Assembly: GCF_918797505.1 (NCBI RefSeq)
Contig: NC_092795.1
Coordinates: 33,901,131-33,965,130, forward strand
Origin: Bemisia tabaci
Lineage: Eukaryota; Arthropoda; Insecta; Hemiptera; Aleyrodidae
Direction: 5' to 3'
Length of the DNA: 64,000 nucleotides
Positions within the stretch are counted from its first letter, which is position 1. Each line of letters starts with the position of its first letter. The notes below the pieces were generated by a model. That model was not told the DNA's origin and searched no databases. It worked only from the letters and a program-made list of their open reading frames with translations. Made by a program: the position numbers and the translations under genes. Shown one piece after another: positions 1 through 64,000 of this stretch.

Positions 1-150
1 CAAATTGTCATCATTCCTTGAATTTTATGCAGAATTTTCTTCGCACAGATAAGGAAAATCACGGCAGTTTCAAAGAATTGTCGTTGAGTAGTTTTCCGTT
101 TAAAAAAGGAAGTATGACAGGAAGTCTGCGACGTCGCAAATCGAGTGATG
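1..150. repeat. fragment of dispersed repeat (GCAAAACCACG family)
   Basis: This stretch resembles the inner and right part of the elements at 27,236-27,465 and 45,515-45,755. It has a similar order of words: pieces like GAATTGTCGTTGAGTAG, then TATGACAGGAAGTC, then a GACGTCGCA end. It is cut by the window edge. No coding potential is seen. Confidence 0.5.
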
Positions 151-173
151 CGATTGCCGACTTACACCGTTGA

Positions 174-471
174 TATGCGTTTCACGGCGGCCAGCGACCG
201 CACTGTGTTTAGCGCAATGCTTGAAGTATTCCTACAGTCTTGTAGGCGCTAATTATGCCTCCGCACCGACCAGCGATCGCACTGTGTTCGGCGCAATGCG
301 TGAAGTATTCCCGCACTCTTGTAGGCGCATATGCGTTTTGCACCAGCGGTGACACTATGTTTGGCGAGATTAGAAACGATTGCATTAGATTTGAAAGAAA
401 CTGTAGAAACAGAGTAGAGAAATATGTTTGAAGGATGGCTGGGTAAAATAATGAAACGGCTCATGCAGAGT
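174..471. repeat. dispersed repeat with internal ~78-bp units (copy 1)
   Basis: Nearly the same sequence recurs at 58,302-58,611 inside an intron of the pseudokinase-KEN gene. It contains two and a half tandem units of about 76-80 bp, each with CGCAATGCGTGAAGTATTC and CTTGTAGGCGC. Single or inverted units of the same family occur at 10,221-10,308 and 14,780-14,945. The short open frames here are by-products of the repeat. Confidence 0.8.
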
Positions 472-1860
472 ACATCATTTATCTTGAAATTCGTACTTAA
501 CATTTTCTCAAAACAACGAAACTTTAAAGTGCTCTCCATTCATTTCAGCGCATTTGCGGTTAACGTTTTCAATGATGAAAGGGCCAATTAGGCCACTGGC
601 CTTTGATACAGCTCCGGTGCTGTGCGATGAAAAGGCGGAACTACAATTTTTGGCAAATCATCGAACTTAACTCAAAACTACGATATGATCAGGCAACCTT
701 GTAATGGTTTCGCAGTTATATAAGGTTCGCCATTCTTTAAAGGGAGACTATTTGCGCGAGGCACAGAGGAGGGTAAGGGAGCCATTGGAGTTACTCACAC
801 GGAGGGCGGGGGGAGGGAGAGCTCTTCATACTTACTCATCTTAATCGAGCGAACTCTGTTGGATGCTGCCACCTTATTTTTGTAGCTGGAACAACCATTA
901 AACTATTCGTGTTTATTGTATCCGTTCGGAAAACAGTGCCTATTTCTTCCCGTTTTCCTTATCTTTCAGTTTCATAGTTGGCACGGACGTTAAAAGCATG
1001 GCTTCAACTTGGGAACTGTCCGTTGTATCAAGTTGGATCAATAGAATAGCAATAACATAAACTCTTTCAACAATGATGTCTGAGAACACTTTATGTAAAC
1101 AGGGAAAAAAGTTCCAAGAGTATCCGGCACTATCTGATCCCCAAATAATGTAGTAACCATCACCTGCAGTCCAGTGCTGGTTACTATATTCCAAAATAAT
1201 TCACTGGACTGATGGTAGATACTACCAGAAATCCAGTTTTGGCCCAGGATCTCCCGGGAAGCACTTGTAGCCGGACCTTCCAGTGGCCATCATCAGGCTT
1301 CTTTATACCTGTGTAAAGTAACGATGATACCACGAAGAAAATTATCTCGATTGCGGTGTTCAAAATGTTGCTTTCACTTCATTACTTTAAAACCTTTATC
1401 GGACTGCTAAAACTTCTAAAAAGTTCATATTTAGTGAGGTAGTTATGTGGGACTTAATTAAAAATCGCGCCGGCACTATGAATGAAATCGGAAGGAACTG
1501 GGTGTTGAAAAAAAGTTCTATCTCTGCGCTTGTTTATCCAATTGTTACGAAACTGCTCGCTGGTGGTGTTTCTTTTTCACAGGAAACTCAAATTTGTACT
1601 CAAAAGTTTAAAATTCGAAAATCCAAGATGGCGGACGTACCCTAAAATGTTATCTTAGCGCCTTGGATATCATCCAACTTTACAATCGAATAAACATTAT
1701 TTTCTGTCCATTTTCAAAATCAATTTCCCCTCGGCTCAATAGACACTGATACGAGCGTGCTTTTGCGTCGGAACTGCCTGTTATCTTTTGCAAACAACGA
1801 TGATCACTCTTCGAGAAAATTGCCGAATTTTCCTCATTATCTTTCAAGCATTGTTTTCTC
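472..1860. other. no gene recognised
   Basis: AT-rich non-coding sequence with short open frames of no recognisable family. A purine-rich patch lies near 765-825. Nothing else stands out. Confidence 0.6.
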
Positions 1861-2400
1861 GGTAATCGTTGCCGTTGCCCCCCCCCTCCCCCCTTGCCCC
1901 CTCCCCTGTTGAAACAGGACCGAGCTTCGATTACGATCGTGTTCTTTTATTGCGCTCACGTTGCGGGCGAATCGCGGGAGGGTGTGAGGAGGGGGAGGGG
2001 AAATTGTGAGAGGAGGGGGTATTCGGACACGCTTTTCTCCGCGCGGTGGGGCTTTTCCCGGTGAGGGGAAACCTCACCAGTTCTGCCGCGCCGAGTGCAA
2101 AACCGCGCATCTTCCGCGGACCCGCCTCGGAGTTGAGCGGTTCCGCGTTTGCGGGCACGGACTCGCCGTCCAAGTTGTCAGGTCGTGCAATTAAATGTGA
2201 AAATTTCACGTGGAATTGCGCCGAATTTTCAGCACCATCCGGCAACGATCCTCGCGATCGTGCCACAGTGACGTGCCGCAAAAACGAGATTGGAGCGCCG
2301 ATTAGCGGCGTCGAGCCGGGGTCCTGTTATCGACGCCGCGGAACCCTCGGAGCGTCGGGACGCCCGCCTCCGGCGTCGCACGGTGGAACTAGCTTGTAGG
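1861..2400. other. GC-rich, CpG-rich island
   Basis: It starts with a C-run and stays much richer in G, C and CpG than the flanks. All frames are open for 60-117 codons because stop codons are rare in GC-rich DNA, and none of the translations looks like a known protein. It is followed directly by a repeat copy at 2,401. It could be an unmethylated CpG island, a decayed exon or a GC-rich repeat; the sequence does not decide. Confidence 0.4.
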
Positions 2401-2595
2401 AAAGGTCCGACATAAAATTTTGGGCTAAAATAAATTTTTAAGTTTATTTTGTCACAAATTCAATTTCAAGAGGTGTTTCTGCGAGGAAATTTCACGAGAA
2501 AACCGATGGAACTGTTCGCACCAAAAAGTCCAAAAATATCATACCAAATCGGAGCTACGGAAGTTTGCAGTGCTGCGTAGCTTCGAGGAAAAGCT
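2401..2595. repeat. MITE-like repeat, GGTCGGACATGAAATTTT family
   Basis: This is a diverged copy of the element best preserved at 16,221-16,424. It starts with a GGTCCGACAT-like end and carries the internal words AATTTCAAGAGG and AACCGATGGAAC. Other copies are at 23,205-23,390 (reversed) and 43,165-43,370. Confidence 0.55.
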
Positions 2596-2629
2596 ATTTA
2601 AACTTCTAATCCGTCACGTTTAGAGTACA

Positions 2630-2860
2630 AAATTGCCGGATTATGATGCAAAGTTCATGCAGTCCTGTGGCGTGCTTTGCGATGGATCGATTTATCTGCC
2701 ACGTAAACCTACGGTAAACGATAGATTATCAGGGTGTTGTGTCAACAAACACATTAATTGTCGATTCTTCACCATAGTTTCAAAAGAGAACACATCGATC
2801 GCCGATGACTCTTGCTTCTTCTTTGTTACGCCCTCTGTTGACGCTGAGACGAAGTAAACC
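2630..2860. repeat. repeat related to the GATCGATT / GTGGCGTGCTTTGC family
   Basis: It shares GTGGCGTGCTTTGCGATGG and a run ending in AACACATTAAT with sequences near 46,600-46,750 and 49,740-49,900. The open frame across it is not a recognised protein. Confidence 0.45.
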
Positions 2861-2880
2861 GCTCCCATCTTGTTCTTCAG

Positions 2881-3018
2881 AGGTCCAATTACATGATCAA
2901 TTGAGCCATCAAATTGGGCCTCTCGTTGGTCGCATCCTCACCTCAGGTCTTTTTCCACCAATCAGAGCTTCAATTTGATGGCTCAATTTGATGGCTCAAT
3001 TTGATGGTGTAACTGGAC
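2881..3018. repeat. short MITE with repeated TTTGATGGCTCAA
   Basis: Its inverted ends read GGTCCAATTACATGATC and, on the other side, GTGTAACTGGACC. Inside the right end the 13-mer AATTTGATGGCTC is repeated in tandem. The left end carries its inverse, GAGCCATCAAATT. Confidence 0.6.
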
Positions 3019-3159
3019 CACAAGACACTGTAAAGAGTTTTCCAGCGAAATCCGAAAATCTTACTTTTCGTCTCAATTCGACAAAAATTGATTTACTGAA
3101 AACAGTACCTCCTTTGCGAGAAGTCCTTTTTCCCATGAAAGGTCACACTCAATCAGTAG

Positions 3160-3290
3160 CGATTCTAGCGAGTTGGCAACACTGCATTTTCCCATATATA
3201 GGGACACAAAAAAATCCATACATTCAATGGGTTTAAATGGAGTATTGACAGTGTCGTCAACTCGCTGAAAACGTCACTGGATATAAATTT
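3160..3290. repeat. short foldback repeat (GCGAGTTGGCAACACTG)
   Basis: The left side carries GCGAGTTGGCAACACTG and the right side its approximate inverse, AGTGTCGTCAACTCGC. The centre has TTTAAATGGAG, as in the element at 62,170-62,324. Confidence 0.5.
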
Positions 3291-4240
3291 GGAAACATCT
3301 AATGGACCCAAATGATTTCTCGGACTTTCATGGATATCGTGGATTATTTGTCGTTTTTCAGGCGAAAGAGCATAGTTACTTTTTGCCTTCGCAAAACAAC
3401 TCAAATATTATGTATTTACCACGAAACGTAAGGGTATTATCAACCGAAAATTTCATTTATTTCTTTCTCTGATTAAACGAAGAAACCAGGAAAATTTTCA
3501 TGTGACAAGTAAAATTTTTCGCTCTGATCTTATCGGGCGAGCTACGGTTTGAAAATTTCATTTTCCGGACTCTACCTTGCTGAGTAAAACAAGATCGTTG
3601 TTTTAGGTGGTGGGCCCATTAAACGTTACTCGCCGACGGCGTACAGTGGAGCGAATCAACGGAAGATGTCGAACATGATCTGGAAATTTCAAAAAGATTT
3701 TATCTTCATTATTACAGAACGTAAAAGTTTAACAGCGGCTTCTTTGACTTTCAAGTAATATTTCCTGTAAGAATCACTCCTTAAAATTCATTATGTGACG
3801 AAATAAACATCATAATTTCCACTCTAACCACTACTGTTTTCGTTCCTTTATGAGGCGGCGGCGCAGGAGGATCGATGCGGAGGGAGGGGGGGGGGGGGGG
3901 TTGCAGCGAAGTCGCCCACCGACAACAACGAACAACGGCCATTGTTGGTGGATGAACCTGCTCGGTGTGGTTGGTGGCGGGGTTATTAGAAATGTATGTA
4001 ACTTGGACTCCCCGGAAAATTGGGTCACGGGGTCTCACCATCAAATCTTGATTTAATCAAATACCTCTTCCGATTGCCACGGGAACGCCCCGCCCCCGCA
4101 TCTTTCTATCCCCTCCCCCTCCCTTCGCGTCGCTTGCCGGGAACTGTTGCTCCGGCTCCGGCCCCGAACTAACCCCCCCCCCCCCCAACTCTGCCACGTT
4201 GCCGGACTAATGCCGCGAAATAGGACATCCTCGCTCAGTT
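3291..4240. other. no gene recognised; G and C runs
   Basis: Non-coding. It contains a G-run near 3,885-3,900 with a proline/glycine-type shadow frame on each strand, a C/T-rich stretch near 4,085-4,130 and a C-run near 4,170-4,185. Confidence 0.55.
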
Positions 4241-4530
4241 AGAGTCCCTTTATACTGAGAGTCAAGACAATATGAATCCATTTCTGATTGGTTCCGGTAT
4301 TTTAGGCCTTCACAGTATCACAAACGGGAATGAAGATTACATGCTCACCGATTGCAAAGATTATAATCTGGACCAGGGAATTACGGGTTCGGCAAGGAAC
4401 AAACGGAATGGGAGAAGGAACGGAGAAAGGAATTTGAGAATGGGCCGATCAAAAGATACAAAAAACGTTCAATTTCTGTAATCTTATTCCCGTTTGTGAC
4501 TCCATGAGGGGGTGTTGTCTTGACTCTCAG
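4241..4530. mobile_element. MITE family 1, copy 1
   Basis: A ~290-bp non-autonomous element with terminal inverted repeats: it starts AGAGTCCCTTTATACTGAG and ends in the inverse, CTTGACTCTCAG. Copies with the same layout lie at 5,437-5,745, 5,908-6,212 and 19,443-19,751, and a right-end fragment at 12,108-12,231. It encodes no transposase, so it must have been moved in trans. Confidence 0.85.
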
Positions 4531-5436
4531 TCCTTGGTTTGATCAAGATCATGCACCGTATCCATCGAAGCTTAAGAAATGTCATATCTTTTACTGTTTC
4601 CGGATCAATTTTTGGAAAGTTCCTTATTACTACCTTCTGCGACCAAAGCCTCGCTGCATTCCGCATCCTCTGAGTTTCATCTAAAACTCGATGAGAAGTG
4701 ACCAAGAGTTTTTTCTATTTTCGGAACACTCCCCCTTTTCCCCCGAATGTTCAAAATATTTCCGAACCTCTCACGGGATTTCCTCCAGCGTTTATTAAAA
4801 TTCGTTGACCTTTCCATGTTTCCTTGAAATATTCCCGGACCCTCCCTTGTTCACTCGACCAATTCTTGGAATATTCCCTCACTTTTTCCTTTTTCTTAAA
4901 GTCATCTTTGAAATATTTCCAAACGTACGCATTCAAAGAATATAGAAACTCACAGACTTGCTACGTGAATACCAACCCTGAAGATCTCTGAGCTCGTTCC
5001 TCTCTGCGTAATCGGACATATTTTCTTTGTGATCCGTCGTCATCCAAATAATCATGACAGATTTTTATATTTTAAAAATTTTAGTGTGCGCAAAATTCGT
5101 TTTACTTTTACTCACCTAAAAATCTTTGAGTAGTGGCGATTCTTGAAATCTGGAAACAAGGGTTTTCCTCCATTTATATCGATCAATCGATTCTTGGTGA
5201 GGCAGCGTGACTGCTTAACTCACCTGAAAGAGATGTTTTTAATGGATTTAAATTCATGAAAAACAATGTTGCTAACCTGCAAAATTGTCAATGAAAAAGC
5301 AGTAAATCACAAATGAACGTCGTGTCAGATGTCAGAGCAGTAAAAGTATGGGCATTATTCCGGGGTACTCAAAGGAAAAATGCTGTTTTTTGCAAAGAAA
5401 TTAATGCTATACAACCATTTTATTGTCAGTTTTACT
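4531..5436. other. no gene recognised
   Basis: AT-rich non-coding DNA between two MITE copies. A fragment of the TTTATATCGATCAATCGATTC repeat family lies near 5,170-5,200. Confidence 0.5.
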
Positions 5437-5745
5437 AGAGTCCCTTTATGCTGAGAGTAAAGACAATACGAATCCATTTCTGATTGGTTCCCTTATTTTA
5501 GACCTCCAGAGTGTCACAAACGGGAATAAAAATTACATTGTCACCAATTACGAAGACTATAAATTGGAACAGACCGCGGACTTAGGGGCTTGGTAAGAAA
5601 CAAACGGAATGAGAGAAGGAACGGAGCTGGGAATTCGGGGATGAGTTGATCAAAGATTACGAAAAACGTTCAATTTGTGTAATCTTTATTCCACTTTGTG
5701 ACATCCATGAGCCGCGTTGTCTTAAGTCCTTCTATAAAGGACTCT
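5437..5745. mobile_element. MITE family 1, copy 2
   Basis: Same termini as copy 1 (AGAGTCCCTTTATGCTGAG; right end TAAAGGACTCT). It is more diverged inside than the copies at 4,241 and 5,908. Confidence 0.8.
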
Positions 5746-5907
5746 AAGTTTTACGCGTGTTAATTTACTGTCGATGTAAAAACTAGAAAGTCAGGGAATT
5801 TTGATCATTTTGGCAAAGGAATTCCTGGAAAAGTCAGGAAAATCTTCCCTGCGATGCCGTTAACACCGTTCTGTTTTTTCCGGTTACAAGGCAGTGTAGT
5901 TGGAGTT

Positions 5908-6212
5908 AGAGTCCCTTTATACTGAGAGTCAAGACAAATGTGAATCCATTTCTAATTGGTTCCCGTATTTTAGGCCTTCACAGTATCACAAACGGGAATA
6001 AAGATTACATTTTCACCGATTGCAAAGATTATAATCTGGAATGGACCAGGGAATTACGGGTTCGGCAAGGAACAAACGGAATGAGAGGAGGAACGGAGAA
6101 AGGAATTTGAGAATAGGCCGATCAAAGATTACGAAAAACGTCCAATTTCTGTAATCTTTATTCCCGTTTGTGACTCCATGGGGGGTCTTCACTCTCAGTA
6201 TAAAGGGACTCT
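5908..6212. mobile_element. MITE family 1, copy 3
   Basis: Well-preserved copy with both ends intact: AGAGTCCCTTTATACTGAG on the left and CTCAGTATAAAGGGACTCT on the right. It is in the same orientation as copy 1 and nearly identical to it inside. Confidence 0.88.
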
Positions 6213-9040
6213 AGTCGGAGCCGGGAAATGAAGGATTTCCCGTTAAAATTGGCAACGTCAGGTATGAAACGTACCCCTCCAGATGACGCACGTCTTGTTT
6301 GATGAAATTTTTCCCCATTCCAGACACCGGTCGGGTCGTGTTCCGCGTCTGACGAGAGTTTCGGGTTCGGGGGAGTTTTTCTCGTTTCGGTGCCTAATTG
6401 ATTCGTTTATTTATTCATGGGGGTCGCCTCTCCCCCGTCTCTTCCTTCCTCCCCCCCCCCCCCGCCACAGTGCTCGGGCTGCTGCGCGAGGTTCGGGTGC
6501 AGTTAAACAAGAACCAGCGACATAACTGTTGCACGGGGTAAAGTTATGTTTTGAAAAATGGGGCGTTCTTAGAAGACGGATCTGCTTTCTTGCGCTCCGA
6601 GTTCATCAACTATTAAATGGAAATATTTCTCGGATCCTTCCGTTGTTTTCCACCGGGCACTTTTAGTTGCTGTTAGAGGGAGAGATTATTTCAGAGATCA
6701 GAATGAAACTAAAAATTCGTAACGCTGAATATCAGATTTTTCGACCCATTCTCCTCCCTTTTGTAACGCTTGTGTAACGTCGGGTCCTACTCTTTAACAC
6801 GTAAAAACGAATTGGCGTAACGCTCTCCGCGACCCTTCCTCTCTTCCAGGTGCGTCACGTATTTTAGGAACGGCCCCTAGTGGCGTTTTTCGCACTTAAA
6901 TCAAGGCATGGTGGCGTATTTAAATACATAACCCGTATTTATATACATTGATTCTGATATTTTTGAAGAATTATCTATGTTATTTGTATGTTTTTGAAGG
7001 TAAGGAATTCTTTTTGTGAAATTTTTATTTTTTTGGTACCACTCTGACCCTTTTTCACCCACCCCCTCCTCCTCATTTGCTTTATGTAAATCTTCCAGAA
7101 GAGATGGTATTGCCAATTTACCCCACCTTGGGGTCGTCAAAAAAAAAACACCCGTCAAAATTCCAATTTTTAGACGTGACCCTTTAGGGCGCGTAATAAA
7201 CCTGCAGACATGTTTTTGTTTTTTTTCAAAATGATCATTAATATGAATTCGCATATTTTGAGCGTACGTTACCTTAACTTTTCTCAATTCAGCAATGAGA
7301 GCCACAGGCACCTTCACGCGAGTTGTTGACGGCGCAGAGATACAACTATTCGTACTTGATGGATGTCCGTGTTGCGTCTGCGAAATTGAAGGCGCGATGG
7401 CGCGAGGCGTGATTTCGTACTGCTCCGCTCTGTGCTGCCAATAATGAGGTGTTGCTCTGATTCGAGAGAAAATTTATAAAACAAGGTCCAAATACGTCTC
7501 CTCTATATTCGTTTATGTCGACAATCAATTTTTATTTTGTTCAATTTCATGAATTTTTTTTCGTTTAAAAAAAAATCCCTGACATTCGACAATTTTCTTG
7601 TTGTTCAATTTAACGTCTGATTTTGTTTTTACCATGTATTTTTAGACCTACATCTGAAGCTTTTATGTATACAGCGGCCTCATACAACCCGTGGGGCACC
7701 GATTTTTGGGGCATCTAAGGGTTGAACCAAGAGCTTTCTTTGATCGCTCCGCGGCTCAGTGTCAGAGGTCCAACCCTGCATCTATAGAAAAATCTGATTC
7801 ATAGTTTGACTTTAGTTTTTTCGTTATCCTCAAATTTGAAATCAAATTACTTATATGTCTGCAGCTGTTTGTGCAACATTCCTATTCTGTATCATTTGGG
7901 ACCATTTACTGTCGCATTCACGAAGTAATAGAAATTACAAGAGGAAGTATCAACATGACTTGGATGTTTCCGAAATGGGGAAAATTAAAGCGGACAACAA
8001 GTACCCACCCGAGGCAAACAAACATGGACAACATCCTAGTTGGAAACTTGCCATTTCATGAATTTAACGACTATAATTCGCCTCTAATATAGTGCTAAAC
8101 AGTGATGAATACGGTATTCCATCGTTAGCAACGACATTTTTACAGACCATCATCCAATTATTTGTCGAAACAGTTAAGCTTACTTTAGCGCGAGTTTACA
8201 CCCAGATAATGTCGAACATATTCGAACCGTTTAAAAGCTAATCTGACAGGGTTTTATCGTTGTGGGCGCTGAGACATTGCTACAGGGTGATTCAAAATGG
8301 AGTGCTAGCATGCAGCGGGAAGAGTTCTATCCTCTTATTCAGCTATATTCTTCATGAAGCTGACCAATTGGCTATAGGCAGGAATACAGGACTGCAGAAT
8401 GGCTTCAGGGACGTAGAAACGTAAATTTCAGCCCATAGTCATGATAAACCCACTAAACGTGTTCAGCTCTATCTCTCCATGAAGGGTTTAACTGAAAGTA
8501 GAGATGAGCTTTTCTCTCGTGAAGCAGGTTTACTCCTCTATTGCGGCCTTAATTTCAAGAACTTTTTAAGCCCAGGAGTAAATTTTAGATAAAACCATAA
8601 TTTCTCTAGTTTTTAAATACAGTACCTAATACATCGACCACGAGCCCTGGCCTCTACAAAGTCTACTTTAATATCCAAAAATGGCAAAAGCTATGAGCCG
8701 TTAAAGTTAAACCTTATATAGAAGATCTGAGCAAAAAAGGATTGTTTTTAATATGTTACGCAAAAAATGGGTTTTCAGTTGAATTAACCGTGGTTACTTC
8801 GTTATTTATTCGTCAAAGTGTCCGGCACTGCAAGCGAATGAAACCAAATGTTTAGTCATTTCAACCCACATACGTTTACACTACCATTTTTGGACCTTGC
8901 ATTGCACTATGTGACTGAAATAGCTACATCTATTAGAGACGGATCTCGCAATTTTCATACTTTTCTCATACAAGTTTCCTATCTTTGACATTAAGTGAAG
9001 GATTCATAGTAAACTGCACGGAATTTAACCGCGTGAGGAC
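6213..9040. other. no gene recognised
   Basis: Non-coding stretch. A GC-rich patch with a C-run sits at about 6,290-6,520. The minus-strand open frame at 6,901-7,317 (138 codons) has no recognisable motif. The rest is AT-rich. Confidence 0.5.
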
Positions 9041-9520
9041 TTAAACCAGAACACAACGTTGGCGCCTCCTGCGGGAGAAAATTCGGCAGGACGAGTCGCC
9101 GAAGATACACCTTATCTCTTTCTCTGAAGGGACTCCCTGCTTCCATCGAATTACATTTTTCGGCGTGGAAGGCACTCTAAACTTGAAGTTTGTTTTAGCT
9201 CGTCGTAAAGTTGGATTCCTCTGGGGTCGGGGCCGCAACGACAACGGCGCGGAAAGGGTTGTCCGCAGCATGCGGCTCGCGGCGCGACGTTTCCCGCCAA
9301 AAATCAATAGTGCCGGCCGGATGATGGGGGGCGGGGAGGGGGGCCGCGCGGGAGAGGGGGCGGCAGGTGGTAGCGGTGGGTCAGGTCATTGGAAGCGCGA
9401 GTTGGCGGGGCGGGGCGGGGCGAAGAGGCTGTTCAACCCCAACCTTGACTCCGTTGACAGCTCGCCACTCGCGCCGGCTCCCAAGATGACGATGACCGAA
9501 CGCCGTTGGATCTCGAGCCG
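9041..9520. other. GC-rich, CpG-rich island
   Basis: G-rich plus strand with GGGGCGGGG-type runs near 9,325-9,420 that could form G-quadruplexes. Open frames run on both strands (up to 168 codons from 9,165), but their translations are R/G/A-rich and unrecognised. It is followed by a MITE family 2 copy. Confidence 0.4.
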
Positions 9521-9570
9521 TCACCATCCAGTCGTTGCATCTTCCTTCGTATCTGGACCAGAGACAATAT

Positions 9571-9698
9571 GGCCGCATTTTGCAACGAGGAACCACTATT
9601 TCCGGCTCATTTTAGAAAAAAAATTGGTTTCCCCATGCAGAAAGGTGCTTTTATGGAAGAGCCGGAGATAGTGATTCCTTATTGCAAAATGTAATCCA
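9571..9698. mobile_element. MITE family 2, copy 1
   Basis: ~130-bp foldback element. The left arm contains GCATTTTGCAACGAGGAACC and the right arm its inverse, ending TTGCAAAATGTAATCC. Related copies are at 11,915-12,053, 14,212-14,353, 15,515-15,645, 20,413-20,559, 23,816-23,957 and 26,345-26,702 (interrupted), with fragments near 45,175 and 47,247. Confidence 0.8.
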
Positions 9699-9779
9699 TG
9701 TATTGGGATTGCATTTTGCGAAAAGGAACCAAGAGCATTCCAATGTCCCTAAGATTTTGCAACTCTTTTACCTTGCAGT

Positions 9780-9975
9780 GGACTGCGCCTTGCAAAAAGA
9801 AACCAAGAGCAATCCCTGGCAAAAATTGGCAGTAGAATCTGTGTTCCAAAATACCATAGACCTACGGCCGGCTGTAAGATTTTCAATAGCTTCTATAGCC
9901 GGCTACACAATTTCTTTTAGGCTTTTATAGCCGATGGCGATTAAGCAACTCACAGCCAGGCGATAAAGTGTATGC
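9780..9975. repeat. TATAGCCGGCT repeat cluster, copy 1
   Basis: Contains several variants of CTATAGCCGGCTA, preceded by TGTTCCAAAATACCATAG. An inverted, longer relative lies at 11,530-11,740 and contains CTATGGTATTTTGAAATGC. Together the two form a loose inverted pair about 1.6 kb apart. Confidence 0.6.
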
Positions 9976-10220
9976 TGAACGTCACTAATTACGGATGCTA
10001 GGACTTAGTGAGTTTTTGAACCACTGCTCTCTTTTTGGGCCGTAGTATCTTGATTTATTTTGCGAGGAAAGCTCCGTACTTTTGATGGATGCCTGCCATT
10101 CCTAATATATTAGAGCGCCTTCAGTTTCGTATGATACTGTACAATACCTCTGGTGTGAAATAGTTGCTTCAAGCGCCGTGGCACGCTGCGGTGTGGCAGG
10201 CGGGCAACCAGCGCAAAACG

Positions 10221-10308
10221 CGCATTGGCGCCTACAAACCTAACAGGGATACTTCACGCGTTGCGCAATGCGTGAAGTATCCCTGTTAGGTTTGTAGGCG
10301 CCAGTGCG
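10221..10308. repeat. 88-bp near-perfect palindrome
   Basis: Two 44-nt arms (10,221-10,264 and 10,265-10,308) meet with no spacer and differ at only two positions. Each arm contains GGCGCCTACAAACC and GATACTTCACGC or their inverse. This is two head-to-head units of the ~78-bp repeat family seen at 174-471. Confidence 0.92.
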
Positions 10309-11529
10309 TCGCAATCAAATACACATCAATCAACACAAATCATGTATTATCCGAGCCTTCCTAATTAAGGGCCCCGCGAGTCACCATTGTACACTGCCTT
10401 TATTTATACTTAGGTATCTAATGGAGCTTCTTCGGCTTAATGATTGCTGCTGAAGCTCAAATTACCTCAATTTTCTCTATTAACTTCTAATTTTCCGAAG
10501 AAATTAAACATAAAAAAAAAAAATCCGATGTCAAAAAACGCGAGTTTTTGGGAAATAGTTAGAAGATAGAAAAGAATTTAGGCCATTTTTGACTTTAGCA
10601 TCAAGTAGTAGATGAAAAATGCTCCATTAGACACCAACTTGATATAATTTTCCCGTCTTTTCAGACGCAAAACTAACGGATCAGTATCATATGCGTCGAT
10701 TAGGACATATGAGAGGAAAACCCCGTTATCTGAAACAACGTGGACATTTTTTTAACCACGCAAGGCATGTTTTCTCATGTATTTTTGTCTCCTGGATTCG
10801 AAAATGACCTTGGTTTCTCTTTACCATGCACCAGTTTTCCGGAAAATCACATTTCCCGAAAAGTCCATTTTAAGTGGAAAATCTCAATTTTCCGGAAAAT
10901 CGGTGGATGTTGGAGAAAAACCAACGTCATTTTCGGACTCAGCACTAAAAATTACATACAGATCACCTATCAAATGCCCGGTGTTTATTCGCCACAGACC
11001 TGTGAAATTCGAATTCTCTCGAGCCACCATTTTATGAACTTCACTTTTTCAAAATCATTTAAGCTTTATTCCCAAAAGGGCACTTTGGAGCAGCCAATTT
11101 TTCTTGATAATGAATCTTCAGGGATCAGTTAACACTGCTATACAAAGGTTTCCCTGAAATACGCTGAAATAGCTAGTTAAAAGTCTAGCTATATTATTAT
11201 TTTTACGGTATTGAGGAGGGTACTTTTAAGCAAGAATACCGCCTATAAAAATAGCGATATTTTAACTTGTTATTAGTGAAATATATTCTACTTAAGGAGG
11301 AGGACAAGCTACTCGCTCCGCTTTGTGTTAGGCTCTAATATTTAATCTGGCGGAGTCAGCGTTATTCAACTCATGATTTTGAAATGTTCGCACATCCTGT
11401 ATGGATTATTCTCGTTTTAATTGATGAAGAAAAATATGTATTAAAGGAAAATATAACGTGTGTTTTGTAAATATTTAGGTGGCTCCGTATCAAACTTAAT
11501 GATTTCCAAAGCACACGAATTTCTATACA
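10309..11529. other. no gene recognised
   Basis: Non-coding. Overlapping open frames at 10,740-11,132 cover a stretch with repeated TTTTCCGGAAAAT words, which is repeat-like rather than coding. A CTACTCGCTCCGC word near 11,309 echoes the hairpin region at 30,480-30,580. Confidence 0.5.
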
Positions 11530-11740
11530 ATTTCTTATAGCCTTTTATAATCGATGACGAAAAAGCAACATCCAGGCGATAAAGTGTAAAGCCCGGCTAT
11601 AGGAACTATAGCCCGGCTGCATAATTTTTTATCGCTTCGTATAGCCCGGCCGTATGATTTTCTTCTCACTCTACAGCCAGCTATATGATTGTCTGTAGCC
11701 TTCTTTAACCGGCTATAAGAATTCCTATGGTATTTTGAAA
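11530..11740. repeat. TATAGCCCGGCT repeat cluster, copy 2
   Basis: Four or more diverged units containing CTATAGCCCGGCT spaced about 40 bp apart. It is inverted relative to the cluster at 9,780-9,975. Confidence 0.6.
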
Positions 11741-12053
11741 TGCAGCTCTTATCGCCAATTTTTACTAGGGATCCAATGTCGCTAGGATTGTGTTACTTAC
11801 CTGCTCTGAAATAAAATCACTGAAATCACGCAAAAAACGAAATTGACGTAGGTAATTTTCGTCTTGAAATTATAGTTTATTAGGAATAAAGATAAAATTT
11901 GTTTAGATGATCAGTTGGACCACATTTTGCAATAAGGAAGCACTATTTCTGGCTCATCTCAGAAACAACATTTGTGCCATTGGTTTCCCTGTGCAGAAAG
12001 GTGTTTTTATGGAGGAGCCAGAAATAGTGGTTCCTTATCGCAAAATGTAATCC
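11741..12053. mobile_element. MITE family 2, copy 2, with shared flank
   Basis: The MITE proper is 11,915-12,053: left arm CCACATTTTGCAATAAGG, right arm TTATCGCAAAATGTAATCC. The flank 11,741-11,914 (ACTGAAATCACGCAAAAAAC onward) recurs at 28,974-29,066, so a longer composite repeat was probably moved. Confidence 0.75.
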
Positions 12054-12107
12054 AGTTTATGTTTGCTGGTAAAAATAGACACACGATCTTGGCGATATTG
12101 GCGATCA

Positions 12108-12231
12108 ACCTAAATGGGTTGATCAAAGATTACAAAAAACGTCCAATTTTTGTAATTTTTATTCCCATTTATGTGACATCCATGAGCCGCGTTGTCTTAA
12201 CTCAGTCTATAAATGGACTATAGGTAGTCTG
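12108..12231. mobile_element. MITE family 1, right-end fragment
   Basis: It matches the right third of family 1: TTGATCAAAGATTAC, AAAAACGTCCAATTT, ATGAGCCGCGTTGTCTTAA. It is most like copy 2 at 5,437-5,745. The left end is missing. Confidence 0.75.
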
Positions 12232-14211
12232 TAGGTAGAATATTTTCTAACTACAGAATAATATCCGAGCCCTCACTCGACGAATACGTCGTTAAAATCT
12301 CAAGGATGGAAAATGCGGCGAACGTGCAGACTCAAAACATACTCAGTGAAAATCCTGTGTATGACGAATAAAAATATTAACTGCAGAGAGGGTGAATGTA
12401 CACTAAATATTTCTTTGAAGTCGTATGAAAATGCAAGCGCTCGAATCAAATCCGCTCTTTGAAAAAGCGGCCTGGAAAAAAGTTGGCAGTCTCATCCCCA
12501 TCTTATTTTGCTGTTCCGAGGAAAAACGCCGCATGAACATCCAGACGTTGCCAATTTTCTGATGAAAAATACAGCATTTTTTTACATTGTCAGTGTGTTG
12601 CAGGCAAATCATAAAATCAGAACTTTTAGCAAATACCTTGGCAAATAGTTTAACTTCGACTGTTAATGAAATTTAGTTTGCATTTTTAATGACTGTTTCT
12701 CAAGTTTTAAAAGTTTAAGAGTAAGAATTGATCAAATCAACGAACGATCTTCAAAGTGATCTCCAAATACTTCTGCTGACAAGTTTAATTTTTGTATTTT
12801 AAGACATTCGGAAAATTTCGCAATTTTTATTCGCTTAACGGCTGATAATCGTCAAAGAAACCGTATGGTACACAAATTTTTCCAGTGAATTCTTTCTTAC
12901 GTAATCATATACTTTTTTTGTCTAAAATCATCAAAAGAACCAAAATGTTAATCCAAGTCAGATTATCTCACTTCTTGCCCTACGCATTTGACAGAATACT
13001 TGATCTAACTGTTCGCTTGCAACATGCACATTTTTCTTCGACCTCTTTTACAGAAGTTAATTCACAACGTGGGCCCCTTGTCGTATTATGAGGAATGGCA
13101 TTATGGGCCCTTTTTTCGAAATTTCACGAGGAAAAAAAAACGAATCACAAACGGGGGAGTCTAGAACTTATTGATAGCTCCTAAACAAGATATACATACA
13201 CATACATGCACCAAATGAACGCTGGTTGATTAGCAAAAAATACGCGAAACGTCATTCGTATAATTTAACTCCCATTTGATCCAAGTTAAAATACTTCCCA
13301 ATAGTTCATGTAGAAGTTGATTTCCAACCTTCCTGCCGTGCAACGCAAAAACGCCGTAAACGCCATTTTACATTTTTTAGAAACAATGTATCATATCAGA
13401 AAAACCTGTGTACCTTGGGACAATGTTTTTACAGAATTTCTTTGCAAGTACTATCAAGAACTGAACCTGAAAAAAGGTGCAAAGGTAAAACGGTTTTTTT
13501 TTTATTAAGTGTTAAGTTCCGAAAACCGCGGGAAAATTTTGATGGATTTACGGCGTTCTTGCTTAGCACGGCCCTGTGTAACATTTTCTACGTCCTATTT
13601 TGAAGAGAAATCGTGTGACCTTTTCCCCCCAATCATAACTCAACTAAAAATTGAGTGTTTTATCGGGAGACATTCGGCAACGTTTGAACGAACATAAGGT
13701 GTTCTTTCTGAGGACGGCAGTATTGTCGGTAGGCTCATAGTTATCTATTTGTACGTCGGCAATGGCGGCTGCCGGATGCAAGTACCCAGGTGTTCAGCTC
13801 GGATCACGATTGCGAGACGCCGGCACTGCAGTGACATTTATCTCTCCCTTCCTTCCCCTCTCCTCTCTTCCATCCGCCCCCGCAACCCCAAGTCCTGCAC
13901 CCTTCGCCCCCACTCATCCCCCAACAGCGCGTACCCCACTCCCCCTCCCTACCCTCTCCATTCTTCGGAGTGCATGATGCAGTGATGCACCTGCACCACC
14001 AGCGCAAACACGAAAATAGTGTCATTTCCTGTGTAAGCTTAGGGGTTGATTAATTCGAGTGATGTAACCCCTGATCGGGGTCGAATTGACCTCGGTCAGG
14101 GTGAAGTGCGGAGTTTATCGAGTTAGCTCCGAGTTTCATATTACAGGAAGCTGCCCCAAGTTGCAGTCTCATGAGATTCAGAGCCCTAATTTTCTCCGTA
14201 ATTTTTTGTCG
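12232..14211. other. no gene recognised; repeat fragments
   Basis: Contains a fragment of the CTGCCGTGATAAGAAAAA family near 12,500-12,590 (AAAAACGCCGCATGAACATC). A C/T-rich stretch at about 13,845-13,970 gives proline/serine-rich shadow frames. No protein family is recognised. Confidence 0.5.
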
Positions 14212-14353
14212 CCCCTGCATTTTGCCATGTAGAACCACTAGTTTTGGCTCATTTTCAGTTTAAAAACAGCGTATGCGTTATCAGTTTTCCTATGTAGATA
14301 GAATCTCTTGCAGATAAGCCAGGAATAGCAGTTCCTCGTTGGAAAATGATGTC
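14212..14353. mobile_element. MITE family 2, diverged copy
   Basis: Left arm TGCATTTTGCCATGTAGAACC, cut here to its family core; right arm GCAGTTCCTCGTTGGAAAATG. The spacing and the internal CCTATGTAGATAG match the better-preserved copies. Confidence 0.6.
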
Positions 14354-14440
14354 CAAATGTAGGTACGACGGTCCGTTTACTCACTCACCCCATCCGAGTA
14401 CAAAAAAACTGGACCATAGTTGAATCAGTGAGAACGGAAA

Positions 14441-15268
14441 CAGGGCCGGATTAAGGGGGTGGCCACCAGGGCCGCGGCCCATGGCGGCAAAACTAGGGGG
14501 CGGCAAATTTTGCAATTTTTTTAAATGCAGGTACAAAAAAATCGGATTCAGAAAAAAAGTACAAACAAGAAAAGATGACAAGATCTCTCATTTCCTGAGA
14601 GTTCATTAATTTCTAATTTTGTCGTATTTCGGTGATACAAAAGACTGCGCACCTTTAATTAGTTGAGTTAAGAGAGAAACCAAACACGTAATTTGACCTG
14701 GAGCAGCGCGGCGCAAAAGAGAAATGATGATGAGGACTTGAGATGAAAAGGAGAAGCCCTCGACGCGGCGGTCGGCATGTAACACATATTAGCGCCTACG
14801 AGACTGAATGAATACTTCACGCATTACGTCAAACACAGTACGGTCAACAGCGGTCGGCGCGGCGTGAAACGCACAGTGCCTACAAGACTACATGAATACT
14901 TCACGCATGGCGCCAAACACACGTGCGTGGTCAGCGCGGCACGGCGGCGGAAGTTAAAATTATTAAACCACATATATGTTTGTTCTTTCTTAATTTTTTA
15001 GTTCAATTCTTACAAATGAAAGGCCTTGTCCCCACAGAGATAGGTTTACGGAACTGAACTTTCGCGCGAAGTTCCGTGAACTTTTTCTAGTAGTGTTGAC
15101 AGGGCTTACGCAAAAAATGTGTCCAACACGAGTGAACGCGTCTTATGCACCCTTCTTTCTCCGACACGTTCACTTGATGGTTTTTATTGATGTTTCAAAA
15201 TGAATGAGAAGAGCAGGGCGACAAAATACAGGCGGCCCATGGGCGGCAAGTAGGTAAATCCGGCCATG
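14441..15268. mobile_element. non-autonomous hAT-type element with 8-bp TSD
   Basis: The left end reads CAGGGCCGGATTAAG and the right end is the approximate inverse, GTAAATCCGGCCATG. The element is flanked on both sides by the same 8 bp, AACGGAAA (14,433-14,440 and 15,269-15,276). An 8-bp target duplication with CAGGG-type ends is the hallmark of the hAT superfamily. No transposase frame is visible in its 828 bp. Inside, at 14,780-14,945, are two inverted units of the ~78-bp repeat family, so it carries or was hit by other repeats. Confidence 0.9.
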
Positions 15269-15276
15269 AACGGAAA

Positions 15277-16220
15277 CACACCAACTCGAAAAAATGAAAT
15301 TAATCGAGACAGGCACAAAACTGCACGGAAGGTGAAGATGTTAGTCTGAGAAAACTATTTTTAGTGCCGAAAGACAAGTACTCAAGGATACTTTACAGAT
15401 GCAAGTTGGAAAAAATGCGCTAACTTCAATGATCTCTGTAAAAATTGACTGTCTTCAATGAAAATTGAGCATTTTCAGGTTACCGAGTCGGTGTGTTTTC
15501 GTTCCCACTGATTCAGTTTGCATCAAGGAGCTACTACACCCAGCTCTTTTTAAAAATGACGTTTATATCATTAGCATCTCTATGCAGATAGGTGCTTCCG
15601 CAGACGGACGAGAAATAGAAGTTTCTATTTGCAAATTTTAGTCGTTTCCGCTCGTAAAATATGACGAGTAATAGAATTCGCGGATACGCAAATTGAGACG
15701 CGCGCGGTTTTCCCCTCTCCTTTTTTCAGCGCGTCATCGTCACGTGCGATGAAAAGGCACGAACGATTGAACGTCTTGGCATGGCATTCGGGACCTGTGA
15801 GGGGAGGGGTGGAAGGGTAACCGGGTGCATGCAAATGTGAAGAGGACCGCGCTCCTAAGCTACAACGTCGTAACTCCACCGGGAACTCGACGCGGAGGCG
15901 CGGTTTTAGCCGAAAAACTTGAGGATTTTCGACGTTGAACGTGCGTGGAAGTGGATGGGGTTGTGGAGGGGGTGTTACGAAAGTTCCTTTGTGGAGGTCG
16001 GGTTGCATTAGCAATGGCGTGGTGCTCCATGAAGGAATTGCCCCCGAGTTTAAAGCACTCACTTGCCCCGAAGTTTTAGATCGGGAAATTAGGTTCCGTC
16101 GCTCGCCGGGTCCCTCCGTCCGCGCGTCCGGAACAGGCAAAATTTTAGAGACCCCCGCGCCAATGATATGAGCAATTAAATCGACGAAGGCAATGAATTC
16201 GGAGGTCGGCGCACCGTGGA
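15277..16220. other. no gene recognised; MITE fragment and GC-rich patch
   Basis: A diverged MITE family 2 copy lies at about 15,515-15,645. From about 15,650 to 16,150 the sequence is GC/CpG-rich, with a 171-codon minus-strand frame (15,625-16,140) that matches no family I know. Confidence 0.45.
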
Positions 16221-16424
16221 TCGATGCAATTAGAGAGATCGGACATGAAATTTTTGACTAAAACTGCACTTTTGATGTTAATTTTGTCGCATTTTGAATT
16301 TCAAAGGATGCTGACACAAGAAAAGTTCACGAAGAAACCAATGGGACCACTTTTAGATCCTCAAAGTTTGGTAAAATCGGAGTTATAAGCGTTCAAAGTT
16401 TCCAAATTTTGTCCGACCTCTCCT
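16221..16424. mobile_element. MITE, GGTCGGACATGAAATTTT family, best copy
   Basis: The left end AGAGAGATCGGACATGAAAT and the right end AATTTTGTCCGACCTCTCC are inverted copies. Length is ~204 bp with no coding frame. Relatives: 2,401-2,595, 23,205-23,390 and 43,165-43,370. Confidence 0.75.
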
Positions 16425-17016
16425 AATGACTCGATCCACTGTGCGGCGCTACTTTTTCCCGAATGATGATTGGAGAGAAACTTGAAGAGGAACAAAAAAA
16501 CACAGGAAGAAGTAGGAGAAACAAAAAAGAACCCAGGTCCAAAAGATCCGAGTCTATCAAACAAGGCTACGTATCTCGTCGTACATAAAACGCAGGCCGT
16601 GATTTCAAGACGCACCTGAAACCGCTCTGACTGAGATACTCCCAGAGAGTTGCTAATGTGCATTAAAATCCCAGCGCTTGAAGCAAGTTGGAAGAGTTTC
16701 CAAGTGACGGAAGTTTCAAGGAGTGGCTTAAAATTTCGGCCCAGGATGAAACTCAAGTCCTGATTTGAGCGACGAGCCTTGCGGTAACCCTTTCTGCAAA
16801 CGGCAAGGATGAGGTCGCCTCTCATATCCTGACGGAGACAGTAGCTTGTTTACTAAAGTTTTAATCTTTATGGGAAACTACGACGCTTTCGCCCTTCGTC
16901 GCAAAATGAGACCTGGTTAAAAGCTCCAAAATTTTAAGACATCTGGTTAATTTAGGAAATTTTAATTTTACGTAAAATATAGCAAAAACGTGCGTTGTGG
17001 TGCTTAATTTTGCACT
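16425..17016. other. no gene recognised
   Basis: The minus-strand frame 16,361-16,825 (154 codons) overlaps the MITE on one side and shows no recognised motif, so I do not call it a gene. The rest is AT-rich. Confidence 0.45.
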
Positions 17017-17635
17017 AATGGGCCTGTTGCAAACTTTTGCTAGAGCAAAAATAAGAGTTGTTTCTTATAGATAATGCCTCAAAAATCACGATGAGCGCAT
17101 TGGCAAAGTCTAAAATGCACCCATAACTTCACAATCTGCGTAAGAAATTTGCGGTTTTTTGAGCTTCCCGCTTCACAAACGATACTACGGCACAGGTGAA
17201 CATTTTGTTAGAGGAGTCGTTCCATCGTCGGCAACACTCATCATGGCCGACGACAATCCGCCAAAACACCTGTGATGGGACGAGCTAACACCTGAACAGG
17301 ATTAGACCAGATAACAATCGGCGTGTTTACGTTCATATTTTCCTCACCCGCCTTGATTGACCTTGAACTCTCCTCGAATTACGCGCGGAACTGCGCAAGC
17401 GTCGGCCATGATGAATATTGCCGACGATGGAGCGACTCTTCTAACAAAATGTTCACCTGTGCCGTAGTATCGTTTTTGAAGCGGGAAGCTCAAAAAAACG
17501 CAAATTTCTTACGCAGATTGTGAAGTTATGAGTGCATTTCAGACTTTGCCGATGCGCTCATCGTGATTTTTGAGACATTATCTATAGGAAACAACTCTTA
17601 TTTTTGCTCTAGCAAAAGTTTGCAACAGGCCCATT
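17017..17635. mobile_element. foldback element with ~237-bp arms
   Basis: The arms 17,017-17,254 and 17,399-17,635 are inverted copies over nearly their whole length. Outer ends are AATGGGCCTGTTGCAAAC and GTTTGCAACAGGCCCATT. The ~145-bp centre is unique. No transposase frame. Such long arms would fold into a stable hairpin if transcribed. Confidence 0.9.
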
Positions 17636-17683
17636 GCAAGCCCAGCGGTCCATTGGAGGGTTTCGGTTCCAACTAAAAGTTAG

Positions 17684-17936
17684 CGATCTGATTATTGAAA
17701 TTGGGAGACAAGGTGATAGAAAAAGAAAGCTAATTGAAAACACAACAACCCTATTGGTGGAAGCGGGTGGTTGCAATGGACACAGAATGTAAGTCATACA
17801 TCAACTAAAAGCAATTTCCCTGAGACACCATGGTCAGCCCATCATCTGTGTAAAAGAACCACCCGTTTCAAGTAATAGGATCACTTTATTTTCGCTATCT
17901 CCTTAGTCTATCGCCTTGTCTATCAATTTTAAAAAC
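17684..17936. mobile_element. MITE family 3, diverged copy
   Basis: Left GATTATTGAAATTGGGAGAC and right GTCTATCAATTTTAAAAAC are inverted ends. Inside are the paired words GAAGCGGGTGGTTGCAATGG and AACCACCCGTTTCA. Better copies: 24,471-24,742, 42,184-42,450 and 60,417-60,692. Confidence 0.7.
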
Positions 17937-19442
17937 AAACGTGCACGGTTGTCCGGCTCTGCTGCTGGATTATTTGGAAAACTTGGCATTGGCAGAGAAA
18001 TCCCAAGAAATTTTGATTTTTCGTCTGGGAAACCGAGATGAGCTGAGTATTAATTTTCTTTTTCTTTTTTAAAGCTTTGGAGTAGATGTTGCATAATTGG
18101 ACGCAGGAATTTTGGGTCGAATCAGGCGAAAGCGGAGCGATACGATACGATGGGTGCACGAAGGTTGCCACGTTTGGCGTTAAAATAAGGATATTTAATG
18201 TGGGTTCAAATAGGGAATTGTGCTGCAACAATGGAGGGGGAATTGTGTTGCAACAATGGAGGAGGAAGGGCGCGGATGCGAGCTCAGTGCTGGGTTTATT
18301 GCAATGCCGCGACCGCCTCCACCGGGCCGGAGGAGCCAGGCCGGCTAGGCCAGGAGTAATCCACTCTTTTCTCCTCTATTCGCATCTCCTCTCAATTTCC
18401 ATCCATTTTTATTTGCTCCAATTCTCCGGAGAAAGTTTTATGGACCCGCCTCTCCTTTGACTGCACTCTGACTTCGATTTTATCTTCGTTAAATGAACCA
18501 GGGCCCGGAACACCGTTGAGGTAACCCCCTCCGCCGACAAGTCGCAGTGCAAATTCCCCCATTTCGAGCCTAGCCTACGTGGGAACTTTTTTGGAGTTTC
18601 TCGGCCGAAACCTTTCTCCTGGAGTACTTAGATTGGGGCGCGAACACAGGCCTGCACTTATAAACAACCGACGCTCATAATTTGAGGAGCTTCTAAAACG
18701 TTCCTGGAAATACTAGTTGAAGTCAAAGTTCCGGGAAATGTTTGATGAAGAAATACACTCATACTCTCATACATGCGCAGTGCACGCTCATAATTTGGGT
18801 AGCAACCATAACGTTCCCGGAAATTTCCAGCTAAAATTTATTCCTCGGCAAATTTTGATAAAGCTGCTTTCCCATACGTGGACCAATGCGTAGAGGCTCT
18901 GATAGAAGGGAAAACTAGAAATGCTGGGAATTCAATCCGGGAATTCCCGGTTGAGTTTTATCGCCCGGGCAACAGTCATATAAAGAACACATACACGTGT
19001 ATACATCTACAAGGTCACACTTTTAATTTAATGAGAAATGGAGACTGCGAAAACATTTTAGAGAATTCTCGGCTGACACCTATCGGAAATTTTGGTGGAA
19101 GAACTTACATTTGTGTATGTCCATACTGTTCTCACTCGTAATTTGAGGGTATGTCGGGAGAGTCCCCATGAAAGTTTTCTGAGAAAGTTCTTTAAAACTT
19201 CCCCGGGAATTTTCGTTCCGTTGCCGGCACTTACTCCGTGAAAAGTCGAATTCCACTAAAAAGTTAACGATTAGCGGGAATCCAAGGTCTTCCTACCTTT
19301 TTTCCTTGATTTCTCCGTGGTTTGTTACATTTCCAAAAGCCCCTTCAATACTGTAAAGGATGCGATACAAAATTTCGGTCTCTCTGTGACTCAAATTGCA
19401 TACGCATCGAAATTAAGGAGTGCGCGGACGCGAGTTCACGCT
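17937..19442. other. no gene recognised; degenerate tandem repeats
   Basis: 18,650-19,250 holds diverged repeats built on GCTCATAATTTGAGG followed by a CCCGGGAATTT-type word (for example near 18,673, 18,784, 19,134). A duplicated ATTGTG(C/T)TGCAACAATGGAGG occurs near 18,220-18,260. Open frames here are short and unrecognised. Confidence 0.45.
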
Positions 19443-19751
19443 AGAGTCACTTATACTGAGAGTCAAGACAACATCCCCTCATGGAGTCACAAACGGGAAT
19501 AAAGATTACACAAATTGAACGTTTTTCGTAATCTTTGATCGACCCATTCTCAAATTCCTTTCTCCGTTACCTCTCTTATTCCGTTTGTTCCTTATCGAAC
19601 CCGTAATTCCTCGATCCATCTGAGATTATAATCTTTGCAATCGGTAAAAATGTAATCTTTATTCCCGTATGTGACACCGTGGAGGCCTAAAATACGGGAG
19701 CCAATCAGAAATGGATTCACATTGTCTTCACTCTCAGTATAAAGGGACTCT
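19443..19751. mobile_element. MITE family 1, copy 4 (reverse orientation)
   Basis: Both ends are intact (AGAGTCACTTATACTGAG, CTCAGTATAAAGGGACTCT). The internal order of words is reversed relative to the copies at 4,241-6,212. Confidence 0.88.
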
Positions 19752-20412
19752 AGTTCACGCTAACCTCGAGGATCCTCTTTCCGGTGGTTGTGGTTTTAGG
19801 TCGAAGCGGCGCCGAGGCCTGGCTGCAGTGGTGTAAAAATCTAATCATTTTACGATACGATAACGGCCTTGGGGTCGTCGGAATGAGGCTCTAAAAGTCG
19901 CCCGGGCAGCTAACGGTCAGTACGAACGGATGTTAATGGGAAACTCAGCTCGACGTAAAAGTTATTACGACACCGTGCATTCGCGTTGCTTCGTGAGTAC
20001 AAAGTCGGAAGTTCTATACCACCCTCGCTGAGGGAAAACCCCGTATAAACCTTCGAACGTTGCCACGTTCCCTTTCATAAAATCAATATTTTCTCGGAGA
20101 CGCGTGAATATTTTCCTACCATTTTTTTTACGAATGTTTATCGAAATGTATTTTAAAGGAGCTGAAAATCTCTAAGAAAAATATCCATAACTTAATAAAA
20201 TATATATATTCAATTGTTTTGTATATTTGACAACATTCGAATGTTTATACGACGTTTTTCTGTAACATTGCAATGCGCGTCTTTTGTTCCCGCCGCAATT
20301 CTGAGGCGCCGGAAAACGGGGCGTTTATCCAGATCCCGACACGTAGTCGTCGATAGTGCTGGGTGTCTGCGGATTCAATGGGCTGTATCGATAAAAGAGA
20401 GACGTCTATTTA
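19752..20412. other. no gene recognised
   Basis: Non-coding. A fragment of the CTGCCGTG / GTTTATACGACGTTTTTC family lies near 20,225-20,270. Confidence 0.5.
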
Positions 20413-20559
20413 TTGGACTGCATTTTGCAGTAAAGCTCTACCATTTTTGGCTCACTGTAGAAACATCATACGTGTCAATAGTTTCATTATGTGGATGGAT
20501 GTTTTTATGTACAGACGAGTCAGAATTAGTAGTTCCTAATTATTGCAAAATTTAGTTCA
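20413..20559. mobile_element. MITE family 2, diverged copy
   Basis: Left end TTGGACTGCATTTTGCAG; right end TATTGCAAAATTTAGTTC. Size and internal words (TTTTATGTACAGACGAGTC) fit the family. Confidence 0.65.
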
Positions 20560-21819
20560 TTTTGATGGAATCGAGCAAACAATACATGTCTTCGTCGAGA
20601 GTTTTGGAAGGAAGAGCTCTAGGTGTAATATAGTTCAGAGCTATTGATACATGGTGGGATTCCTTGATTGCGTCTCGTCTGATTTGCGAATTATCTCGAT
20701 TGCGATTGTTGCAAATAACCATTCGTATTTTATCTTTTCAAAAGTGCGACGGTATTGAGCGACATTGTCAGAGCTTAGTGCAAACATGACGCTCTCTTTC
20801 AAAAAAGAAAGCTGTGACACAAATGATGGTCATGCCCTCTTTAGGAAAAAAATGTAATGGAAGATTTGCAACGTTGCAAAATAATTGCGCGGTGATTTCA
20901 TTTTCGACGTGTGACATGAGTATACGCGAATATGAGGTCGCGAGGAGAGTGATACGAAAATAATATTTGATCCGGTCTGAAAGTGCCTCTTAACGAAAAT
21001 TATTCTATTTTGCGATGGATTAATTGTTTTCTACTGGACGAAAATTTAAAAAAAAAAATAGTAAAAAAAGTTGTTACACTCGGCTCCTCTGAGTGAGCTA
21101 ATCTGTCAACCAACTTTCCAGATTGAAATTCAACATTTTCTCTATTCTCGCAATTTCATAGGTTCGGTGTGCATTCATTTAAATGGAAATAAAAGGTCTC
21201 GCATTTGTTTATTGAATGCTAGATTCCCTATAAGATCCGCTACTCTGAAATTAAGCGTACTTTATGGGAGAAAAATGGCAAATATTAATTTCTACAGTTG
21301 CTCATCCGGTGATCTTACTGTGCCTGGCCAAAACAATTATTTTTATTGATAATTTTTGTATTGTAATGCACTATCACGAGAATTTGCAACGTCGCAAACT
21401 AACAAATGCACTTTTGTAGGACTCACATTGAAAGAAACTTGAGCAAAAATAAAAAAACCGCTTTTGAAAGTTGGACCATGGCGTTGAAAATGATTCTTCT
21501 CCTGGTGTCGGTGCAGCGCGCCTTCAATTGACAGAATACCACACGCTCCGTCTTGGAGTTAGTTTAGTTGCTTAACCCAACCAAACCCAACTTAACCTTT
21601 TGTTATCATTTAGCATCCTCGTTCAATGTTAACAAATAAGCGCATTTTTAGAATTTACGTAGGTTTTTGTCACGGTAAGTTACCTTTCTAATTTTTTTTT
21701 CATCATACTAATTTGTGACTCTAAGCCCGTGCTTTAGAAAAGAAGTTTTCTTTTATCTATTGTACTTGCAGTGCACTTGTTTATTGCTGTGCTAATTTCC
21801 TATCTCTTTTGTTTTTCAG
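20560..21819. other. upstream CaMKII intron, no other exon recognised
   Basis: AT-rich sequence leading into the CaMKII exon. The last ~25 bases before the exon (TATCTCTTTTGTTTTTCAG) form a clear pyrimidine tract and acceptor. A GTAAGT word near 21,675 has no good coding exon in front of it. Confidence 0.6.
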
Positions 21820-21879
21820 ACTTTCAAAAATTAGAACGAGAAGCTCGCATATGTCGGAAGCTACAGCACCCAAATATTG
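21820..21879 (+). CDS. CaMKII: CaMKII kinase-domain exon (60 nt)
   Basis: One internal exon of calcium/calmodulin-dependent protein kinase II, the multimeric Ser/Thr kinase of synaptic and calcium signalling. The acceptor TTTTTCAG and donor GTAAGT bound exactly 60 nt. The first two bases complete an Asp codon begun in the previous exon. The exon then reads FQKLEREARICRKLQHPNI and ends with the first base of a Val codon. This is the highly conserved stretch around helix C of the kinase N-lobe, with the helix-C Glu in EREARI. From memory, vertebrate CAMK2 genes also have a 60-nt exon here, split at the same codons. No preceding or following CaMKII exon is recognised in this window, so the flanking introns are very long. 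A pseudogene is unlikely because the splice sites and reading frame are intact. Confidence 0.93.
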
Positions 21880-22369
21880 GTAAGTCTTTCTTATGTTAAT
21901 TTTATATTATCCGTGTAATTAATTATTTATGTATTACTTTTGATATGAGTAGGTTTGAAGTCTCAGCTTATTCCAAAAGCCAATCCTTACGGATTCACGT
22001 CGTTTGTAGGAGGGGCAAAGTCCAGTAAATTTTATTTAAGTACAAATTTTAAAGTTCACCATTTTGCAGTTGCAAGTCTGCTGTGTTTGCAATTTGCCGC
22101 GTTTTAGTGTTTCGCATTACTCTATTTTCTTCTTAATTTCATTTAAAATAAAAAAAATCCGAACCCTGATTGGCTCCTGCTTTCACCAATCATCGGCATC
22201 ACTCAGCATTTATCAATTCATCGGATGAATGATATTCGATCGCGAAAGTTCGCTCTATATTATCTCATCTTGGGACGGAATTTTTGTATAACGTTCACGC
22301 AACGTTACGTTACGTTTAGGAACGACACGATTTTTCCCATGTCGAGGCATCGGAAGAGCAAGAAACAAC
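21880..22369. other. CaMKII: start of downstream CaMKII intron
   Basis: AT-rich intron sequence from the GTAAGT donor to a hAT-type insertion at 22,370. Nothing coding is seen. Confidence 0.65.
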
Positions 22370-22796
22370 CAGGGGCGGATCCAGCAATCCAGCATATTGT
22401 TCAGGGGGGGGGGGGCGAATTTTCAGGCACGTGACTGGGGGGTCTGGGGGACACTCTTCAGTAGAAGGGGGGTTCGGGGGTTCTCCCCCGGAAAATTTTG
22501 AGAATTTAAACACTTGCTGATTGAATTTTAGCCCATTTTTAACCTTGGAAGTTCCTAATATTAAGACGGATATTTTTATAGGTATTCCCACTTTTTTCCG
22601 CAAAAAATTGCAAAACGGTTATCATTCCTACCAGGCTCCTTCTTTCCCTTCTTTTTCTTCTCTTTTTTCCTTTCCTTTCTTTTTCTTCTCTTTTTTCCTT
22701 TCCTTCTTTTCCTTCTCTTTTTTCCCTTTCTTTCCCTCCTCTTTTTTTGGCTCCAGGGGGCGATCCGTCATCGCCCCCCCCCCGGATCCGCCCCTG
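22370..22796. mobile_element. non-autonomous hAT-type element with 8-bp TSD
   Basis: Left end CAGGGGCGGATCCAG and right end CCGGATCCGCCCCTG are inverted repeats. The flanks 22,362-22,369 and 22,797-22,804 are both GAAACAAC, an 8-bp target duplication typical of hAT. The 427-bp body has a G-run near the left end, a pyrimidine-rich stretch at about 22,640-22,745, and a C-run near the right end. No transposase. Confidence 0.92.
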
Positions 22797-22804
22797 GAAA
22801 CAAC

Positions 22805-23390
22805 TCACATTCGCATCGGATCGACGAGGGCTTTTCCGCCGGACCCTTGAATTTACGGGGCGAAACCCGAAGCCCGGACCATCCGCATTAAAACCTCCAT
22901 TACGAGTACGAGGCCCTCAAATTCCGGCATGGGCAGCCAATTATCTCCGCGCGGTCACGCCTGTTCCCACAAAACCACATATCCGCACCGTAAGGCGCTA
23001 TGTAGTTGCGCTGTTCTGACTCGCGTTACGCTGCAAGTCAACCCGGTTTGTAGTCGCGGGTGATTGGTACCTAAGCCTCGTCACTGCCCGGATTAGAACC
23101 CCTCGCAGCCTCCACCCACCCCCTCCCCCTCCTCCCCCGCTACCTACTGTTATCGCGCGCGGGGTAAAACGGGGATTTAAGAGATTTGATGCGGTGCACA
23201 TGGGACGAGTCAGTTGGAGAGGTCGAACATTATTTGAGAAATTTAAAAGCCGATATCCTCGATAATATGAAGCCTAGAATTTTCAAAGTGATTGTCACGT
23301 AAAATTTTCACCCCTTATGTTTTCTAATGTGATGGAATAAACATCAAAATGGGTAGTTTTTTCCTAGAAATTTTATGTCCGATGTTTTTC
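22805..23390. other. GC-rich patch followed by a MITE remnant
   Basis: 22,805-23,200 is GC/CpG-rich with a C/T-rich run near 23,105-23,140 and no recognised protein. 23,205-23,390 is a reversed, diverged copy of the GGTCGGACATGAAATTTT family, ending AAATTTTATGTCCGATG. Confidence 0.5.
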
Positions 23391-24470
23391 AGTGCGCGTT
23401 CCAGTGTGCGGCATCTGCAGTGGGACTGTTTGATTTCGCCGTGTTTTTCGCATCGAATCAAACGGGAGTTTTTTTGCCGGGGGATCGCAGTGTTTCCTTT
23501 TCCTTTTAATTAGGGTTTCATGAATAATTGCAGTCACGCCGCTAAAAGGGATATTGTGAGCGTGGTTTAGCGTGTCAATCCGAAATAAGGACTAGCTTGA
23601 TTTGTTGGTCGTTTTGTCGGCAGCAGTCTTCTCTGAATCGAATGGGAAACAGAAAATCTGTAACTCTCTGGCATATTTGAATTATTCTGAAGAAGAGCAA
23701 TCATCGTAATTGTATTTTTTATTTTTTTTGTTTTTCATTTTTTTTCAACCATGAGTACCTCTAGAAAGTAATTCTGCACCAAGATTACTATCCCTCTCAG
23801 TCCCCACTCGACAACTGGGCTGTATTTTGCAATTTGGAACTATAAATTCTGCCTATTCTGGAAAAAACTTATGTGCATAGGGAAACTAATGACACATACG
23901 TTGTTTTTAAACCGGTTAGAATCTATAGGTCCAAATTGCAAAATTTAGTCCAACTACCCCCAAGCAAACCGTTCATGCAAGAGTACGGTCAATGCCACTA
24001 TTTTATCACTTTGATCAAAGCTTGAGATCACACTTTATCACTGTTCATGGGGGCCAGATGGAATTGATCAAATCGTCAAAGTTTGATCAAATCGTCGTCA
24101 CCTGATCATTTTTTATCAAAACTTGATAGATCTTGACCATCTTTCTTGAAACATTTTTCTGGAAGAGGACCCTCAGACCCCTCATCTAGAAGGAGCCCCC
24201 AATTCCACTATTAGAGGGGGCTCGTTCCCCGGAACATTTTCAGCCGGTCCGTCCCTGAATGAAGTCATGTGATTGGTCGACTTCCTCTCTGCTCATGTGC
24301 TCATTGGGTAGATTCAGCAACGAATTTTTGGCAGTATGAGTGCATTTAGCTTGACGTCGATCAAATCTGTCATAGACCTAAAAGGAAAACGTCTGACACA
24401 GCCGACCAATTGCATAACTCCGTTCCACCTCATCCTTGTCCAGTCGGTAAACACAAAATTTCTCCAACTG
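23391..24470. other. no gene recognised; MITE family 2 copy and GATCAAA cluster
   Basis: A diverged MITE family 2 copy spans about 23,816-23,957 (GTATTTTGCAATTTGGAAC; CCAAATTGCAAAATTTAG). At 24,010-24,130 the words TTTGATCAAA and AAACTTGAT recur several times on both strands, forming short overlapping inverted repeats. Confidence 0.5.
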
Positions 24471-24742
24471 CGAGCCGATTATTGAAATTGATAGACAAAG
24501 CTATAGACACAGAAGACATAGGGAGTATGGTGCGATTACATTGGTTAAAATGGGTGGTTCCTTTAGACTAAGAGGGAAAATGATGGACTAATTGTCGGAT
24601 CTCTTGTCAGTTACCGTTAGTTAGTCTATACCTACCTCCTTTGTCCATTGCAACCACCCGCTTCCACCAATGAGATCCCTCCATATCCTTTCGTCTTCTT
24701 TGTCTATAGCTTTGTCTGTAAATTTCAATAATCGCCCGCTGG
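24471..24742. mobile_element. MITE family 3
   Basis: Inverted ends: TATTGAAATTGATAGACAAA on the left, GTAAATTTCAATAATCG on the right, with paired inner words AAAATGGGTGGTTCC and GCAACCACCCGCTTCC. The centre repeats TAGTTAGTCTAT. ~270 bp, non-coding. Confidence 0.8.
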
Positions 24743-26344
24743 CCTGTAAGAGGGCTTCCGATTTGGCTCAACATTGTAAAAAATTTAGCAGCCAGCGCCT
24801 TGATTGTTGAATCGTTATCATAACGACTCAACACTCGAATGGTTATCGAATGAGTTTGGTCAATGACTCCCTATCTTATAAATGCTATATATCGATCAAG
24901 GTCATTCGATAACGATTTAACAATCGACTTGCTGTAGAATGTTCCACGGGATAGGCGGACGCTGAATCCTAACTTAAAAAGTGATGGACCACCTGTGCCA
25001 CACACTACACGTTCGGAAATTTAAAAGGCCCCCCCGCCACTCTACCAGTTTGTTGATTTATTCTAATTCCCTATACTTGACGCATCGACGTTGCCAATCA
25101 GTGGAACATTCTCGTGATTTTTCCCGCGGAGCAAAATTGACGGTAGGTGAAATTTTAGGCAGGGTGCCCGAAGCAGAATGGTTCGAGATCGATTCGACGG
25201 TGAGTTATTATGCGTCATTACTGCGGCGGCGATACGTTGCGGTAGTGGTGGCTCCCTGCGCTGTTTTCAACCTCCCAGTTCTGATGATCTTATAGCTACC
25301 AGAGAGGTGTATCAAACGATCCTTATGGAAGTTCAATGCTTAGCGCGGACTCGCTTTACCATTAATTTTGACGGAAAGAGAGGACACAACAAGATTTTTG
25401 CTAATTTTTTTATTTTTTTTTTTCACAGCAAAAACCGAGACTTAGGAAAAATCCATTGCCTTTTTAAACTACATTTATTAAACCGTAAACTTGGAACCAA
25501 CCCAACGCGGTTGGATTTGAAATTTTTAAGCGTTTTTGGTCTCAAAATGTTCTCGCATGAACATTGAAAATGGAACATTCTTTTGTGATTTGACTAGGGT
25601 TTTTTTCTAATCTGGGTCCATTTCACGTGGACTATCACATCTGTTAAAAATGTTGTAAAAATATCAATATTTTACCATTTCGGGTCGGGATTTCGCAAAT
25701 TGCTTCCACCGCGGATCACCGGGGTCATAACCTCCCCGGTTACGAAGTTACGACGTCGTGATTCTGGCCAGAATGGCAGCGCGAAACCACCGCGCTATGG
25801 AGATACGTCGTACGGACCTTCCGCTGTTGCGTTTTTTTAAAATTATCATTGAATTCGAAATTTCTGGAGAACTTGCGAATATTGTGCGAATAATCTGCAA
25901 GATGATTTTACTTGCACTCTAATTCAGCACATCTAATAATTTCAAGTTAAAATATCCACAGTTTTTCCTCAATAATTCACGTTTTTCGAAGAAAATGCCG
26001 GCAACAATGAAGCGCAATATACGGCGTTCTTGCTTAGGGCGGCAGTAAAGCGGCCTAATTCGTATGGGGCGGTTCGCAAGTAATCTCGGAGGCATTTCGG
26101 GGTCGGGCGTTTTACGAGGCCCACCGCGGGGAGGAGGGGGGTACCGGTGGGGATGGGCCTCCGCACCGAACGACCCGGAAACACCCCTGGAAGATGATTC
26201 CTCCGGAGGAACCCTGCTTTATTTCGGGGATGTTTTTACTGCCCTGTCTCTAATTGGGCTCCGCGACCCCCCCCCCCCCCCCCCTCTAGACCTCATAGGT
26301 CCAACTCGGTTCACGAAGCTGTCGCCAATGCGGAGTTGTCAGCT
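24743..26344. other. no gene recognised
   Basis: An inverted pair near 24,810 and 24,910 (GATTGTTGAATCGTTATC; CGATAACGATTTAACAATC) frames a short hairpin-like unit. A GC-rich patch with a C-run lies at about 26,050-26,290. Open frames of ~100-130 codons near 24,981-25,567 are unrecognised. Confidence 0.45.
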
Positions 26345-26702
26345 GGGTTACATTTTGCCGACAGGGGCCCTTTAACTGGTTCATTTCAGAAACAACATAT
26401 ATTCATTTCAACGCAGGTAGGTGCTTTTACAGGGTGTCTAGCATCAGGGAAAACCGGAAAATACCATGATTTTGGCCGATCAGGAAAATATCAGGATAAT
26501 CGGAAAAATCGGACGTTTTATCAGGAATTTTTCTTACGCGAATCTCCTTAACGGAGAAAGTCTTACTTCTTTTTGCCTACCGTGCCAGGAGTCGAGAAAA
26601 ATCAGGAAAATATCAGGATTTTTTCAAAATTAAAAAATACTAGACACTCTGTTTTATGAGGAGGCCATGAATGGTGACTCTTTATTACAAAACTTAGTCC
26701 CA
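26345..26702. mobile_element. MITE family 2 copy interrupted by a second element
   Basis: The outer host has left end TTACATTTTGCCGAC and right end ATTACAAAACTTAGTCC. At its GGTGCTTTTA word it is split by an inserted element (about 26,430-26,652) with ends CAGGGTGTCTAG and CTAGACACTCTG. The host bases TTTTA appear on both sides of the insert, consistent with a short target duplication. The insert has internal TCAGGAAAATATCAGGA repeats. Confidence 0.78.
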
Positions 26703-27235
26703 TATTGACATCCGAGGGAACGTCAAGTTAAGATAAATGGGGGAGGGTTCTTTTGGAAATTTGATCTTTTTAAGTTTTGTTTCCTCTCTCATTTCAAGAA
26801 GAGAAACATGTTGCAAAGAAGTTTAATTTTTCAAAGCAAGTGCAATGGGCCTGGTTTAAAAAAAGGACTTACATTAATGAATTGATTATTTAAGTGTGAA
26901 AATGCTGAAAAATCACGAAAAGGATACGTCAAGAAAGTCTGAAATTCACTCTTGAAACGCTCAATGTGCGGAGTCCGTGCACCATTTTGTCAAATTTTCT
27001 GCATCCGTGAGCATTTTCATCCCCGTCATTAGTAATCAGGCTTGCTCAGTTATAAATCTATGAAACCTTCTAACTTTATCCTACGTGCAAAAATAATATT
27101 GCGAAGGGCCTTCGCTGTATTACGTGTTTGATTTCAGTCGCTCTAAAGCATTTGTTATTGCCTTTTTTTCTACACGAGGAGAGAAAACAATGCTTGAAAA
27201 CGACAAAAATCTCACATGAGAAGAATTCATCGATG
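26703..27235. other. no gene recognised
   Basis: AT-rich non-coding sequence between two MITE-type elements. Confidence 0.5.
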
Positions 27236-27465
27236 GCCAAAGTGCAAAACCACGTATTCGCATTCCCGCCTTTCAAAATTTTCGCTATTTTATTTTTTCA
27301 ATGAGAAATACGCCAACTTTATTGCTTGAATTCAAGCAGAATATCCTGCCATCAGCGACGGAAAATCGAGAAGGTTTTCAAGGAATTACGTTGACTAGTT
27401 TCCCAAAGTAAAATGAAGAATGACAGGAAGTCAGCAGACGGAGATGCGTGGTTTCGCACTTTGGC
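27236..27465. mobile_element. MITE, GCCAAAGTGCAAAACC family, copy 1
   Basis: Inverted ends: GCCAAAGTGCAAAACCACG and CGTGGTTTCGCACTTTGGC. ~230 bp and non-coding. The second complete copy is 45,515-45,755, with fragments at 1-150 and 37,056-37,165. Confidence 0.85.
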
Positions 27466-28871
27466 TATTCGTTAGTTTTTTTTTTTTTTACTTTTTATTT
27501 TATTTTATTTTATTGGTGTGTTAACAACAATATACAGAATATGTATTCAGTTGACTTTGGACAAGACGCCTCCCAATTATGATCACTGGCATATCAAAAC
27601 GGGTGGGGAGGAACTTAGCATTCTAAATTTTCCAGCAGATAGCGCTAGGCGGTGGTTCACAAATGAAAATAAGATTATTTTCTTACATCTCTTTCTGGTT
27701 AACCTATTGGTGACGTCACCACCAATAGCATCTATTCGTCTGACAAATTTCATGACGCACACCACGGTCAACTTGTCAACAACAGCTTGACGTGCTGAGC
27801 CGTCTCCGTGACAACGGTAGCTTCTCCTTTTTCCATTATCAGCTACTCCGTTTTTTACGTGTCACGCCGCGTCACTGTTTAGATCGTAAAACCATATGCA
27901 GCGTATTCTGAAGGGTCCGTATGTTTAGCTTTTAATCCTTTTTCCCGCTTTCTCCCTGTCCCTGCTCCCGGTTCAGGTAGATTAATCCTCACCGGGGGTA
28001 GCCTCTGCCCTTCCCTCCCCCCCCTTTACCCCCCACGAGGGGTCCCTTCCGGAAAACAACGTTGACAAGCTCGGCTCTGAGCGCCCTGTTCCGCTTCGTA
28101 CCTTCGGAAATGACATTTATCGAAACACATTTTTGAAGTTATTTTTAACTGCATCAAAACATTTTAGGCACGCAGAGAAATTTCTACGGAAACGATGCAG
28201 TCACGTAACACATATGTTGTCAACGATATCATCATTTTCGATTATCGACGTTGAGCGATTTTTTTTTTTTTTGCAATCGGATCCGATTGACTCCCGTATC
28301 ATACGAATTTACATTTTGCCCCCTGTTTTCAAGTTGTCGTCTATATCTTCAAGAATCGATGAAATCCTCTTTTTTAAATGTACCTATATTTTTATAGCAT
28401 ACCAGGCGGTTTCTGCAGCGGGGACAATTGACAGCTTGGAAAATTCAAACAGAAAGAGCAGAATAGTTTAAAATTCAGGGAAATCTGGATTTTCGGAAAC
28501 AGCTAAATACGCGCGCCGAATCACATAATTTTAGGTTATGTCCCAGCCGGATCGGACAATTTTAAAATCATTATTTGGGCAGGTTTAACTAAAATCAGTC
28601 CGACAGCATCCCTTACCGTGTAATTTTCTTTTATGCTTTGTTTTTTAACGGCGAATGGAACAGCGCAGCTCCTTTAAACTTGCTGTGAATCCACCCCTAG
28701 ATTATGAAGTATACACTCTCAATATTTCAAGTCCTTTGGTACTTAGTTTTCCTTTTGAATAATAAAAAGGTAGAGAAAATTAGGCAATGTCTTGTGTAGT
28801 TAGGCTATAAAATGCGGACTCAGAATTCTCAACAATGCATTTTAGGGCAAGGATGAATTGAATCGAATTTC

Positions 28872-28873
<2 letters not shown>
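27466..28873. other. no gene recognised
   Basis: Contains a T-rich TTTTATTTTATT microsatellite at about 27,475-27,515 and a C-rich stretch near 28,010-28,030. Open frames of 60-112 codons are unrecognised. Confidence 0.5.

Positions 28874-28917
<44 letters not shown>
28874..28917 (+). repeat. 44-base A homopolymer
   Basis: Uninterrupted run of A. It may be a retroposed poly(A) tail or an expanded mononucleotide repeat. The exact length is uncertain in most sequencing technologies. Confidence 0.9.
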
Positions 28918-28919
<2 letters not shown>

Positions 28920-30297
28920 CAAGTTTATTCTAATGTTGCTTAGATTGTTCAACATACATTCTTTGCAATTAAACTACTGAAATCATGCAAAAAATTAAAT
29001 TTACAAAGGTAATTTTTGTCTTGAATTTATGGTTTATTGGGAGTAAAGATAAAATTTGTTTACATCAGTTTACATTTGCAAGAGGTGAAAAAGCTGCACG
29101 ATTTTAGCGACATTTGAATGCTCGTGGCTCCTTTCTGCAAAATGCAATCCAATCAGGTTGCTCCTTTGTGATAGATTTTTGGAAATCCAGGCAGGCAATA
29201 AAAGCGCGCGGCTACATGCTCAAGTTGGATCCATGTTCGTGGAAAATCCGGATTTGCCGCGACTCATCGGCAACCAGCGTTTCTGCGAGGGTTCTCCATC
29301 TCCGTGTTGCTGAGGAGTTGGCGCGTCCTGGAAGCGTCGTCAAGACATCATCGCTAACTCACCGATGAGTCGGAAGGTGGAAAACGGAACTCGCCTACAC
29401 GCACACATCGCGCACGTTGAGGTTTTGTGGCGGCTTTCATTAATGTTCTCCCAAATAGGTTCCCAACTTGTTTCCTCGCTGAGGAGACAGCGTGACAGGT
29501 TTGAGTGTACTGATTAGTCGAGGTTACGCTTAAGCTGAAGAGATTTATCTGCCTAAGAAGTTTTGTTGAAACGCGTATCTAGTACAACTTTATCAGTGTT
29601 CGAAACTCACCTTTGAATTTTAGGAGCCATGTGGCGCATAAAGCCCGATTTTTAGGCGCCATTGAAGATTTTTTAGGGGCCTAATTAACTCTTTGCCTAT
29701 ATACTACGGCGCATTTAGTGGAAAGTTAGACGCGAGATGTTTTCGGTACAGAACCAGTAAGTAGCTGTAACTTGGGGAAGACAAAAGCACTAAGAATGAA
29801 ATCGTGAAGAATAGAAAAATTTTTCACTTGTAGTGCTGAATATTCTGAGTTTTTTAATTCAAATAGATTTGTTTACTTTCTTTATGTGACTTCCTATGAA
29901 AATTCAGATTTTGAGGGGGCAGTTTTTAGGGGCCACGTTGGCGCAGAGCCTTCATTTTTTAGGCGCATTTGGCGCGTTTGCACCCGTGAGTTTCGAACAC
30001 TGACTACAATGGATCCTAATTTCTCGTAAAGTTCCTTTATGGACGAAATCCCCCTGCTTTTCGACAGAACATCCGCGATCTCATATATTTCTTTCGTGAA
30101 CTGCGATAAAGTCAAGCAAAAAGTCTTACTATGTGAAATGGTAGGGAGAAAAGTTAAAAAATGGGGCAAAACAGAAGAAATAGTGAAATTAGTCTATAAT
30201 ACAAGAAAACTTCGATGACGTCTTCAAGAGGTGCTCAATGACATCATCCAAGGGTGCTAGATGGACTTCTTCAGCCAAAAACACATAAAAAAAGATC
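28918..30297. other. no gene recognised; composite repeat copy
   Basis: 28,974-29,066 repeats the sequence found at 11,818-11,914, and GCAAAATGCAATCC near 29,140 is a MITE family 2 end. So this starts with a degraded copy of the composite at 11,741-12,053. The rest is AT-rich; TTTTTAGGCGC words recur near 29,650 and 29,955 in inverted contexts. Confidence 0.45.
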
Positions 30298-30479
30298 GCC
30301 TAAAAAGGATTTAGAAGCAAAGGAGAATAAAATTATTCAATTAGATATGAAATAAACTATGTACAAATCGGTCGTCATTCTTAAATAAGTTAAGACAAGT
30401 TGAAACAAATTAAAATTACTGGAAAGTAATCTTAGATAAGTTAATTAGAAGAATTAATTAAACTAGCTGCTTCAGCTCG

Positions 30480-30580
30480 CTACGCTCGCTTGCGCCGCTA
30501 GCCGGGGGCAAGCCCCCTGGACCCCCAGTTACTCGCTCCGCGAGTAACTGTTGGCTCGCTTCGCGAGCCAAATTTTGCTA
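30480..30580. repeat. cluster of GC-rich perfect hairpins
   Basis: Three short palindromes in a row: GGGGGCAAGCCCCC, GTTACTCGCTCCGCGAGTAAC and GGCTCGCTTCGCGAGCC. This arrangement is unlike the AT-rich surroundings and belongs to the TIR element around it. Confidence 0.85.
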
Positions 30581-30929
30581 CTACCAGTGCTTAGAGGACT
30601 TCCTGGAGGCAAAATGATAAATTCAAAAACAAAGAATAGGAAACTAAAAATTACCTACTTTTAGAAAAAGAAACAACCTTGAAAAATAAATAACACTCCT
30701 GGAAAAGAAAATCAGAACACTTTTTGAAAATGTAACGGTGCGAAAGGGTGAAGATAAATCACCAATTCTCTTGGAAGAAGACATGAGCCGACCCCCGACA
30801 TGAGTGAAACTGCCGTAGGACCCATGCTAGGGTAGAAGGGTGACACGTGTTGTGAGCAGGTAGGGATGGGTTTACGTGGAGAGGGAAACGGAAAATCAGA
30901 GGGTGGGAGGTCCCCCAACCATATGACTC

Positions 30930-31633
30930 GTCCAGCGTCAAAAACGCAAATATGTCGTTATCAAATCGAGGTAAATTTTGCAACTTCGGTCGCGCAAATC
31001 GAAAAACGAAGGGGTCTTGGCACATCTAGACCCTATGAGCTTTCATTTAAAACAAATCCGAGGAAAATCGGTCCAGTAGTTTCCGAGATCGAATTAGCAC
31101 AAACTGTCCAGCGGCAAAAACGCTAATATGTCGTTATCAAATCGAGGTAAATTTTGCAACGTCGGTCGCGCAAATCGAAAAACCAAGGGATGTTGGCACG
31201 TCTACAGCCTAAGAGCTTTAATTTAAAACAAATCCGAGGAAAATCGGTCCAGTAGTTTCCGAGATCGAATTAGCACAAACTGTCCAGCGTCAAAAATGCA
31301 AATATGTCGTTATCAAATCAAGGTAAATTTTGCAACGTCGGTCGCGGAAATCGAAAAACCAAAGGATGTTGGCACGTCTACAGCGTAAGAGCTTTCATTT
31401 AAAACAAATCCGAGGAAAATCGGTCCAGTAGTTTCCGAGATCGAATTAGCACAAACTGTCCAGCGTCAAAAATGCAAATATGTCGTTATCAAATCGAGGT
31501 AAATTTTGCAACGTCGGTCGCGCAAATCGAAAAACCAAGGGATGTTGGCACGTCTACAGCCTAAGAGCTTTCATTTAAAACAAATCCGAGGAAAATCGGT
31601 CCAGTAGTTTCCGAGATCGAATTAGCACAAACT
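30930..31633 (+). repeat. tandem array, 4 units of exactly 176 bp
   Basis: Unit starts at 30,930, 31,106, 31,282 and 31,458 and the array ends at 31,633. Each unit contains ATATGTCGTTATCAAATC, AAATCCGAGGAAAATCGG and AGTAGTTTCCGAGATCG. The units are nearly identical, so the array is young or homogenised. Internal short frames repeat with the array and are not genes. Confidence 0.95.
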
Positions 31634-31820
31634 GTTGGAGGCCAAAAAAGGCCTTAGGATATTAAATATATAGATTTATTAAGTTGACAGTAGATGTAGA
31701 TAAAAGACAACATTAATTTGTCAAATTAAATTAGAATGATGGGCGATTTGTACATAGTTTATTTCATATTTTATTGATTAATTTTATTATCATTTACTGC
31801 TGAATCCCTTTTTATAGAAT

Positions 31821-33180
31821 TTTCAATCATTCTATTAAAAGTAGATGGGAAATAATTCACAACTGCTGACCATGGCACGAAAGTGAATATCATTATCCTT
31901 CGCGAAAGTGACTAATGACCAATGCAATTTTCATAGTTGCAAAAAGTACTATAAAAGTAGATAGCATCATTTGAAATGAAAACATGTTTGAGTGTATAGC
32001 ATTTGATTGGGAATAGTGCGAACCATAGAGACACAAATATTTGAAAGATTCATTAAATTCGACTGAAATTGAATTATCAGACGAGATATGTTTAATGAGG
32101 TCATAAACGGTGAATCGACGGTGAACGGTGAACGCTCTTTATCTCGCAAGTAGTGTAGTCAGCAGGCCCGCGCGCCCGGAATTACGAAACGCCTTCAAAT
32201 GGCCGGGTAGGCAAATTGGCTACCCAAGAGTTAAAATAGTTGCATGCTCCAGTCGAGCCCTTCATTTTCAGATCCATACGCTTTTTCTGCAATTTATACT
32301 GCGTTTTTTGCCGTCTGCCTTTGTAGAGCTGACGGCACGAAATCAGACCCATAGTTTAAAGTCTATTCAATCTGTTTTCTCGTGGTAAAATTACAGGAGA
32401 GAGGATTTTATAAAAATCAGCTTAGCGAAAATCATCGTTGTTAGTGTTAAATTGATCAACTTCTCTCTCAATTTTTGTTGAAATTACATTATAGGAGTCT
32501 TTCCTCCATGAAAACGAGTCTCGATGAACTTTGCATGTATTAAGCACACAAAATTGACCATATTACCTCTCAATTTACTTTTCAAGAGGAAATGAAACGA
32601 CAGTCTTGTTAAAACTTGCCTAAATGTTTTTCCTCGCAAATCTAGAGTTTTCTGCCTTTAGTACGTACTTACTGCAGCATAATATTTAGCTTCGATTTAA
32701 GTAAATTACTTTCAATTCACCGATGTCCCTTGTATTAACATAATAAACAATAAAAAATCAAGGGATGCGCGATGGAACTAAATCCAGCTTCGTTTACACT
32801 CATCGTAAATTTTAATTAAATTTGACCTTTTCTCAAGGACCCTTACTTAATATCGTTAAAACCATCAAAAACGCTGTGTGATAAAATTTAAAATAAAATT
32901 TCCTGAAACACGCTGACTTCACCAACATCTCTCTCAATTCCATTTACATAATGTGTTAAAACCAAAGGAGGAATAACAACCAGCCTCAGTAAACTTATCA
33001 TAAATTCTGTTTTTCTTACCCTTTTGCTTAATCGAACGACATTTTTCTCATATTATCGTAACCAATAAAACGGCGGGAAACGCAATCGAATGAAAATCGC
33101 TCAAATCGACTAATCGTAAACACCGGTTTTATTACTTCCTTTTCTTTCGAGGTGCTTGATACCCGGTAATATGTTAATAT
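31821..33180. other. no gene recognised
   Basis: AT-rich, no obvious long repeat, only short open frames. Confidence 0.5.
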
Positions 33181-33760
33181 CATCGGAAGCGCCGCGCGAG
33201 ATAAAACTTCAATTTTCGTAAATCACCTCGAACTCCCCAACCCTCGGCTCAATTTGCATAACGCGCCGAAACCGAAAGAACCAGAGTCGAGCAAGAACTA
33301 CCAGCAGTAAAATTTTCGTAAATTACGGTGAATTTAGCGCGGGAGCATCGCGGCGCACAAACATTTACGACCGCGGATGAACCGACCGGTGAGTTTACCT
33401 ACGTGTTTTTTTCTTCGTGTGTTTTCCATCCCGGGGGGGGGGGAGGAGGGGAGAGGGGGTCGTCGGAAGCCGGGAACGCGACAACTCGCGGGGAAGTAGG
33501 AGTCGTAAAAGCTATCCCGGCGGAGGTTTTCCCGGAAGAATACGGAATGACGTCATTAAAAATGAGTTACATTATCTGGGCCGCCCGCGTCGCGTCGCCC
33601 GGGGGTGAGGGGGGGGGTGGAGGGCCGCAAAGGAGGGAGGGAGGATTTATCGCGGGCGGCGCCGCGTCGCACCGCATCCATCCTAACCAACAACGCTGCA
33701 TCAACATTCCCGCCATGCCGGATTTATTCCCATAATTTCCCTCTTGGTCATCCGAAAAAA
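33181..33760. other. GC-rich, CpG-rich island
   Basis: GC-rich with G-runs near 33,430-33,460 and 33,600-33,620. A GTGAGT donor-like word at about 33,389 follows a 61-nt open stretch, so a non-coding first exon or CpG-island promoter is possible but unproven. The translations are not recognised. Confidence 0.35.
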
Positions 33761-33773
33761 AAATAGACTGTAT

Positions 33774-34280
33774 AATGGAGATGTTGCATGTGTGAGGGAT
33801 TTGCGATTTGACAATTGATTCTTGAGTAAAAGTTCGCGAGAAACACGATGGTGCCACTGGTTTGCTCTGAAATCAACTCCCAAGCTCAAAAATAGCTCTC
33901 AAGTTGAGGCCGAAATGGAGGGGATATCCCACGCTATCCTGAGAGTCCACCTCTACATCAAGACAAACTCTCCATGCGAAGATAGGGAGCAAATACATTG
34001 ACAGGGTTGCCGTGATTTCAGTTTTGGAGTCCCCAAATAAGGTGGCAGCCTTGTCAATGTATTTGCTCCCTATCTTTGCATGGAGAGTTTGTCTTAATGC
34101 AGAGGTGGACTCTCAAGATGGCGTGGGATATCCCCTCCATTCTTGCCTCAACTTGAGAGCTTTTTTGAGCTTGGGAGTTGATTTCAGAGAAAATCAGTGG
34201 CACCATCGTGTTTCTCGCGAACTTTTACATAAAAATCAACAGTCAAATCGCAAATTCCTCACACATGCAACATCTCCATT
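33774..34280. mobile_element. foldback element with ~238-bp arms
   Basis: Arms 33,774-34,011 and 34,043-34,280 are inverted copies with a ~30-bp loop. Outer ends are AATGGAGATGTTGCATGTG and CACATGCAACATCTCCATT. Open frames crossing it are artefacts. Confidence 0.92.
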
Positions 34281-34632
34281 TGTACATTGAGTCACTGCCT
34301 GATTATCTTCTTTAGAAAGTCTCTACATAGAATGGAAACGCCGAAGTTTTGTTGTACCTAAAATTACCTAGATTTCATTTTTTTCGTTTTTCAAAAAGCC
34401 GAGGGATATATCGTTCCTCCATACGGTCCGCTCGGCGCTGCGCCATCCCTCGAAAACGAACACCAAATCGGAGAAAGTTTGGCAACGTTCTAGCCGGACC
34501 ATCGTAAGAGGGATGACGGGGCCCGAAGCGGCATCGATGGGGGCTGGTTGGGGGACAAGGGGGGTGAGGGGGACCCAGATAAAGAACCCGGTCGAGACGT
34601 TGCAGCTGATACACTCTTTGTTCTCGAGCCTT

Positions 34633-35569
34633 GATCACCCCATAGAGTACAATAGAGTCGCAAAGTACTGGAGCGGCGATGAAGCCAATCCATGAACAGG
34701 CGTTTCCGAGCCGCGTGTGCTCCGAAAATAGTGAACCATTTGCGAACCCAACGGCATTTTGTAACACGGCGGCTTATGGAGAAATCAAGAACTGCTTGTG
34801 TTTTTTAGGTATTTCATAATTCAATCAGCATTAATTTTTGCAAATTTTGCTATTTAAAGGTAGTCAAAGCCATAATGAATCCATTGATGTATATTACTCC
34901 TGGATAATATTCATATTGGGATTTAATTTCTGACTTATACCAAGTGTGAACCAACCGGCATTTCTTATCACGGCGGCTTACGGGAAAAGCAACGACTGTC
35001 CGTGTTTTTTCGACATTTTTTAATTTCATCGATATTAATTTGTGCAAATTTTGCTATAATTAGATAGTCAAAGTCATAATGAATCCATTGATGTATATTA
35101 CTCCTGGATAAAATTCATATAGGAATTTAATTTCTGACTTATACCAAGTGTGAACCAACCGGCATTTTTTTACACGGTGGCTTATGGAGAAATCAGCGAC
35201 TGCTTGTGTTTTTTTCGACTTTTTTTAATTCCATCGGTATTAATTTGTGCAAATTTTGCTTGAAATAGATATTCAAAGCCATAATGAATCCATTAATGTA
35301 TGTTACTCCGAGATAATATTCATATATGGACTCAATTTCAGACTTATTACCGGCCTACTTATTTTAGCTGGTTCAGTGTGTGTCTAGCCGACGAACGGAG
35401 CCGAGTCGGGACTGTCGGGAGTGGGGAGCGCTGAGCGCGAGTCTCTGCGTATGCGTCATCGCTAGTCGCCGCACACTAGTCTCCGGAGAACTGGACAAAA
35501 CAGCCTCGAAAAGTGACTTCATCGGCGATCCAGTACTTTGCGACTCTATTGTACTCTATGGATCACCCC
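34633..35569. repeat. ~50-bp inverted pair flanking tandem repeats
   Basis: 34,633-34,681 and 35,521-35,569 are inverted copies carrying AGTACTTTGCGACTCTATTG. Between them lies the 205-bp tandem array. The identical peptide PVLCDSIVLYG seen in opposite-strand frames on either side is explained by this nucleotide repeat. Confidence 0.8.
34735..35355 (+). repeat. tandem array, about 3 units of ~205 bp
   Basis: The word CAAATTTTGC recurs at 34,841, 35,045 and 35,250. Each unit also has CATAATGAATCCATT, AATTTCTGACTTA and a CACGG(C/T)GGCTTA word. The units are diverged by a few percent to ~15 percent by eye. Confidence 0.88.
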
Positions 35570-37055
35570 GACTTCAACTGCGGGAACTTCCTCCGACTAA
35601 TCCTTCATCAGGGGCCAACTCAACCTCCCAACGTTGCTCTATCGCTCCGTTGACGTAAAGGTGTATCTCTGAGCCCCAGAGAGCGTAGGGGTTTACGAAG
35701 ACCAGGGCTCGAGGGAAAGTTGAGGTACGTCCTCAGGAGCGACGACTTCCCGACGAGTCCAACATGTAAAGCTCCCCTCGAACATCAGAGTCCCGCTATC
35801 TCCATCGAGAGTTATGTAACTCGTATATGCAATCCATCTCCCATTGGTGTCGTGAAGAAGAAAAAAGTTTCAGCCCTCGTGACACGCCAAAGTTTTCGGC
35901 TCAAGCTTCGGGTCGAGGGCCTGGAAAAGTCGGAAATCACCGAAATTCGTTGGGGAACGAAAAACATCCGGAGAAGGAAAGGATTCACTTAGAGAACGGT
36001 GTCAAACAACCGGATATTTTTCCTCTTCCCGCTCCGAGACCTTTTATGCATTCGGTGGTCCAAGATGTTTGCCGAATCGAACCGAACTGGAACCTGGGAC
36101 CCGGAGGAAGGCTTCGACCGGAACCAAAAAACCGAAAAAAACCTACGGCTGAATGCAAACCGCATTGGCTGATCAGGAACAAGTTGTTCCCAACGCAAAG
36201 TTGCAACTTGCGAGCCAGAAAAAGTACCTACAAAATGAGCGAGAAAAACAGACTGAATTCGCGGATTCTATAATACGATGAGGGAGGGAATAAAAATGTA
36301 ATTTTTTTTTATTTGAAAAATCCTCCTCTGTGACTTTTGAAACTTTTTTAAACTAAAGAAAAAAAAACATCAGAACCGACAGTGAAACCGATCACGGAAC
36401 CGGAATATCCAGATAAAGATTTGAGACAGTTGAAAATCTGGATCTTAATTTGAAAATTTGAAAACAGCTGGCTCATCTAAAATGAAATTATTTACCGATG
36501 GACGGCGACTTTCGGGAATCGGTCCAATGGATCCCTGGACGGAACTATCCCAAGAAATGAAAATGTAGGGAGTCACTAACCTTAAATCAATACTGGATGT
36601 GAACCAGGTAATGATAACCGACAACCGAATGAACTGTGTTATCTTTCCGACAGTGATCTGCCAGAAAGTTTTCTTCAGAAAACACCTATCGTGATTATTC
36701 TTTTCCTAGCATGTCTAATACCCCATTCAAGCTCAGTATAGCTAGGAAAAGCTCTCTTGGTATGCCAGTAAATTGAAAAAGACTGGGCTAAGAGGATTGC
36801 AGAAGTAATTCTCTATATTCCATGGACAGCACAGGCGAAACATCTTTAAAAAGTTTTCTTGAGATCGGAGTGGTTTTCAGACGTGACCGATGTCAGTGAC
36901 GCCCTTTCCTCGGAAATCCACTTCGGGTAGCGTTCTTGAGTTCTACTCCCAACTCAGCGTAAGTTTCATCACACGAAAATATGAGCCCGTGCTCTCAACT
37001 TGAAAAACCATTCCCAACGATAACGCTTTCGACCTCCCCTAGAGAATGTCCATAT
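35570..37055. other. no gene recognised; unassigned open frames
   Basis: Plus-strand frames at 35,720-35,992 (90 codons) and 35,827-36,273 (148 codons) overlap in a moderately GC-rich stretch. The translations are K/R/P-rich with no motif I recognise and no convincing splice sites. The remainder is AT-rich. Confidence 0.4.
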
Positions 37056-37165
37056 CGATGACCAAAGTTCAAAACCACGTATATCCGTTTGCAACGTTGC
37101 ACACCTCCTGTCATACTTTAGATTTCCTTGGGAAAACTAGTCTACGTATTTTCTTGAGGCTGACT
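37056..37165. repeat. fragment of GCCAAAGTGCAAAACC MITE family
   Basis: Starts GACCAAAGTTCAAAACCACG and continues with TGCAACGTTGCACACC and GACTAGTTTTCC-like words (inverted), as in the other copies. The far end is not found. Confidence 0.5.
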
Positions 37166-38318
37166 CTTTTTCTCTCAGAAAAATAAAATACGAGCGGACA
37201 TTTTGAAACTTAGTATTTTAGATATGTAATTTTGCACTTTGGACGTCAATATCGAATTTTAAAAAAAATAAAAATCCGAGAATTTTAGAGACCCTCCATC
37301 ACTATTACTTCCAATTTTCGTCCACTTTTCTGACTTTGACGTTTCTTCATACGTAGGAACAGTCTTCTTTTCTTCCTGTTGACTGCTGAGCAACGTATCA
37401 ACCAAAGTCCAACAAACACAAGTCCTCGTCTATGAAGTCGTTTTTGTCGGTAAATAATAAGGAGACGAAGAAGCGGAGAACGAAAAGAAGAGAGAGAAGA
37501 AGTTTTCCTATTTTCTTTTCCTCATCCTGCTCTTTTCATCTTCTCATGATCCGTTACTTCACCTTCTACCTCTTTTTGTCATGGGAACGGAGTTCCCCAT
37601 GATATTAGAATCGTTCCGTTGCTTTCGCTATGGGATTCCCTATACCTCTGCGACCTTGAGCGTTTCGCCCAGTCTCCGATTTTTGGTTGATTTTCCGATG
37701 TATCAAAAACCGTTGTATTTTTTAGCCAATCATGTCTCTACGTCAAGTTGTGTTGATTGCTAAAATTCGCTTTCAGCGAGTTTTTTTCCACCTTAAGATG
37801 TCGTGTCTGACTGGTAAATCTGCGCAGAACCACGAAGTTCCGTTTTTAGGCAAATTCTTTTTTTTGGGAGGTTCTGATTGGTTATTTTTCGCCATCAGTT
37901 TTCTGTTCGTTGGTGCAAAAGATCGCCTACCTCGGTGTTCTTGAGAAGCCGCCATTATCCCACCTCAAATTTGAAAAATAGATATAAAGAAATAATAACC
38001 ATCGTACAAGGTGGAAAATTGCTCTGGAGGACCCGTTACGGATATATGAGCCAAAATCAGAACTCGATTGATGGATTTAATCCATGAATACAGAAATATT
38101 GCCTCAGCTTACTGCCGCGATCGCAAATCCATACTGAGATGAACCTTGTGACATATGACAGCATAGGCAAACAATGTCTCACAGAGTAATGCGCTTTAAT
38201 CCGATGTCTCTTATGACGCCAGTGGCCGAACTGCCGAAATCTCAAGGTCGTCTTTTGTGAAGCCCCGCTCAGCGTCCGAGATCACTTAACTGTGCTATTT
38301 TCTCCCATCGCTCTCATA
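37166..38318. other. no gene recognised
   Basis: Non-coding; an A/G-rich stretch near 37,455-37,505 and a T/C-rich one just after it. Short open frames only. Confidence 0.5.
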
Positions 38319-38408
38319 CGGCGAGATGGCTCAGTCAGCAGAGACACCATTCTGACGTCGGGTAAATGTCACTTTTTGTGCGAGCGGGGGTTCGAATCTC
38401 GCAGGGGA
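38319..38408 (+). repeat. tRNA-like sequence, probably a SINE head
   Basis: GATGGCTCAGTCAGCAGAG resembles a tRNA A box and GGTTCGAATCT (38,389-38,399) a B box, so RNA polymerase III could start here. The bases that should form the acceptor stem do not pair, so this is not a working tRNA gene. Confidence 0.6.
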
Positions 38409-38545
38409 CAGTTAATTTTTACTGGTTGTATTGAATGTTTTAGACCAATCATCAAACAATAATTAATACTTGGCAACTTAGGAAGCACATAGGTCCCTTA
38501 TGATGCGTATTCAGGCATATGTGTAGAGTAAAAATATCATACGTA

Positions 38546-39517
38546 GGGTGTCCCAAAAGTACCGGGACTGGTTCTGTAACTTCAAAAGTAAGATAGATAC
38601 AGACATGATTTTGGTCTCATTTTAAAGATCAACTCAATACCTATCGATTAAAACCAAGATCAGCTCAATCGGATAAAAATTGACCGAGTTATGACAATTT
38701 GAAATTAGTGAGGAAAGTTTACCCCTACGGTTTTTAGGAAGATTTTTCGCTTACCAGGATTCAAAAAGTTAATATTCGTATCCACTTTCCTCCGAATCTT
38801 CCATAACTTCCTTTTGCTTTTCAAAGTACCGTCCATCAAACCGGTTGCACTTTTTCATGCGCTCTTGCCACTTATCCAACATTGTTTTCCTGAATTCTTC
38901 CTCTGGGATGGCGTTGAAAAAGTTTTGAATTGCATTCTGGATTTCGGTCTTCGATTCGAATCTTCGTCCACGAAGCTCCTTTTTAAGTGTAGGAAACATC
39001 CAAAAATCACATGGAGCCAAGTCAGGGCTGTAAGGGGGATGAGGGATTGTTTCAACTCCATTTTTACTCATAAATTCACGTGTTAAGCTCGATGTGTGAG
39101 GCCGCGCTTGTCTTGATGGAGTATCCACGAAGCTTTCAAGTCCGACCGTTTCCGGGAAATGTGCATTCTCAACTCCTTTAGCACTTTGCAATAATACGTA
39201 CTGTCAACTGTTGTGTTTGGTGGTACAAAATGTTGATAAATGACACCTCGAAAATGAAAAAAACACAATAAGCATCACTTTATAGGCCGACTTTTCGATT
39301 TACGGCGATGAAGAATCTTCCTTAAAAACCGTAGGCGTAAACTTTCCTCGCTGATTTCAAAGTGCCATAACTTGGTCAATTTTTATCCGATTGAGCTGAT
39401 CTTGGTTTTAATCGATAGGTATTGAGTTGATCTTTAAAATGAAATCAAGATCATGTCTGTATCCATCTTACTTTTGAAGTTACAGAACAAGTCCCGGTGC
39501 TTTTGGGACACCTTTTG
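38546..39517. mobile_element. decayed mariner-type element with ~215-bp TIRs
   Basis: Ends read GGGTGTCCCAAAAGTACCGG and CCGGTGCTTTTGGGACACC, with TA on each outer side (38,544-38,545; 39,518-39,519), as expected for Tc1/mariner. The arms match over roughly 215 bp, far longer than the ~30 bp usual for mariners. The 972-bp body keeps only the C-terminal part of a transposase. Confidence 0.9.
38769..39268 (-). pseudogene. truncated, frameshifted mariner transposase
   Basis: DD34D-type mariner transposase remnant that would cut and paste the element. From 39,268 the frame encodes IYQHFVPPNTTVDSTYYCKV and then WILHQD, which holds the second catalytic Asp. A frameshift near 39,085-39,190 moves the reading to the frame that starts at 39,191. 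That frame carries RPHTS and YSPDLAPCDFW, with the third catalytic Asp in the position typical of mariner, followed by a conserved tail to 38,769. The N-terminal helix-turn-helix and the first catalytic Asp are absent. With both a deletion and a frameshift it cannot be active. Confidence 0.88.
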
Positions 39518-39519
39518 TA

Positions 39520-40538
39520 CACGGAAAAAAATCAGGGTAGGGTTCGGCACTACCTATGGGTAGTTTTAGGGTTGGTAGTCCTGAGGAACAGAACATGTAT
39601 TCGTCAACGCTACCTGTCGCTGTTCGTAGCGCCTACCCGCCGCTTGACTGCAACACACACGGCAAGCTTGTCTCCACAAGTAGAATTTCTCTTGCGGAAG
39701 GCTAGAATGTCCGGGATGCGTATGCGCCGTGGACTGCTCGACTATCGTCATCGTATTCGCCTCGGACGAGGAAAGAAAACATGGCTGCCCCGCGTCGCGT
39801 TGCCCAGTCCGGCGCTTTATTTAAAGTAATAGTTTAATACTATGAGAAAAGAATCAACACCCGAAAACTCCGATTTTCCTTGACATAAGCAAGCTGGCCA
39901 GGACGGCCTAGTGGTTAGCGTGTCTGACTCTAGACCCATAGATCCCGGGTTCGAATCCCGGTGGTGGCGACAAATTTTCACCGAACTGACGAGTGAATCT
40001 GCAGAAACAGATTCTACTCGACCTTAATCCCTGAAAATTTGAAAGCCGGAGCTATGGAGCATGAATGTTCTAAAAGTCCCCCTGATGCCCGTTGACAATC
40101 AAATAATTTCTTTGTAAAAACTCGTGTCTATAGCTAGCTATGGCTTCCTGAGCAACAAAAAAAAACAGGAAGAAAAGCCAAATAAACTGCAAGAAAAATT
40201 TTAAAAAATAAAAAATTAAAAAAAAAATAAAAATAATTGAAAAAACTATATTGTGCGCGATGAAATTATGCTCTACGGGTGTAATCAGATTTTTTCGCAC
40301 ATTTTGGCAACTTTGCATCAAGTAGGCTTCAGCCCTGCCGGATCTATCCTTGGAGCCTTCTGTTTCTGTGCCTACGCGCTGCCAGATCTGTTTCTGAACG
40401 TCACGGGTCATCTAGCGTGGAACGCAAGCGCGAGGTAGGCTTCAGCACTACCTTGGCTTACGACTGCGAAATCAGGCACCGCGCGGTAGTGTTGAAGGGC
40501 AGAAACTAGTCCTCAACTCTAACTCGTTTTTTTCCGTG
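39520..40538. mobile_element. non-autonomous element with CACGGAAAAAAA ends
   Basis: Left end CACGGAAAAAAATCAGGG, right end TCGTTTTTTTCCGTG, TA on each side (39,518-39,519 and 40,539-40,540). The left TA is also the right TA of the adjacent mariner. Inside are GGTAGTGC/GCACTACC-type inverted words near both ends and a SINE-like insert. The 110-codon frame at 39,497-39,829 starts in the neighbouring element and is not recognised. Confidence 0.7.
39897..40080 (+). mobile_element. tRNA-derived SINE-like element
   Basis: The head has GGCCTAGTGGTTAGCG (A-box-like) and a perfect B box GGTTCGAATCC (39,948-39,958) in a CCCGGG...CCCGG T arm. The acceptor stem pairs only partly, so it is a tRNA relic. 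The body contains CTCGACCTTAATCCCTG then AAAATTTGAAAGCC, which also appears in the tandem tail units at 62,411-62,741. Confidence 0.72.
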
Positions 40539-40540
40539 TA

Positions 40541-42183
40541 TACTTTACGCCGAATAAGCGAACCTGAAACTTAAATGCGGTAACTTCCGAAAACCATAAA
40601 TAATCCAACGAAAATAAATAATTGGTACATAACAGCTTTCTTGTATGCAAAGAAAATAATTAAAAATGTTAAAAAAGAGATGTCAACACAAAATTACATA
40701 GCCCCTTCAATTCAGAAGATACTACAAACGAACTGTACCTTAACATTTTCATATCCCAGAAGCTAACGTTCCCATGACGAATATTGCTATCGCTAGCGAT
40801 TGCAAAATCCAACTTGTTCACCCTTCTTTTCTTCCTCGTTGCCGTTTTCCTCTCCTTATTTTTCCTCTTCCGCTTTAACTCTTTCCTGATCTTTCTTTTC
40901 CTATACTTTTCCCTTTTTCTTCCGATTCCGATTTCCAGTGGATGCATCCTCGTCCGACATATTTAGGGGGTAATAATCAACGTCTCAGCTGACACAGCAC
41001 AATGTCCGGACTGAAAAGTCCGGGAAATCCTGAAATCTTTTTCCGGACAAGTTGTTAATACCCTGTGTAACTTCCGTCCGTTACGATTCCCTCCGCGAAG
41101 CGCGCGGCGGGCGGGAGCGGTGGCTAGAAACAGTCGGAAACTCCGAGAAGCCCCGAAGACGCTTTTTACGAGGATGGCCCAGTTTCCGCGCTTTGACAGG
41201 ATAAAAACGAAAATAGCGGATGAAAAATAAACCGGATTTAAAGTCTCTCTTCGAGGGGGCAAATCGTGCCGCAGGTCAGAGGGCAGGGATTAGGATGACG
41301 CGGAAAGGGGGGCTGCCGCACTTAGTCTTAATCAAATCGCAGCGCGGGGAGCAGGACCCCGTTGTCATCGGGCAGGGGGGAGGGGGGCTGGATGATAAGA
41401 GGCGCGAGGAGAGTTCCGAGAGAATCGAGACGCGAAAAGAGAACAAAAAACGCATAAAGTCGCCGAAATATGGCTCGACTTACTTCCGGGACCAAGTTCG
41501 ATGAAGCCTGGACGATGCGAGCCCGGACTTTAAATCTGAAATACAATCGGATTGAAGCGAAAGCCGGGCCCCCGGTTTTTTTTTTTTTTTAGCGAGCGGT
41601 AATCTGAAATACCGGAAATGCGGAACGGAAACAAATTTTTTGTGCAACATTCCCCGGTGATTGGTTCCATTTGTGCGGAATAATGCGTGCATTCGTCCGG
41701 GACACGAACATTTCAAGAGAAACTTGGACCGATTTTTACAGATAGGAACTAAGTCACATCAAAATTGAGTCAAGGAAAATACGTTTGTTTTATTCCTCAT
41801 CAGACTCTATTTTAGGGATAAAATTCAACGTTCTCACCTAGCTCGAGGTTTGATGAGAAGATCACGATATTCTTCGATAGTCGATACCTCTGTTAATATT
41901 GAACATAGAAACATGACATCGATTAACTTGACTTTGAATTAATTTCATAAAATTTAATGGGTTTAGTGCAGACCATTGTGTGTTAATACCAAGCAGAGTA
42001 AAATACATACGTAGTGCGGGTCGCATCTTTAGCAGTCATCATTTAATCTGACATTCAGAGGTATGTCTTACTCCTGAATATTTCAACTCGAAAGCAGTCA
42101 TGAACCTGATAATTAGATAATCCTTTATCGCCAAAACATGATTTCCAAAGTCAAGGCAACGTCAACGTTAAGGCAAAGTCAAG
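40541..42183. other. no gene recognised; GC-rich patch
   Basis: A T/C-rich run spans about 40,820-40,930. 41,060-41,720 is GC/CpG-rich with open frames on both strands but no recognised protein. The rest is AT-rich. Confidence 0.45.
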
Positions 42184-42450
42184 GCTGATAGCTGAAATTG
42201 ATAGACAAAGCTGTAGACAAAAAATACATATAGGAGCGATTCTATAGGTTGAAATGTTTGGTTCCTACACAAAGGGAGAAAATGATGGACTAACTATGTA
42301 GAGCCTCTCGTGGGTTGCCGTTAGTTAGTCTATTATCTACCTTCTTTGTCTATCGCAACCACCCGCTTTCACTAATAGGACCTCTCCTTATCTATTTTGT
42401 CTTCTTTCTCTATAGCTTTGACTATCAATTTCAACAATCAACTCACTGAT
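42184..42450. mobile_element. MITE family 3
   Basis: Inverted ends GCTGAAATTGATAGACAAAG and CTATCAATTTCAACAATC. The shared centre GCCGTTAGTTAGTCTAT and CAACCACCCGCTTTCAC make it a close relative of 24,471-24,742. Confidence 0.82.
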
Positions 42451-42486
42451 GCGTTAATTGAGAGTGAAACATTTTCGGGTTTCTTA

Positions 42487-42752
42487 CACGGAGAAAAAAA
42501 CTTCGTGCATGGGACCCGAAGTCGAGGTCATACGGATCCTGAAGTTTTCGGATCTCGCATCCGAAAACTTGAGGTCTAGCTGCCGAAGTTCGGGTCAGAC
42601 ATCTGAAGTACCTAGGTACATACCGATGTAATTCGTATGTCTGACTCGAACTTCGGCAGTTGGACCTCAAGTTTTTGAATGCGTGATCCGAAAACTTCAG
42701 GATCCAGATGACCTCAACTTCGGGTCCCATGCATGAAGTTTTTTTCTCCGTT
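42487..42752. mobile_element. MITE with CACGGAGAAAAAAAC ends
   Basis: Near-complete inverted repeat: the left half starts CACGGAGAAAAAAACTTCG and the right half ends in GAAGTTTTTTTCTCCG. Inner paired words are GATCCTGAAGTTTTCGGAT and ATCCGAAAACTTCAGGATC. The ends resemble those of the element at 39,520-40,538. Confidence 0.82.
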
Positions 42753-43370
42753 TAATAATGCTCATCTCTGAGTAAAACACGATTCTGCGGCACGCACAAG
42801 CGGACTATTCGATTACGACGGAGCAACCTGAAAAAAAACGAGTGAAATATTCATTGAGCCTGAGAAGAGGAAGCGGGTCATTTTTAAGTACTCGAGTTTT
42901 CAGGTTAAGGGGAAGGAATACGCACGCTGACGTCTCAAGTCTCCAGAGAGTTCGGTCCCCGCTCACTTCTCGACTTCTCGCCAGATGCCCGAATAATGCC
43001 CGTATTTCCCATGCAGAACTGCAGGCGGTCGGCGAGAGCTCCGTTCCGACCGCACAATCCGACAACCTCGCCGTTTGCAATCGTTTGAATAATTTATCCT
43101 TCAATCAGGAGGGACGCGACATGCAAGGCAGACGGAATGGTCACAGAAGTAGCTCGGCGCACAAAGGAACGAGATGGTCGGAGAGGTTGGATATGCAACT
43201 ACACTTGAAAATTTTGATGTTTATTTCGGCTTAATATACAAGGCAGGCGCTTTATCGATAAAATTATTACGAGGAAGCCATTGGAACCACTTTTAAACCT
43301 CTATGTTTTGTGATAACGATGATAAGCATGAAAAGTGTCTACATCATGTCCAACTTTTCCGATTAACTCG
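42753..43370. other. GC-rich patch then MITE remnant
   Basis: 42,890-43,160 is GC-rich with a 130-codon unrecognised frame. 43,165-43,370 is a diverged copy of the GGTCGGACATGAAATTTT MITE (GGTTGGATATGCAACTAC; ATGTCCAACTTTTCC). Confidence 0.5.
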
Positions 43371-43544
43371 CCCCTCTGAGTGGCGTAAGGACATCTACGA
43401 CCGTCCATGGAAAACAGAACCTCGGCGCACGTGGAGGCAAATTTCAAAAGAGAGCAAGTTTAGTTCAGATTGGTCGAATAACGAGTCAGTTGTTCTAGTC
43501 ACAGATTATTTTTTTCTCTCTTTTTTTTTAAAGTCAACAAAAAA

Positions 43545-43903
43545 CCTAGAAATTATTGAACCATAAATGAAAATTTTAATTTTTTTATTAAAGTTTATAG
43601 AATTGAACTTAAATTGATTGATATAGAAAATACCATATTGAGATAATACACTAACTAATCACCAGAGTATAACTATGTTACCTATAAAATAAAGAAGAAA
43701 CAAATTTAACCTAATCCTTATCCTATAAATAAATCAGCAGATGGTAATCCTGGATTTTAAACCTATGATTTTTTGAATGACACCATTATTTAATCCTATA
43801 AAACTTCCAAAAACTGTGGAACTAACTCTAGCAAAGAATTTACAAAATAGAAACATAAATAGAAAGGGACATAAAGTTTGAACCAAATTTGGCTTACATC
43901 GCC
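43545..43903 (-). pseudogene. ND2: nuclear copy of mitochondrial ND2 (NUMT), partial
   Basis: Fragment resembling NADH dehydrogenase subunit 2, a membrane subunit of respiratory complex I normally encoded in mitochondrial DNA. Read on the minus strand with the invertebrate mitochondrial code, the frame is open across the whole fragment. It has in-frame TGA codons at 43,734-43,736 and 43,659-43,661, where Trp is expected. The translation contains VFGSFIGLNNGVIQKI and later GIFYINQF, which line up with the ND2 pattern GS-x-GGLN...KI and the FYINQ segment before the GLPPF loop. The stretch is very AT-rich. In the nuclear code it is broken, so it cannot act here. The ends are not precise: a MITE-like repeat starts right of 43,904, and similarity fades near 43,545. 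The ND2 match is from memory of the family, not a search. Confidence 0.62.
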
Positions 43904-45514
43904 AGAAATTTGGCAGTATTCGAATGTTCATACGATGTTTTTTTTATTTTTTCTTAACACGGTGGCAGATTTGTTTTTGGTCACATTTTTAACCCTCAGG
44001 CTAGGAGAAGTTTTACAACAATAAACGAATTTATTCTCCGTGACTGGAGTGAGCCCAGCAGTTACGAGGGAAGATGGGGTACAACTCGTCGCCGTATTCT
44101 TCCATGTGAGCCCTGGAAAGCATAACGTTATGGGGACAGCAGGGTTTACGTAGAGAACCAGATACGCCCTAACGTCGCAGTAACGACAAACTCAGCAGGA
44201 TAGAACAGCGTCGGCGTCCTCGCTTGTCGTCCTGTCGAAACAAATCACTAAGAAGCGCTTTTGGAACCGCGTAGGGACACAGGGGTCGAAGGGAGGTCGC
44301 TGACACGTTGGGGAGAAAAAAGCAATTAAAGTATATCTTTAACCATGTACAATTTCAGAAAGACCTCTGTAAAGCGTGTTGCCGCCATGCGGGGACCCTG
44401 AATGGAAAACTTGAAAAAAAAAGAAGGGGAGAGAGAGAGAGAGAAGAGATGAGCGAAAAAAAAAACAGTGATGGACCAGTAGACAAGGCACGAATTTCAG
44501 CATTCTGATACATGTTTCGTATCTAAAATTTCACGTAAAACACGGTGCTCACAACGAAAATTACCGAAATCAACTCCTTACGTAGATATTTAATGATCCT
44601 TGATACGTGAATTCAAACCACCCGCTCATGAAAACTCAAGGCTCTACGTGACTCACATCGCGCGCTAATCGATATCATGACAGTCTCTGCGATATAAAAA
44701 TCTGGCAACCTTAATCTTGACGCTTTGGCTCAGCTATAGCAAGTAGTTTATAGTTTGAACAACACATGGTGGGAAATGAACATTACTCGATTGAGAAGCT
44801 TGTTGAAACCGTTGTAGTGCACGATTTGACACATGTTGAGCATTGAGTTTCTTATGAGCGGGCAGTTCAAATTCCTCGTAACCAATGTAAAATAAAAACG
44901 TTATTATCTTTGTCAGGAGTTGATTTCGGTGATTTTCGTTTAGCGAAGCGTGTTCTACGTGAAATTCTGGTTAAGAAACATGTATCAGAATGCTTAAATT
45001 CGTACCTTGTCTAGTGGTCCATCATTGCTTCAATGATCCAATGACGAGTTTACCGACATTACTGCGAATCGGGTGACCGATCTCAGGACCTATAAAAAAT
45101 CTAGGTACATCAGCTTTTTGATTCAACGGAAAAAAACTTGTTGGTTTTTTTTTTCCAAAACGACTATTTGACTTACCTTTGCAAATTTGGACCATAATTT
45201 GCAACAAGAAGCCAATCCATAAAAACACCTACCTGCACTGGGAAATTGAAGTCGGAGAAGAGAAGGAAGAACAAGAAAAGGTAGAAAGAGGAATAAAAGA
45301 GGACGAAAGAAGAAAAAGAAGCGGGAGAAAAAAAGCAGGAGACAACGAGAAAAAGGAGAAGAAGACGAAGACGAGGAGGAAGAAGATCAATACGAAAACG
45401 AAGAAAGATAACAATTGGAAGAAGAAAAAAAGAGAAGACACAGAGGGGGGTCAAGAAGAAGAAGAAACATCTGTACGCGGAGAAACATCAAGAGCGCCAG
45501 CCTATAGCGATTGT
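43904..45514. other. no gene recognised; purine-rich tract
   Basis: 43,905-43,975 is the right end of the CTGCCGTG family (CGAATGTTCATACGATG, CACGGTGGCAG). A MITE family 2 end lies near 45,180-45,240. 45,240-45,480 is almost all purine on the plus strand; its Lys/Glu-rich open frame is a composition artefact. Confidence 0.5.
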
Positions 45515-45755
45515 TAAAGTGCAAAACCACTTATCTCCGATGCGGTGTTTCAAAATTTCTGCTTCTTTACTACTTTTTCGAAGAGAGACAACCGAACGTT
45601 ATAACTTGAAATTTATACGGAATGCTCTGCCAGTAGAGAAGGGAAATCAAGGAAGTTTTCAAGAAATAACATCGACTAGTCTTCCAAAGGAAAAATAAAG
45701 CATGGCAGGAATTCCGCAACATCGCAGACGGAGATACGAGGTTTCACATTTTGGC
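45515..45755. mobile_element. MITE, GCCAAAGTGCAAAACC family, copy 2
   Basis: Left AAAGTGCAAAACCACTTATC, right GATACGAGGTTTCACATTTTG. The interior matches 27,236-27,465 (GTTTTCAAG, ACTAGTCTTCCAAAG). Confidence 0.78.
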
Positions 45756-46417
45756 CATCAGATTTGTTGTATCTGAACTGAGCCTGAAATACTAATTCAT
45801 ATTTGGAAAATGTGGTTCATTTGTTCCACTTACAAACGCGTCGATGAACTCGGTTCATTTTTGCTGATCTGGCTCAATTCATAGTGCGATTATCTTCGAA
45901 GGGAACCAGGCACTCGGAACTCGAGTCATCGGCAGACCCGGCAACCAGGGTGGGAGAACTCTCGAGCGATTGAGCTGGAGTGCTTACGAGGAGTCTTCCA
46001 GGAGAGCTTTTTATTCAAGCTCAAAGCTGCTGAGATTTATCGAACGGCGGGGCGCGGATGGTGGTGCCGGGGGGGGGGGGGGCAGGGGGCTGCTGCGACA
46101 AAGCTCAATTCCGCGCGCGGCGGGAGGTAAAACATTCGGAATTATTTGCTTTCTTTCAACCACGGCCGCAGCCATTCCTCCTCATCCCGAGCTGTCAGAT
46201 TGCGAGAAACCCGGCGTTCGACTCCCGGGAAAAAGGGATTTTTAATTCGACTCAGCAATCGTGGGCTCCGATTCCGGCCCCAGTGTCTTGCGCCGCCTAG
46301 GCGTTGCCAAGGCGAATGGGATGCGCCCGTTTTTCGTCCGGGTTGCAAGGGTCGGAGATAACCCCGGGAAAGTCAAGGAATCATGGAAAACCGAGAAATA
46401 GGGAAAACGGTGACCAC
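45756..46417. other. GC-rich patch, no gene recognised
   Basis: 45,960-46,340 is GC/CpG-rich with a G-run near 46,070. Several overlapping 68-92-codon frames are open on both strands; none is recognised. Confidence 0.45.
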
Positions 46418-46930
46418 TTACGCCCAAATCTCCTGACATTATTACCTTTTTCCCCGGCTTCATTGAAAAACATTCTGACAATGTATGCCCAAAATTTCAA
46501 CTCAGTTACAATAATCAGACATTACCTAACAGCTTGCAAGTCAAACTCCTCCGACGAAGTTCCTAAGAAGAAAATTCCCTGATTTTTCCCTAAGTGGCGT
46601 GGCTTGCTTTGCTATTTATATCGATTGTTATGCCATTTAAACCTATGGAAAAGGATCGATAAATAGGGTGTTCGTAGAGAACACATTAATAATCGATTCT
46701 TTATTATAGCTTCATAACAATCGATGTATTGCAATTCACGCCATGCCACTGAGGGAAAAATCAGGGAATTTTCTTCATAGGAACTTCGTCGCAGGAGTCT
46801 GACTTGCAAGTTGTTAGGTAATGTCTGATTATTGTAACTGAGTTGAAATTTTTGGCATACACAGTCAGTATGTTTTTCAATAAAGCCGGTGAAAAAGGTG
46901 ATAATGTCAGGAGATTTGGGCGTAAGTAGT
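46418..46930. mobile_element. foldback element with ~220-bp arms
   Basis: Arms about 46,418-46,640 and 46,710-46,930 are inverted copies (ACTTACGCCCAAATCTCCTG and its inverse at the outer ends). The centre has TATCGATTGTTATG and CATAACAATCGATG. Opposite-strand frames give almost the same peptide (NFNSVTIIRHYLT), simply because the arms are inverted copies. Confidence 0.9.
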
Positions 46931-48340
46931 CAGGTTTGGTGTCCGTTAAGTCAGGAGACAGGCAACAGAATTTCAAGATTTGACTAAACTTTTAACTTTG
47001 TTGGAAGGAAGCGGAGGATTTTCGTATAATTTGGCAACGGTGTGCTCTGAAGGGATGCAATTGTCTGTGATAAGGAGCCGCCAAAGCGGTGGCTGAGTTG
47101 TCGGCATACTCTAAAAATCGTGAATAAACTACGGTGAACGATGAAAAGTGCACGGCGTTCGCGAGATAACTATTCGAACGCCGGTGCTGGTTAAATTGCT
47201 GCGATCAAATTGAAGGCGCATCCCATACGATTGTTAACTAGAGACTAAACTAAATTTTACAATGAGGGACAACCATTTCTGGCTCTTTACAGAAACGACA
47301 TGAGTTTTAAAACGCACAAAAAGTGCGGGAGGATCAGAATTCCAATTTGAGGGAGGACATTTGATTTTTTACCCAGGCATTCAACAAAATGCCTGAGTTT
47401 ACTCATTGCCTGCGACGTATTCAAAATTAAGGAATTATAATTAACTATTTATTCACATTTCTTTGTCTCGAAGTCACGAACTTTGACTCAAAATCGGGGA
47501 AGTTGCCTGAAAAGTAAATCAGGTCCCATAAAAGTAAACCTCTCGCCATCAAACTCGTGAATTTTGGGTGTGATTGCCAGGAAGTCTGACAATTGACTTA
47601 GTCACTTTAATTTAGCTCGTTTTCTATACCGTTCGATGAAGAATATTGTTCTAAATGTACTCAGTCATTATGTGGATCACCAACGGAATTTCAAAAAGCA
47701 AACCTAATCAGCACTTGATCATTTGCATACATTATTTTAATCGTAGAGTTTTCGTCGAAGTTTCACCGATCAATTCTTCTTTTTCCCCCTCGAAGAATCC
47801 CCGGAAATGTCCCTCTCCCGTGTAAATTCGAGAGGTGGAATTGGAGATGAGATCCGAAAGCTTTCAAGTTGATTTTGTATCTCGTGAATAATTTTGCAGG
47901 CAGGTGCGCGCCGTTTCATATGCTTCCGAATATTTAAGCTCCAGGAAAGTTTCGAGTTGAAATTAGCATTTAATAAGGACTTATCTACAAAAAGGGCGTT
48001 TTGTTATTTTTACCCGTGTTTTCCTCCGTGCTGCGGGTATCCGGGTAACTAGAGGCTAATTTATTTATTTACTTAATGCCTTGTTCTTCGGCAGAGGGGG
48101 AATCGACCTTTGCGCCGCATACTTAGACGTCTTTAAATCAAAAGGACCCATAGCCTCTCCGGCATTAGCCCCGAGATCCATGGGATTGCATGCATGATAG
48201 GACTCGTGTAACAATGGATATAGTTCCTTTTGATTTTAATACATCCGATTTATTTTATGAAGTAAATCGACACGCTCCCTCGCTCCATTTGCGCCGTCCG
48301 AGGCAAGACTCGCGAAAGGAAGTCATTTATAGAACTAAGA
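46931..48340. other. no gene recognised
   Basis: AT-rich. A degraded MITE family 2 copy may lie near 47,247-47,340 (TAAATTTTACAATGAGGGAC). Confidence 0.5.
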
Positions 48341-48545
48341 TCAAAACTTGAAGAAAGCAAACCCTACTCCAATAGACTTGGAACAGATACCGAAGAAAAA
48401 TACGAAAGAAAGAAAACGAAGAAGGAAACAGGAAGAGGAAGAAAAATAGAGAAAAGGAAGAGGAAGAAAAATAGAAAAAAGGAAGAGGAAGAAAACTAGG
48501 AAAAAGGAAGGGGAAGAAAAATAGGGAAAAGGAAGAGGGACCTTA
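48341..48545 (+). repeat. purine-rich minisatellite
   Basis: Tandem variants of about 29 bp, GAAAAATAGAAAAAAGGAAG then AGGAAGA, at 48,420-48,540, preceded by looser GAAGAAA repeats. Nearly pyrimidine-free on the plus strand. Confidence 0.85.
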
Positions 48546-49640
48546 TCTGGTAACTATTATTTTGTCATTATGGTACTACGATCGATGTATTTCTTTCTAA
48601 CTCGAACTATTAGGTGGATTATTTTGGAAAAATCGACATTTCTGTCTCGAGAACAACTCACAAGGAATGTCCGCGCCGAAATTAAAGCATCCTCCAAAAT
48701 CTGAAAACAAAACCGAAAGTACCTTTCAACCGGCACATGCATTTTGTGGGGGATTCATTTTTTTACCCTTTTCTCACGGGTAACAAAATCGTATATTCAA
48801 GGTATGAAACTGAAATAACGTATGTTTTATTCGACACGAAGATGGTTTCAAGGTAACGCGCGCCCTCGTCCTCGACCGAACGTCAAGATGACACGGCCGT
48901 TTACGCTCGCACCCATCGAAAAAATGTGTAGCACTGAAAAACCTTCAAAGATTCGAGTATGCAACGCGCACATCCCTCAAACACGAATAGTTGCATTCAA
49001 CGCCGTGCGCCAGTTGAAGGCGCTTCGTTCTTTCTCCGCTGTTTGGTGTCGAAACGAAACTATCTTCAGTTTTCTATTTATTTTCTGTGACGTGCCATTT
49101 TTAGTGATTCGTTTGAAGAAGGGGGATATCCACACATATTTTCAGTGGACGCAAAATCTCTCAAGGAAATTGAATTTGTATCACTTAAATGAACTAATTA
49201 TTATCAACTCTCACTATTTTCATTCTCAATTACTCACTTCGTTTTGGGTGAACCTTGAAAGCTTCCCAAAATTTTCTTTCGCCTATAGACAAAGGCCGAC
49301 TGTTTTATAAACTTGATTTTGTGTGTTTCTATTTTTCTCTGACCATTTAATGCAAAATCGATCCTCAATCCCAATTTGCAGATAAGCAATTCTTTTCTCT
49401 TAAGACGTGTCGTTGGATTTCTCGACTGTTTTGAGATTTATCCCTGTACATGCATTTTATCGATAGCCTTTGTAATTTTTGGAATTTCAACAGATTATGG
49501 ACGTTATGAATATTTTCAGAAGAATTCAAAATTAAGTATATGACACAGAAAACATTCGATTGTACAAACGGCTTTCCAAACTGCAACGACTTATTGGTGT
49601 AGATATTTCTTAAGTTTATAACGTAACGTCTGACTCATGA
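48546..49640. other. no gene recognised
   Basis: The plus-strand frame 48,822-49,310 (162 codons) is long for this AT level, but it has no recognised motif and no clear splice or promoter context. I leave it as unassigned. Confidence 0.4.
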
Positions 49641-49669
49641 ATGTTCCTCTTTGTCTGTTTCAGGTAAGT
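49641..49669 (+). promoter_or_regulatory. candidate recursive (zero-length exon) splice site
   Basis: A pyrimidine tract CCTCTTTGTCTGTTT is followed at once by CAG|GTAAGT: a strong acceptor fused to a strong donor with no exon between. This is the ratchet-point motif used in long insect introns to remove them in steps. It is on the same strand as the CaMKII exon 27.8 kb upstream and would regenerate a 5' splice site inside that intron. No function is shown by sequence alone. Confidence 0.5.
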
Positions 49670-50301
49670 TACTCATGAGAATCAACTACACTGCGTGGTG
49701 CTCAATGCTTAATCTTTTGATTTTGTAAGTTACTTGTATAATTCCCAATGGTGTGGTGTGCTTTACGATGAATCGATTATGATCCGTCATTTATATCTAT
49801 GAAAAAGAATCTATCAACAGGGTGTTCAAACGAATACCTCAATAATCTAATCTCCATCATAGCCTCAAATGGGAACGTATCAATAGTCGATCATTTACGT
49901 TTCGTCCCTGAAAATATCCTAATGCGTCATTTTATTTGCCTTTTCATTTGTATTACTCGTTTTCTACGAACTTCACATCGGAGATCGCACTGAATATATC
50001 ACAATTGTATTTTTCGGTAAAAATGGAAATTAGCACCCGCCATCGGTTTATATCTGAAATGCAGATTTGACCGGGTTTGTCAATGTCGGGCTTTGGACCT
50101 GGGGGAAAGAGGATTGGACAAATCACCAGTCAACAGAAATTTATTGATCACTGGACCGGCTGATGATTGGTGCATTTAGGTTGATGTGACTTTTTTACAA
50201 TCTCTCCTTTCTTAAAACTGGCGAACCAATCAGTGAAACATAGTAATAATCATCCTATACGCACTCTATCGAACGATACTTTCTTCTCGAACGCTAGTAT
50301 G
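49670..50301. other. no gene recognised
   Basis: 49,740-49,900 is a diverged copy of the GTGTGCTTTACGATGAATCG repeat family, also seen at 2,630. The rest is AT-rich. Confidence 0.5.
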
Positions 50302-50545
50302 CTGCCGTGATAAGAAAAAATGCCGCATGAGCCTTCAGGCGTTGCCAAATTTCCGTTGATAAATCAAGCATTTTCGGGAAAATTTTTGTAAATATTTTTC
50401 TTTCAATTTTTCAGGTAATTTTGTTCGCAATTTTATCTGAAGTTCTTGGAAAAATATTCGTAACTTTACTCAAAAATAAACATTTTATTAACAGAAATTC
50501 GGCAACTCTCGAATGTTCATACCGCGTTTTTCCTTATCACGGCAG
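50302..50545. mobile_element. MITE with CTGCCGTGATAAGAAAAA ends
   Basis: Left end CTGCCGTGATAAGAAAAA and right end TTTTTCCTTATCACGGCAG, with TATG on both outer sides. Inner paired words: AGGCGTTGCCAAATTTCC and AATTCGGCAACTC. Related ends are near 12,510, 20,230, 43,910 and 53,590. It holds a CAG|GTAATT word at 50,412-50,420. Confidence 0.82.
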
Positions 50546-51761
50546 TATGGTTGCGTATCTTGTGGGAGCTTAATTTCTGAAAAGAGCGCTCTGTTGAGTA
50601 AGAGGAGAGGACAGGACGGACGATGGTGATCGGGGAGTGTCGAGTGGTGGATGTCGGGCGAGGAGTTTCTCTCGGGGGATGATGACGTCGGCCATTACTC
50701 ACTCGGTGAGGAAGACGAGAGCCGACGCCAAAGTGAGCGGTCCCGAGAAGGCCCATTTAAATGACAAACTGTATTTTAATCGGCCGTCACTCTCCCAACC
50801 CAACTTCTGCCCGCGCGCTGCAGGCTCCCGAAACAACACTCTCGCCCACCGAAACAGGATTCGTGACACCTTCAAAAGTTTTTGAATATATTAAAAAAAG
50901 TCCCCCCTTTTCTCCATGAAACTTTAAAGGTACCTATGTATTAAATGCATCTTTCTTTTAAAGAGACCTCTAATGACATATATTGTGATTGAGAGTGGTT
51001 TAGGGAGATATCCAGCGCAAAATCACTACCCTCTCTATCCTTGGTGGCTGAAGGAAAGTTTGTGTTTCAAGCCCAGTCCGACTTCGTCAAATATGGATTT
51101 CCAAAAGTGGAATTTTCAAGTCAAGATCTCAACTCGATATATTTTACTTTCTTACTTAAAAATGCGCCCAATAAACCATTCCAGGATTGCTTTCCTTAAA
51201 ATTGGGTTCTGACAGAGGATCGGAATGTTGGACACCTCTTTCTTTTAAAGCCGCACCATTATGATAAGGAAAGAAACATAATCACAAACATGGCAATCCT
51301 CGCGAATTTCAAATAAAATTCAGTGGTATAGCTTCAGAAACGGATCGCTCATTTTTCGCCAACAATACAAAATGCAAAAGGAAAAATCTTAAAATTTTGA
51401 CAAATCTTATAGCAAGTACGACCTACTTTAGAGTCAACAATACCCGTGGAATTTTACCTTTAAAATTTTGATATTTTTGCAAAAATAAATTATTGCAATT
51501 CCTAGGAAGGATCTACTTCTTGAGTCTTACTGCTGCATTTCACTCAGGAAGAAAGGTCCTTTTATGATGGTACGTTCACGCACCCTTAAAAAGTTCTCTT
51601 AATGGCAATGAAAACTATACGAGGCCTCCTTAGGGACAAGAGCTGGTCAGAGAACGACCATTAATCCGGCGCCAAGGGGTGCCTAGAAAGAGAGTAATAC
51701 TCATTCGTACACCGTTTATACGAACTTATTTGCAAAAATACCAAGTCTATCAAAGAACAAT
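50546..51761. other. no gene recognised
   Basis: A GC-rich patch at about 50,590-50,870 gives unrecognised frames on both strands. Otherwise AT-rich. Confidence 0.45.
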
Positions 51762-51965
51762 CTATACAGCGTAGTCCTCCTGTGAATAGTCAATACATAT
51801 TTCAACTAACTTAGGACAAGCGCAAGTGACACATATCTCTTCGGTGAATCTCGGTAGTTCATCAATCTGTACTTGATCAGCCGGTGAAGTAGGATGTAAA
51901 GTCATGCTTTGAGGGGGTGGAGGACGGAATGACACGCTTCGTGCAAAGAGATGATTATTGTGCAT
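51762..51965 (-). CDS. hypothetical open frame, possible 3' coding end
   Basis: 67-codon frame starting ATG at 51,965 and ending TAG at 51,762. The product has a proline-rich start (RPPPPQS), a hydrophilic middle (TSPADQVQIDELPRF) and a Cys-containing end (CVTCACPKLVE). Upstream, a TTTTTTGACAG acceptor-like word lies at 51,979-51,989, and the frame continues through it. The frame is the same as that of the open stretch at 52,014-52,176, from which it is parted only by 45 nt with two TGA codons. It could be the last exon after a very short intron, or a decayed gene. I know no family for it. Confidence 0.3.
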   Translation of the reverse strand: MHNNHLFARSVSFRPPPPQSMTLHPTSPADQVQIDELPRFTEEICVTCACPKLVEICIDYSQEDYAV

Positions 51966-52013
51966 GATATGCTGTCGTGCCTGTCAAAAAACGCGCATGT
52001 ACGGATGTTTCTT

Positions 52014-52176
52014 TCATACAGATACGCGGTTGCATGTTAGGGGAGCTATGGGGGGAAGGGGGAATATCGTGGGGGCAGAGGGCAAATATTTGCTCTGGAT
52101 CGGGCATAGCAGTGGTCGGTGGTCAGGTTGCGAGTAATGGACTCCGACTGTCCTGCATTTCGATTCGCGCTCGGAC
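52014..52176 (-). CDS. hypothetical internal exon of the same candidate gene
   Basis: It begins after a strong acceptor (AACTTTGTTTACAG at 52,177-52,190). The first base completes a Trp codon with the two bases left at the end of 52,520-52,726, and the frame then stays open for 53 codons to TGA at 52,014-52,016. The peptide is rich in Pro, Cys and Ser (PLLCPIQSKYLPSAPTIFP) and is not recognised. The other two frames are also fairly open, so the coding case is weak. Confidence 0.28.
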
Positions 52177-52519
52177 CTGTAAACAAAGTTGATATTAGCA
52201 CCCCTGTGTTGCCGATCATTTACACTCAGGGATTTTTTTATTTTTTGATATCGACGTGAATCTCTCTCATATCATCGATGAAACTGTAAAATCATCATGT
52301 ACGTGATATCCTTCAACCGTAACCTAACAATAATCCCTTAACCCTGATTCGCTTATTTACACATTTCATTTATTACGATGTAAGAAATAAACCCAAAAAT
52401 AAACACGCCACGCAATACTATAACTGTAATTATCCAGGAGAAAAGAACTGTGCCTAGTTCAAGAGAACTCAAAATTGCATCACTAAAAGCAGAGCCAAGA
52501 AAGTTCTACGAACACTCAC

Positions 52520-52726
52520 CAAGAAAAGTCGATTTCAACCGGATGGAAGATTGAATCCTTCAGTCTAACATATGAGGTTTCAAGAAAAAGCCATTTTAAA
52601 GTCGAATCTGCCGTATCGAGGGTGTAAAATTTCCTGATTTCAGTGTGTTTAAAGGCCCTCGTTGTCACTTTATTAAATAGTTGTTGCCGGAGTGTGTTGA
52701 AAATTTGATACATTTCCATATTTACC
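52520..52726 (-). CDS. hypothetical exon with clean splice sites
   Basis: Bounded by an acceptor-like AATTTTCCTTTAG and a donor GTGAGT (52,514-52,519). The frame from ATG at 52,719 runs to the donor, ending in phase 2, which fits the next acceptor at 52,177. The peptide contains FNTLRQQLFNKVTTRAFKH and has no known motif. Minus strand, opposite to CaMKII and the KEN gene. It may be a lineage-specific gene or chance. Confidence 0.33.
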
Positions 52727-55700
52727 CTAAAGGAAAATTACTAGATTTATTTTTCTCACAACCTGACAACCTTGCTGAATGAACTAAACCTGCTCATTAC
52801 TTATTCTTCAGACACCTCAAAATTTCAAAACTCCGATTTTTCGACCGAATTGAACGAAAATTGCATTACTAAACATTTTGCCCTCGCGAACTATATCGTC
52901 CCTTTTCCCATGGATGGTTGTTTTATGTGTTTAAAGGCTCATTTGATGAATATTAATGCTGAAAAGGAACACTTACGCGTACCAAAAATTGAGCTTTTAA
53001 AAAGCTGACTGAACTTAATCTCAGCTCGACGGACGTTCCACTGCGTAACTAGGAAGGCGACCGCAGGTCAAAAGGCGTAATCGAATGTGAACTTTAGCCT
53101 TTGCAGCGCAGCCGTCGAGTCTCGTAAAATTATGTAGAGATTGGCGGTTCCGAATCGCGCGGCAGTAATTTTCGGGCGCCCTGACGATAATAATTAACGA
53201 AGGGAGACGATACGACCCTTTCCGACCGTTTTTAGGCCGGTTTGAACACGGTTGTCGGAAGTCATTCTTGAAATATTTCCCCGTCATCCGTATTCTGATA
53301 AATTGTGAACAAGCACCATTTGGCAACTGTCTGCGGCGGTTTTTCATGGTTCCATGAAAAGTGCCTTTAATGGACCATTAAACAGGGTAAGAGTTAAAGC
53401 ACCACAGAGCTCATCAACATTTCACGACGAACACGGCGAGTGTGTCGGCAGTTTCCGAAATCAACGCATAAACAAGTAAAAATGGGTCAAATGTGCTCAG
53501 AGATTTAACATTTCAGAGACCCCACATCGCTATCTTTCTTGCTGTATTGTTGTATTGAAGTTACACGCAGAGGTCGAGGAAATTTGGCAACGTTTGGAGG
53601 CTCATGCGGCGTTCTTCCGTAGCATGGCAGTGTTTTGCATCGTCACGCGTGGCCTTTTAAAATTAATCGAAATTCGGCAGGACGCAGTTGCCAGCAGTAC
53701 TTACATTAAAACAACGGATCCTTCAGATTCCGTCGAAATTAGGCCGGTGATTTTCGTGGAGATCCGGCAATGATTCTCCACTCCGAGTTAATTAAATTTT
53801 TACCCATCCAAAGTGACCCGGCGGACCCTCGCGTGTTGATTTTAAAATGATTCGTCTCCGTGTGACATTTTCGCCCGGCCTGTTTCAAAAGGACGCAAGT
53901 CCGTTCTTCGATGAACCCTAGAAATGTAGCGTTCGTCCACATCTCAGGGTCCGTTCGAAACCTGGCGTGTCTTTTTTCTAAACAAGTATTGCTTTATTTT
54001 CACCGTGTTTTGAAGAGCAGGGGGAACGCTGTTTTTCGCGTTTGAAGATGCGCACGTTTCGTGTACATCGATTTACACGTGTCTATGAGATGCGGCTACT
54101 CTGCAGTCAACATTTGACCGAAGTTTTGGTAGGGGTTGTGGAACGCGAGCGAGTGAAAATTGGGGAGGGTTCAGTCTGAGTGCGTTTAAATCATTTCGAT
54201 ATTTATAGACGACTGTGAAATACGTGGTCAGAGTTGAGAGGCCTCCATCAATATATCTTAATCGGTTTGTGAGATACAGGCTGTCTGTTACCTTATGCAT
54301 CATAAGACGTATTTCTTTTTAACAATTTTTTTCGAAAACGTCTTCAACCATAGTCTAAAAGATTGCAATTGACACCTACATTAGACACCGTCGCATTGGA
54401 CTTCTACATGTGTCTCATAAAGATGCTTTAGAAATCTGATGGAGAGGAATACAAAAAAAAAAGAGAAAAAGAAGATGAAAGCTGAGCATAATAGTATGAG
54501 GATTATTCAACTCTATCTTAGTTTAAAAAGTTGAATATAAGGCAAAATGGCTAATGCAGTAAAGTGTGATTCGATCGTGTTAAAGTGGCATCTAACATTC
54601 AGATACAACTATTTTAACTCTGCGGTCGCGAAATTGCCTACCCTGCTATTTGAAGGCGATTTAGAGCGTGTAGACCGCGCTGACTTACTTTTGACTGAAA
54701 CTTCTATAATATTTGTATTGTTTCAAGTTTTCAAGGTTTTCTTAGTATAATCCGCTCTTTTTTTTTACTTTTGTCCTCTTCTGTCCATTTTTTCCGCTTC
54801 CTCTTATTATCGCTGAATTTTAAAATTGTAAATTTAAATCACGCTTTCTTTGATTTCGAATAATCGCACCACTTCAACCCAGCCATTTCAAGTTTCTATA
54901 ATTTTGTAATGAAATAATGGCTCTCTTTGAAAAATTGAAAAGTAAATTTTCTACACCGTTATCAGATTGTGTAAATCAAATCAATAGTTCTTACTATTAC
55001 ATTTATTTTAGCGTCGTTTGCACTCGATTTAATCGCCATCAAGTGCCTTGCATTCAAAGTGAATGTTTACTGGCAAAGTTATTTACTTTGTAGGCATTAA
55101 TGAAAAGAGGTTGTTATCATACCGTGAGGAGACGGCAAATTTTCCCCGATTTCGCTATTCTTCAATCTTTAAGTCTTTTCTGTAAATAAGTCTATAACAT
55201 TTTCGTGTTGCAACTTTTTTTTATTTTCAATCTCTTCTGTTATGCAAAGTAATTGTGACCGTTTGAGCTTCCTAATCGTGGATTTGGAATAAGATAGTTG
55301 ATCGGTTGGATACATCATCATACCCTCTTCCCTCAATAATTTAAAAATATTTAAATATTCGGATTAGGATTTTAGTAAACTAATAGGCAACTCGTTAGAG
55401 CACCCTCGCATTTCCACTTCCCAAGCTAAGCAGAAAAAGTAAGCAAGAATGTAACTTTACTTTCTTCGCAGAAACAGCAATTCCACTAGGTATTAATCTC
55501 TAAAAATTGGAAAAGGATAAATCTGTCTACATCCTTTAAAGTCTAATGACATTAGACAGAGTCTATAAATGGATGTTTGTTCTTGACGAAAAATCCAATA
55601 ATCCAGTGAGAAAGAAAAAATTAACGCTCCTAATAGCAAGGCGTGAAAAAATGCAGTTTATTCAAAACGTTGTCCCGGTTACTGAGGTTTTCAGTCCTCT

Positions 55701-56510
55701 CGTAGATTACTTTATTTTAGCGTCTTAAAATTTCAAGTCATATTTTTTTAAAATTTTAGTTAATCCCAAACTCAAAAAAATGCCTCGCGAGATGGATAAC
55801 AACCCATGCTTTTATCGGTTTCAAAATTGTTCACCACGTCATTTTTGGCTGAAGATAATCAATGCACCTTTGTTCCACTTCATTTCATAGCTCGTCAGCA
55901 GTCAGTTATATTGAGTAGGCAGGTAACTCGGCAACAGCATTTAACCTCATTCTATATTTCAGTAGAATCTTCGATTTCAAGTGTAATAAGAATATAGTTT
56001 GGTTATGGCCCATACGTGAGCGTACCCAACACGGAGCTAGTGATAGTTTAAATGGCGACCGGGGCGAGGGTGGAGCTGAGCTATCCTCGGCTCAACCTCT
56101 ATCAAAAAATAATGTAGGCTGCTATGGGAATTTTCACAATATGGTTTGACGTTAAAATTCCCATCGTGAACTCACCTGAATCATGCGCAGCTTTTACATA
56201 GTTTGACACAGGTTTTTGATAGTCTAGTTAGTAGTCTAGTTTTTGAAGTCCGTTATGAATTTGATAACAGCCTGAAAGCAGTAGAATTCCATGAGAAATC
56301 ACGGAGAATAAAGACTCCAATTCGTTCCAACCAAAAGAATCACTCAGTTTTTTCTTTCCTTTTTTGCTCCATCGCTCTGTCTATCAATTTGTATAATCAG
56401 TTCGTTGTTGTACAAATAGAAATATCCGGAACGTACCGGAGCGATATCCTTGGAGCGACGCTTGGCCCATGGAGGAATCTCTCAGCAGAAGGGCGTCGGA
56501 TACATGAGTA
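52727..56510. other. no gene recognised
   Basis: 53,030-53,400 is GC-rich, with a 108-codon minus-strand frame (53,021-53,347) of unknown kind. A fragment of the CTGCCGTG family (GGCGTTCTTCCGTAGCATGG) lies near 53,605-53,625. The rest is AT-rich. 56,340-56,408 has a MITE family 3 end (GCTCTGTCTATCAATTTG). The sequence just before 56,511 may be 5' UTR or promoter of the KEN gene. Confidence 0.5.
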
Positions 56511-56816
56511 ATGTCTTTGTCGTTCACGTACCTAGAGGACAGCGTGATCGCGGAGGGTGCCTCGGGGAACGTGATCCTCCGGGGTCATTTGGGCGGGCGA
56601 GACATCGCCGTTAAGAGGATGTCCGTCGACCGCGTGACCCTGGCCGAGAGGGAGATCCGCCTCCTCGAGGTTCACGATGCCCATCCAAACATCCTCCGAT
56701 ACTTCGGCCATCGTCGGAACGTTCTCTTCGTCTACCTGGCACTGGAACTCGCCACCGGGAACCTTAGTGAGTACTGCGACTCGCCGCAGTATATGAACGT
56801 CCTCGCCCCCAGAGAG
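56511..56816 (+). CDS. pseudokinase-KEN ribonuclease, exon 1 (kinase N-lobe)
   Basis: First coding exon of a compact IRE1/RNase L-type protein: a kinase-like domain that in this family binds nucleotide and drives dimerisation of a C-terminal RNase. Exons 56,511-56,816, 59,618-60,142 and 61,509-61,859 join in phase 0 to give 393 residues. This exon codes residues 1-102. The Gly loop is degenerate, A14-x-G16-x-x-G19. The VAVK-type Lys is K35 (DIAVKR) and the helix-C Glu is E48 (AEREIRLL). The match to IRE1 includes HPNILRYFGH and LALELATGNLSEY. I chose ATG 56,511 because an in-frame TGA lies at 56,505-56,507 and the domain begins within about eight residues. An out-of-frame ATG at 56,504 overlaps. 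No signal peptide, membrane segment or ankyrin repeat precedes it. The donor is GAG|GTAATA. An upstream exon cannot be wholly excluded. Confidence 0.9.
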
Positions 56817-57116
56817 GTAATAACAAATATCCAACTGCCTTGTAGACGAGGTTAGAGTACCTATATAGGAAGAGTATAGTAGAGTAATAAAGCGATTTTG
56901 AAAGTTGGGTGCAGAAAGGGCATTTCTCGGTTCCGATGTTTTAGAATCCCCATTGATAATTTATGTTTTGAAGCGGAAACTTTTGGGCGAATTTTTGAAA
57001 TTTTACGTTCTCAGCATTGTAAAATCATGAAGAATATTCAGTAGAAGTAACAAAAAATTACATTTGCCTTAATCTTAATGGATGAAACGTTGGCGGAGAT
57101 TTTGTGATACCAAAAC

Positions 57117-57447
57117 TAGAGGGAGAGTATGGACAACGCGAAATATGTAGCTTGTAGGGCCCATAAGGGTAGGTAACCTTTGAAAACGAAAAATGTCACT
57201 GTCAATCTTTAGACTTCAATATCAAACGAAAATGGACAAGAAAATTCATGAGTAAGCATTCTTCCGCAAAAATGAGTAAGTTTGTGCCAAAACCAAGTTA
57301 AATACGTGCTTCACCAACGAAATTTCCTTAAAATTGTAATAATAAATCACTCTGGATAATTTGAATTCATAGATTGCCTACCCTTTTGGGCCCTAAGAGC
57401 TGCATCACCTAACCTCAAAATTTCCGACATGTCCATACTTTCCCTAT
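57117..57447. mobile_element. MITE with ~70-bp inverted ends
   Basis: Left GGGAGAGTATGGACAACGCG and AGGGCCCATAAGGGTAGG; right CCTACCCTTTTGGGCCCT and CATGTCCATACTTTCCC. The core is AT-rich and non-coding. Confidence 0.8.
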
Positions 57448-57636
57448 GTAGGTAGTCTAGATGAGGTATATGAATTATAGCACTGTTGGTTGCATGCTTC
57501 TTCAAAATGTCGTGAGGACAACGAAGAACGACGGAAAGTCTAGAACTCTACTCCCAAACGAGATGTAAATGTTTACAATTAACAATAGTCAAACGGGAAA
57601 AATAAGTGCGAGTCATTTCTATGATCTAACTTCCAT

Positions 57637-57988
57637 TTGGACCGCGTTAAACAGAAAGGATCCAAGCCACATAGGCTATTGCCAAATTCAAGGGGGCGTT
57701 TTAATTTTTTACATGAAAACGGTCTTTCGGATTTTTGTGGAAATCTCAGTTAATTAACACCTTGGCTAATCTCTTCTTACATTAATCATGTTTCAAATGG
57801 TGTTACTAATCATAATGGACGATTTCATAAACACTCAGTTAATTGTCTCCATAGTACGAGGCAAATTCCTTAAAATTTTCAGAGGAATTCACACAAACGT
57901 TCTCTCGTATAAAATTAAATTGCCCAGTTAAATTTGGCAATAGCTGATGCGGCTTGATTCTTTTCTGTTAAACGCGGTCCATTTGATC
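57637..57988. mobile_element. foldback MITE (GGACCGCGTTAAACAG ends)
   Basis: Left arm ATTTGGACCGCGTTAAACAG, then GGCTATTGCCAAATT. The right arm is the inverse, AATTTGGCAATAGC then CTGTTAAACGCGGTCCATT. Spaced by ~230 bp of AT-rich DNA. Confidence 0.85.
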
Positions 57989-58301
57989 TACATTAAAAAT
58001 GCTTGTATAACTTTCGTTCAGTAGTTAATTTCCAAACTTCCTGTCATGTAAATTGTTTTCCACGCAAAATTTGAAGAGGACACATGTGCCTTTTTTCTGA
58101 CTCAGACATTGGCTAAGGGCCCATTCTATAAAAAAAGAAATATTTATTACGTTAATTGGTGAAATTATACTTAGCTCTAAAAAAAAGGCAATCTAGGAAA
58201 ATCAATATCTAGGAGTGTCTTTGCGGGAACATGCTGCAATCGGCCATCAGAAGAACACATTACAAGTTTACAGTATAGGTAGTTTTCGTTTAATTGCTCG
58301 T

Positions 58302-58611
58302 ATGCGTTTCACGGCGGCCAGCGCAGCGACTGCCCTGTGTTTAGCGCAATGCGCGAAGTATTCTTACAGTCTTGTAGGCGCTAATATGCTTCCGCTCCGA
58401 CCAGCGATCGCTCTGTGTTTGGCGCAATGCGTGAAGTATTCCTGCACTCTTGTAGGCGCTAATAAGCGTTTTGCACCGGCAGTGACACTATGTTTGGCGA
58501 GATTAGAAACGATGATACAGCGTTAGATTTTAAAGAAACTGTAGAAACAGAGGAGAGATAATAATTTTGAAGGATGGCTGGGTAAAATAATGAAACGACT
58601 CATGCAGAGTG
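58302..58611. repeat. dispersed repeat with ~78-bp units (copy 2)
   Basis: Close copy of 174-471, including the shared tail GAAGGATGGCTGGGTAAAAT. Copy 1 continues differently after CATGCAGAGT, marking the right edge of the shared unit. Confidence 0.85.
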
Positions 58612-59617
58612 TAGGCAAAAATATTCGAATAAAGAGTCCATCGAAAATTAAATGAAAACAAGTAGCCGAAGCTAATACAGGTAAATGTTCGCTCGTGTAA
58701 AAGAGACTTAAGTTACATCGAATGAAAATTTTGACGTATTGAGTTAGCGTTGTTTTTTTAAGTAAGGAATTGCACTGAAGAGTTTTGTTTCTAAGGTTTA
58801 AGCGAAAAACCGGTCGCCGGCAGCGTATATTGGTCCCCAGCCTGCCTGTTTTCAAGACGGCGGCCTTTAGCGGACAGCCGATTCTGGGAAACTTTTGTTT
58901 ATCTTGTTCTGGTGGCTTGTTTCAACATTTTCCCGCGAAGAAATATTTTGTATATCGATTTTCCCAAAAAACGCAAGATTGACTGGGCCGTTACACCTAT
59001 CTTTGAAGAGTGACAAAGCGTAAATTATGTATATCGTGTATGTGAGGAACCATTTAAGTATCACGTAAGGAATTTTGGCCAACATTTCTATCTTTTGTTA
59101 CGAATCTGATGATTGGCCCGATCTTTCCCTCCCCATTTTCCAGGAAACAGTGGAGAAAGCCTGAACAATAGTTAAAAAAAACATTAATGTACATTAAAAA
59201 CATTATGTTTTTTTAATCAATAGGTGTGCGTAGATCACGCTTGATTTTCTCCTTCCTTCTCGTAAGACCCCACAAGAAAAGCTCCTCTTTGGGTGGCTTA
59301 CGTAGCACCAAAACGGCTCCCTAAAAATTTTTAAAAAATCCTCCTGTGTCATAGTTAAAGTTCTTAAAAGGTAGCGAAACAGAAGGAGAGGAGAGAGGAA
59401 AGAGAAAAATGATTCCTTTCATCTTCCTCTTTCTTCCTTTTTACTCCTCTTCTTCTTTCTCTTCTTCATCAACTGTTTCTCCTTTTTCTTCCTTCTCTTT
59501 CTCGTCTTCTTAAAAGACCCGAATCGACCTGACTAAGAATGAATAGCCATTCGCAGTGAAATCGGTTTGGTAAATCTCTCGTAAATCATAAGTATCATTA
59601 ATCAAAATTATCATCAG

Positions 59618-60142
59618 GTATGCGCGCAGATCACTCGGGGTCTGAAGCACCTCCACGATCTGAACATCGTACATCGGAACTTAAAACCCTCGAACATACT
59701 TTTCCTGCTCATCCGGGAGGACGAAATGCTGATGAAAATAGCGGACTACGCCATTTCCAAGACGTTGGAGGATCGCGAATCGTTCACGAGCTCCTGCACG
59801 GTGGGGTCCATCTCGTGGGCGGCGCCCGAAATGCGCGGTCGCCCAGACCGCAAAACCCTCAAAACGGATATATACTCCTTGGGGCTCGTATTTTTCACCG
59901 TCCTTACCTTCGGGCGCCCCAGGGACAGGGGCGCAGTGACCAGGGACATGATCCTGGCGAATCTAAGCGACGTCCTCAACGGGGCTCAGAGGCTTTTGTT
60001 GAGGGAAATGCTGGACCTGATGCCCGAAAACCGGCCAACCTGCGCTGAGATCCTAGTCCAGCCCGCCTTCTGGCCCCCTGAAAAGGTTCTGTCTTTCCTC
60101 CAGGAGGTCTTCAATCTCGCGCCGCCTGATTTTAATTTCGAG
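59618..60142 (+). CDS. pseudokinase-KEN ribonuclease, exon 2 (kinase C-lobe)
   Basis: Codes residues 103-277. The catalytic-loop HRD is HRN (H121-R122-N123, then LKPSN with N128), so the usual proton-accepting Asp is Asn. DFG is DYA (D145-Y146-A147), which keeps the Mg-binding Asp. The APE motif is A171-P172-E173 in WAAPEM, followed by DIYSLGLVFF and RPTCAEILVQPAFW, which marks the end of the kinase fold in IRE1 and RNase L. Residues after W carry the linker to the KEN domain (EKVLSFLQEVFNL). Loss of the HRD Asp suggests no phosphotransfer but possible ATP binding, as in RNase L. The donor is GAG|GTAATT at 60,143; if it were not used, the frame would run 18 more codons to TAA at 60,197-60,199. 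The exon is much richer in G and C than the introns around it. Confidence 0.92.
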
Positions 60143-60198
60143 GTAATTCGTAGCATCGGTGGGATCGTCCTGCATTCGTCCGATAGTAAATCAGTCTA

Positions 60199-60360
60199 AA
60201 GGCCTAGGTACACTGGACGATTAGTCGCCGCGAGTGAAAGACCGAAGCCAATGGAGAGTCTTAATTTCGATCCATTGTCGTCGATGTATCGAAATCAAGG
60301 CTCTCCATTGGCTTCCGTCTTTCACTTGCGGCGATTAATTGCCGTGTGTATCTAGGCCTT
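60199..60360. mobile_element. foldback MITE just inside intron 2
   Basis: Ends AAGGCCTAGGTACAC and GTGTGTATCTAGGCCTT are inverted, with matching inner arms AAGCCAATGGAGAG and CTCTCCATTGGCTT. It begins at the last base of the TAA that closes the unspliced exon-2 frame. Confidence 0.87.
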
Positions 60361-60416
60361 GACGTCAGCCTGATCGGGTTGACTTTTTTTCGTGAAGCAG
60401 TTTATCGTAAATAAGC

Positions 60417-60692
60417 AGGGCTGATTATTTAAATTGATTGACAAAGCGATAGACATAAAAGACACATGGAAAATGAGGCGATCCTCTAAATGGAAGCGGG
60501 TGGTTTCAATTGGACAAAGGAGGTAAGTAATAGACTAACTACTGGGAACCGACAAGATACCCTGCATTTAGTCCATCATTTTCCCCCTTGGTCTATCAGA
60601 ACCATCCGTTTTAACCAATAAGATCGTTCTTTACTCACTGTGTCTTCTTTGAACATAGCTATTTCCATAATTTTCAATAATCAGCCCGCTGA
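60417..60692. mobile_element. MITE family 3
   Basis: Left end GCAGGGCTGATTATTTAAAT then TTGACAAAGCGATAGAC; right end TTTTCAATAATCAGCCCGC. The inner AAGCGGGTGGTTTCAATTGG and AACCATCCGTTTTAACC match the other copies. Confidence 0.82.
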
Positions 60693-61508
60693 CCTGACCT
60701 CTATTGAGCGCTCTCACATCGTACTAACCAAGTCTGATACCACGATAACGTCAGTCTAACGTCAGACTCGTTCAAGCTGATGTCAAAATTATTCACCTTA
60801 ACGTCATCTCAGCAATAGTAAAACATCATCATGATGGCCAATTGATCATCTGCATGCTGTTGAGAAAACAATATTAAGAAATAAATAAAGACTTTTTTTT
60901 GGAATCATGTCATCTAATCAAATGCCGATTTCTAAATTCAATATATCAACAAGGATACCGTTCGCCGAAAAGCACGGTGTATGATGCCATTCATCACGGT
61001 GTTAAATGCCAAATCTCGTCAATCGTTGATTAATTAGAAGCGATAGACACATTTACGCTGGTTATACTCCCTGAAGAAAACATTAAATAGTACTGGGAAT
61101 GAGGGGAACTGTACCGCCATGTTTTCATTCGTTATAAGGTGTCCGTCTGTTTGACAAAAAATAGCATACTCAAACAGAGAAGATTAATCAAAAGTAATCA
61201 ATTATACAGCAAATCCTCCAAACTTGGTGATCCGCGGTTCCCTTAGAGTCCCCAGTATTCATTACCGAGAGGTTCAGATGTCCTCAGCTCAAATGCCATC
61301 AAAGCCTTTTTGGCAACGTTATCTCCAAATTTTGATGCAATGGTGACCGTTCTGAAGCTTCATTGGAGCAACAAATACTTCGGTATTGAGTGCTAAAGCC
61401 TTCCGGGTGGGGGGGGGGGGGGGGGGCATAACTTACGAAGCTGATACGCTGAGAGATTTATGTACGTCCACTAAGGATCTGACCCGCTTGATTTGATTTG
61501 ATTTGGAG

Positions 61509-61859
61509 GTGTACAACGAGCAGGTATGGCAGGGCGACTGGAAGGATCTACTGTGCCCGACATTGGTGAATCGAATGTCAAGTCGGACACCGAAACCGTA
61601 CGACGGGTGTTCGATGAGGCACCTTTTGCGGTTTGTGCGGAATTTGGTGACGCACCGGGCGGGCATCAGAGATCTCATTCCCCACGCTTGCAGCTCCAAC
61701 GAACGACTCGTACAATACATCGACGAAAACATCCCTAACCTAATCTACTACGCCTGGCTCACCGCCAAAGGTACACTCTCGCTGGAGAACCTCGCCCACT
61801 TCTACGAGTACCCTTCCACGCCCGGTCCCTTCGAGTGCCCTCCACCGCGTCCTTCTTGA
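61509..61859 (+). CDS. pseudokinase-KEN ribonuclease, exon 3 (KEN RNase domain)
   Basis: Codes residues 278-393 and the stop TGA at 61,857-61,859. This is the kinase-extension nuclease (KEN) domain, which in IRE1 and RNase L cuts RNA after dimerisation. By alignment to IRE1, the catalytic Tyr is Y308 (PKPYDGCSMR), and Arg, Asn and His are R321, N322 and H326 (RFVRNLVTH). The spacing Y+13=R, +14=N, +18=H is exactly that of human IRE1 (Y892, R905, N906, H910). The C-terminal helices include NIPNLIYYAWLTAKG, matching the FPHLLAHTYR region of IRE1. A short Pro-rich tail ends the protein. An AATAAA at 62,041-62,046 could serve as poly(A) signal, although it sits in a MITE. The nuclease therefore looks intact although the kinase does not. 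Confidence 0.92.
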   Translation: MYNEQVWQGDWKDLLCPTLVNRMSSRTPKPYDGCSMRHLLRFVRNLVTHRAGIRDLIPHACSSNERLVQYIDENIPNLIYYAWLTAKGTLSLENLAHFYEYPSTPGPFECPPPRPS

Positions 61860-61939
61860 GGTGAAGAAACATTAATATTATTTTACTCCAAATTATGAAA
61901 TCAAGCTTAATGAGTGTAACGCTTGAGACGAAAATCAGT

Positions 61940-62152
61940 CACTCAAAAAACAAGTATGGGAAGAGTGACTTACCGGCCGAGTTAAGGATCATGGAGCCAT
62001 AAAATATAGTTCGTGGAACCATTCTTATAGGTTCACGACCAATAAAGTATGGCTCAGAAAGCCATACTGTAGACGGTAAGTCACTTTGGTTAGAAATTAT
62101 GGATCTCCGAGCCATTTTTTATGGGTCTCAGAGTCATACCTTTTTTTGAGTG
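61940..62152. mobile_element. MITE with CACTCAAAAAA ends
   Basis: Left end CACTCAAAAAACAAGTATGG, right end CATACCTTTTTTTGAGTG. Inner palindromes include GAGTGACTTACCGG and GGTAAGTCACTTT. It lies 80 bp after the KEN stop codon and may supply the 3' end of the transcript. Confidence 0.8.
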
Positions 62153-62169
62153 GTCTGCTAGTCTCATAA

Positions 62170-62324
62170 GCGGATCCAGCGAATTGGCAACATTGTCTTT
62201 CCTCCATTTAAACCTATTGGAATGTATCGATTCTTGAAGGGGCTAGATGCACGTACAAGAATCGATTATTTAACATAAGTTTAAATGGAGGAAATCAGAT
62301 GTTGCCAAATTTCTGGATTCGCCT
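62170..62324. mobile_element. foldback MITE (GGATCCAGCGAATTGGC ends)
   Basis: Left GCGGATCCAGCGAATTGGC and CCTCCATTTAAACC; right GGTTTAAAT-like TAAGTTTAAATGGAGG and TCTGGATTCGCC. The core has TCGATTCTTG and CAAGAATCGA. Confidence 0.75.
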
Positions 62325-62410
62325 CTGGCTAACCTGGTCATTAGAACGACAGCCCTGACTCAAGTCAGTAGATGCCCGATGGTGGTTCAAAATGTCCTTG
62401 GCTCTGATGA

Positions 62411-62741
62411 GTGGGTCTACTTAAGTAGATTCCTCTCGGCCTTCATCCCTGAAAATTCGATAGCGTAGAACATAAAATAATTGCTAATCTAATGCTAAAT
62501 AAAGGTTGTAGAATCTAAAAAAAGGTGGTTCTGCTTAAGTAAATTTGTCTCGGCCTTCGTCCCTGAAAATTTGATAGCATAGAACATAAAATAATTGCTA
62601 ATCTAACGCTAAATAAAGGTTGTAGAATCTAAAAAAAAGGTGGGTTTGCTTAAGTAGATTTCTCATGGCCTTCATCCCTTAAAAGATAGCGTAGAACATA
62701 AAATAATTGCTAAGCTAAATAAAGGTTGTAGAATCAAGACG
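62411..62741 (+). repeat. tandem array, 3 units of ~115 bp (SINE-tail related)
   Basis: Units start at 62,411, 62,525 and 62,640. Each has TTAAGTAGATT, CTCGGCCTTCATCCCTG, AACATAAAATAATTGC and AAATAAAGGTTGTAGAATC. The CTT(A/C)ATCCCTGAAAATT core is shared with the SINE-like element at 39,897-40,080. Each unit holds an AATAAA. Confidence 0.88.
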
Positions 62742-63289
62742 AATAATGATGATCTAAATATGATGATGATTTTTAGAGTGAGTGTGACAAATGATAGATT
62801 CTCTACAAGAAGAGAGGGGATGCGGAAATCTACCATAAAGCACGCTACTTGATTAATGGAGGGGCTCAACGCACTTTTTAAATTATCTGTACCTGGAAAA
62901 TACACTTAAAACTTTGAAAAGATTATCAGCTGTGAGTTCAATCGGTGTGGACGAATCTTCCGCCCGCGTAAAGTTAAGACCGAGTTTTCTCATCCAGAAT
63001 TTTGTCATCCCGAAATATTGTCTTTAATTGTCACCTTCACATTAAGTTTAGAAGTTGATCGAGCGCCAGTTCTCAACCAGACTTTAACAGATTTAACAGA
63101 CTATATCATTAATATAAATATTAGATAGATTACCTCCCTTTTTTATGTACATTAATTATCATTCCATGTCAGTTTTAATCTCATCAAATGTCTCGTCACC
63201 ATAGCTACCAAATATTTATTTTCAAGTTCCATTAGAGGTTATTCTCTGATCACAACATCTCTAAATTCTAAATTTTGTCCAAATTCCAG
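62742..63289. other. no gene recognised
   Basis: AT-rich; only a short minus-strand frame (62,672-62,905) overlapping the tandem repeat. Confidence 0.5.
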
Positions 63290-63378
63290 TGAAAGAACAA
63301 TAACTTAAAAAATGCCACCACAGCAAGAAATGAATCATTACTCCGTCAGTTTTTCTCCAGCACTTCCGTGCTCAAATC
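63290..63378 (+). CDS. possible 5' coding exon of an unknown gene
   Basis: A candidate exon between an acceptor (CCAAATTCCAG) and a strong donor (GTAAGT). ATG at 63,312 opens a frame of 22 codons plus one base (MPPQQEMNHYSVSF, then SPALPCSN). The context AAAAAATGCC is a fair start site. If real, 63,290-63,311 is 5' UTR and the gene continues to the right, beyond the window. No family can be named from so short a piece. Confidence 0.3.
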
Positions 63379-64000
63379 GTAAGTGATGTTTCCCTTGTAA
63401 TTATTCAACTCGCAACTCTACGTTATATTCTTAGTCTTTTATTCTAGGCTACATTATTGTGTGTGTCACTTTGACGTGATCTTCGTAGGACAAATATATT
63501 GATACATTGGTGATGGAAACTCCCTTAAGGAATAGGACACTGCCATACATTGAGAGAAGGCAACTTTCGTGACATTTTTATGCACCACTTGAAGCCAGTA
63601 ACTCTTTATAATTTAGTGGAGTTACTCTTTATAATTTAGTGGAGTTACTCGAATGTCATATTTTAGGTATTCGTCTACTAGGATGCATCTGCAATTTTGC
63701 TTCTTAGTTGATAAGTTCACAATTTTTAATTTGATCCCTTCTGATGTGACCTCTTCAATTGAACGGGATCTACTAAATAGCATGCTTGATATGCATGAAA
63801 ATTGTACCTACCGTGTATAAAGCTTTAAGTGCTTTTCATGCGCCATTAGTGAAGCATGGTGGGTTGAGCCCAATTCAGTGTCTTCAGTTTGGTACAGAAT
63901 ATATTGCAGGCATCTCCAAAAACACAAGGATTTTATTTACGACTTTAGAGGCTCTTTAATAAATCGATTTTGAAAATTGTGGCGTCGGGTGCAGAAAGGG
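63379..64000. other. no gene recognised; repeat at the window edge
   Basis: A GGAGTTACTCTTTATAATTTA duplication occurs near 63,600-63,645. The last ~40 bp (ATCGATTTTGAAAATTG, GGGTGCAGAAAGGG) resemble 56,884-56,920 in intron 1 of the KEN gene. Confidence 0.5.

Follow-up and report, generated by a model that had tools for sequence, protein, structure and literature searches.

What might a gene be doing in an insect when it encodes a kinase-like domain, a KEN ribonuclease domain and, to all appearances, nothing more? The gene lies in the window, by which I mean the whole 64,000-nucleotide stretch of Bemisia tabaci DNA analysed here (C3:33901131-33965130), and has the following parts:

56511..61859, + strand: whole gene, three exons and two introns, 393 aa
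56511..56816, + strand: exon 1, codons 1-102, with the start ATG and the kinase N-lobe
56817..59617, + strand: intron 1, phase 0, GT...AG, 2801 bp, with a multi-copy repeat inside at about 57117-57460
59618..60142, + strand: exon 2, codons 103-277, the remaining kinase-like domain
60143..61508, + strand: intron 2, phase 0, GT...AG, with a multi-copy repeat inside at about 60418-60692; missing from the tandem paralogue
61509..61859, + strand: exon 3, codons 278-393 and stop, the KEN ribonuclease domain

A first-pass annotation, made from the sequence alone, had proposed three exons joined in phase 0, a 393-residue product of kinase-like and KEN domains, and an arthropod host. All of this is borne out. 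The coordinates and GT...AG ends were confirmed, and a deposited B. tabaci model of exactly 393 aa, 97% identical over its whole length and beginning at the same Met, shows that the exon joins were reached independently. GC content is 56-60% in the exons (306, 525 and 351 nt, stop counted) and 38-42% in the introns, and reaches 74% at third codon positions. In the product, a Pfam scan recognises Pkinase at 7.4e-33 and Ribonuc_2-5A/KEN at 9.1e-10, the latter over residues 277-376 with 39.2 bits where the cut-off is 23.3, and the alignment to human IRE1 spans residues 8-388 (3.2e-49). That the introns might be special elements was considered and rejected, as both contain ordinary multi-copy repeats.

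The paralogue count that the first-pass annotation had suggested was made by a frame-by-frame KEN family search of the 610 Mb assembly, which identified three loci: an IRE1 on C2 (1.4e-35), the window gene, and a third match about 5 kb downstream, in a tandem neighbour:

C3:33966405-33966700, same strand as the window gene: exon 1 of the neighbour, the gene of deposited protein P0002
C3:33967313-33968144, same strand as the window gene: exon 2 of the P0002 gene

The neighbour encodes 375 aa and starts 3,415 bases past the stop codon of the window gene, beyond the end of the window. The C2 gene is a single open frame of 712 aa with a stretch that by eye resembles the end of a luminal domain, a membrane-helix-like stretch, HRD, DFG and RNKKHH, and Pfam recognises its kinase and KEN domains. 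Because this canonical IRE1 is present in the same genome, the compact genes add to it rather than replace it. Intron positions differ across the three genes: the window gene is interrupted after codons 102 and 277, both in phase 0, the neighbour has a phase 2 intron some nine codons ahead of the earlier position, and canonical IRE1 has no intron within its kinase-KEN part.

That neither a sensor nor a membrane helix nor ankyrin repeats are visible, as also noted at first pass, is supported by hydropathy, Pfam, luminal-query and six-frame pattern scans. The 393-aa protein starts at the kinase, with no ER-luminal sensor found before it. No transmembrane-like stretch was found either, the best 19-residue Kyte-Doolittle mean being 1.27 compared with 2.35 in canonical whitefly IRE1, and ankyrin repeats were found neither by Pfam in the 393 residues nor by a simple six-frame pattern in the window or the 16 kb beyond it. 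A PQQ_2 family search matched neither the compact protein nor canonical whitefly IRE1, so its silence is uninformative. The compact protein is thus probably soluble, and probably cytosolic.

Could an unseen upstream exon nevertheless supply a sensor or localising domain? The compact pair was deposited under the names IRE1-like and IRE2-like, with "isoform X1" (window gene) and "isoform X2" (neighbour), so other transcripts may exist, and the AG dinucleotide that ends two bases ahead of the start codon could act as a splice acceptor. However, the deposited model's start at the same Met argues against a longer protein, as does an in-frame stop two codons upstream (TGA GTA ATG). When the luminal-to-membrane stretch of whitefly IRE1 was used as a query, no match in the window improved on E 1.7, and its one weak match (E 0.031) lies downstream on the opposite strand. 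I regard a longer true protein as very unlikely.

Two sites in exon 2 bear on whether the kinase-like domain could be an active kinase:

59672..59680, + strand: HRN replacing HRD (His121-Arg122-Asn123), catalytic Asp lost
59744..59752, + strand: DYA replacing DFG (Asp145-Tyr146-Ala147), metal-binding Asp retained

With HRN and DYA in the kinase part and a Pfam match to KEN, the layout of a pseudokinase plus KEN, as first annotated, is supported by sequence. Both compact whitefly proteins carry HRN and DYA in place of the active motifs HRD and DFG, and for that reason the changes are probably older than the tandem duplication. Among the matches listed, the catalytic position is Asp in 116 of 118 other proteins and a gap in two, and Phe occupies the DFG Phe position in 114, the other four having a gap there (P0210 reads NFK). 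In 14 further proteins (12 new KEN-labelled ones, P0244 and P0248) the catalytic Asp is found in 13 and a gap in one, and the DFG Phe is replaced by Met in two, the truncated P0248 being unaligned at DFG. HRN alone is no proof of kinase inactivity: by simple pattern it occurs in eight of 306 proteins among the matches listed, namely the two Bemisia proteins and six kinases without a KEN label. The residues that hold nucleotide are retained (beta-3 Lys35, alpha-C Glu48, the catalytic-loop Asn and the DFG Asp), and in the Gly-rich loop the compact proteins have Ala or Ser at the first Gly position. The domain is predicted to fold and, judging from these residues, probably binds nucleotide and probably cannot transfer phosphate.

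The nuclease half presents a different picture:

61599..61601, + strand: Tyr308, equivalent by alignment to human IRE1 Tyr892 and yeast Y1043
61638..61655, + strand: Arg321-Asn322-x3-His326, the Rx4-6H ribonuclease motif (yeast R1056, N1057, H1061)

Catalytic roles have been described for Y1043, R1056, N1057 and H1061 of yeast Ire1 (PMC3149027), and the Rx4-6H motif is the ribonuclease rule across the superfamily (PMC3710099). All four catalytic residues (Tyr, Arg, Asn, His) are retained in both compact copies, and the KEN domain is probably an active metal-independent endoribonuclease. The position of human IRE1 Lys907 is Leu in the window protein, so its cleavage specificity may differ from that of IRE1, and aldehyde inhibitors directed at that lysine, such as 4u8C, would be expected to fail on the compact proteins. 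Among the matches listed, 118 other proteins have Lys (74), Thr (1), Gln (1) or a gap (42) there, and Leu recurs in P0247 and P0249, two of the 14 further proteins.

A structure was predicted for the deposited, 97%-identical protein from a 38-row alignment which, being largely of IRE1 sequences, favours an IRE1-like model. The predicted fold matches IRE1 first and RNase L second: in structural alignment, IRE1 chains are 28-30% identical to it and RNase L chains 18-22%. The model is poor in the activation loop, where pLDDT falls under 50 at residues 155-159. Exon 1 supplies the dimer residues Arg30, Asp56 and Arg63, and also Tyr64. By alignment, the compact protein keeps all of human IRE1 Arg594, Asp620 and Arg627, the salt-bridge residues of the back-to-back dimer (PMC4536996), and it might well dimerise through the same interface. 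The compact protein has the domain order of the IRE1 (ERN1/ERN2) module, its fold end to end, and its KEN catalytic and dimer residues, but differs in its altered catalytic Asp and DFG, in Leu for Lys907, and in that no luminal sensor or membrane helix was found.

The gene, its domains and residue states, the tandem pair and the canonical IRE1 are established by sequence, and the fold by prediction; everything in the mechanism beyond the residue states I infer. The usual switch of IRE1 is luminal clustering followed by trans-autophosphorylation. In the compact proteins this switch should not operate, because the kinase chemistry is apparently gone and no anchor or sensor is seen, and with self-phosphorylation unavailable, activation would have to come from dimerisation. 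The reading I prefer, at a probability of roughly 0.55, is that these genes encode a kinase-dead, probably soluble tandem pair of the IRE1 family, in which dimerisation activates the KEN RNase and RNA decay follows. Dimerisation through the conserved back-to-back interface would activate the RNase, as a homodimer or together with IRE1, assisted by nucleotide. Nucleotide might drive it, as might a rise in concentration through induced expression, some adaptor, or co-assembly with canonical IRE1, and the outcome would be decay of RNA. The precedent is RNase L, whose pseudokinase binds ATP without phosphorylating, is thought to be a dimer scaffold, and raises nuclease activity when ATP is bound (PMC4718504); by analogy, a dimerisation-driven, nucleotide-assisted RNase is proposed for the whitefly.

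Retention of the dimer salt-bridge residues and the presence of a canonical IRE1 in the same genome would also suit proteins that co-assemble with IRE1 and adjust its RNase output up or down, with little importance for their own nuclease activity. In yeast, mixed Ire1 assemblies with a dead protomer are active, so that co-assembly could act in either direction, and in vitro a catalytically dead Ire1 brought about tenfold activation of the wild type, then inhibition at excess (PMC3149027). However, the copies share only 53 of 123 aligned KEN residues (43%), against 129 of 238 (54%) in the better conserved kinase part, and despite this both keep the four KEN catalytic residues, none of which a pure scaffold would need. 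The compact proteins also have no membrane helix of the kind through which IRE1 sits at the ER. The greater divergence of KEN does, on the other hand, count against the preferred reading of an active RNase. Modulation of IRE1 as the main function is a possibility that I hold only tentatively.

Vertebrate RNase L is a kinase-inactive pseudokinase plus KEN (PMC4718504), a layout predicted from residues for the compact protein; in place of the DFG Gly, RNase L has Asp (PMC4718504) and the whitefly protein Ala. An active-looking KEN behind a pseudokinase is the RNase L layout minus the ankyrins, and RNase L is the second structural match, so one could picture an antiviral RNase whose switch is a nucleotide second messenger or infection-induced expression. 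Against this, the ankyrin repeats of vertebrate RNase L have no counterpart in the compact protein, whose sequence is nearer IRE1, as the lower structural identity to RNase L chains also indicates. No RNase L-type 2-5A site is visible, since the simple six-frame pattern found no ankyrin-like motif in the window or the 16 kb beyond it. A direct RNase L analogue seems unlikely. An OAS1_C search was silent in the whitefly genome, and in its control genomes too. A broader conjecture, which I consider doubtful, is that whiteflies independently evolved an RNase L-like effector, namely a soluble, kinase-dead, nucleotide-gated, tandem-duplicated KEN protein, induced or switched by virus or endosymbiont stress and degrading RNA independently of 2-5A.

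Might the pair simply be decaying, functionless duplicates? Their long branches in trees would fit, but the frames are open in the genome and in the deposited models, and both copies keep the KEN catalytic residues. Between the copies dN is 0.47 and dS 2.49 (NG86), and the ratio of about 0.19, merely indicative because dS is saturated, also speaks against decay. The genome differs from the deposited Bemisia models at 12 of 393 residues (window gene) and six of 375 (neighbour), none of them catalytic, although neighbour differences 310, 317 and 324 lie one to five residues from catalytic Tyr305, Arg318 and His323. The disabling mutations in other individuals that the first-pass annotation thought might undo its claim were not seen; the deposited models are full-length. 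Loss of function is the least credible of these explanations.

The compact pair forms one clade with full support and, given its long branches, may come from a fast-evolving IRE1 duplicate or from an older split. In a 30-row tree it joins barnacle proteins weakly (80/58), where long branches meet. When the pair was constrained to group with whitefly IRE1 in a 20-row tree, the topology was marginally rejected (p-AU 0.038), but one clade of the pair, whitefly IRE1 and its four metagenome-derived companions was not (p-AU 0.060); neither tree contains an RNase L row. GC at third positions is 0.74 in the window gene and 0.78 in the neighbour, against 0.35 in canonical IRE1. Across 30 kinase matches in the same genome (including canonical IRE1, some near-identical copies and six with one internal stop) it runs from 0.23 to 0.94, with two above 0.74. 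Horizontal transfer on grounds of base composition was therefore rejected, the compact genes being high in GC yet within this range. Viral carriage was also rejected, as none of 47 pattern-matching stretches in viral contigs encodes a relative.

Three protein searches (best 120 matches each; candidates of 0.55-1.75 times the query length sharing short words, one search scoring the 7996 most word-sharing) revealed no further close relative; in one of them, among the matches listed, the next protein after the two from Bemisia scores 2.2e-19 and has no KEN label. The titles and abstract openings searched contain no description of the compact whitefly proteins, and in the available part of PMC13027231 B. 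tabaci IRE1 is mentioned in a tree only.

The description of the protein as sensor-less thus stands insofar as no sensor was found, but the condition is less unusual than supposed. Plant IRE1C of the Brassicaceae is likewise a sensor-less extra paralogue beside canonical IRE1 (PMC6788458), an arrangement also found in the whitefly, although the compact whitefly proteins begin with the kinase itself and carry HRN and DYA. Deposited models from the barnacle Amphibalanus (P0207), fish (P0183, P0190 and P0172) and the ctenophore Mnemiopsis (P0274) carry kinase and KEN domains but no label for a luminal one and, as far as searches went, are undescribed in the literature. Unlike the whitefly pair, all five retain the catalytic Asp and DFG (the ctenophore triplet is HND), and the fish IRE1-like forms carry death-fold domains (CARD or PYRIN). 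Oikopleura and monocots also have lineage-specific KEN expansions, but without a kinase domain (PMC3710099). What appears to set the whitefly pair apart is that the catalytic Asp is lost and the nuclease site kept, and its function is testable.

In IRE1, RNA cutting is tied to kinase chemistry, whereas RNase L dispenses with the kinase step when another input drives dimerisation. A kinase-dead, sensor-less insect pair beside a normal IRE1 would offer a second test of that idea, outside vertebrates, and makes answerable the question of whether a bare pseudokinase-KEN module works as a regulated nuclease, and what its switch is. Insects may possess an RNA-decay enzyme whose layout somewhat resembles that of vertebrate RNase L. 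As a vector of plant viruses the Bemisia tabaci group is of major importance, and an antiviral role, if true, would gain practical weight from that status.

Head-to-tail with the compact pseudokinase-KEN gene of the window lies a second such gene, made up of two exons and encoding a product of 375 aa. The states that replace the kinase HRD and DFG motifs (HRN and DYA), as well as the KEN catalytic residues, are identical in the two genes. The two genes have no intron position or phase in common.

C3:33966405-33968144 (L014:4406-6145, in the locus downstream of the window gene): second compact pseudokinase-KEN gene, just past the window end
Window 56817-59617 and 60143-61508: introns 1 and 2 of the window gene
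L014:4702-5313: intron of the second compact gene

All three introns sit at an AG/GT site, and the kinase-KEN part of the canonical whitefly IRE1 is without introns. The differing introns may reflect either independent gains or losses in IRE1. Both introns of the window gene carry repeats, each found at more than 30 other places among the 40 scored, and the palindromes of intron 2 and the 3' flank are perhaps short inverted-repeat elements.

Window 57117-57460: multi-copy repeat, intron 1, copies about 90% alike
Window 60418-60692: multi-copy repeat, intron 2, copies about 80% alike
Window 60199-60360: long imperfect palindrome, intron 2, arms 77 nt, 86% complementary
Window 62165-62327: long imperfect palindrome, 3' flank, arms 79 nt, 75% complementary

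Elsewhere the window contains three tandem arrays and an open frame that looks like a mariner remnant.

Window 30930-31635: tandem array, period 176 bases
Window 34744-35347: tandem array, period 204 bases
Window 62411-62718: tandem array, period 114 bases
Window 38769-39203, minus strand: open frame, 144 aa, weak DDE_3 transposase match (1.7e-4, below the Pfam cut-off)

Across 30 kinase matches in the whitefly genome, third-position GC ranged from 0.23 to 0.94, with L034 and L035, two of these matches, at 0.94 and 0.89.

In the barnacle Amphibalanus, P0207, P0214, P0215 and P0220 are short and IRE1-like, and their kinase motifs are intact; a KEN domain is labelled in P0207 alone. Their N-termini read MGG or MDG, and MGGQ may be a myristoylation start.

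Among the matches listed, salmonid-type P0172, P0183 and P0190 and other fish proteins have a CARD or PYRIN domain fused to kinase-KEN, and the fusions suggest a KEN nuclease under death-fold control.
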